From an uncultured Anaerolineales bacterium (lineage in GTDB: Bacteria > Chloroflexota > Anaerolineae > Anaerolineales > Villigracilaceae): a DNA stretch of 38,270 nucleotides. Position numbers and translations under genes: made by a program. This document shows, one piece after another, positions 1 through 38,270 of this stretch. The notes below the pieces were generated by a model that saw only the letters and a list, made by a program, of their open reading frames with translations, was not told where the DNA came from and made no database searches. The stretch lies in the NCBI GenBank assembly GCA_903873975.1, contig CAIQQN010000271.1, positions 1 to 38,270 on the forward strand. Direction: 5' to 3'. How positions within the stretch are numbered: the first letter of the stretch is position 1; each line of letters opens with the position of its first letter.

Positions 1-57
1 CTGCTATTGTAAAAACCGTTCTGATAGTCAATTACCGCATCCAAAAGGAGATTAACC

Positions 58-930
58 ATGAAAAGCAATCGTTTATCAGCAAGAGACTGGGGTGAGCGTA
101 TTGTATTAGCGGTGTTGTTTACAGCCATAGGGTCGTATTTGATGATTGTTTTCAATCCATGGGGGTCGGGACCTTTGCTGCACAACAGGGTCGAAGATTA
201 TCTAGCTAAGATCGGAACGAGCGTCATTCTCCTTGCGGCGGCTTTGCTGTTACGCAGGAGCGAGCGTTTTGAAAAGTTCTGGCAATTAATGTTTGCCTTG
301 TTTACCATGTCCGTGGTGGTCTCCCTGGACTTGATCTTTGGCATCTATCTGGTGGATTATATGGGTATAAATGGCAATTCTCCGGTCGGTTTTGCGCTCG
401 AGAAACTGAATGAATGCTTGGTGGTCGTAAGCGTGGTCATCACATTTACCCTGTTGTCAGGCGGCAGTCTGGGCTCGATCTATATTCAAAAGGGCAAGCT
501 GAAACTGGGTTTGATCATTGGACTGGTCACTTTCATTCTCGCGGCTGCCGGCTCCATTCCCATGGCGAACCTGTTCAACCCAAAAGACCTGAGCCTGGCC
601 AGGATCATCCCCTGGATCCCCTGGGTATTGATCGCTGTCCTTGCAAACGCGACATTGGAAGAGCTCTGGTTCCGGGGATTGTTTCTGCGCAAGCTGCAAC
701 CATTCTTCGGGAATTTCATATCGATTTTCCTGATCGCTATTGTATTCACCCTGGTGCATGGGTCCGTAACCTACACTGCAAGTAATGCCATCTTCCTGGC
801 CATCGTTTTCCCGCTGGCGCTGGCCTGGGGATATGTCATGCAAAAAACAGACAGCATGTGGAGCTCGATCTTGTTCCATGCCGGGATGGATATCCCAATC
901 TTCCTTGGAATTTTCTCGAATTTCTCATAG
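58..930 (+). CDS. CPBP family intramembrane metalloprotease (CAAX protease/bacteriocin-processing type)
   Basis: Multi-TM ORF with ATLEELWFRGLF (EExxxR motif), later HGSVTY and FHAGMD His motifs; RBS-like aaaggaga before the ATG. Confidence 0.85.
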   Translation: MKSNRLSARDWGERIVLAVLFTAIGSYLMIVFNPWGSGPLLHNRVEDYLAKIGTSVILLAAALLLRRSERFEKFWQLMFALFTMSVVVSLDLIFGIYLVDYMGINGNSPVGFALEKLNECLVVVSVVITFTLLSGGSLGSIYIQKGKLKLGLIIGLVTFILAAAGSIPMANLFNPKDLSLARIIPWIPWVLIAVLANATLEELWFRGLFLRKLQPFFGNFISIFLIAIVFTLVHGSVTYTASNAIFLAIVFPLALAWGYVMQKTDSMWSSILFHAGMDIPIFLGIFSNFS

Positions 931-969
931 GTAGTTCTGTGCGAGAATTCTAGGCAAAAAGAGGTCAAA

Positions 970-1791
970 ATGTACCGCATAGTATTGTTCACTGTGTTCA
1001 TACTGATTAGTATTGTGCTTTCTGCATCTTGCACTCCTAGGCAGATCAGTCCAACGCCAGAAGCGAACATGCCCAATCCGGCTTCCGTGTACTGCAAGCA
1101 GCAGGGGAACACACTGGAGATTCGCACCGCTGCCGATGGCAGCCAGAATGGTGTTTGCATCTTCCCCGATGGGAGCGAATGTGACGAATGGGCTTACTAC
1201 CGTCGGGAATGCGCCTCAGCCAGACAGATGAGCCCCACCTCCATCCCGGCGATTGATGTGGCTATACCCACGACCGTCCCGACGGAAATCCCCACGCCGA
1301 TGCCTATTGACCCCGCCGATTACCAGGGCTGGTGGACATACATACATCCTGTCTATAATTTTTCGATCATGCTCCCCGAAGATTGGATCGTGGAAGAGGT
1401 CACCAGGAATGACCCGCTGATGAACGGCCATACGCTCAACCTGCACCCCTCCTATGCTTCCGGGAATGAGAACATCCGCATGACCTTCCGCCATGTGGGA
1501 GAAGATGCTCGACTCTGGCCGACCGGTGTAGGTCAAGGCGAGTTCGTTCCACAAGGAGAGTTGGAGGTTGCGGGCCAGCCCGCACAGCGCCTGCTTCTAG
1601 TTTGCCCCAGCGGAGAGGTCACTGCGATCTGGTATCACCAGGGTGGGGGACAACCCAATATTGCGCGCGGCAATTTGGAGTTCGGGTTCATCTTCAGTGC
1701 TACATCGCTCCACTGCGAGACCGGTTACAGCCTGAGCGAAAAAGACCAACGCGTGGGCGAGATGATCATCGCTTCGCTCCAGGGGCCATAA
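970..1791 (+). CDS. Putative lipoprotein with DUF333-like Cys-rich domain
   Basis: Signal peptide with lipobox-like SASC; NPASVYCKQQGNTLEIRTAADGSQNGVCIFPDGSECDEWAYYRREC resembles the DUF333 pattern. Confidence 0.7.
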   Translation: MYRIVLFTVFILISIVLSASCTPRQISPTPEANMPNPASVYCKQQGNTLEIRTAADGSQNGVCIFPDGSECDEWAYYRRECASARQMSPTSIPAIDVAIPTTVPTEIPTPMPIDPADYQGWWTYIHPVYNFSIMLPEDWIVEEVTRNDPLMNGHTLNLHPSYASGNENIRMTFRHVGEDARLWPTGVGQGEFVPQGELEVAGQPAQRLLLVCPSGEVTAIWYHQGGGQPNIARGNLEFGFIFSATSLHCETGYSLSEKDQRVGEMIIASLQGP

Positions 1792-1851
1792 ATGTACAAG
1801 CAGACCACAATGGGATACCATGTATACAGGAGATAACGCGAGCAGACAGCC

Positions 1852-2019
1852 ATGAACATCTTTCGTCAACTTCGCTGGAAAATGTCATTGAGCTACATTT
1901 TTGTGACAGTCAGCGGACTACTGGCAGCAAACTTATGTGGTTGTCAAGAAAGGAATTTCTATGTTTACAAGAATCAATGTCTATGGTTTGATCTTTGTTC
2001 TTACTGCTATTGCGTTTAA
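1852..2019 (+). pseudogene. Possible N-terminal remnant of a membrane histidine kinase
   Basis: Manual translation from ATG 1852: MNIFRQLRWKMSLSYIFVTVSGLLAANL..., resembling sensor-kinase N-termini (LRWKLTLSYxxVT); RBS aggagataa upstream; coding sense is lost soon after and the reading runs into the next gene. Confidence 0.35.
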
Positions 2020-2443
2020 CCTCCTGATTGTAGGCATCTTTGTTGCTTACAAGAACGGGTGGGCTAAACCATTCAAAGTTATTGTTAATCTTTGGTTGCT
2101 TTTAACAATCCCTTTCGCAGTAGTTTTTATCCGCTACTTGACCGAAGGAAAGAGACCAGGGATCATGGTTTCTTTCGGTCTCGTTTTTCTTTACATCCTT
2201 GTAGAGTTTCTTTTGGATAAAGTATTAATGTTCGATTTCAGGCGGAAGTGGATCACGCACGCTCCTTATATCGTATTGGAATATATCGCTTTATATTGTT
2301 TGATCCATATTGCCTTTGATATCGACCGAACATGGGGGTATCTCGTTTCGATCTCCTTCTGGATACTCCTGGCCAGTCTGATCTATTTGTACTGGGATCA
2401 GATAAAGATAAGGATAAAGAAAAAAATAATAATACCCTTGTAA
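1961..2443 (+). CDS. Small integral membrane protein (family A, copy 1)
   Basis: Hydrophobic ORF, start MFTRINVYG after an aaagga RBS; shares VEFLLDKVLMFDFRRKW with copies at 2467 and 6081. Confidence 0.7.
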   Translation: MFTRINVYGLIFVLTAIAFNLLIVGIFVAYKNGWAKPFKVIVNLWLLLTIPFAVVFIRYLTEGKRPGIMVSFGLVFLYILVEFLLDKVLMFDFRRKWITHAPYIVLEYIALYCLIHIAFDIDRTWGYLVSISFWILLASLIYLYWDQIKIRIKKKIIIPL

Positions 2444-2466
2444 ATGAAGTTGAAAGGAGATACCAA

Positions 2467-2907
2467 ATGCTGGAAAAAACGAATCTACTGGGTGCCATCG
2501 TAACCGTTGCATTCTATATTTCGGCTATACTTGTTTTCATTTTCAGGCTTCTAGGAAAGCCTCAGTACGGACATTGGATTGGCTATTTCGAATTACTCCT
2601 GGCAATCCCAATGATATTTCTACTCTTGAAAGCCCCACAACTGGAACGACCCGTGCTGTACTACATCCAGATTTGTTGTATGCTGGCATGGTTAATCGTG
2701 GAAGCATTGCTGGATTACATTCTAAAGGTTGACTTCCGCAATGTAAGATGGATGGTGATCGGCTATGTCGTATTGTTTTTCGCAGGTACCGGAGGGATGC
2801 TGGGAGTGGCGTCAAATACCGGACGCGGGTGGAGCATTCCAGCAATCATCCTGTTCTTAATCATGGCCGTATTGACATTTGTACAGCGCGCCATTACAGG
2901 CATGTAG
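2467..2907 (+). CDS. Small integral membrane protein (family A, copy 2)
   Basis: Start MLEKTNLLGAIV after gaaaggagata; shares VEALLDYILKVDFRNVRW motif. Confidence 0.75.
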   Translation: MLEKTNLLGAIVTVAFYISAILVFIFRLLGKPQYGHWIGYFELLLAIPMIFLLLKAPQLERPVLYYIQICCMLAWLIVEALLDYILKVDFRNVRWMVIGYVVLFFAGTGGMLGVASNTGRGWSIPAIILFLIMAVLTFVQRAITGM

Positions 2908-3076
2908 TGTAGCCAGAATTGGCATGCGAAGTAATTCGCCGAAAGCCTTTAGAAAAACGTTGTTGCTCATGCCGCCGTCCTCGACGGCGAGGACACCGCC
3001 GAAAGTATAATTTTGTATGAATAATTTCGACTGACCACCTACCAATAGTTGGAATGTAAAAAGGAGATAAGTCAAC

Positions 3077-4402
3077 ATGTCAACCTTTCAACTAAAACTA
3101 GATGCCATCACTGATGTGACAATTATTGATGTAGAGAATGGAATCGCAGTTCCCGGTCAGACAGTAATTGTTGTGGGCGAGCGGATCGATAAGATCGGCG
3201 CCCAGGGAAAGGTTTACATCCCGGAAGGTGCCGAGATCATCAATGGCCACGGGTATTACTTGATCCCAGGTCTTACTGACGCACATGTACACTATTTCGA
3301 CGCGCCTGTATTCGGGCGCTTGATGATCGCAAATGGAGTCCTGCTCGTTCGAGATGTGGGAATGCCAAACGATTTCATTCTTCCACTCCGGGATGAATTG
3401 AACCAAGGTGAAACGCTGGGACCGGAATTGATCACCACGGGCGCGATCCTGGACGGATATCCACCCATAATTCCATCCATCTCGTTGGGCATCAAAACAC
3501 CGGAGGAAGGCCGGGCCGCGGTCCGCAAACAAGCAGAAGCTGGCGTGGACATGATCAAGGTTTACAGCCGCCTTGATAAAGATGTGTTTTTTGCAATCTT
3601 GGATTAAGCCCAGAAATATGGTCTCAAGGTGGTCGCACATCTCCCGGAGTCTGTCTACCTCGAAGATGCGGCGGCAGCCGGCCTTGCAAGCAGTGAGCAT
3701 TTCAATGGCTTCGAGAAAGTCATCGCCAAGCTGCTGGGGGAGCCCGTCAATCTGACTTTTAAAGGGCAGGCATCGGATGCAGGCTATTTTCAACGCCTTG
3801 GAGAAGTCAACCCGGAAGACTTGCAAGATGAATACCAGCGGATTCGTTCGAGTGGCATGACCATCTGTCCAACCGTTGTCACGTTTAAAACCCTCGTAGA
3901 CATCAAGCCACTCTTTACTAGAGACTTCCCGCACAGTGAATACATCTCACAAAGTGTTATGGATCTTTGGACATCGCTGTGGACCCAACAGAGCGACCTG
4001 CCGGATTTTATCTGGAAGAACTGGGTACAAATGGTTGTAGGCCTGAACAAAGCTGAAGTTCCGCTGATGGTGGGTACTGATCTGATGCTGCCTGGTATCC
4101 TCCCTGGCTTTTCTGTTCATGATGAGATGGCGATCTGGCAGGAAGCTGGCATCCCGCCTGCGGATGTGCTGCGCAGTGCTACAATCGTGCCGGCGCAGGT
4201 CATGGGTCTGGGGGACCTCCTCGGCAGCATTAGCGAGGGAAAAACAGCCTCCATGGTTCTCGTCCGGGGTAATCCGCTGGAAGACATCAGGAACACACAA
4301 CAGATCGAGAGCGTCTTCCTGCGCGGACAATACTTCAGCCGAAAAGACCTGGACCGGTTACTCATTGAAGCAAAGGATTTGGCCCAGAATTCAACTCCCT
4401 GA
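3077..4402 (+). pseudogene. Amidohydrolase/imidazolonepropionase-like protein interrupted by a single in-frame TAA at 3605-3607
   Basis: 3077-3607 and 3608-4402 are in the same frame; HGYYLIPGLTDAHVH metal-binding motif, then ...AILD*AQKYGLKVVAHLPES..., and C-terminal GTDLMLPG and GSISEGKTASMVLVRGNPLEDI. Confidence 0.8.
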
Positions 4403-4811
4403 ACATGTCATTGTAAGCTGATTGTTCTAACAGCCGCGATGATTGGATTGATTTACAGGGTACTGCGTAAATAAATGAACCAAAATCCTGCTATTTCCGG
4501 GCATTTTGATAAAGGAATGTTCATCGATTTATGCAAGAAACTGTAGGGTCTCACCAGGAATGATAACCACAGGCTTTCAAAGCATTACGAACCCCACCCG
4601 AGGAGGATGTCAAAAATGAATAAATGGTTTATCCTAGATATACTATTTCAGCCATAAAACTCTACCGGGAAAGATCATTTACACCTTTGAATCAACGTTT
4701 AAAACCCATTTAGCTAAACTTGTTCCGGAAGTCGACCCTGGCAACGGATATTTGACAGGATCAAAGCTGTAGGTCGCGTGTGAAACGTGAATATTGGAGC
4801 TATAAAACAAT

Positions 4812-5747
4812 ATGGGAAGAAGCTTGAAACCAATCATGCGCAACTACCAGGATGAAAACGACTTCTGGCACATCCGTAACTTCCTGCAGGAATTGCTGGT
4901 GCTCAACGGCTTGCGTGAAAAGAGTTGGCATGTGGCCCGCCTCGATTACTGGCGCTGGCACGGTCTCGAAAACTGCCATTCCAACGATCCTTTGGAGCAA
5001 GTCACTTTCCTGTGGGAGACACCAGATGGAAAGATCGCAGCCGTGTTGAATCCGGAGGAGTTCGGCCAGGTATTCCTGCAAATTCATCCTGCTTTCAAGA
5101 CAGAGAAGCTGGAAGAGGAGATGATCGCCTCCGCTGAGAAATACCTGGCTGTTACGCATGCCGATAAACAAGAAATTTCCATCTGGGTTGATTCTAAAGA
5201 CACCTTGCGTCTCGACCTGCTTCAAGGGCGTGGCTACATCAAAGGTAGATGGACCGAAAGGCAATGGCGACGGGACCTGGACATGCCCATCCCGGAAGTC
5301 CCGGTTGTGGCTGGTTACACCATCCGCTCGCTGGGAGACGAGCGCGAACTGCCGGCCCGTTCCTGGGCTTCCTGGCGCGGCTTCCATCCAGGCGAGCCGG
5401 ATGAGAAATACCAGGGCTGGGAGTGGTATCGCAACATCCAGCGCTGTCCGCTCTACCGCCGGGACCTGGATATGGTCGCCGCGATCGGAGATGTGATTGC
5501 CGCCTGCGCCACCATCTGGTACGACGACACCACCCGCACAGCCTATATCGAGCCGGTCGTCACCGTTCCCGAACACCAGCGCCGTGGGCTGGCACGCGCA
5601 GCCATCACCGAGGGCTTGCGTCGCCTGCAGCGGATGGGAGCGAGGCAGGTCTTTGTCGGTGGCCTCGAACCAGGGACGGATGCGCTGTACTCATCGGTGC
5701 TCTCACCCGCTTATGATTGTTTGGAACAGTGGATAAAGGAGTGGTGA
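4812..5747 (+). CDS. GNAT family N-acetyltransferase
   Basis: C-terminal TAYIEPVVTVPEHQRRGLARAAITEGLRRLQRMGARQVFVGG (acetyl-CoA motif A). Confidence 0.8.
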   Translation: MGRSLKPIMRNYQDENDFWHIRNFLQELLVLNGLREKSWHVARLDYWRWHGLENCHSNDPLEQVTFLWETPDGKIAAVLNPEEFGQVFLQIHPAFKTEKLEEEMIASAEKYLAVTHADKQEISIWVDSKDTLRLDLLQGRGYIKGRWTERQWRRDLDMPIPEVPVVAGYTIRSLGDERELPARSWASWRGFHPGEPDEKYQGWEWYRNIQRCPLYRRDLDMVAAIGDVIAACATIWYDDTTRTAYIEPVVTVPEHQRRGLARAAITEGLRRLQRMGARQVFVGGLEPGTDALYSSVLSPAYDCLEQWIKEW

Positions 5748-5781
5748 ATCCCTTTGTGATGATGCACCACAGGTGGGCTGA

Positions 5782-6081
5782 GTGGACACTGCCAAAGGAA
5801 TCTTCCACAACCAGACCTACACCCACCAGCAAATATTGTATATCATCAGCGGGCTGGGACTGACCGATATATTCTTCGACAATGCCAGCGATTTGAGTGA
5901 TGACCTTAAAAATCCCGAAACTGTCATATACTTAACCAATGGCATGGAACTGTACCTGAAACGCATTGAGGGGTTGCCGGGGGAAGCTACCTTGTGCGAA
6001 CGCGGCCTGGAGTTGCGCCAGCGCCTCGAACAGATTGGTTTCCACAGTGCAACCACACTGCTTGCCATAGGAAAAAAATAA
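5782..6081 (+). CDS. Hypothetical protein; possibly the C-terminal part of a SAM-dependent methyltransferase
   Basis: 99-aa ORF (GTG start) ending ...GFHSATTLLAIGKK; family assignment is weak; stop overlaps the next ATG. Confidence 0.4.
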   Translation: MDTAKGIFHNQTYTHQQILYIISGLGLTDIFFDNASDLSDDLKNPETVIYLTNGMELYLKRIEGLPGEATLCERGLELRQRLEQIGFHSATTLLAIGKK

Positions 6082-6536
6082 TGAACGCGATTGGAACTGC
6101 CCATATCATTGATCTCTCCGTCTTCGTGATCGCCAACCTGACCAACCTGCTGCTGGCGGTTATGTTCGTGTTTCGGGCGTGCCGCAGGCCAAAGGTCGGG
6201 AGTGCCTTCGGTTGGGGCGCGGTGGTGCTGGGAATTCCACTTCTCGTCGCCGCCGTACTGAACGCGTTGGGAGGACGTCCGTGGTGGACATTCGTCCTGC
6301 CGGGATTGCTGGTACTGTACGACGCGGTCGAGTTCGTACTGGATTATGTCCTCAAATTTGACTTCCGTCATTCCCGCTGGCTTGGACCCTATCTGGGCCT
6401 GTACTACCTGGCCCTGATGGGTATGATCGGATACACCTTCCTGGTGGGCAAGCCGTTCGGCTTCGTCACTTTGGTTACATATTTCATCAACCTGGCCGCT
6501 ACAGCATTTTCCTATGCTCGCGTGCAACATGGATAA
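6081..6536 (+). CDS. Small integral membrane protein (family A, copy 3)
   Basis: Start MNAIGTAHIIDLSV overlapping the previous stop; VEFVLDYVLKFDFRHSRW motif shared with copies 1 and 2. Confidence 0.75.
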   Translation: MNAIGTAHIIDLSVFVIANLTNLLLAVMFVFRACRRPKVGSAFGWGAVVLGIPLLVAAVLNALGGRPWWTFVLPGLLVLYDAVEFVLDYVLKFDFRHSRWLGPYLGLYYLALMGMIGYTFLVGKPFGFVTLVTYFINLAATAFSYARVQHG

Positions 6537-6545
6537 GGAGAAACC

Positions 6546-7106
6546 ATGACCAAGAACATCCTCATTTTGAAAGGCAGCCCGCGCGAAAAAGGCAACAGTG
6601 CCATCCTCGCCGAGCGGGTTGCGACCGGCGCGAAAGAAGCCGGCGCTCAGGTCGAAAGTATCTACCTGCACGGGCTGGACATCCGTCCCTGCGACGGCTG
6701 CGATCTGTGCGACGCCGGCGAATGCATCATCGAAGATGACATGCAGCCGCTCTACCCCAAATTGGCCGCCGCGGATGCCATCCTCCTGGCCTCGCCGATC
6801 TACTGGTTCACTTTCAGCGCCCAGCTCAAGCTCTGCATCGACCGCTGGTACGGCTTCCAGGGTCACAAATGGAAGGAAGTAAGCCACAAACAGTATGGTG
6901 TGATCCTCACCTACGGCGATACCGACCTTTACACCTCCGGCGCCATTAACGCCATCCACACCTTCGAAACCATGTGCCGCTTCCTGGAAAGTAGGATCGT
7001 CGGCATTGTCCACGGCTCGCTGAACGATGTGGGCGACGCTGAAAAGCACCCCGAATTACTGCAGCAGGCCTTCGACCTCGGCAAACTCCTGGCCTCTGAA
7101 AAGTAA
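6546..7106 (+). CDS. Flavodoxin family protein / NAD(P)H-dependent FMN oxidoreductase
   Basis: N-terminal ILILKGSPREKGNSAILAE phosphate-binding loop, CDGCDLC, ASPIYWFTFSAQLKLCIDRWY. Confidence 0.85.
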   Translation: MTKNILILKGSPREKGNSAILAERVATGAKEAGAQVESIYLHGLDIRPCDGCDLCDAGECIIEDDMQPLYPKLAAADAILLASPIYWFTFSAQLKLCIDRWYGFQGHKWKEVSHKQYGVILTYGDTDLYTSGAINAIHTFETMCRFLESRIVGIVHGSLNDVGDAEKHPELLQQAFDLGKLLASEK

Positions 7107-7264
7107 ATCGGTTTCTTGAAATTCCTGGAACTGTGCCAGAAGGGAATGGATACACTGGAGACAGGCTTAAACATGAAAGCCTTCCACCGGGTCATCCTGA
7201 CCAACGGCTCGCTGCCGCTAACGATCCTGGAGAAGCTGGTAGACTCGTTCACTGGAGGCACGGC

Positions 7265-7783
7265 GTGACCATTCCCACCCTCGGGACCTCTCACTTGATC
7301 CTGCGCCCCTGGACACTGGAAGACGCTGATTCATTATTTCTTATCCTTCAGGAGCCTGATATCCTGAAATATTATCCCCCCACGGCATTCACGCTGGAAA
7401 AAACACAACGCTACATCGAACACCAGCTCAAACACTGGCAGGAGCGCGGCTACGGCCACTGGGCTGTGGTGACCCAAGCCGGCGGTCATGTCGTTGGGTG
7501 GAACGGTCTGGAATACTTGCCCGAACTGGACGAGGTGGAAGTTGCCTACCTGTTAAGCCAGCGTGTTCGTGGACACGGGTTCGCCACCCAGGCCGCCTGT
7601 GCTGCCGTCCGCTTTGGGTTTGAAAAAGCCGGGTTGAAGAAGATCATCGGGCTGGTGCACCCGGAGAACATCCCTTCCATCCATGTACTGGAAAAATGCG
7701 GGCTGGTTTTCATCGACCGGCTTACCTTGTGGGGATTGAAGATACGCCGGTACCAGATCGAATCCCGCCGCCAGGACAAGTGA
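7265..7783 (+). CDS. GNAT family N-acetyltransferase (RimJ/RimL type)
   Basis: TSHLILRPWTLEDADSLF...VAYLLSQRVRGHGFATQAACAAVRFGFEKAGLKKIIGLVHPENIPSIHVLEKCGL; GTG start at 7265 is more plausible than the ORF start at 7133. Confidence 0.85.
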   Translation: MTIPTLGTSHLILRPWTLEDADSLFLILQEPDILKYYPPTAFTLEKTQRYIEHQLKHWQERGYGHWAVVTQAGGHVVGWNGLEYLPELDEVEVAYLLSQRVRGHGFATQAACAAVRFGFEKAGLKKIIGLVHPENIPSIHVLEKCGLVFIDRLTLWGLKIRRYQIESRRQDK

Positions 7784-7846
7784 TTTTCCCCGCTTTTATC
7801 CCGAAAATCTCGGCACGGAGTTGTTAAAGTCGTGACTTCTTGCTTT

Positions 7847-7882
7847 GTGTCATTGCGACATCATCCCGGAGCTCTTCCGGGA
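7847..7882 (+). repeat. Dispersed intergenic repeat GTGTCATTGCGACnnnnTCCCGGnGCTCTTCCGGGA, copy 1
   Basis: Reverse complement found at 24560-24595 with the same spacing. Confidence 0.7.
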
Positions 7883-8224
7883 TATCATCCCGATGTTCTC
7901 TCGGGAAGCAATCTCCTCATTATTGTACAACGAAATCGGCATGCTTGAGGGGCATGTGCCGCATGGCGTGGGGGTACAGACTATGCTTCCGGCATGATAA
8001 TTTTTCTAACCTCTTCCCATGCCATTATTTCTGGGAATCACCCTTGTAAAATCAGAACATTTGTGCTATAATAACCATGCGGCATTCCTTGTCCATCCTG
8101 CCGCGTTCTATCGAACCTTAAAATCTGAATATTCCGAAGAAGTCTCCTCGTATTTAGGAAGTGGTCTAAGCGGAGCGAAGCAAGAATTACCTGTTATCCC
8201 GGTGCTCTTGCGCAAAACCCAGTC

Positions 8225-8357
8225 ATTCGATCCTCTTCGTTTTGACAATTAATTCGTGAAACAAATGCCTGATTTCGTCGAAATCTGTTCCCCACAGGTT
8301 CTATAAGAAGAACCTTTACCGGAAGAGGAATTGTTCCTCTTTGTTTTGACAATTCAT
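8225..8357 (+). repeat. Pair of near-identical direct repeats 104 bp apart (TCCTCTTyGTTTTGACAATTnAT); the second copy forms a hairpin GAATTGT...ACAATTC
   Basis: 8231-8253 vs 8335-8357 read directly; possible divergent relative of the 23.6-24.0 kb elements. Confidence 0.5.
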
Positions 8358-8572
8358 CTTGCGCATACTGCGGCCTTTGCGGAGCATTTTATCCCGACGT
8401 CATTTCGGGACATAGTGCCCGAAGGGTGTCCCCGTGGGACAAGTCGTATGTCCTGTAGATTCAACCTCTCCACCCGGCTCTGCTATTAACTTGGGAGATA
8501 ATCGAAACACTCGCCCGGGTTGGTTCTGGATATAATTGCATATGCTCAATCTGTGGCTCCAGGAAAATCTTT

Positions 8573-11500
8573 ATGACTAGAGAGAATGCAGATCCAAAAC
8601 GACATCTTCTAGCGCTGATGACACTTGTCATCAGCTTGGTCTGGTTGGTGGGCTGTGGCAGCCCGGTCGCTGTAACCAGTCCTAAACCATTGGCAGCCTC
8701 CCCGGCCCAGCCTGTCCCTGCCACCTCTCTTCCCTCGCCACTCCCTTCCTCTTTACCGCCGCTGAATATCCGCTTCGGGCGGATCGGGGTATCCAGTGGG
8801 CTTTCGCAGAGTGTCGTAAATTGCATCCTGCAGGATAATCAGGGTTTCATCTGGGTCGGTACCCAGGATGGTCTGAACCGTTACGATGGTTACACGTTCA
8901 AGATTTTCCGGCCCGCCTCCGATGATTCCCAGGGCATCCACGACCGCTGGATCAATACCCTCTTTCAGGATAAACAGGGGTACATCTGGATCGGGACGCG
9001 CCTGGGTGGACTCAACCGGTACGACCCGGCCACCGGGTTGTTCACACACTTCGTGAACGATCCGGTCAACCCGTCCAGTCTTGTCAGTGATCGGGTCCAG
9101 GTTGTTTTTGAAGATAACCAGGGACGATTGTGGGTCGGGACAGCCGAAGGTCTCGATCGCTACTTCCCCTCCAGGAATGGCTTCGAGCATTACAGTTTCA
9201 ACTCCCTGCCCGCCTCGGAACCCAGCAGAGATAACATCTCCGCCATCTTCCAGGATGGAATTGGCCGCTTGTGGATCGGCACCGCATACGCTGGCCTGAA
9301 CCGGTTCGACGAGGAAACCAACACCTTTATCAATTATGCCTTTGAAGACACAAATCCTTTCTCGTTGAGCAGTAACAACATCCGTTCCATTCAGGAAGCT
9401 TCAACCGGTGCCCTGTGGGTGGCCACGGATAAAGGCCTCAACCTTTTTGACCCGCTGACTGGCTTGGCCACCCGTTTCCTTCATTCCCCGGGTGATCCTG
9501 GTAGCCTGGCGAGCAACTCTGTGCGGGTTGTTTACGTGGATGGCAATGGGAATGTGTGGATCGGCACGAGCGACGGTCTAGATTGGGTTGATCGCTCCTC
9601 GGGAAGATTTGTTCACTATCGAAACGACCCCGGGACGGACACCAGTTTGAGTAGCAATAACATTTCGGCCATCCGCGAAAGCAGTGACAGCGTGCTGTGG
9701 GTTGGAACATCCGGCGGGGGGCTGAACAAATACTACCGCGGGCAGGATCGTTTTACGTACTATCACTCCAGTGTGGATGATCCAAAGAACCTTGGCGGAA
9801 ATAACATCCGGAACATCAGCATCGACAAAGAGGGCAATGTCTGGATCGGCACACTCGACGGTGGTCTGGACCGTCTCAATCCCAGCACCGGTTTGGTGAA
9901 ACGCTTCCTGAACGACCCCAACGACCCCGGCAGCCTGGGCAGCAACGAAGTCTGGTCTGTATATGCCGACCGCAACGGAACGCTCTGGGTCGGAACTTCC
10001 AACGGGTTGGACATGCTCGCCTCGGATTCCACCAGTTTTGTCCATTACCAGCATAACCCGGCCGACCAGGCCAGCCTGACCGGATCCCCGGTTTATGCCA
10101 TTATTGAAGACAACGCCTCGGATCTCTGGTTCGGTACGGAATTTGGCCTGGAACGGTTCGATCGTAAAAACAAAACCTTTGTTCACTACCAGAACGCCCT
10201 TGGGAATCCGTACAGCCTCAGTGGGAATGAAATCGAGACACTCTACATTGACAGCTCTGGGACTCTGTGGGTCGGGACATTTAACGATGGCCTCGACCGT
10301 TACGACTCATCCACCGGTCAATTCTATCGATACCAGCGCGACCCCGCCGATACTGGCAGTATCAGCAATAATTCCATCCTCAGCATCTACCAGGACAATC
10401 ATGGCACTCTCTGGGTCGGGACGGACGGTGGAGGCTTGAACCGGCTGGACTCTGCGACCAATTCCTTTACCCATTTCGGCGAGGAAGACGGTTTACCGAA
10501 CAGCGTCATTTACGGCATCCTGGAAGACAATAACGGTTATCTCTGGCTCAGCACGAATTACGGCATCTCGCGCTTCGACCTGGCCACCGGCAAGAGCGTC
10601 CGAAATTACACCGTTGATGACGGACTGCAAGGGAATGAGTTCAACCCGAATGCATATGCCATGGACGGGGAGGGACACCTGTATTTTGGCGGCGTGAACG
10701 GGCTGACAATCTTCGATCCCGATCTGATCAGTGACAGCCCCTTCGTCCCGCCGGTTGTGCTGTTGTCGATCACGCAGGATGGTCAGCCCCTGAACGGGGA
10801 CACGGTTCCGGAGCTGCTCAAAGAGATTACGCTCCGCTGGCCGCAGAGGAGTTTTGAGTTCGAGTATTCCGCATTGAGTTATGCCCAGCCAGGGAAGAAC
10901 CAGTACGCCTACATGCTGGAAAACTTCGACCCGGGCTGGAACCAGGTCGGGGGACAGCGGGATGGACGCTACACCAACTTGCCCGGAGGCAGCTACGTAT
11001 TGCGGATCAAGGCCTCGAACCAGGACGGCATCTGGAACGAGACCGGCATCTCGCTCCGGGTTACGGTGGTGCCCCCCTTCTGGCAGACCCTCTGGTTCCG
11101 CATCACCTTCGTGGGCGGTCTCCTCGCCCTGGCCCTTACTGCTTACTGGGTGCGCTTCAAGAGCATCCAATCCTATAACCGCGAACTGGAACGCCGGGTC
11201 CGCGACCGGACAAAGGAGATTGAAAAACTCTTCGAGAAGACCAAGGAATTGGCTGTGATTGAGGAACGCAACCGACTGGCGCGCGAATTGCACGACAGTG
11301 CCAAGCAAAAGGCATTCGCCGCCCTGGCCCAGCTGGGAACCGCCAACGGCATCTTGAAGAAGGATCCCAAGGCTGCCAAGACCCATCTCGATGAAGCAGA
11401 GAATCTGGTCTACGAGGTGATTGAGGAACTCACCTTCCTCATCCAGGAAATGTACCCAGTTGGATTAAAAGAAAAAGGACTGGCTGCCACCCTGCGTGAA

Positions 11501-11872
11501 TATGTATTCGAGTGGGAAGGTCGAACTGATATTCAGGCGGATGTACACATCGACGACGAACAGCGTCACAGCCTTGATATTGAGCAGGCCGTTTTCCGCG
11601 TGGTCCAGGAGGCACTGTCCAACGTATCCCGCCACAGCCGCGCCACCCATATCGATGTTGTGTTATCCTACCAACAGGATAAGATGGTTGTGATTATCGC
11701 TGACAACGGCTGCGGTTTTGATCTGGAGGCAAAGCCAACCGGAGTGGGATTGCAATCCATCCGGGAACGCGTCGAATCCCTTGGAGGTACAGTCGAGATC
11801 GACAGCCTGGCCGATTGCGGGACTCGCTTGACAGTCAATTTACCTATTCAACGTATGGAGACGGGTCTATAG
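8573..11872 (+). CDS. Lipoprotein-anchored two-component sensor: 14-repeat propeller + Y_Y_Y domain + TM + HisKA_3/HATPase histidine kinase
   Basis: Lipobox LVGC; about 13 LWVGT/VWIGT-GLxRxD repeats plus HLYFGGVNGLTIFD; Y_Y_Y-type YAYMLENFDPGWNQVGGQRDGRYTNLPGGSYVLRIKASN; ERNRLARELHDSAKQKAF phosphoacceptor; GVGLQSIRERVESLGG. Confidence 0.95.
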   Translation: MTRENADPKRHLLALMTLVISLVWLVGCGSPVAVTSPKPLAASPAQPVPATSLPSPLPSSLPPLNIRFGRIGVSSGLSQSVVNCILQDNQGFIWVGTQDGLNRYDGYTFKIFRPASDDSQGIHDRWINTLFQDKQGYIWIGTRLGGLNRYDPATGLFTHFVNDPVNPSSLVSDRVQVVFEDNQGRLWVGTAEGLDRYFPSRNGFEHYSFNSLPASEPSRDNISAIFQDGIGRLWIGTAYAGLNRFDEETNTFINYAFEDTNPFSLSSNNIRSIQEASTGALWVATDKGLNLFDPLTGLATRFLHSPGDPGSLASNSVRVVYVDGNGNVWIGTSDGLDWVDRSSGRFVHYRNDPGTDTSLSSNNISAIRESSDSVLWVGTSGGGLNKYYRGQDRFTYYHSSVDDPKNLGGNNIRNISIDKEGNVWIGTLDGGLDRLNPSTGLVKRFLNDPNDPGSLGSNEVWSVYADRNGTLWVGTSNGLDMLASDSTSFVHYQHNPADQASLTGSPVYAIIEDNASDLWFGTEFGLERFDRKNKTFVHYQNALGNPYSLSGNEIETLYIDSSGTLWVGTFNDGLDRYDSSTGQFYRYQRDPADTGSISNNSILSIYQDNHGTLWVGTDGGGLNRLDSATNSFTHFGEEDGLPNSVIYGILEDNNGYLWLSTNYGISRFDLATGKSVRNYTVDDGLQGNEFNPNAYAMDGEGHLYFGGVNGLTIFDPDLISDSPFVPPVVLLSITQDGQPLNGDTVPELLKEITLRWPQRSFEFEYSALSYAQPGKNQYAYMLENFDPGWNQVGGQRDGRYTNLPGGSYVLRIKASNQDGIWNETGISLRVTVVPPFWQTLWFRITFVGGLLALALTAYWVRFKSIQSYNRELERRVRDRTKEIEKLFEKTKELAVIEERNRLARELHDSAKQKAFAALAQLGTANGILKKDPKAAKTHLDEAENLVYEVIEELTFLIQEMYPVGLKEKGLAATLREYVFEWEGRTDIQADVHIDDEQRHSLDIEQAVFRVVQEALSNVSRHSRATHIDVVLSYQQDKMVVIIADNGCGFDLEAKPTGVGLQSIRERVESLGGTVEIDSLADCGTRLTVNLPIQRMETGL

Positions 11873-11884
11873 AAGGAGCAAGTT

Positions 11885-12541
11885 ATGACTGAGCCAATTA
11901 CCATTATCCTTGTGGATGACCACGAGGTCGTGCGGAAAGGGGTGCGCGCCTACCTGGACACTCTCCCGGATTTCCAAGTGGTCGGTGAGGCTTCGTCGGG
12001 TGAGGAAGCCATCGACCTGGTCACGGAGCTGATCCCGGATCTGGTTTTGATGGACCTCATCATGCCCGGCCTGGATGGTGTTGAAACCATCCGACGCATC
12101 AAGAAGATCAGCCCGCGCACCCAGGTGGTCGTTTTGACCTCCTACCATGAAGATGCACATATTTTCCCAGCTTTGAAAGCAGGCGCGATCTCTTATATTC
12201 TCAAAGACATGAAAATGGATAAACTCGTCGACGCCCTGCACCGCGCCGTCCAGGGTGAAGTGACCCTGCACCCGCGCGTTGCCGTACGGGTCCTGCAGAA
12301 CCTGCGCGACGAGAACCCGGAAGCTGAACCGCTCTTCACTGAATTGACCGAGCGCGAACTGGAAGTGCTCAAACTGATTGCAAGCGGCCTGACCAACAGC
12401 CAGATCGCCGAAAAGCTGGTCATCAGCGAGAACACCGTCAAGGGGCATGTCAGCAACATCCTGAGCAAACTCCACGTCGCCGACCGGACCCAGGTAGCTG
12501 TCTACGCCTGGCAGCGGGGCATCGTCCATCGCGATCAGTAA
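11885..12541 (+). CDS. NarL/LuxR family DNA-binding response regulator
   Basis: REC domain (VDDHEVVRKGVRAYL, LVLMDLIMPGLDGVET) and LuxR HTH (LTERELEVLKLIASGLTNSQIAEKLVISENTVKGHVSNILSKL). Confidence 0.95.
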   Translation: MTEPITIILVDDHEVVRKGVRAYLDTLPDFQVVGEASSGEEAIDLVTELIPDLVLMDLIMPGLDGVETIRRIKKISPRTQVVVLTSYHEDAHIFPALKAGAISYILKDMKMDKLVDALHRAVQGEVTLHPRVAVRVLQNLRDENPEAEPLFTELTERELEVLKLIASGLTNSQIAEKLVISENTVKGHVSNILSKLHVADRTQVAVYAWQRGIVHRDQ

Positions 12542-12874
12542 GAACGACAACACTACACCATCAGGCACGCTGGTCTTGTGGGCGATAGCAACTGGCCGCA
12601 TCCACAGGAAAACCTGCACGCTTGCATGGTGTTCTATCTATGGATGAACACCCGAATGATGAATCAATGCCCGTGCGGTTTATAAAAAAAAAATCCGGTC
12701 AACTCCTTATGAAAACGGCCATGAATCAGTTACAATTGTCATCCAGATCCGATCATCGTGTCCTGAAACTCGCGTCCCAAGTATAAGGTCCTGGATGGAG
12801 TGAGGATATTCTCCTTGCCCACATGGCCAAAGCCCTGTTATATCGGTTGCGATGGAACATGCGATAGGTGAGTT

Positions 12875-13600
12875 ATGAAAGATGAAATGTATCAATTCAT
12901 CGTGGGGGTGCTCGATCTATTCCTGTGGGGCGGGGAACTGGTCGGGGAGGAAAACCTGCCCAGGCGCGGACCGGCAGTTTTCATTGCCAACCACCTAGAT
13001 GCCACCGGCCCGTTTGCGGCAGCTTGTTCGATTCCGCTGCGTCTACATCCCTGGGTGATCGCGGACATGATGGATAAAGACCTGGCCCCTATCTGGTTGC
13101 AAGCTGATTTCACTGAAAGGCAGTTGCATCTCAAACCTCCGGTCAGCCGGTGGTTGTCCCGGGCACTCTGCCGCATAAGTGTCCCGCTCTTTTACTCACT
13201 TGGTTGTATACCGGTCTACGCCAGCGATTATGAGCGAATGCGGGAGACCATGGAGATGAGTATGAGCGTCCTGCGGGAAGGAAAGTTCTTACTGGTTTTC
13301 CCGGAGGATTACCGCCTGTCGAGAGACCCGATGACGAAGATGCAGCCCTTCCAGCATAGTTTTGCCCGGCTGGGGGAGATGTATTTCGCGGAGACCGGAG
13401 AACGCCTGAGGTTCTACCCGGTGGCGGTCCACGCGACCGGACACCTGGTGGTAGGAAAGCCGGTCGTTTTCAATCCTCTCAACGCCGTGGGACCGGAACG
13501 GCGACGGTTGAAGGAATTGATGGAAGACACCATCATTGCGATGTATATGCAACTGGAAGGTGGGAACCCCTCCGGTGCGCTCACGGTGGAAAGAAAGTAG
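12875..13600 (+). CDS. PlsC-like (lyso)phospholipid acyltransferase fold protein, copy 1
   Basis: GEENLPRRGPAVFIANHLDATGPFAAACSIPLRLHP...FLLVFPED; 1-acylglycerol-3-phosphate acyltransferase-like. Confidence 0.7.
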   Translation: MKDEMYQFIVGVLDLFLWGGELVGEENLPRRGPAVFIANHLDATGPFAAACSIPLRLHPWVIADMMDKDLAPIWLQADFTERQLHLKPPVSRWLSRALCRISVPLFYSLGCIPVYASDYERMRETMEMSMSVLREGKFLLVFPEDYRLSRDPMTKMQPFQHSFARLGEMYFAETGERLRFYPVAVHATGHLVVGKPVVFNPLNAVGPERRRLKELMEDTIIAMYMQLEGGNPSGALTVERK

Positions 13601-13700
13601 AATTCTATTAGTTAAACTGGTGCGCATGATTTCGGTTTCTGCCAGGAGCGAGGCCATTATCCTGGCACTCCCGCTGTCACCTTGAAATAATGGCGAGAAT

Positions 13701-14495
13701 TTATTTTTATTGGAGTTAATCATGGGCGATAGAGTTTATCATTTTGTGGTTGGTGGGTTGAAACTATTCAAGAGGCAGTATGATCTGATTGGGAAGGAGA
13801 ACCTGCCACAAACTGGGCCGGCGGTTTTTATCGCCAATCACCTGGATTCCAGCGGACCAGTTGCCTGCTGCTGCTCCATCCCATTGCGGATGCATCTCTG
13901 GGGGATGGCGGATCTGCTGGACCCGGGGAAGGCTTCAGCGGTCATGAATAGTTATTTTACCGAAAAGGAATTGCACCTCAAGCCACCTTTGAGTACCTGG
14001 TTTTCGTACCTGCTGACCCGTATCACCGTTCCTTTGTTAAGGTCGCTCGATTGCATCCCAGCCTTCAGGGGAGAGGCGGGGAGGCAGGAGACACTACGCT
14101 TGAGTATAAAGGTATTGCGACAGAACAAGTTTTTACTCATTTTTCCCTATAACCCGTCTATGCAAAGAGATGAGGCAAACGGGATAGAACCGTTCCGACC
14201 CACGTTTACCCGGTTGGGGGAGATGTATTACGCGGAGACCGGAGAATGCCTGAGGTTCTACCCGGTTGCGATCCATACTCATGGATATCTGATGGTAGGA
14301 AAGCCAGCCATCTTTAATCCACTCAATCCGGTTGGGCTGGAACAGCAGCGATTGAAGGATTTGACGGAAAATACCGTCAGAGCGATGTACATGCAACAGG
14401 AAATGAATAAGCAACTGGAAGGCGGAAACCTCTCCGGTTCGCGAACGGTCAAAAGAATGAAGAATTCAATCAGGAGTCTCGATGACACTCGCTAA
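13701..14495 (+). CDS. PlsC-like (lyso)phospholipid acyltransferase fold protein, copy 2 (tandem paralog); start may be 13722
   Basis: GKENLPQTGPAVFIANHLDSSGPVACCCSIPLRMHLWGMADLLD colinear with copy 1; MGDRVYHFVVGGLKLF start at 13722 also plausible. The ORF track gives 13710 as the start. Confidence 0.65.
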   Translation, partial: LFLLELIMGDRVYHFVVGGLKLFKRQYDLIGKENLPQTGPAVFIANHLDSSGPVACCCSIPLRMHLWGMADLLDPGKASAVMNSYFTEKELHLKPPLSTWFSYLLTRITVPLLRSLDCIPAFRGEAGRQETLRLSIKVLRQNKFLLIFPYNPSMQRDEANGIEPFRPTFTRLGEMYYAETGECLRFYPVAIHTHGYLMVGKPAIFNPLNPVGLEQQRLKDLTENTVRAMYMQQEMNKQLEGGNLSGSRTVKRMKNSIRSLDDTR

Positions 14496-16509
14496 ACGCC
14501 TTATCTCTGCCGAAGATCTCTACCGGATCGAACTGCTCTCGGAGCCACGTCTCTCGCCGGATGGACAGCACATCATCTACCGCCTCCAGCGCGTGGACCG
14601 CAAGACTGAGAAGAAATATGGCAACCTGTGGGTGGTCTCCACCGAGGCAGGCAGGCCGAGCCAGTTTACACAAGGCGACCAGTCCGATTCATCGCCGCGC
14701 TGGTCACCGGATGGCAGGACGATTGCCTTCCTGTCCAACCGCCTCGATAAGGACAAGCCCGCCCAAGTCTTTCTCATCCCCTTCGACGGCGGCGAGGCTC
14801 GCAAGCTGACCGATATCCCCGGGGAAATCAGCTCCCTGGGCTGGTCACCGGATGGGCGCAAACTGCTCTGCACCGTCCATAAAACAGACGCCGAGGTGCT
14901 GGAACGCGAGAAGGACGAGCAGAAGAAAAAGCTGGGTGTGGTGGAGCGGGTCTACGACCGCATTTTCTATAAGCTGGACGGCTACGGTTACCTGCCCCAC
15001 GAGCGCACCCACCTCTGGCTCATTGACGCCCGCACCGGCAAGGCCAAACAACTCACCGATCACCCGGTCTGGGATGAATCGTTCCCGGCCTTCTCGCCCG
15101 ACGGGAGGTGGATCGCCTTCACTTCCAACCATTCCACCGACCCTGATCTAGAAGAAACCGACGACCTTTTCTTGATGCCGGTTGCGGGGGAGATTACTTC
15201 GCCAGGCTCGCTACGCCGGCTTAAAACTCCCGAAGGTTCAAAATGGATGCTGTCGTTCTCACCGGACGGCAGGTGGCTGGCTTATTATGGTGTGGAAGGC
15301 AAGAACTATGGCTACAGTTACAAGAACATCGGCCTTTGGGTGATCCCGGCCAGCGGCTCGAAACCAGCCCGCAACCTGACCGGCAAGTACGACCTCCACA
15401 CTGCACCGGATGTTATCAACGACTGCGGCTCGCCGGAGTGGATGTGTCCAACCTGGTCCAACGATGGGCAGACACTTTACTTCCAAGCCGCTCTGCACGG
15501 TTCAGCGGTGCTCAAGTCAATTACGGTGGATGGCGAAGACCTGCGCGATGTAGTCGGCGAAGGCGGCGTTGTCGGTGCATTCACATTCGACAAGACCCGG
15601 ACGAAGGTGGCTTATTTCTACGGACAAATGACGGACCCCGGCCAGGTGTACGTGCGCGAACTCGCAAACGGCGGTCTGACCCGGCACCTGACGCGCGTTA
15701 ACCGGGACCTGCTTGACAGACTGGAATTAAGCCGTGTGGAGGAAGTGTGGTTTAAAGGTCCCGCCGAGAACGACCTGCAAGGCTGGATCATATTCCCGCC
15801 CAAGTTCGACCCGAAGAAAAAATACCCGTCCATCATGGAAATCCATGGCGGGCCGATCACGCAGTACGGTAAGTTCTTCATGCATGAGTTCTTCTACCTT
15901 GCCTCCAAAGGTTACGTGGTCTACTTCTGCAACCCGCGTGGCGGACGTGGCTACGGCGAGGAACATGCCAGAGCCATCTGGGGCGCATGGGGTGAGGCCG
16001 ATTATGCTGACCTGATGGCCTGGGCTGATTTCATGGCGAAAAAACCCTACATTGACGCCAAACACATGGGCGTGACCGGTGGCTCGTACGGCGGTTATAT
16101 GACGATCTGGATGATTGGCCATACCGAGCGCTTCAAGGCGGCCGTGTCTCAGCGCTGCGTGAGCAACTTCATCAGCGAATGGGGCTCCAGCGATATAAAC
16201 TGGACCTTCGAACACGAGGTGGATGCCGAACCGCCCTTCCAGGATTTCAAGAAGTGGTGGGAGTTATCCCCCATCGCCCACATTGGCAGTGCTAAGACAC
16301 CGACGCTGGTCATCCACAACGAGGGCGATCTGCGCTGCCCCATCGAGCAGAGCGAACAGGTATTCGTGGCCCTCAAACGTCTGGGCGTGGAGACCGAGTT
16401 TGTGCGCTTCCCCGATGAATTTCACGGATTGTCGCGCACTGGTCGTACGGATCGACGCATTGCACGGTTGAACCATATCTTGCGCTGGTTTGAGAAGTAC
16501 CTTAAATAG
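14482..16509 (+). CDS. S9 family peptidase (acylaminoacyl-peptidase/prolyl oligopeptidase-like)
   Basis: WD40-like repeats (SPRWSPDGRTIAFLSNR) then hydrolase with GGSYGGYMT nucleophile, HNEGDLRCP, DEFHGLSR. Confidence 0.95.
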   Translation: MTLAKRLISAEDLYRIELLSEPRLSPDGQHIIYRLQRVDRKTEKKYGNLWVVSTEAGRPSQFTQGDQSDSSPRWSPDGRTIAFLSNRLDKDKPAQVFLIPFDGGEARKLTDIPGEISSLGWSPDGRKLLCTVHKTDAEVLEREKDEQKKKLGVVERVYDRIFYKLDGYGYLPHERTHLWLIDARTGKAKQLTDHPVWDESFPAFSPDGRWIAFTSNHSTDPDLEETDDLFLMPVAGEITSPGSLRRLKTPEGSKWMLSFSPDGRWLAYYGVEGKNYGYSYKNIGLWVIPASGSKPARNLTGKYDLHTAPDVINDCGSPEWMCPTWSNDGQTLYFQAALHGSAVLKSITVDGEDLRDVVGEGGVVGAFTFDKTRTKVAYFYGQMTDPGQVYVRELANGGLTRHLTRVNRDLLDRLELSRVEEVWFKGPAENDLQGWIIFPPKFDPKKKYPSIMEIHGGPITQYGKFFMHEFFYLASKGYVVYFCNPRGGRGYGEEHARAIWGAWGEADYADLMAWADFMAKKPYIDAKHMGVTGGSYGGYMTIWMIGHTERFKAAVSQRCVSNFISEWGSSDINWTFEHEVDAEPPFQDFKKWWELSPIAHIGSAKTPTLVIHNEGDLRCPIEQSEQVFVALKRLGVETEFVRFPDEFHGLSRTGRTDRRIARLNHILRWFEKYLK

Positions 16510-16529
16510 CTCCCTTGCTCTTCTGCACC

Positions 16530-19500
16530 TTACACCTCGCCAGCCAGCAGAGCCATAAAGGCATTCACAACCTTTGGGTCAAAATACTTTCCGGATTGCT
16601 CGCGGATATATTCCAGCGCGTCCTCACGTGTCCACGCCAGGCGGTAGGGGCGGTTGGAGGTCAGAGCGTCATACACATCCACGATGGCGAAAATGCGTGC
16701 CACCTTCGGGATGTCCTCGCCTTTCAGCCCGCGCGGGTAACCGCTGCCGTCCCATTTTTCATGATGGCACCAGGGGATGTGTAGCGCCGGGCGCAGATAG
16801 GTTATCGGGGATAGCAAATTATAGGCATATTGCGGGTGCTGCCGCATCACCTTCCACTCATGTTCATCCAGCGGACCAGCCTTGAGCAGGATGCTATCAG
16901 GAATGGCAATCTTGCCGATGTCGTGCAAAAGGGCACCACGCCGGGCATGTTCCATTTCAACTTCTTCCATGCCCATAGCCTGGATCAGGCGCAGGGTCAG
17001 ATCGGTGACGCGCAGGGTATGGCCCTCGGTTTCTTCATCACGCAACTCCAGGGCTTGGGACCAACCCTGAAGGGTGGCATCATAGGCCAGGGTTAGTTCA
17101 AGGTTGGAATGCTGCAGGTTCTCAAAGAGGTGTCCATTATCAATGGCAATCGCGGTCTGTCCGGCCAGCATTTCAAAGAAGGTGATCCATTCCTGGTCGA
17201 CCGCCATGGGAGTGCGCTGGAAAATTTCGAGCACACCTTGTAATTGTCCCTTGGCAACCAGGGGGATGGCATGGTAGGAAACAAAATTCTCTCCTTCCAG
17301 GTATTGGAGCGGCAGCGAGGCGAACCCGGAAACGGGATGTTCCATCACCTGTTCCACCGCACCGGCCTGGTGGAGGTCGGTAATGTTGATTGCGCGGCGC
17401 TGCAGCGCCAACTGACCGGCTAATCCTTCTCCCAGCCGCAGTTTCATCCCCTCGATGGCATGGACATGGAATCCGCGCCCGGCAGCGTATTCGAGCATCC
17501 TGGTAAGCGGGTTGAACAAAAGCACAGCCGCAGCATCCGCCTTTAATTCCGTGATGATGTGTTCCAGCACAATGCTCAGGGTGACGTGCGTATCCACGCT
17601 GGCGCTGATAGCAGCGTCGATCGCATGCAAGGCAGAGAGACGATGCACGCGCTGCTGGGTCTCTGTAAAAAGACGCACATTTTCAATGGCGACAGAAACC
17701 GAGGATGCAAAGGTAACCAGCAGGCGCAAGTCAGATTCAGTGAAAGCCGCTTTTCGTGAAGCATTATCGAGGGAAATGACGCCGATCACCTTCCCTTTGA
17801 CGATCAAGGGAGCGGAAATCCCACTCTGCACTGCATCGATCTCTTCAATCGCGCCATTTTCGGGGACCTCATAGGCGGCATGGGCGTCATCAATTTTAAT
17901 GGGTATTCGTTCGCGGGCAACGCGGGCAGCATATCCTTTTTGATCCGGGAGAAGGGATAAGCCAATAATACGTGGATCGGAACAACCAAACATGGCGTGC
18001 AGGCGGAGTACACCGTCTGGTTCTGCCAGGAGGATCGTGCCTTTTTCGGCTGAGGGGATTGCATTTCTTGCGCCCGCCAGTATATTCTCAAGAAGAGGCT
18101 GCAGGTCAATGGCACTCGTGAGTGAGATGCTCACCTGTGACAGGCTTTCAAGTTCGGCCAGGCGGTGGCGGAGTTCTTCGAACAGCCGGGCATTTTCGAA
18201 GGCAACGGCCGCTTCGGAGGCCAGGGTCTCCATGAAGATCTGGTCTTCAACAGTGTAAACATCCGCATCGTGGCTCTGGGCGGATATCACGCCGATGATT
18301 TTATCCCGCGCGAGCAGGGGTACCGAAAGGACCGCCCGGGTTGGTTCCGCTTCACCAACCATGATGGGTTTCGCCCCCTTGGTTTTCTGTACATCCTTTA
18401 CTCGCAGCGGCTTTTTACTTTTTATGACGCTCCCAGTAATGCCAGCCTCCACAGGCAGCCTCGTGTTGGGATGGCGGATGCCGCGGTCATACAAGTAGGG
18501 AGCCTCCACCTCCAGGCCATCTTCGGTCAGGAGAGAAACGGTAAAGGCTTCAGCCGGCATGACTTGCCGGGCCGCATGGTGGAGAGCGATGCAAAGTGCT
18601 TCGATTTCCTGGCCGGCGCGAACAATTTCCAGGCTGCCTTGATGCAGGGCGGCTTTGCGCGTCGAAGCGCTCACGGCTTCCTGGTAAAGGCGGGCATTCT
18701 CGAAGGCAACGGCTGCCTGTGCCGCCAGCGTCTGCAGCAGACGCTCATCTTCTTTGCTGAAACGGTTTGACTGCCGGCTTTCCACTACAATGGCGCCAAT
18801 GGCCCGCTCCCCGATCATCAAGGGGACATAGAGACCGGAGTGGATGTCCGGGAAGGCCGAAAAGTAACGCTTATCCGCCTGCACATCACCACTGCGGACC
18901 GTCCTGCCATGTTTGATGACCCAACCGCTCAACCCCTGGGAGGGAGAAGTGAACATCCTGTTCAAACGGTCAATTTCAACCTGGGTCTGGGCGGTATCCA
19001 AGCCAGGTTCACTGAGAGCCAGCAACTCCATGCGTCTGGTTTCGGGATGGTACAGGCGGATGGCGGCATGGTGCCAATCCAGGTTTTTCGACAGGGTTTC
19101 AATCATCTTCTGGGCTATTTTTCTTGGTTCCAATAAGACGCTGATGCTCAGACCATTCTCAAAGAGCACTTCCAGGTCAGTCACCCGGCGGCGGATCTCC
19201 TCTTCAGCCTGCTTGCGGCCAGTGATGTCCTCCAAAGTGCCTTCGTAATAGAGAATCTGCCCAAGATGATCGCGCATGGCCTGTACATTTTCAGAAATCC
19301 AGAGCGTGCCGCCATCTTGCTGATAGACCTCCGATTCGAAATTAACGATCTTTCCCTGTTCGCTCAACTGCGTCATGAACTCTGCACGCCGTTCCGGCTT
19401 TACATAAAATTTGCGGTTAAGGTCGATCACGCTGGCGATCAATTCTTCGGGCGAGGCATAGCCCAACATGCGCGCCAGGGCCGGATTGGCTATGGAGAAT

Positions 19501-22500
19501 CTCCCCGCCAGGGTGGACTGGAAAATACCCTCCATTGAATTCTCAAAGATATTGTGATATTTCGCTTCAGCTAGCCGTAACGCCTCTTCCCTCAGCTTGC
19601 GCTCGGTGATGTCGTGCATGTTAATGACCAGACTGTGGACGGTGGATTCAGCGAGCAGGTTGGTGCCCGTGGCTTCGATCCATCGCCAGGAACCATCCTT
19701 ATGCCGGCGTCGGAAAGCTAGGCGACGGATCTCGCCTGGATGCTGGACTAGCTCATTGAGCATCTGGGCAAGGGAGCCCCTGTCTTCTGCATGGATATAC
19801 TCAAACCCGCTCTTGCCGAGGCGTTGACCGCTGGCCCGGCCCATCATCCTGGCATAAGCCGGGCTCTCATACAGGATCATGCCGCGCGGGTCAACCAGGA
19901 CAACGGCATCCGTATTGTTCTCGGTCAGGAGGCGGTAGTATTTTTCACTATCCTGGAGCGCTTCCCGGGCGTTCTTGCGCTCGCTGATATCGCGACCCGA
20001 ACCCAGGATGGCAATTGGCTGCCCCTGCTCGTCATGGATGAGGGTGAAGGTATTTTCGCTCCAAAACTTCGTCCCGTCTTTTTTGTTGAACTCCAGTTCA
20101 ATGCTCCGGGAGATGAACCGGTCGGGATGGGCGAGGTTTTCGGGCGCGAGGGTTTCGGCAAACAGTTGTAGAGCGCGCTGGAGCGAATCGGGGGACATTT
20201 GCTGGTCGAGCGGGATCGTGTTGATCTCGTCAAGTGTAAAGCCGCGCAGACGCGTAACCGATGGGCTGATATAGGTGGTGCGCAGACTCAAATCCATCAG
20301 CCAGACCGTGTCGCTTATGTTCTCGGCCAACATGCGGTAACGCTCTTCGCTTTGGTGTAGTACCTCGCCGGCATGCTTGCGATCCTCCTCAACTCCCATT
20401 GCTGAGGCGATTATTCCCAACATTCGCTGATCATCATCGCTTGGGATAAAATCATTTTGAAATACAACGCAAAGCGAGCCTACGTTTGATTTCTCGAATT
20501 TAACTGGCTTACCGATATATGTTTGCAGATGGTATTGTTTAACGTTAGGATCGGTGAATGCATAGGGCGAATCTTGCAAGTTCCTGATAATAACGATCTC
20601 GTCTTTATTGGATTTGATAACATCGGCGCAGATGTGTCCCTCGGAAGGGCCAATGGTTCTGTAATCCGGAGGAGTATTCCACGTTCCGAGAGAACACAGC
20701 ATATCTCCCTGGAGTTGATTGTAAAGTGCACAAGTGGCGCCGAACATCTCTCCAGTGAATGCAACCAGCAGGTTGATATTGACAATCGGATCTGAGCCGA
20801 AGCTGAGGAAACATTCGTTGAGTTTCGTAAGCCGTTCCTCCGCCTGCTTGCGCTCGGCGATGTCGGTGAAGACACCCTGGTCATAAAGCGGTTTTCCCGA
20901 GGCATCACAAATGGTAACAGCTTCATCCCGCACCCACACAATATGGCCATCACGTGCCACCAAGCGGTAATCAGATCTAAACGGTTCACCGGTTGCGAGA
21001 TGATGCTTGTTCTCTGCCAATACACGCAGGCGATCGTCAGGATGCAATATTTTTAGCCACAAATCAGGGTCGGCCACCCATTCCTCGGGTGCATAGCCGG
21101 TCAGGTCTTTGATCTGCGGGCCGATGAAGAGGGTTGAGGCTATCTCATCCAGAGCGTCCCGATAGATGACGCCGGGAATTCGTTCCACCAGCGCCTGATA
21201 GGATTGCTGGCTCTCTTTCAATGCCTCTTCCGCCAGCGTGCGCACGGTGATGTCGCGGAACGACCAGACCCTGCCTCTAACTTTTGTCCCCTGCATTAAA
21301 GCATATGACAGCCGCTCAAATACTCTCCCATCCTTGAAATAGAGTGTATCGAAACTTTTCTTCTTCGACTTGTATAATTCCTGAACCTGTTCGAGGAAAC
21401 TTTGCGGGTCGTTCAGTTGATCAAGGACATGCTGAAGAAGGACAGAGTCGTCCTGGCTGGCTATTACCGCCGGCGGGATCCGCCACATTTCCGCAAAACG
21501 TTGATTGGCATAAAGCACCTCGTTTTTACTGCCGACAGCCAGAATTCCATCAGCGGTGGATTGCAAAACCGCCTGTAAATTTGATTCGCTCTTCCGTAAT
21601 GCCTCCTCGGCCTGCTTGCGCTCGGTGATCTCCTGTTGAGCCTGTTCAAAAAGGCGCGCATTATCAATGGCAGCGGCGGTATGGCCGGCCAGCATCTCAA
21701 GCAGTTCCTGATCCCCGGGGGTGTAAGCCTCTGGATGGTAACTCTGCGCGGAGATGATGCCGATGGTCTTTCCTTTGATCTGCAACGGTACGGCCACGAC
21801 CGAAGCGGTGACCGGCCCGCTGCCATACGGCTCGAACTTGATCCCGCTCTTTTTAATCTGCCCCGGGTTGTTCAAGAGCACCGACCGGCCGGAACGAACC
21901 ATATGGCCCCCCAGCCCATGGTCCGCCTTATAAGGATTCGGCGCAACTCTTTTGTTGTTTTCTATGATATAGTTTCCCGCCATCTCATCCCGAATTTCAT
22001 CGTATAAACTGATCACGAAATCTTCACAGGGCATGACTTGTTGCACGGCGCGATGGACTGCCGCGAAAATCTGCTCTGTATCCAGGCTGGCGCCAATCTG
22101 CTCCCCGGCGCGATATACGATCGACCAGCGTTCAACCATGCGGCGGTTCTCTTCTTCCGCTTGCCTGCGCTCGGTGATATCGCGCACAACTGCAGTCACT
22201 TCTTCTGCACCACTGGCAATCATGCGGCCTTCATAATCCCGCACGCCCTGACCTGGAATGGGTAATTGATAATCAAAGATCTGTAATTCACCGGTCTCCA
22301 ATGCAGTACGGATCTTTTCTTCAATCGAACTGGTGAATTCGGGTGGGAGAATATCCCGGCTGCGTTTGCCTACAAAGGTTGGTCCGGATTGGATATAAAG
22401 ATCCCTACGGTCAGCCTTATAGTCCAGGAAAACACCCTGGCTATCCATACGGAACATCAGGTCTGGAATGGCCTGAAGCATCGCCTTTGTACGGGATTCA

Positions 22501-23282
22501 CTCTCGCGCAGGGTTTCTTCCGCCTGCTGGCGCTCGGTGACGTCGCGCGCATTGATGACAATGCCTTTTATTGCCGGATGGTCGAGCAGATTGCTGCCCG
22601 TGCCCTCCAGAGTACACCAGGTCCCGTTCTTATGGCGTAAGCGTATTTGCATGGGTACAGCCGAATGGTCGGAAGTCTGGATCCGCTGGCGGAAAGCCTC
22701 CATGAAAGCGGGGATGTCATCAGGATGGATGTAATCCTGGAGGCCGGCGCCCCCAATGACCTCTTCGATCGAATAGCCCAGGATACTTTGGATGGATGGG
22801 CTGATATAGCGGATGGTAGCATCAGGGTTCAGGATGCAGATAATGTCTGAAGAATTTTCGATCATGGAACGGAAACGGGATTCGCTTTCCTGCAAGGCCT
22901 GTCCCGCCGCCCGCTTTTCCGCGGCCCGCTGGATGGAGAGAACGAGCTGGTCCATATCGCAAGGTTTCTGGAAGTACGTGTATGCCCCGACATTGATGGC
23001 CTCAATGGCCGAATTCTGGGTGGCGTAGCCGGTGAGCAGGATGCACTCGGTATCCGGTGAATGTGCCTTAATGAGCCGCAGCACTTCCAGCCCGGGCATA
23101 TCCTGCAACTTGAGGTCGATCAGAGCCACGTCAATGTCTTCTTTACCCATGCGGGCGAGCGCAGTCCGACCTGTTGCAGCGGGAACGGATTCGATCCCCT
23201 TCACCTTCAGGATGTCGGTCAGACTCGCCCGCAGGTTGGGGTCATCGTCCACGAGCAGAACTCTAATTGTCTTACGATCCAT
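16530..23282 (-). CDS. Giant REC-(PAS/GAF)n-HD-GYP response regulator, putative c-di-GMP phosphodiesterase
   Basis: 2250 aa: N-terminal REC (VLLVDDDPNLRASL, DVALIDLKLQDMPG), about 7 PAS and 6 GAF segments by reading, C-terminal HDIGKIAIPDSILLK...HHEKWDGSGYPRGLKGEDIP (HD-GYP). Confidence 0.95.
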   Translation of the reverse strand: MDRKTIRVLLVDDDPNLRASLTDILKVKGIESVPAATGRTALARMGKEDIDVALIDLKLQDMPGLEVLRLIKAHSPDTECILLTGYATQNSAIEAINVGAYTYFQKPCDMDQLVLSIQRAAEKRAAGQALQESESRFRSMIENSSDIICILNPDATIRYISPSIQSILGYSIEEVIGGAGLQDYIHPDDIPAFMEAFRQRIQTSDHSAVPMQIRLRHKNGTWCTLEGTGSNLLDHPAIKGIVINARDVTERQQAEETLRESESRTKAMLQAIPDLMFRMDSQGVFLDYKADRRDLYIQSGPTFVGKRSRDILPPEFTSSIEEKIRTALETGELQIFDYQLPIPGQGVRDYEGRMIASGAEEVTAVVRDITERRQAEEENRRMVERWSIVYRAGEQIGASLDTEQIFAAVHRAVQQVMPCEDFVISLYDEIRDEMAGNYIIENNKRVAPNPYKADHGLGGHMVRSGRSVLLNNPGQIKKSGIKFEPYGSGPVTASVVAVPLQIKGKTIGIISAQSYHPEAYTPGDQELLEMLAGHTAAAIDNARLFEQAQQEITERKQAEEALRKSESNLQAVLQSTADGILAVGSKNEVLYANQRFAEMWRIPPAVIASQDDSVLLQHVLDQLNDPQSFLEQVQELYKSKKKSFDTLYFKDGRVFERLSYALMQGTKVRGRVWSFRDITVRTLAEEALKESQQSYQALVERIPGVIYRDALDEIASTLFIGPQIKDLTGYAPEEWVADPDLWLKILHPDDRLRVLAENKHHLATGEPFRSDYRLVARDGHIVWVRDEAVTICDASGKPLYDQGVFTDIAERKQAEERLTKLNECFLSFGSDPIVNINLLVAFTGEMFGATCALYNQLQGDMLCSLGTWNTPPDYRTIGPSEGHICADVIKSNKDEIVIIRNLQDSPYAFTDPNVKQYHLQTYIGKPVKFEKSNVGSLCVVFQNDFIPSDDDQRMLGIIASAMGVEEDRKHAGEVLHQSEERYRMLAENISDTVWLMDLSLRTTYISPSVTRLRGFTLDEINTIPLDQQMSPDSLQRALQLFAETLAPENLAHPDRFISRSIELEFNKKDGTKFWSENTFTLIHDEQGQPIAILGSGRDISERKNAREALQDSEKYYRLLTENNTDAVVLVDPRGMILYESPAYARMMGRASGQRLGKSGFEYIHAEDRGSLAQMLNELVQHPGEIRRLAFRRRHKDGSWRWIEATGTNLLAESTVHSLVINMHDITERKLREEALRLAEAKYHNIFENSMEGIFQSTLAGRFSIANPALARMLGYASPEELIASVIDLNRKFYVKPERRAEFMTQLSEQGKIVNFESEVYQQDGGTLWISENVQAMRDHLGQILYYEGTLEDITGRKQAEEEIRRRVTDLEVLFENGLSISVLLEPRKIAQKMIETLSKNLDWHHAAIRLYHPETRRMELLALSEPGLDTAQTQVEIDRLNRMFTSPSQGLSGWVIKHGRTVRSGDVQADKRYFSAFPDIHSGLYVPLMIGERAIGAIVVESRQSNRFSKEDERLLQTLAAQAAVAFENARLYQEAVSASTRKAALHQGSLEIVRAGQEIEALCIALHHAARQVMPAEAFTVSLLTEDGLEVEAPYLYDRGIRHPNTRLPVEAGITGSVIKSKKPLRVKDVQKTKGAKPIMVGEAEPTRAVLSVPLLARDKIIGVISAQSHDADVYTVEDQIFMETLASEAAVAFENARLFEELRHRLAELESLSQVSISLTSAIDLQPLLENILAGARNAIPSAEKGTILLAEPDGVLRLHAMFGCSDPRIIGLSLLPDQKGYAARVARERIPIKIDDAHAAYEVPENGAIEEIDAVQSGISAPLIVKGKVIGVISLDNASRKAAFTESDLRLLVTFASSVSVAIENVRLFTETQQRVHRLSALHAIDAAISASVDTHVTLSIVLEHIITELKADAAAVLLFNPLTRMLEYAAGRGFHVHAIEGMKLRLGEGLAGQLALQRRAINITDLHQAGAVEQVMEHPVSGFASLPLQYLEGENFVSYHAIPLVAKGQLQGVLEIFQRTPMAVDQEWITFFEMLAGQTAIAIDNGHLFENLQHSNLELTLAYDATLQGWSQALELRDEETEGHTLRVTDLTLRLIQAMGMEEVEMEHARRGALLHDIGKIAIPDSILLKAGPLDEHEWKVMRQHPQYAYNLLSPITYLRPALHIPWCHHEKWDGSGYPRGLKGEDIPKVARIFAIVDVYDALTSNRPYRLAWTREDALEYIREQSGKYFDPKVVNAFMALLAGEV

Positions 23283-23631
23283 CTCAACTTCTCCTAGAGG
23301 AGGAACCGCTCCCCCATTTTACTCAAACCAACCGATAGGGAATTCATGAAAAGGCGGACACCAACGCCTCGAAAAAAGATGTGAGGGATTCCGACAAGTT
23401 ACATTATATACCCTGGACCTTATGCATGGATTAGAAGAGGGGTCAGGGGAAGAGCAGGAGGCAGAAGGCGGGAGGCGGGCATTGTAGATTGATAATTTGA
23501 GATCCCCAAAGGGGACGCTGTTGAAGATCGAAGAATTAAAAAACATTTACCACAAAGAGCAAGAAGGAAAAGAACGTTGAATGTCAAGCGTTGAACGTCA
23601 AAGAGGGTGTACAGGCATCGGCACACAAAGT

Positions 23632-23771
23632 ATTCGTTTGTTTTCGGGAAAAAAGAGGAACAAACGAATACCTCCCGGTTCCCGCGTTCTCTTCGGGGCC
23701 TTCTTCATTATAAACTCCATTGGTAGGCATGAGGTTCTGACCACAATCGATTTTAAGCAAAACAAACGAAT
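23632..23771. repeat. Tripartite structured element A: 11-bp hairpin arms (23632-23642/23659-23669) plus a third arm (23761-23771)
   Basis: attcgtttgtt-ttcgggaaaaaagagg-aacaaacgaat ... aacaaacgaat. Confidence 0.85.
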
Positions 23772-23871
23772 CCCCTCCGGAAGGCACCCCTCGGGGACGA
23801 TGTACCCTTTGGGGAGGAGAGTAGAGAGGGGAGAACAGAGAGTTGAGAGCCGCCTCGACCAGGCCTCGGTT

Positions 23872-24011
23872 AGTTGTTTGTTTTCGGGAAAAAAGAGGAA
23901 CAAACAACTGTGCCCTGCGAGGGGATTCTCCAGTGAGAGGTCCTTCATTACAAAGTTACCTTGTGAGCGTGAAAATTCGACAAGAATTGTTTTTAAGCAA
24001 ATCAAACAACT
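23872..24011. repeat. Tripartite structured element B: arms 23872-23882/23899-23909 plus a third arm (24001-24011)
   Basis: agttgtttgtt-ttcgggaaaaaagagg-aacaaacaact ... atcaaacaact; exactly 240 bp from element A, ungapped. Confidence 0.85.
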
Positions 24012-24091
24012 CAAACAATGTGCTCTATCGACGACTTGTCCCACGGGGATCCCCTGGCGGGGACGATGTGCTTCGCAATGTCGCCAAACCG

Positions 24092-24119
24092 GTCGATAGC
24101 GGCATGACGCCGCTTCGAC
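24092..24119. other. Hairpin gtcga-t-agcggc / gccgct-tcgac
   Basis: Inverted repeat with one bulged T and a 5-nt loop. Confidence 0.6.
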
Positions 24120-24189
24120 TCGTGGCGACTTGATGTCGCAGAGCACACAGGAAGAGCGCCGGGACGTTCCGCTGGAAAGCCCCCCTCTA

Positions 24190-24222
24190 GTCCCCCCATT
24201 TCAAGTTCAGAAATGGGGGGAC
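24190..24222. other. Strong hairpin gtccccccattt / aaatggggggac
   Basis: 12-bp perfect inverted repeat with a 9-nt spacer. Confidence 0.75.
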
Positions 24223-24399
24223 GTGATTGCGGGGATGATATCCCGGAAGAACACCAGGACGATATACCCTACCCACGTGTATGATCAATTGTTAACGAAC
24301 CGTGAAACGGTGTACCACAGTGAAGTATGAAGAACTATTTTTGTAGCAAGATTCCAAAGAAAAAGCGGCAAGGAAGACTTATGAGCGCCACAAACTCAT

Positions 24400-24429
24400 G
24401 TCTACGGCATGGCACTATGCAGCGTAGAC
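24400..24429. other. Hairpin gtctacg-gcat / atgc-ag-cgtagac
   Basis: 11-bp inverted repeat with a 2-nt AG bulge. Confidence 0.55.
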
Positions 24430-24559
24430 GCTGCCAGCGCACATCCCTGCCACGAAGTGATTCTAAAACATATGTTCTAATTCGTCAAGGGTAACTGCTT
24501 ACACAAGGTCTCCAATGGTTTAACCAACCTGGTTCAACTGTCATTGCGATGGGATTGCT

Positions 24560-24595
24560 TCCCGGAAGAGCACCGGGACAAAGTCGCAATGACAC
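24560..24595 (-). repeat. Dispersed intergenic repeat GTGTCATTGCGACnnnnTCCCGGnGCTCTTCCGGGA, copy 2 (inverted relative to 7847-7882)
   Basis: Reads tcccggaagagcaccggga-caaa-gtcgcaatgacac on the + strand. Confidence 0.7.
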
Positions 24596-24599
24596 CATG

Positions 24600-24986
24600 T
24601 TACGGAGCCTCTTTGATAATAAGCCTCTTGTAGGCTGAAAACAGGGAGAGAAGGAACTCCATATCCAGCGGCTTGTTTAAAACTGTTTTAATCCCTTCTG
24701 TGATCCCTTGCTGGATGATGTCATCGGCCGCATAGGCGGTCATTAAAACCGTGGTCAGGTTTGGGTGGGTTTTCCTGGCCTGGCGGTAGAGGGCGACTCC
24801 GTTCATATCCGGCATCCTGACATCCGTCAAGAGGATATCGACCCGTTCTTTTCGCAGGATCTCCAGGGCCTCTGCGCCGGAAAAGGCGGCGTGGACTTCA
24901 AAGCCTTCGACATCCATGATTTCCGCCAGGGTCTTAGCCATGGACAGATTATCGTCAACAACAAGAATGGATAAAATTCTACTCAT
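24600..24986 (-). CDS. Stand-alone REC-domain response regulator
   Basis: SILVVDDNLSMAKTLAEI, DILLTDVRMPDMNGVALY, VLNKPLDMEFLL; 4-bp overlap with the upstream kinase gene. Confidence 0.9.
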   Translation of the reverse strand: MSRILSILVVDDNLSMAKTLAEIMDVEGFEVHAAFSGAEALEILRKERVDILLTDVRMPDMNGVALYRQARKTHPNLTTVLMTAYAADDIIQQGITEGIKTVLNKPLDMEFLLSLFSAYKRLIIKEAP

Positions 24987-27769
24987 CGCTCCACTTCATG
25001 GACGGACAAGACCAGTGTGAATGTACTGCCTTTTCCTGGCTCGCTTTCCACCTCAATGCGGCCGCCGTTGGCCTCAGCCAATTTCTTGCTGACGGCCAAT
25101 CCCAGCCCGATGCCTTTGAGTTTGGTGGTGAAGAGCGGCTCGAACAGTTTCTTCATATTCTCTGGCGGGATGCCCACGCCGGAATCGCAAACGGCGATAG
25201 CAACTTCTTTCTTTCGACGAACGGCCTGGATGGTCAACTTGCCTCCAGAAGCTACCCCTGTGGCAGAGCTTTGCGAAGCCATGGCTTGATAAGCATTGAC
25301 CACCAAGTTACCGAGCACCTGCTCCATCTGGCGCGGGTCGGCGAACACCTCTGGCAGGTTAGCGGGGACTTTTACCTTTGCAAGGACGGTTTCCGGGACC
25401 GGGTAGCGGGTCAGGACGCGCTGGACGAGTTCAGGGACGGATACCGGCTCCCGATCCACGGATTTGATGCGGGCGAAGTCCAGCAGGTCGGAGATGATCT
25501 TCTCGGCGGTGTGCGTCTCTTGTTCGATCATGGCGTGGTATTGCTTGATCTTCTCATTTGCATCCGGCTGGACAAGTTTCAGGTAGTAGACGGCGCTGTT
25601 GATGACGCCCAGCGGGTTGCGCAGTTCGTGGCCCACTCCGCCCGCCAGTTGGCCCAGCACGGCCAGTTTTTCCTGGCGGATAAGTTTTTCCTGGGCATCC
25701 AGCAGTTCGCGAGTGCGTTCTTCGACGCGCTGTTCCAGTCCGGCATTGAGCTGGCGGATTTCCTCTTCCGCTTGCTTGCGCTCGGTGATGTCAGTGACAA
25801 TTCCAATAATCGCCTCTTCGCCCTCATAGAGAATCAATTTTGATGCGTTGAGCGCCTCAATCCGTTTTCCATCTTTTGTCAAAAGGGTATATTCGTAGGG
25901 TTGGAATTCCTTTCCTGTTAGGTGTTGTTCGTAAGAATTTCTCACGATCATTATCGAATCGGGGGTGATCAGTTTAAAGAAATCAAAATCAGGAGCATAA
26001 AACTCTTCCAACCGGTATCCCATCAATTCTTCGCATTTGGTATTAGCGTAGACAATCCGCCCCTTTCTATTGATAAAGATCATGTTCGGCGACTGGTCAG
26101 CCAGCGTTCGGAATTTCTCTTCGGATTCTCGCAGCGCCTGTTCGGCCCGCTTGCGCTCGGTGATATCACGGCCGACACCCACCAACCCGAGGATATTTCC
26201 TTGGCCATCTCGCAGTGGTACTTTGGAAGATAATACCCAGACCGGGTTTCCCTGAGGGTCGAGCCCGGCTTCTTCCCGATTGAGGCTGGATTCTCCGGAA
26301 TCAATTACCGCCTTGACAAGAGCCCAGTAGTCCTTTGCCAATTCAGGCGGATAAGTATCAAAGTCTGTCTTTCCGACGACATCTTCCAGGGCCTTTCCCC
26401 CGGAAGCTTGCCAGTCTGCAATGTTAGACATGATTTTCCGACCCTGAACATCCTTGATGTAAACGCGGTCAGGTAGATTGTCAATCAGCGTCCGCAGGAG
26501 GATCCGTTCCTCCTCCAGTTTTTTTTCTATCCGCTTGCGCTCGGTGATATCCAGGATGGAGGTCATGAAGTAAAGGGGCTTGCCGTCTTTATCCCGACGT
26601 AAAGCTGAGCCCACATCTGTCCATACAAAGGAGCCATTCTTATGGATATATCTCTTGGTGAAGCGCACCGCCTCTTTTTCGCCGGAAAGGAGCAAATTGA
26701 TCGCGTTTTGGGTTAATTCCACATCCTCAGGGTGGGTTAGCTCCTGCCATTTGCGGTTTTTGAGTTCCTCCTGGGAATACCCGAGCATTTCACAAAAAGT
26801 CTGGTTTGTGTTGATCTCGCCGGAAGGCAGGGTGATGGATTTTCCGATGACCGAATGGTCAAACACATACTTGAACTTGTCCTCGCTCTCGCGCAAAGCT
26901 TCCTCGGCCTGCTTGCGTTCGGTGATATCTTCCACTGTGCCTTCATAGTAAAGCGGCTGGTCCTTTTCACCCCTTACCAGGCGGGCACTCTCACGAATGA
27001 AAATTCTCGAACCATCTTTACGCTTCCAAGAAGATTCAAGCCCGGAAATCTTACCATCCTGCTCGATAGTCTTCTGAAAATCCCGGCGTGAATACGCTGG
27101 TTCATAATCTTCCTTGGTCAGCTTGCGCTGCATCAATTCGTCAGGTGTTTGATAACCAAGCATGCTTACCAGCGCGGGGTTAGCCATTAGGATGCGGCCA
27201 TCTGGAGTAGTGCGATAGATGCCAATGGTTGAGTTCTCAACCAGGCTGCGATAGCGTTCCTCGCTAGCTCGCAGGGCCTCTTCAACCCGCCTGCTCTCGG
27301 TGATGTCGTGCGCCATGCCGCGCACCACGGGAACGGTTACGCCTTCGGTTCTGAGGGTGTTGTTGTATTCCCAAATGCGCCGCTCCCCTAAGGCAGTCTG
27401 AACGAGTAACAACCCTTTTGCAGCGCCGCGTTCCCGAATTTTGGCGAGGTAAGCCTCAACTCCCCCACGAACTTCAGGCGCTAGAAAGTCGCGGAAATTC
27501 ATTTGCAGAATGGCATCCATCTCATAGCCCAGAATTTTAGCTGCCCAGGGATTCACAGAAAGGATGCGCCCTTCGAGGTCGTGTGTACAGATCAGGTCCC
27601 GGCTATTCTCAACCAGATCGCGATAGCGATCCTCGCTCTCGCGCAGGGTCTCTTCAGCCTGCTTGGACTCGGTGATGTCGTTTTCAATGGGAAAAGCGGA
27701 TTGCGGACTGGCGGCCCTGGCTGTGCGTTTTTTGGGCTTCTTGTTCTCTGACATCTTTTTGGAGTTCAT
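24983..27769 (-). CDS. Multi-PAS (about 5) sensor histidine kinase
   Basis: PAS repeats separated by DITERKQAEEALRESE; HisKA LAGGVGHELRNPLGVINSAVYYL; HATPase VCDSGVGIPPENMKKLFEPLFTTKLKGIGLGLAVSKKLAEANGGRIEVES. Confidence 0.95.
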   Translation of the reverse strand: MNSKKMSENKKPKKRTARAASPQSAFPIENDITESKQAEETLRESEDRYRDLVENSRDLICTHDLEGRILSVNPWAAKILGYEMDAILQMNFRDFLAPEVRGGVEAYLAKIRERGAAKGLLLVQTALGERRIWEYNNTLRTEGVTVPVVRGMAHDITESRRVEEALRASEERYRSLVENSTIGIYRTTPDGRILMANPALVSMLGYQTPDELMQRKLTKEDYEPAYSRRDFQKTIEQDGKISGLESSWKRKDGSRIFIRESARLVRGEKDQPLYYEGTVEDITERKQAEEALRESEDKFKYVFDHSVIGKSITLPSGEINTNQTFCEMLGYSQEELKNRKWQELTHPEDVELTQNAINLLLSGEKEAVRFTKRYIHKNGSFVWTDVGSALRRDKDGKPLYFMTSILDITERKRIEKKLEEERILLRTLIDNLPDRVYIKDVQGRKIMSNIADWQASGGKALEDVVGKTDFDTYPPELAKDYWALVKAVIDSGESSLNREEAGLDPQGNPVWVLSSKVPLRDGQGNILGLVGVGRDITERKRAEQALRESEEKFRTLADQSPNMIFINRKGRIVYANTKCEELMGYRLEEFYAPDFDFFKLITPDSIMIVRNSYEQHLTGKEFQPYEYTLLTKDGKRIEALNASKLILYEGEEAIIGIVTDITERKQAEEEIRQLNAGLEQRVEERTRELLDAQEKLIRQEKLAVLGQLAGGVGHELRNPLGVINSAVYYLKLVQPDANEKIKQYHAMIEQETHTAEKIISDLLDFARIKSVDREPVSVPELVQRVLTRYPVPETVLAKVKVPANLPEVFADPRQMEQVLGNLVVNAYQAMASQSSATGVASGGKLTIQAVRRKKEVAIAVCDSGVGIPPENMKKLFEPLFTTKLKGIGLGLAVSKKLAEANGGRIEVESEPGKGSTFTLVLSVHEVER

Positions 27770-28092
27770 GATTCTTCTCCATTCTGCCGGCGGACACTGC
27801 GTTTCACTACGGGTCCTACTACAAACATTACTAACTTTCGGCGATGTTCACCCCCTGTGATTTGTTGGAAAACCACGCTTCCAAAACATCCCCCCCATTC
27901 ATCTTCTCAGCATAGCGATTCCCAGAAAACCGCGGACACACTAGGACGGATTTAGTCATATTGTACAACGTAAATGCTCATTCTTCCCTTGACATTGCAT
28001 GGCAGCCGTGATACGCTTGCGCCCGTTGTGCCCCAGGCTCACCTGAAGTGGGCTGGTCAGGGCACGATAAAATTTTATGCAGGAGAAAGAAA

Positions 28093-28305
28093 ATGTCAGA
28101 AGAACGTCACGTTGGTACCGTCAAGTGGTTCAATGCCACCAAGGGCTTCGGCTTCATTGGCCGCGAGGATGGCGAGGATGTATTCGTGCACTTCTCAGCC
28201 CTCCAGATGGAAGGCTACAAGCGCCTGGAAGAGAACCAGAAGGTTGAGTTCTCCATCGAGCAGGGGCCCAAAGGACTCCAGGCATCGAACGTCGTACCCC
28301 TGTAA
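28093..28305 (+). CDS. CspA-family cold-shock protein
   Basis: [31 protein letters not shown] with RNP1/RNP2; RBS caggagaaagaaa before ATG 28093. Confidence 0.95.
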
Positions 28306-28327
28306 AGTACATCATTGAACAGACGAG

Positions 28328-28359
28328 AACCGGGTTCCAAATGGAACCCGGTTTCTTTT
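28328..28359 (+). terminator. Rho-independent terminator downstream of the cold-shock gene
   Basis: aaccgggttcc-aaat-ggaacccggtt-tctttt. Confidence 0.85.
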
Positions 28360-28364
28360 AAGGT

Positions 28365-29675
28365 TTATTCCCCGGCAGGAGAAGGGTCCGGCGGAAGTGG
28401 CGGTTGTTGACGGTTCTGCTCGATATTTATGATGGCTGGGATGAAGAACGCCACCACCGCGACGAGGATACACAGCACCCCGCCGAATAAGTACCAGACA
28501 CGCACGCCCAGCCAGTCCGACACTGGACCGGCGATCAGCAGGCTGAGCGGCATCATGGCCATCGCACCCGCCCCGGTCAGTGAGAAGACGCGTCCCTGCA
28601 TGTCCGGGGCGACCGTGGACTGGAGGATCGCTGAAAGCGGTCCATTGGCGAACACCTGCGTGAATCCAAGGATAAAATTAGCAACCAGGATAAGGAAGAA
28701 CAGATTGACCGGTGCAGCACCAATCAGGATCACCCCTGCGCCGATGCCCAGGACGCCCGTCAGCGAAGTGACGATCTTGCGTTTGAATCCGCCCCAGGCG
28801 CTCAACACCAGTCCACCAGCGATGACGCCCACACCGAACACGGTTTCCGTCCAACCCAGTTCGGTCACACCTTTCCCGAACACCTTTATAATCACCAGGG
28901 GAGCCAGTGAACTGCTGGGAACGAGCAGAAAATTGAGCATCATGACCAGCATGATCAGCCCGAGCAACCCAGGCCACTTAACCACGTAGGTGAAGCCCTC
29001 GCGCAGGTCATGCCAGTAAGTGGTCCGTTGGGCTGTACCGTTGGCCTGTGCCGTCTGGCGCGGCGGGTTGGGAATGGAAAGGAACAGCAGGGGCAAAACC
29101 GCCAGCGCAGCTGTAACAATGTCGATTGCCAGCACACCATGCATGGGCAGGAGGCCGATGAGCAGAGCGCCCAGCGGAGGAGCGAAGATACTGAGCACGC
29201 CTTGCAAGGTCTGGTTCAACCCAGCCAGGCGCGCCAGGTGTTGTTTGGGCACCATCAGCGAGGTGGAAGATGTCATGGCCGGGCTGTGGAATGCTCCTCC
29301 CAGCGAACGGAACAGCAGGATGGCATAAACGTGCCAGACCTCGACGATGCCGGTCGCGAAGAGGACGATGAGCACACCCGTCGCGGCGGCGATGGCCGTG
29401 TCGGCGATGATCATAATGAGACGCCGGTTCCAGCGGTCCACCAGCGCACCGGCGAAGGGACCAAGCAGGATCTGCGGCAGGAGAGCCACCAATGTGGCGG
29501 TGGCCAGTACGGTGGCTGATCCGGTGGTTTTGGTCAACCACCAGACCAGGGCAAATTGAACCAGAGCCGAACCAACCAGCGAGATAGCCTGTCCGGTCCA
29601 GATGACGAAGAATTTGGCCGCCCAGCGTTGTGGGGTTGGGGAAGCCGGGGCGGCAGCAGCAGCAGAGTTTTCCAT
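28365..29675 (-). CDS. MFS transporter (DHA3-like efflux family)
   Basis: Approximately 12-TM ORF; FFVIWTGQAISLVGSALVQFALVWWLTKTTGSATVLA, GPFAGALVDRWNRRLIMI. Confidence 0.9.
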   Translation of the reverse strand: MENSAAAAAPASPTPQRWAAKFFVIWTGQAISLVGSALVQFALVWWLTKTTGSATVLATATLVALLPQILLGPFAGALVDRWNRRLIMIIADTAIAAATGVLIVLFATGIVEVWHVYAILLFRSLGGAFHSPAMTSSTSLMVPKQHLARLAGLNQTLQGVLSIFAPPLGALLIGLLPMHGVLAIDIVTAALAVLPLLFLSIPNPPRQTAQANGTAQRTTYWHDLREGFTYVVKWPGLLGLIMLVMMLNFLLVPSSSLAPLVIIKVFGKGVTELGWTETVFGVGVIAGGLVLSAWGGFKRKIVTSLTGVLGIGAGVILIGAAPVNLFFLILVANFILGFTQVFANGPLSAILQSTVAPDMQGRVFSLTGAGAMAMMPLSLLIAGPVSDWLGVRVWYLFGGVLCILVAVVAFFIPAIINIEQNRQQPPLPPDPSPAGE

Positions 29676-29704
29676 GATAGTTTCCGTCCTACCGGTGGTT
29701 GAGG

Positions 29705-30091
29705 CTATTTCATCCGGTCGGCCAGGGCAGCCTTGACTTCGTCACTGGCATGGAAGATGCCGCGCACCTGGATGGATTCAATCACCTGTCGCGCCAGCTC
29801 AGGGGAGATGTTGTTGGCGAGGTGCAAGAAGCCGACTATGGTCATCTTGATCTTCTTACCCTTTGATCTGAATTCCTCCAAATCAGAACGGTCATAAATG
29901 AGTGCGCCAATCACATACGAATTGCGCGTCACGGACTGCTGGATTTCCAGGTTATGCTTATCCAGCTGGTTACGGATGGCCGTGCGGATGAAGTCGGTCC
30001 GGTTGGAGTACAGACCTTCCTGCACGACCAGGTCAATTTTGCCGAGGTCCACGGCAGACATATTGATGGTAATTTTTTCAGTGTCAGGCAT
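29705..30091 (-). CDS. Ribbon-helix-helix (CopG/NikR-like) transcriptional regulator
   Basis: EKITINMSAVDLGKIDLVVQEGLYSNRTDFIRTAIRNQLDKH followed by a C-terminal extension. Confidence 0.8.
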   Translation of the reverse strand: MPDTEKITINMSAVDLGKIDLVVQEGLYSNRTDFIRTAIRNQLDKHNLEIQQSVTRNSYVIGALIYDRSDLEEFRSKGKKIKMTIVGFLHLANNISPELARQVIESIQVRGIFHASDEVKAALADRMK

Positions 30092-30121
30092 GGCAATTCT
30101 CCTTTTTTGTACTGAATCACA

Positions 30122-31174
30122 CTAGTGGCGAGACTGCAGATACTCCATCACTTTCTGGACTTCCACCTGCCAGAGAGTATCTGCCATATAAGGTTTGAAG
30201 CCAAGTTCATTGTTGATCTTGAGCATGGCGGCATTCGAGTCAGCGTTGCCGGTGCGCACATACTTGACCAGTGGTCGTTCCATTGACACTTTGTTCAGCA
30301 TGGCTGTCTTGAGCCAGCGGCCAAGACCCTTATGGCGATATTGAGGAAAAACCCCGGTCATATCCTGCCGCAATATCTCCGGCCGGTTGGGGTTCCAGAC
30401 CGTTTCCGAATATCCTGCAAATTTGCCGGTGGTGCGATCAACGAGGTAGAAGGTCCAGCGTTGGTTACCGCGGGCAAAAATATTCTGTTCGGTCTGGCGA
30501 AGTTGCTCGGGGGTCATGTGCATGTCCTCGATCTCAAGATCACCAAACGGCTGCTGGTTGGTCAAGTCATACAGTTCTGCGATTGCCTGGATCTTGTCTT
30601 CTGGATAAGCGCCCTCCCATAGACCAAGCTCGAACTCATCGAGGTGCTCCTGCCCGCGGGCCAGCCAATCGGCAATGAGACCAGGATCGAGGTCAGCGAT
30701 GCGCAACTGGTTGGTGTGGGTCTCTAGCCCCTTTTGCGCGCCAATGCGCTTCATAAACGCTTCCCCGGCCGGTGTCCGGTCGACGGTGTCGGTGAGGAGC
30801 AGGCGGCGGTTGTCATCCCGGGCGGTTTCTGCCATCTGCTTGAGCAACTGGCGCCCCAGTCCCTGCTGCCGATATTCAGGGAGGACAGTGATCTCAATCT
30901 GTGCCATATGCTTGTTCTCGTCCGTCCGCATCAGGATAAGATTGCCCTGGGCAGCGATCTCGCTCTGTTCGGGATTCCAGACAATCCACATCTTTGCATC
31001 TATAAATGACGGAAGGCTCTGCATGTTCTTGATCGTTTCGTCGAGGGGGATGGGTGGATCGTCAGGCAGACGCTCGAGACGGATGCGATTGGTATGCTGG
31101 TTCAAGGCGGTGTATTCGGCTTGAGAAGCCTCTTTTACGTTGAAGGGAAGGATCTGATTGTTCAATTTGGTCAT
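30122..31174 (-). CDS. Tandem-GNAT N-acetyltransferase
   Basis: Two acetyltransferase motifs (LPEYRQQGLGRQLLKQMAETA and FPQYRHKGLGRWLKTAMLNKV); start MTKLNNQ at 31174 after an AAGGAG RBS, rather than 31225. Confidence 0.85.
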   Translation of the reverse strand: MTKLNNQILPFNVKEASQAEYTALNQHTNRIRLERLPDDPPIPLDETIKNMQSLPSFIDAKMWIVWNPEQSEIAAQGNLILMRTDENKHMAQIEITVLPEYRQQGLGRQLLKQMAETARDDNRRLLLTDTVDRTPAGEAFMKRIGAQKGLETHTNQLRIADLDPGLIADWLARGQEHLDEFELGLWEGAYPEDKIQAIAELYDLTNQQPFGDLEIEDMHMTPEQLRQTEQNIFARGNQRWTFYLVDRTTGKFAGYSETVWNPNRPEILRQDMTGVFPQYRHKGLGRWLKTAMLNKVSMERPLVKYVRTGNADSNAAMLKINNELGFKPYMADTLWQVEVQKVMEYLQSRH

Positions 31175-31271
31175 TTTAAGCTCCTTTGCCATCCCTGTGG
31201 ATGGTTCCCAGATGTTGGTGGGCATATTATAGTCAGATTGTTCCAGTTGTCAAGGGAAAAACATCCATATG

Positions 31272-31293
31272 CCATCCACTTGGATGGTATAAT
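31272..31293. promoter_or_regulatory. Candidate operator palindrome ccatcc-actt-ggatgg abutting a TATAAT box
   Basis: Perfect 6-bp dyad at 31272-31287 next to tataat 31288-31293 in a divergent intergenic region. Confidence 0.4.
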
Positions 31294-31399
31294 CTGTTTC
31301 ATAATGCCCCTTAGTCGTAATCGGATATCTTGGTCTGTTGTTTCGCAGAATCATGCTATTCCCAATCTTTTTTTCAACGTATAATGGTTTAATCCGACA

Positions 31400-32527
31400 A
31401 TGAAAAAACTCCCCTGGGTCATTTATGTGCTGGTTGTATTCACGGCAGTCCATATCTTCCTGAATGTCTGGATGTGGGGCGTACGGCAGGTGCTTCCTGC
31501 CTCCGCGCCACCCGGCCTTACGAACCTGTATAAGGGCGTTCTGCTGGAGACCAATCCCTGGCTGGAACCCTGGCAACGTTGGGATACACCCCAGTACCAA
31601 GCCATTGCTGAACGCGGCTATACCGCCTTTGATACAGCCCTCTTTACTCCGCCACTTTATCCATGGCTCATGAGGTTGTTCACCCCGCTTACAGGAGGAA
31701 ATTCACTCCTGGCTGGGATGGTCGTGGCAGGTATCGCCTGCTTGCTGTGTTTGTTGGCCTTCTACCAGATGGCTCAATATGAATTCAAGGATGTGACTCT
31801 GGCGCGGCGGGCGGTACTCTATCTTGCAGTCTTCCCGACCGCGTTCTTTTTATTTGCCGCTTACCCCGAATCTCTATTCCTGTTGGGGGTCATGATGGCT
31901 CTCATGTCCGTCCGGCTGAAAAAATGGATCTGGGCCGGGGTGTGGGGTGCTGTAGTGGCATTGACACGCACTCCGGGTATTCTCATCCTAATCCCGCTGG
32001 TCTGGGCATCCTGGTCTACCTGGCGTTCCGGGGACCGTAGAAGCTGGCTAAGCCCGGTCATTGCGTTGGCAGGCGCGGCACTCTTCCCTGCTTACGTTCT
32101 CATTGGCCTGCATTTACCCCCAACGGCCATCCTCGAGGCAGTCGGGCGCGGGGGCCATTTGGCATTCCCCGGATGGAACATGATCGAGGCCGTCAGCCGC
32201 ATCCTGCACGGGCAATTGGTCGAAGAGAATCTCATCGAACTGGCATTCACTCTGTTTTTTATCGTCCTGACCATTTTCATTTGGAAAAAGCTTCCCCGTC
32301 TTTATGGAGTCTATGCCGTGACCCTTATGCTGCTCTTCCTGACACGGTTTGGCTCACCGCAACCTCTGGTCAGCTTGGCACGCTACGTGATAGAAATCTT
32401 CCCAGCTTTCCTGGTGCTGGCAGCCTGGGGCCGCAAGCCCGGGATTAATCGTCTCATTCTGTATCTTTCCTGGTTTGGATTGTTGTTCTTCTCCGCCCAG
32501 TTCGCCATCTGGGGCTGGGTCGGATAA
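31400..32527 (+). CDS. PIG-V-like/mannosyltransferase-type membrane glycosyltransferase
   Basis: Multi-TM; PWQRWDTPQYQAIAERGY, YLAVFPTAFFLFAAYPESLFLL typical of this family. Confidence 0.7.
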   Translation: MKKLPWVIYVLVVFTAVHIFLNVWMWGVRQVLPASAPPGLTNLYKGVLLETNPWLEPWQRWDTPQYQAIAERGYTAFDTALFTPPLYPWLMRLFTPLTGGNSLLAGMVVAGIACLLCLLAFYQMAQYEFKDVTLARRAVLYLAVFPTAFFLFAAYPESLFLLGVMMALMSVRLKKWIWAGVWGAVVALTRTPGILILIPLVWASWSTWRSGDRRSWLSPVIALAGAALFPAYVLIGLHLPPTAILEAVGRGGHLAFPGWNMIEAVSRILHGQLVEENLIELAFTLFFIVLTIFIWKKLPRLYGVYAVTLMLLFLTRFGSPQPLVSLARYVIEIFPAFLVLAAWGRKPGINRLILYLSWFGLLFFSAQFAIWGWVG

Positions 32528-32537
32528 GGAGGTGCTT

Positions 32538-33938
32538 ATGCCCGATTTCGATACTTACCTCTCCCCTTTCACCTGGCGCTATGGCACACCGGCTATGCGC
32601 CGCCTGTGGAGTGAAACCAACAAGCGCCTGCTCTGGCGGCAGGTCTGGGTGGCCCTGGCCGAGGTCCAATCCGAATATGGGGTGGTGAAACCGGAACAGG
32701 CTGCCGACCTGCGCCGACACATGACCGAAATTGACCTGCCGCGCGCCTTGGAGATCGAAGCCGATATCCAGCATGACCTGATGGCTGAAGTGCGGACCTT
32801 CGCAGGGCAGTGCCCGGTCGGCGGTGGGACCATCCATCTTGGTGCAACATCAATGGACATCGAAGACAATACCGACGCCCTACGCCTGCGGGCCGGACTC
32901 GAACTCCTGCTCCAAAGCCTCTCTTCCCTTTTGCAAACCATGAGCCTGCTGATCGAAAAATGGGCCGACACCCCGCTGATGGCGTTCACCCACCTCCAGC
33001 CTGCTGAACCATCCACGCTGGGCTACCGCCTGGCACTCTACGGGCAGGATTTGTTACAAGATTATCAAGCCATTGGGAAGCAGGCCTCAGGGATAAGGGG
33101 AAAAGGATTCAAAGGCGCCGTTGGCACTTCCGCCGCTTACGCCGAATTACTGGGTGCAGACAAACTGGCAGAATTCGAAAAGAAGCTCTCCAGGAAACTG
33201 GACCTGCCCTTTTTTTCGGTCACCTCGCAGGTGTACCCGCGCAAGCAGGATTATGAGGTGGTCTCAGTACTGGCCGGGCTGGGCGCCTCACTGTACAAAC
33301 TTGCCTTCGACTTGCGCCTGCTGCAATCCCCGCCCATCGGCGAACTAGCGGAACCATTCGGAGAGAAACAGGTCGGGTCGTCAGCCATGCCGTTCAAGCG
33401 GAATCCGATCCGCTCGGAAAAAATCAACTCGCTGGCGCGCTTCCTGGCCTCCCTGCCCCGCATCGCCTGGGATAATGCTGCCCACTCCCTGCTCGAACGC
33501 ACCCTGGATGATTCTGCCAACCGGCGGATTTTGCTCCCCGAAGCCTGTCTCGCTGCGGATGAGCTGCTCCGCACGGCAAACAGCATTTTTTCCAAACTGT
33601 GCGTGGACGAGGCCGCCATTGCCCGCAACCTGGCTCTTTATGGGCCGTTCGCGGCCACCGAGCGGGTGCTGATGGCGCTGGTCAAGGCCGGTGCGAACCG
33701 GCAGGATATGCACGAGCGTATCCGCTCCCATGCGCTGAAGGCCTGGGAGATACTCAGCCGGGGTGGGGAGAATCCCCTGGCTGACGATCTCTGCCGGGAT
33801 GCGGAGTTAACGGAATATCTATCGGAGCAGGATATCCGTCCTTTGATGGTAGCCCGATCCCATCTAGGGGACGCGCCGGAACGGGCACGGGCACTCGCAA
33901 AAGCCATCCAGGAAATTGTCAAACGGAAAGAATTTTAA
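32538..33938 (+). CDS. purB: Adenylosuccinate lyase
   Basis: Fumarase/ASL superfamily signature GSSAMPFKRNPIRSEKI; start ATG 32538 with RBS aaggaggt. Confidence 0.9.
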   Translation: MPDFDTYLSPFTWRYGTPAMRRLWSETNKRLLWRQVWVALAEVQSEYGVVKPEQAADLRRHMTEIDLPRALEIEADIQHDLMAEVRTFAGQCPVGGGTIHLGATSMDIEDNTDALRLRAGLELLLQSLSSLLQTMSLLIEKWADTPLMAFTHLQPAEPSTLGYRLALYGQDLLQDYQAIGKQASGIRGKGFKGAVGTSAAYAELLGADKLAEFEKKLSRKLDLPFFSVTSQVYPRKQDYEVVSVLAGLGASLYKLAFDLRLLQSPPIGELAEPFGEKQVGSSAMPFKRNPIRSEKINSLARFLASLPRIAWDNAAHSLLERTLDDSANRRILLPEACLAADELLRTANSIFSKLCVDEAAIARNLALYGPFAATERVLMALVKAGANRQDMHERIRSHALKAWEILSRGGENPLADDLCRDAELTEYLSEQDIRPLMVARSHLGDAPERARALAKAIQEIVKRKEF

Positions 33939-33942
33939 TTTA

Positions 33943-33979
33943 AACAAAAAGAGCGGTCCGCTGGACCGCTCTTTTTGTT
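33943..33979. terminator. Bidirectional Rho-independent terminator
   Basis: aacaaaaagagcggtcc-gct-ggaccgctctttttgtt, between purB (+) and the convergent small ORF (-). Confidence 0.9.
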
Positions 33980-33985
33980 ATCGGA

Positions 33986-34126
33986 TTAATGGGCTGCTTT
34001 TGTCTTCGCCCCTGAGGAACGGCGGGAAGAATCCTTGTCTGGCTGGCCGGGCAGAAGCGGGATGATACTCAAAACGATGAACAACACTGTCAGGATCAGG
34101 ACGACGACGATAGTAAATGGGGACAT
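33986..34126 (-). CDS. Small single-TM protein (46 aa)
   Basis: MSPFTIVVVLILTVLFIVLSIIPLLPGQPDKDSSRRSSGAKTKAAH; RBS AAAGGAGAATCCC before ATG 34126. Confidence 0.55.
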   Translation of the reverse strand: MSPFTIVVVLILTVLFIVLSIIPLLPGQPDKDSSRRSSGAKTKAAH

Positions 34127-34231
34127 GGGATTCTCCTTTCTGTCACTTCTATATATATTAACGTTGAAAGGGCGTTTTAGATACGGTACGAAGACCAGTT
34201 CGTCCTCGAAGAAAAGCTTACAGAATCCGTA

Positions 34232-34267
34232 CAAAAAAAGCGCGACTGCCTGCGGCAGGGCGCTTTG
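34232..34267 (-). terminator. Rho-independent terminator downstream of the FAD oxidoreductase gene
   Basis: On the - strand: aaagcgccctgccgcaggcagtcgcgctttttttgt. Confidence 0.75.
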
Positions 34268-34304
34268 AGTTTGCTCCAACTCAACGAGTGGAAGGATCTT
34301 AATC

Positions 34305-35639
34305 TCAAAATCCCATGGCGGTGAACATCTCATCGTTCGTGGGAAATTTGAATTCCTCCACGCCACGCTTTTGTGCTTCGGCCTTTTCGACTTCCTCCAG
34401 TTTCGCCAGGTGGGTTTTATCCACCAGGCGCTGGTGGGTCTCCTCCAGACGCTGCTCGAATTTATCCACCACGTTATCCAGGTCGCGCATCGGCGGCTGG
34501 GTCTGGAGATATGCCAGCACCGCTTCGGCCGCGTTCTCGCCGTCCCGGCGGGCATAACCCACCAGGCCAGTACTTGCCTGCCGTGCCCAGCCTGCCAAGA
34601 ACACATGCTCCAAAGGCTGGTTGGAATCCGGATTGAAGGCCTCATAGGAGAGATTATCCACCGGGAAACGCGGCTCTTTGACAGTCATATACGCATCGTT
34701 ATAGATAGGAACACAGAAATCCTTGTCCACTGTATCGCCAATGGCAAAGATGACCGTATCGATTTCAACCTGGTGGGTATTGCCGGTGCCGCGCGCCTTG
34801 ACGTTGCCATCCACGGCCATCAGCGTATTCTCTTCCACTTTCAGCCCGGTTACGCCGCTCATCCAATCTCCCATAATACGGACAGGCGTTGCCAGGAATT
34901 CAAAGTGGAAGCGTGTCTGTGAGACTGGCTCAAGAGCCTTGGGCAGCGCGTCGGTGAAGGCAGCCTTGGCCGCCAGCGGGTTCTGACCGGCAGCCTGCAT
35001 GATGGGAGCAAGGCGGGCAAACTCGGCTTCCAGCGCAGCCTTGTCCAGGTTGGCAGCCACACCTTCCATTTCCTTGCGGGTGAATTTTACTTCTGCCGGG
35101 CCACGCCGTACAACGGCGACGACCTCATCCACTTTGCAATCGCGGATTAGATAATGAGCAATGTCCATCATCACATTCCCCGCCCCCACTACGGCCACAC
35201 GCTTGCCAAGCAAGTACTTCTTTCCGCTGAAAGGTGGTAACAGGTTATAGTGAAAAACGATATTCTTCGCATGGTAAACACCGGGCAGGTTTTCACCGGG
35301 CATGCGCAGCCACTTGGTCCCCTGCGCTCCGGTAGTCACCAGTAAAGCCTGGAAACCGGATTCGAGCAGGTCCTCAAGCACGATGTTGCCGCCGCAACAG
35401 ACAGTCACGTTTCCATAATAGTCGATCAGAGGGTTTGCCAGGATTTGCCTGAACTGGTTGCGCAAGCCCTGCCTCATCTTGAATTTGTCCCAATAAATTC
35501 CATACTCGGCCAGGCCGCCGGGTTTGAGGTCACGATTGAAAAGCACTACCCGCGCCCCGCCTTCGGCCAATTTACGGGCGGCATACAGGCCCGCGGGTCC
35601 GGCTCCAACCACAGCCACCATATATTTCAGATCTTCCAT
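34305..35639 (-). CDS. FAD-dependent pyridine nucleotide oxidoreductase (ferredoxin-NADP+ reductase / GltD-like)
   Basis: VAVVGAGPAGLYAARKLAEGGARVVLFNRDLKPGGLAEYGI, second Rossmann KRVAVVGAGNVMMDIAHYL, VFLAGWARQASTGLVGYARRDGENAAEAV; start MEDLKYMV with AGGAGAACC RBS. Confidence 0.85.
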   Translation of the reverse strand: MEDLKYMVAVVGAGPAGLYAARKLAEGGARVVLFNRDLKPGGLAEYGIYWDKFKMRQGLRNQFRQILANPLIDYYGNVTVCCGGNIVLEDLLESGFQALLVTTGAQGTKWLRMPGENLPGVYHAKNIVFHYNLLPPFSGKKYLLGKRVAVVGAGNVMMDIAHYLIRDCKVDEVVAVVRRGPAEVKFTRKEMEGVAANLDKAALEAEFARLAPIMQAAGQNPLAAKAAFTDALPKALEPVSQTRFHFEFLATPVRIMGDWMSGVTGLKVEENTLMAVDGNVKARGTGNTHQVEIDTVIFAIGDTVDKDFCVPIYNDAYMTVKEPRFPVDNLSYEAFNPDSNQPLEHVFLAGWARQASTGLVGYARRDGENAAEAVLAYLQTQPPMRDLDNVVDKFEQRLEETHQRLVDKTHLAKLEEVEKAEAQKRGVEEFKFPTNDEMFTAMGF

Positions 35640-35844
35640 TAAGGTTCTCCTGATAAGATGATGCAAATAACTTCCCAATATGAAGGGAGCATGGCCCGCA
35701 GATTATTGAGATAATACTAATGCAGGGATTATAGCCGTTGGGCAACCGGCGGGCAAGGATAATAGTCGCCTTATGAATCCACCTCTCACAACGCCCCGCT
35801 TTTTTCAACTCTATGCTATATTGATATGAACCAGGAGCAGAACC

Positions 35845-36105
35845 ATGTCTTTTTCCGACTTCAATATACCGCCCGAAGAGGACCAAAACGAGCTGAAGCC
35901 GGATGCGAATAAGCAGCCGTCATTTGAGCCGAAGCGTGTCATCCACCGCTCGAAGCCGGTTCTCCATATCAGCGACGGCAATCGGCGGCCAGCCCCGATC
36001 TTCCGCCCATTATATTGCTCGTTAGACAAGAATACCCAGTATCCGCAAAGCATCTATATCTGTGAAGATCATGATGCTCCCACTTCCACACCTGGTGTCC
36101 TATGA
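35845..36105 (+). CDS. Hypothetical 86-aa protein, translationally coupled to the M16 peptidase
   Basis: MSFSDFNIPPEEDQNELKPDANKQ...; its TGA overlaps the next ATG (ATGA). Confidence 0.55.
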   Translation: MSFSDFNIPPEEDQNELKPDANKQPSFEPKRVIHRSKPVLHISDGNRRPAPIFRPLYCSLDKNTQYPQSIYICEDHDAPTSTPGVL

Positions 36106-37394
36106 TCAAACCCTACAGCGAACATCGTCTGTCAAATGGTCTAAAGGTTCTGCTGAAAGAAATCCATACCGCCCCTCTGGTCAGTTCGTGGGTGTGGTAC
36201 CGGGTCGGTTCGCGGGATGAGATCACCGGTCACACCGGCATCTCGCACTGGTGTGAGCACATGCAGTTCAAAGGCACGTCCCAGTTCCCGTCCAGTGTAC
36301 TGGAACGGGCCGTCTCGCGGGATGGCGGCGTATGGAATGCCTTCACTTTCTTCGACTGGACAACTTTTTTCGAGACCATGCCCGCCGATAAGATCGACCT
36401 GGGCCTGCGCCTCGAAGCTGACCGGATGGTCAACAGCCTGTTCGATGAGCAAGAAGTTGCCTCCGAGCGGACTGTCATCATCTCTGAACGCGAAAGCAGT
36501 GAAAACGAACCCTACTTCCTGCTCGGCGAGGCCGTCCAGAACGCAGCTTTCCGCCTTCATCCATATCATCACGAGGTGATCGGCGACCTGCCAGACCTGA
36601 AGTCCATGAGCCGCGACGACCTGTATGGTCATTACCGCACCTTTTACTCACCGGGCAATGCGGTCATGAGCGTGGCCGGGGACTTCAAAACGAGCAAAAT
36701 GCTGGCCCGCATCCGTGAACTCTATGAACAAATCCCTACCGGACCCATACCGCCCCGCATCTCCCGCCCCGAACCCGCAGCCTGCGGCGAACACCGGCTG
36801 ACGGTGGCAGGTCCGGGAGAGACCACCTACCTAGATATTTCCTACCACGCCCCGGCGGCGAATGATCCGGACTTCTTCCCGGTCACAGTCTTGGACAGCC
36901 TGCTGGCAGGGCCGAGCAGCCTCAATATGTTCGGCGGCGGAGGCCTCTCCAACAAAACCTCCCGCCTTTACCGCGCCCTGGTCGAAAAAGAACTGGCCGT
37001 GTCCGTCAGCGGCGGGCTGGGCGCCACAGCCGATCCATTCCTCTACAGCGTTGTCATCACTGTTCACCCGCAGCGCAAACCGGAGGAAGCATTGGCCGCC
37101 TTCGACGACGAAATCAAGCGCATCCAGGATGAACGCACCCCGGTTGCAGAGATCGCCCGAGCCATCAAGCAGGCACGCGCCCTGTTTGCCTACGGCTCGG
37201 AGAACATCACCAACCAGGCGTTCTGGCTGGGCCATGCCGAGATGTTCGCCGCTTATGAGTGGTTCCTGACCTACCTGGAGAGACTGGCAAAAGTCACCCC
37301 TGCCGACCTGCAAAAAGCCGCCCAGAAATACCTGCGTCCGCATAACCGGGTTGTGGGCACCTACATTCCAACCAGTGCGGAGGTGCAGGCATGA
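36102..37394 (+). CDS. M16 family zinc peptidase, catalytic subunit
   Basis: HTGISHWCEHMQFKGTSQFP carries the HxxEH zinc motif. Confidence 0.95.
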   Translation: MIKPYSEHRLSNGLKVLLKEIHTAPLVSSWVWYRVGSRDEITGHTGISHWCEHMQFKGTSQFPSSVLERAVSRDGGVWNAFTFFDWTTFFETMPADKIDLGLRLEADRMVNSLFDEQEVASERTVIISERESSENEPYFLLGEAVQNAAFRLHPYHHEVIGDLPDLKSMSRDDLYGHYRTFYSPGNAVMSVAGDFKTSKMLARIRELYEQIPTGPIPPRISRPEPAACGEHRLTVAGPGETTYLDISYHAPAANDPDFFPVTVLDSLLAGPSSLNMFGGGGLSNKTSRLYRALVEKELAVSVSGGLGATADPFLYSVVITVHPQRKPEEALAAFDDEIKRIQDERTPVAEIARAIKQARALFAYGSENITNQAFWLGHAEMFAAYEWFLTYLERLAKVTPADLQKAAQKYLRPHNRVVGTYIPTSAEVQA

Positions 37395-38270
37395 AAACGG
37401 TCAACCAGCACTCGCTCCCCGGCCCGGACGATATCACCCGTGGCATCCTACCCAATGGCATCACAGTTTTAGCGCGCACCAACTTTAACAGCCCGTCAGT
37501 GGTCATCGGTGGCTATCTACCCTGTGGCAGCCTGTTTGACTCGGATGAAAAACTCGGCCTGGCCGACTTTACCGCCAGCACCTTGCTGCGCGGCAGCGAG
37601 AAACGCGACTTCCAGAAGGTCTTCGATGACCTGGAATCCACCGGCGCCAACCTGTCCTTCAGCGCTGGAGGCCATACCGCCGGGTTTACCGGCCGCTGCC
37701 TGTCTGAGGACCTGCCGCTCCTGCTTGACCTCCTGGCTGATGCGCTGCGCCGCCCAGTCTTTCCCGGAGAGCAAGTGGAGCGCCTGCGCGCCCAATTCCT
37801 GACCGGTCTGGCCATCCGCGCCCAGGATACCGCTGAAATGGCCTCCCTGACCTTTGACCAGATCGTGTTTGAAGGTCATCCTTACGCCCGTCCGGATGAT
37901 GGCTGGCCGGAGACGATCCAGGCCATCACCCGCGCTGACCTGGTAGACTTCCACCGCATCCATTACGGACCCCGGGGTCTGGTGCTTGCCATCGTCGGCG
38001 CAGTCGAGCGGAAAGCCATCACCGGGCAAATTGCAAAGTTTCTGGGCGATTGGGCCAACCCGTTCCAGCCGGAACTGCCGGCCCTACCGGAACTAAAACC
38101 CCTGAAGAAAACGCTCACTCACAAGGTCAAAATACCTGGCAAGCCCCAGGCCGATCTTGTCATTGGGACCTCCGGCCCGCGCCGCAAAGACACGGAATTC
38201 ATGCCTGCTTCGCTGGGAAATTCGGTGCTTGGTCAAGTCGGCATGGCAGGGCGGATCGGCGAAGTGGTAC
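37391..38270 (+). CDS. M16 family peptidase-like protein, probable non-catalytic subunit, truncated by the window end
   Basis: MKTVNQHSLPGPDDITRGILPNGITVLARTNFNSPSVVIGGYLPCGSLFDSDEKLGLADFTASTLLRGS: M16 fold but no HxxEH; ATGA overlap with the preceding gene. Confidence 0.9.
   Translation, partial: MKTVNQHSLPGPDDITRGILPNGITVLARTNFNSPSVVIGGYLPCGSLFDSDEKLGLADFTASTLLRGSEKRDFQKVFDDLESTGANLSFSAGGHTAGFTGRCLSEDLPLLLDLLADALRRPVFPGEQVERLRAQFLTGLAIRAQDTAEMASLTFDQIVFEGHPYARPDDGWPETIQAITRADLVDFHRIHYGPRGLVLAIVGAVERKAITGQIAKFLGDWANPFQPELPALPELKPLKKTLTHKVKIPGKPQADLVIGTSGPRRKDTEFMPASLGNSVLGQVGMAGRIGEVV

Follow-up and report, generated by a model that had tools for sequence, protein, structure and literature searches.

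Two hairpins that share a loop, and whose stems differ only by compensated changes, raise the question of whether they are parts of a structured RNA or of something else. They lie in a stretch of 38,270 nucleotides (the window, contig CAIQQN010000271.1) from an uncultured Anaerolineales bacterium, and the initial annotation saw in them structure that is kept rather than sequence. Its description of the pair was borne out by direct reading and repeat finding: copy A is ATTCGTTTGTT-ttcgggaaaaaagagg-AACAAACGAAT (23632-23669), copy B is AGTTGTTTGTT-ttcgggaaaaaagagg-AACAAACAACT (23872-23909), both are ungapped, the spacing from A to B is exactly 240 bp and the 16-nt loops are identical. Each stem has 11 perfect pairs (13 in A, counting the adjoining GT/AC), and the two positions at which the stems differ (T/A to G/C and C/G to T/A) are both compensated. 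The additional remark that the stem differences are amino-acid changing, and so speak against protein-level conservation, carries no weight, since the open frames that cross the hairpins match nothing in Pfam and look spurious. Palindromes are over-represented generally in the window, which holds 15 inverted repeats (arms of at least 11 bp, loops of 3-20) compared with 0-1 in 20 Markov shuffles.

The hairpins of A and B are merely the left ends of units of about 138 bp with fixed ends (Table 1), which supports the earlier view of them as discrete intergenic elements. The element consists of a left-end (LE) hairpin, then conserved sequence around TTCTCTTCGAGGGCTTCTTCATTATTAA, and finally a right end (RE), which repeats the 3' arm of the stem, as a direct copy at 23761-23771 in A and, with one change, at 24000-24011 in B. 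In many copies an extra 5' partner arm precedes the RE, which then forms its own shorter hairpin, and the two unlike hairpins, with loops of 16 nt and about 10 nt, flank a sequence-conserved middle. The length is near-constant, and the element has no recognisable coding capacity.

Table 1. Features of the two element copies and the adjoining gene (positions in the window)
Feature	Position	Strand	Basis and remarks
Copy A, whole unit	23629..23775	+	Covariance model R1, 152.9 bits, positions 1-147 of 147; homology to other copies ends here
Copy A, left-end hairpin	23630..23671	+	Arms 23630-23642 and 23659-23671, 16-nt loop; inverted-repeat finding
Copy A, conserved internal motif TTCTCTTCGGGGCCTTCTTCATTATAAA	23687..23714	+	Near-invariant columns; no excess folding
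Copy A, right end	23746..23771	+	Weak 5' arm ATCG, then GCAAAACAAACGAAT (23757-23771), the third copy of the stem arm
Copy B, whole unit	23869..24015	+	R1, 119.7 bits, positions 1-147
Copy B, left-end hairpin	23872..23909	+	11-bp arms, 16-nt loop
Copy B, conserved internal motif GGTCCTTCATTACAAA	23939..23954	+	Conserved alignment columns
Copy B, right end	23986..24011	+	ATTG ... GCAAATCAAACAACT (23997-24011)
Gene for 2250-aa receiver-PAS-GAF-HD protein	16530..23282	-	Both copies on its 5' side; points away from the elements

BLASTN gave 22 matches in this genome (G000) and also detected the repeat in five others of the 11 genus members. The covariance-model search that the initial annotation had proposed, run with a model (R1) built from 28 copies, brought the total to 36 copies in this genome, with 28 more among five congeners (16 in G005, 4 in G009, 3 in G004, 3 in G007 and 2 in G003), with compensatory changes in the left stem. 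Across 149 genomes of the family R1 matched in six only, all in one of 26 genera, and no copies were found in the 138 further genomes that sampled the other 25 genera. The conserved core also has an exact match, among GTDB contigs, to an uncultured Anaerolineales bin. Copies often stand in close pairs or triples. There was no Rfam match at the gathering score, and a phage or plasmid origin was rejected after searches of phages, plasmids and viral contigs gave no match. The hairpins belong to a small, apparently undescribed family of ~138-base repeats that has spread in one Anaerolineales genus, most likely as mobile DNA that is moved passively.

We then asked what the pairing of the LE stem reflects, using a structure-fitted alignment of 63 distinct copies, in which the fitting favours the structure and relatedness inflates the counts. 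The stem was paired in 93.2% of cells, compared with 87.0% after shuffling and 35-63% in slid controls; cells changed on both sides numbered 60 against 21.5 in shuffles, and 6 of the 11 pairs had changed on both sides. Pairing of the LE stem is thus clearly maintained through compensatory change, and to this extent the claim that structure is kept holds. Its other half, that sequence is not, does not hold: the inner stem GTTTGTT/AACAAAC is invariant except at one position (28-copy A1 alignment). Variation in the outer bases follows, for the most part, a small number of subfamily types, and several mixtures of these are uncompensated. A simple control was revealing, since copies of the arm that do not pair with each other change just as much in step. 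All four arms co-vary in the 42 copies with every arm readable, each arm pair agreeing beyond shuffles; the strongest agreement is that of the non-pairing direct copies LE3 and RE3 (z 6.8), compared with z 5.8 for the pairing arms LE5 and LE3. LE5 and RE3 match in inverted orientation at 153 of 168 positions, and over 13 bp in copy A; terminal inverted repeats are therefore present. The near-invariant inner stem and the co-changing non-pairing arms do not favour an RNA reading; the covariation is that of an element with one motif common to its ends, and is not specific to RNA.

A structured cis-regulatory or stand-alone RNA, as the initial annotation implied, would be in keeping with the compensated left hairpin, the near-constant length and, on the reader's strand, more T-G than C-A in the extension of the stem. 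We consider it very unlikely, because, besides the lack of an Rfam match and the equal co-change of non-pairing arms, only the ends fold. Whole-unit folding (z -2.36 and -2.39 on the two strands) is carried by the end hairpins, the middle of the element is no more structured than chance (mean z -0.1), and the two strands do not differ in how well they fold. An internal sigma-70 promoter was rejected: promoter-like matches are not in excess on the reader's strand, and only weakly so on the gene-sense strand (20 of 60 copies with a score of at least 9, compared with 21% of shuffled sequences). At the gene for a SAM hydroxide adenosyltransferase (SAM_HAT), moreover, a conserved promoter-like GGTCTTGGGATAAAATAGG, presumably the promoter, separates the element from the gene downstream; this argues against a leader RNA, from which the element would be excluded. 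Two further candidates failed: an intrinsic terminator in the middle, where there is no excess folding, and a gene-sense-strand leader peptide (ATGAAGAAG...), whose frame is interrupted or stops early in several copies. The locus is a case of a textbook RNA covariation signal that most likely comes from mobile DNA rather than from RNA.

Several observations bear on mobility. In 69 pairs of copies at least 80% identical, with members on different stretches, flank identity amounted to about 4/10 over the first 10 bp, falling to about 3/10 further out; being near background immediately outside the unit, it indicates that homology ends at the ends of the element. Segmental duplication holds only for the C109 pair, whose flanks match too. 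Copies cluster by genome (11 label changes compared with 24.9 in shuffles), and a tree with mixed branch supports, built from short sequences, groups them by genome and not by neighbouring gene. Exact right-end matches in the genus all fall inside ~138-bp copies (38/38); the five genus genomes without copies had zero matches to the right-end pattern, and a control pattern also gave zero. Inspection by eye of the flanks of 60 copies revealed no evident target-site duplication; some transposon classes make none. The annotation had named a characterised IS or MITE end as what might explain the hairpin, and neither a parental insertion sequence, an autonomous partner nor a transposase with these ends was found in the genus, whose genomes are draft MAGs, which break at repeats and could hide one. 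No clean, base-exact empty site was obtained, and an element-free orthologous locus is present at SAM_HAT in G004.

We put at roughly 60% the probability that A and B are both copies of a MITE/REPIN-like repeat that is mobile but non-autonomous, measures ~138 bp, ends in hairpins and is seen in this genus alone. This reading draws on the discrete unit with fixed ends, the two terminal palindromes that share an arm, the genome-specific subfamilies and the lack of coding capacity. An enzyme acting in trans would read the end sequence together with the hairpin, so that a diverging subfamily would change the arms of the element in step. That no target duplication was evident suggests that the enzyme may use a single-strand (HUH-like) route. 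The near-confinement of surviving copies to one orientation upstream of genes would reflect either insertion that is coupled to strand and transcription or harm done by other placements.

In a more specific form of this explanation, the element would be a true REPIN, moved by a Y1 (RAYT) transposase of IS200/IS605 type. The hairpin doublet and the lack of evident target duplication fit, and single-domain Y1 proteins occur in G003, G004, G005 and G010, but at the four single-domain loci tested the element ends do not flank the gene, and G010 has its Y1 gene yet no element. In this genome, which has the most copies, the only two Y1-like domains are both inside receiver-type proteins of ~525-570 aa, and neither a GTAG/CGTC tag nor a common tetranucleotide tag adjoins the hairpins. 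A true REPIN is accordingly unlikely, and an IS200/IS605 parent was rejected because its ends are not shared with the element. The receiver-type proteins (L065:1456-3033 and L066:1378-3081) are receiver-like at the N-terminus and carry a Y1 transposase-like domain at the C-terminus, and Y1 frames of similar size are found in all 11 members of the genus; they are possibly a domesticated transposase.

The position of the copies relative to genes was analyzed with open frames called mechanically at a minimum length of 150 aa. The gene on the LE side points away from the element in 50 of 55 cases and that on the RE side in 25 of 54 (25:29; Fisher p 4e-7). Against a large-gap background of 57% away, the LE bias has a binomial p of 4e-8, which treats copies as independent though tandem ones are not. 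When each locus contributed a single gene, and that gene was required to match Pfam or to be clearly similar to an orthologue that does, 36 LE genes point away and 3 toward (binomial p 1e-6), and in a tandem-gene context the ratio is 22:2. Copies A and B conform, both lying 5' of the 2250-aa gene, at 347 and 587 bp from it. Two neighbouring palindrome families of the same genome lack the bias, in small samples (8:4 and 7:10, counted at sites away from elements). Inheritance of the orientation from the adjoining GCCGCCTCGGCYA or CCCGGAAGAGCACCGGGA repeats was rejected, as those are not clearly biased, and a replication-strand explanation is unlikely, as the right-hand genes are unbiased.

Copies also recur at the same genes. 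They lie upstream of SAM_HAT in three species (G000, G005 and G007), and in two species each upstream of an aromatic amino-acid lyase (G000, G005), atpA (G005, G009) and a korA-like operon (G005, G009). By a rough hand estimate that assumes 1500 possible sites, 6 shared genome pairs were seen where about 0.6 are expected. Since the copies at shared genes sit on different, genome-specific branches of the tree, either insertion recurred or conversion overwrote older copies. It is possible, though we hold it only tentatively, that separate species have each acquired the element on their own at the same housekeeping genes, in a single orientation and a short way upstream of the promoter. If so, transposition would be coupled to single-stranded or supercoiled DNA behind active promoters, or a mobile hairpin would be repeatedly recruited as a promoter-upstream regulatory part.

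A neutral MITE would not be expected to show a 50:5 orientation bias or to recur at the same genes, and regulation by recruited copies is a serious rival. The element would then be an oriented cis-acting DNA element (a protein-binding site, upstream activator or insulator) recruited from a repeat, with the arms as half-sites for one DNA-binding protein, maintained on the upstream side of promoters by selection and homogenised in each genome by gene conversion. The one-sided orientation, unmatched by the other repeats of the genome, the presence upstream of the same genes in several species, the nearly invariant inner arm and the position upstream of the promoter-like motif at SAM_HAT all point this way. 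Nevertheless, the linked genes have no common function (uvrB, ftsY, ftsK, secA, atpA, fhs, the aromatic lyase and others), and the element stands at anything from about 120 to more than 600 bp from the start codon. In G004, SAM_HAT keeps the promoter-like motif and lacks the element, which is thus not essential there, and the aromatic-lyase orthologues of G009, G006, G008, G010 and G001 have no copy. On balance we regard such a recruited element as doubtful. Under the preferred reading of a mobile repeat, the strong preference for the upstream side of genes is a puzzle, and whether insertion or selection produces it is a testable question.

Several further sequences stood out. Between the element and SAM_HAT, L146 holds a degenerate relative, GGAATTGTT...AACAATTCC ... 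ATCATGAAGAAG ..., unreported by the model; decayed copies seem to litter such regions. In L018/L144 (around C234:25895-26027) a truncated copy is fused to a frame with repeats resembling S-layer homology domains. In L234 (G001, which has no full copies), an LE-like hairpin with other arms, CACTCGTTCCTCTCTCGTTCCGCGAAACGAGTG, stands upstream of an aromatic amino-acid lyase gene. An abundant palindromic repeat ending GCCGCCTCGGCYA (118 matches within one mismatch; L067-L096, e.g. window 23849-23861) often abuts the left end, and may replace the outermost arm bases of the element. A CGTC-preceded palindrome, CGTCCCGGTGCTCTTCCGGG (reverse strand; window 24561-24584 and 7858-7881, and e.g. G000:C5:23030-23053), with 26 matches within two mismatches in this genome, often flanks the right end and resembles CGTC-tagged REPs (PMC3733652). 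A longer palindromic repeat at window 24539-24592, which starts TGTCATTGCGA and ends TCGCAATGACA, has the CGTC-type palindrome inside. A GC-rich hairpin, GGGGTGTTGG...CCAACACCCC, recurs after the GCCGCCTCGGCTA repeat in L068, L092, L094 and L095. Elsewhere in the window (28051-28357, + strand), an Rfam cspA thermoregulator match of 87 bits lies over a cold-shock-like gene.

Among known systems, the element resembles REPINs and REPs in being a short, extragenic, non-coding and dispersed unit of defined extent, with hairpin-forming inverted ends, occurrence in clusters and compensatory hairpin changes, which have been reported for mobile REPINs (PMC3116915). It differs in that its two hairpins are unlike and flank a conserved middle, in having neither the GTAG/CGTC tag nor a RAYT flanked by the repeat, and in its strong orientation toward the 5' end of the neighbouring gene. 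Like MITEs such as the Correia elements of Neisseria (reviewed in PMC10969869), it is short, dispersed and intergenic, often upstream of genes, and has terminal inverted repeats; unlike them, it shows no target duplication, parental insertion sequence or clear internal sigma-70-like promoter, and its left-end hairpin is formed with an additional, inverted copy of the arm inside the element. GTAG/CGTC-tagged palindromic repeats (PMC3733652) are likewise palindromic and dispersed, whereas the element is untagged and a longer, two-hairpin unit. With the ends of IS200/IS605 it shares hairpins at both ends and the absence of target duplication, although no transposase sharing its ends was found. 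The end hairpins of IS608 and ISDra2 are subterminal, whereas those of the element stand at its very tips.

Follow-up and report, generated by a model that had tools for sequence, protein, structure and literature searches.

Paired shared-stem hairpins in a probable non-autonomous DNA repeat dispersed within a genus of Villigracilaceae

Among described systems, REPINs, which are inverted REP doublets (Bertels and Rainey) with two alternative folds, a 'long hairpin' and a 'clover' (PMC3116915), are the closest analogue of the element reported here and the one that it works most like, by resemblance rather than established membership. The GTAG/CGTC-tagged REP superfamilies are single stem-loops of 20-40 bp with a tag, and their GTAG repeats occur in several phyla, Chloroflexi among them (PMC3733652). 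The ends of IS200/IS605 elements carry subterminal hairpins with guide tetranucleotides (PMC6006769), and the pneumococcal BOX, RUP and SPRITE repeats are over-represented between convergent genes (PMC3049150).

The window, by which we mean the whole analysed stretch of 38,270 nucleotides, contains two copies (A and B) of an element of about 145 nt, and when the window DNA was searched against the genome 29 matches were obtained, the copies then being aligned. Read on the minus strand, the aligned copies run from hairpin 1 (arms L and LH) through a conserved core, TTWAYAATGAAGAAGC, to hairpin 2 (arms I and R), with a copy-specific stem sequence common to all four arms and thus to both hairpins. 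The core reads TTWAYAATGAAGAAGCYCTCGAAGAGAA in the alignment (minus strand, between the two hairpins), often takes the form ATGAAGAAG..., and no sequence outside the arms was conserved in all of the aligned copies. The original prediction had described, for each of the two copies, a hairpin and a third arm 102 bp away; both third arms were confirmed by a sequence check, the predicted 5' arm being R, the 3' arm I and the third arm L, which lies at the opposite end of the element. A fourth arm, LH, pairs locally with L and had been missed, as had the minus-strand reading of the family. Of the two blocks that the prediction took to be shared, cttcatta belongs to the conserved core (minus strand: TAATGAAG), while ttttaagcaa is the loop of the further hairpin that the third arm makes with its neighbour, L with LH.

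Copy A occupies positions 23630-23771 of the minus strand (covariance-model match 23622-23781, E 3e-31, and alignment), with arm L (aacaaacgaat) at its outer end at 23761-23771, arm LH, an imperfect partner in this copy, at 23744-23754, the core TTTATAATGAAGAAGGCCCCGAAGAGAA placed by alignment at 23687-23714, and arms I (23659-23671) and R (23630-23642, the other outer end) pairing perfectly over 13 bp. Copy B, also on the minus strand, lies at 23870-24013 (covariance-model match 23862-24021, E 1e-25), with L at 24001-24011 (atcaaacaact, one mismatch), LH at 23984-23994, the core at 23926-23954 (alignment), I at 23899-23909 and R at 23872-23882. The cores of A and B are 48% identical, placing the copies in different subfamilies, and each is 85-90% identical in its core to copies elsewhere, those nearest to B being on contigs C18, C255 and C259 (85-90%). 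The start-to-start spacing from third arm to hairpin arm is 102 in both, which is not independent evidence because A and B are homologous copies. Minimum free energies of whole copies were not exceptional against shuffles (z of 0.16 for A and -0.64 for B, plus strand). The gene downstream in the orientation of the element (16530-23282, minus strand) encodes a response regulator with PAS/GAF and HD domains, and its start codon lies about 350 bp away from copy A. The product is very large, at 2250 amino acids, and has about five matches to PAS and six to GAF, with an HD domain at its C-terminus. Upstream, a response regulator gene lies on the same strand (24600-24986).

Hairpin 2 differs in loop length between copies, so a folded strand fits better than a fixed double-stranded dyad, and some copies (for example C315a and C168) have broken arms. 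A coding function for the core was rejected, as the ATG is missing in copies C109 and C87 and an early stop interrupts C104 and G005C157, and an integron attC site was rejected by inspection, RYYYAAC/GTTRRRY boxes not being seen. At one locus (L018, contig C14 of the same genome) the 3' half of an element is joined in frame to a plausible upstream start codon that has a ribosome-binding site (MASEGKPHENGKKPPKR...); this may be a new ORF made out of the repeat, or a spurious one.

A covariance-model search of the 3.56-Mb genome found 39 copies, and the same search of congeners found the element in 6 of 11 when the own genome is included, the other five holding 16, 6, 5, 3 and 2 copies, in draft MAGs whose contig ends cut off some copies. 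The model found no element in five further congeners, nor in 63 genomes of the family that lie beyond the genus; one copy was present in a Chloroflexi MAG from Lake Pavin, and searches of plasmid, phage and viral contig collections found no element. All 30 occurrences of the stem motif GTATTCGTTTGTT in the 3.56-Mb genome coincide with a mapped copy, full or partial, against 0 occurrences of its reversed control, showing that the third arm is not a product of chance. The nearest core relative was in the same genome for 32/34 own-genome copies and for 12/14 copies of the congener G005, and the G005 copy before hal was 85% identical to another G005 copy against 52% to the orthologous copy, both of which indicate within-genome spread. 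Unrelated flanks surround copies whose cores are 85-95% identical. Two copies that share an island usually come from different subfamilies; the islands L028 (C18) and L029 (C9) have an identical subfamily order, a then b, which suggests duplication of composite segments as well as of single elements.

A test proposed with the original prediction was whether the third arm changes in step with the arms of the hairpin from copy to copy, and this was borne out in 52 copies over the five outer stem positions, where L and I agreed at 0.85 (shuffled 0.54; core-matched 0.64) and pairing was 0.75 for L:R (0.53; 0.59), 0.75 for I:R (0.55; 0.60) and 0.76 for L:LH (0.51; 0.66). As copies are not independent, shuffles overstate significance, and the core-matched control, in which the partner arm comes from another copy whose core is similar, is the fairer one. 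Over 15 alignment columns L:R was 88% paired, compared with 39-55% in slid controls, and in the alignment I:R was 89% and L:LH 72% paired. Sister pairs discordant in L favoured the match within the copy in 12 of 16 cases, with 4 ties and none against. The strongest match is between L and I, direct repeats that are unable to pair with each other; such matches are produced by two palindromes with one shared stem, as in REPINs. The L-I excess is limited to the stem and ends at the stem edge, position -5.

The likeness to REPINs extends to two shared-stem palindromes, inverted-repeat ends, compensatory changes and alternative folds, in non-coding, multi-copy, intergenic and clustered repeats, and the inverted pair of palindromic units with complementary outer ends by which a REPIN is recognised is present. 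The element differs in being longer (about 145 bp), in having its spacer core as the most conserved part, in its strong orientation to the next gene, in its dozens of copies, and in lacking a GTAG tag and a linked RAYT gene. Of 51 feet per arm, GTAG stood at 0 for L, 2 for I and 2 for R, and CGTC at 1 for L and at none for I or R; the likeness to the tagged REP superfamilies (PMC3733652) is one of palindromic repeats, the element here being untagged rather than a single tagged stem-loop. No cognate RAYT flanked by the repeat was found, and no copy lay within about 1.5 kb of the PF01797 genes examined; PF01797 proteins are present in 11/11 congeners, including those without the element, and on this evidence a RAYT link was rejected. 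Proteins of about 530 amino acids like that at G000:C255:9695-10051 carry a Y1_Tnp (PF01797) domain within a long protein conserved in nearly all congeners, and look like host gene products rather than transposases.

As in classical MITEs, terminal inverted repeats are present in the form of the outer arms L and R; no parental insertion sequence sharing these ends was found when the GTATTCGTTTGTT stem class was searched in the own genome. Hairpins at both ends recall IS200/IS605 ends and their MITE derivatives (PMC6006769), as may the want of a target duplication obvious by eye, but no transposase sharing the ends was found, no tetranucleotide for guiding or cleavage is conserved next to the hairpins (nothing is conserved beyond the arms, and the L-I excess stops with the stem), and orientation follows the local genes instead of the replication strand. 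With BOX, RUP and SPRITE (PMC3049150) the element shares a short, modular, structured and intergenic character, distribution over the chromosome and neighbours of no functional class, whereas its tandem, divergent and convergent region classes match the background and its orientation is coupled to the downstream gene.

It is rather likely that A and B belong to a dispersed DNA repeat, non-autonomous and about 145 bp long, which consists of two shared-stem hairpins and a conserved core and has multiplied within one genus. Against this reading stand the failure to find a transposase with matching ends, the missing GTAG or CGTC tag, the lack by eye of a consistent target duplication, the orientation tied to the adjacent gene and the broken arms of some copies. 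Such an element has most likely moved or been copied as single-stranded DNA. Its hairpins would be the substrate of a putative trans-acting single-strand DNA enzyme obliged to recognise both, and this double recognition would keep the stems alike within each copy, perhaps with a contribution from template switching between the inverted arms. Through the shared stems the far arm L can also pair with R, and the element can then close into one long fold instead of two separate hairpins, as described for REPINs (PMC3116915).

One doubtful alternative is that the element is an oriented cis-acting module (a mobile promoter, enhancer or insulator) which is kept only when it points at a gene. Orientation was tested on 42 islands, chosen for carrying the element and with gene calls made by a simple codon score, where the downstream gene was co-directional with the element in 33 of 38 cases. 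Information comes only from islands whose two neighbouring genes run in the same direction, and 18 of these 19 share that direction (two-sided binomial about 8e-5), which simple neutral insertion does not predict. All multi-copy islands (8/8) were of one orientation, and 12 of 13 copies in divergent regions were nearer to the gene at which they point. Targeting to a replication strand was rejected as an explanation, since no long-range strand bias of genes was seen in these contigs and the coupling of orientation to genes fades within a few genes. Part of the family also has a core that looks like a -10 box (TATAAT). Against a cis-acting function, the core often reads TAACAAT instead, a conserved -35 or extended promoter of the sigma-70 type was not seen, and the background-like island classes include some islands between convergent genes, with nothing to drive. 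Furthermore, other repeats of the islands share the polarity, with GCGAAGCAC on the strand of the element in 28/28 cases and the palindrome CCGGTGCTCTTCCGGG in 9/9, so that the whole island is polar and may itself be the cause.

It is likewise unlikely, to a similar degree, that the arms match only because replication template switching and gene conversion keep making inverted arms alike, with their pairing not under selection. Template switching yields multi-base compensatory changes in hairpins (PMC8794818), changes of class involve all four arms at once, and the match of the direct-repeat pair L-I is no poorer than that of the true hairpin pairs, all as such homogenisation would have it. 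However, its tracts would be expected to pass the stem ends, yet the excess ends at position -5, and the conservation of core and loops over the genus suggests that the element is under selection.

A still more tentative reading, for which we see only a small chance, is that the element is one module of unrecognised polar repeat islands placed before genes, in which several unrelated palindromic repeats stand in fixed orientation to transcription and the shared-stem hairpins would be a recognition or switching part that co-evolves copy by copy. The island in the window has further repeats at 23792-23803, 24058-24069, 24230-24260 and 24551-24579 (CGGGGACGATGT; GGGATGATATCCCGGAAGAACACC and relatives). 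A perfect 13-bp hairpin, GTCCCCCCATTTC/GAAATGGGGGGAC, lies at 24190-24222, with close copies in several congeners, including genomes without the element, and is a separate genus-wide repeat.

The original prediction had raised a mutually exclusive RNA switch. In such a switch R, within the leader of the downstream gene, would pair with either L or I, the choice controlling expression. Part of this stands, in that two exclusive folds are sterically possible (a long L:R helix or two hairpins); a switch linked to a gene does not, and we regard it as very unlikely. L:R and I:R are both complementary and covarying, the copies point at the downstream gene, G-U compatibility of stem mismatches is commoner on the element strand than on the opposite one, and the predicted preference is for L:R in copy A and I:R in copy B. 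Both folds were, however, predicted to be populated above 10% in only 2 of 52 copies as element-strand RNA in an ensemble calculation (8 of 52 on the other strand), and there was no Rfam match for the window region or for six other loci. The downstream genes, with names assigned by inspection of protein sequences, form no coherent set of the kind expected for a riboswitch or attenuator, but are unrelated housekeeping genes (uvrB, coaE, hal, ftsY, miaB, secA, clpC, atpA). Dispersal in dozens of copies through the genus looks like that of a mobile-type DNA repeat rather than of a gene-specific RNA switch.

Orthologous leaders give the same picture, as most sites in congeners are empty. Upstream of uvrB and hal, congeners with enough upstream DNA lack the element, save G005 at hal, some contigs ending too near the gene to judge. 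Upstream of coaE the element is absent in eight congeners with readable sequence, most of which have the neighbour gene and its terminator followed by the coaE promoter TTTGACA-17-TAAAAT. The own genome (L009 / L184, contig C259) has the same terminator and promoter with about 1.2 kb of stacked repeats between them, and this island holds two element copies, both upstream of the conserved promoter (TTGACA-TAAAAT) and hence, at this locus, not in a leader position. A coaE-leader switch is therefore unlikely, because the island lies upstream of a promoter that is also present in congeners without the element.

The original prediction also raised a target origin of the third arm, as a target-site duplication or a footprint derived from the target, but this is scarcely credible: a direct repeat at a fixed distance would fit, but L, I and R lie inside the element, recently spread copies carry them with exact ends in unrelated flanks, and the arm motif GTATTCGTTTGTT is found nowhere else in the genome. 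By eye, no consistent target duplication was seen at the ends of the element, which lie in repeat-rich islands.

Arm covariation, which is commonly read as proof of RNA function, is also present in a dispersed repeat without gene linkage, and the more than 50 diverged copies are material with which selection on pairing could be separated from homogenisation by template switching. The near-absolute coupling of island polarity to gene direction is unlike that of the REP- and BOX-type repeats compared here, and calls for explanation.
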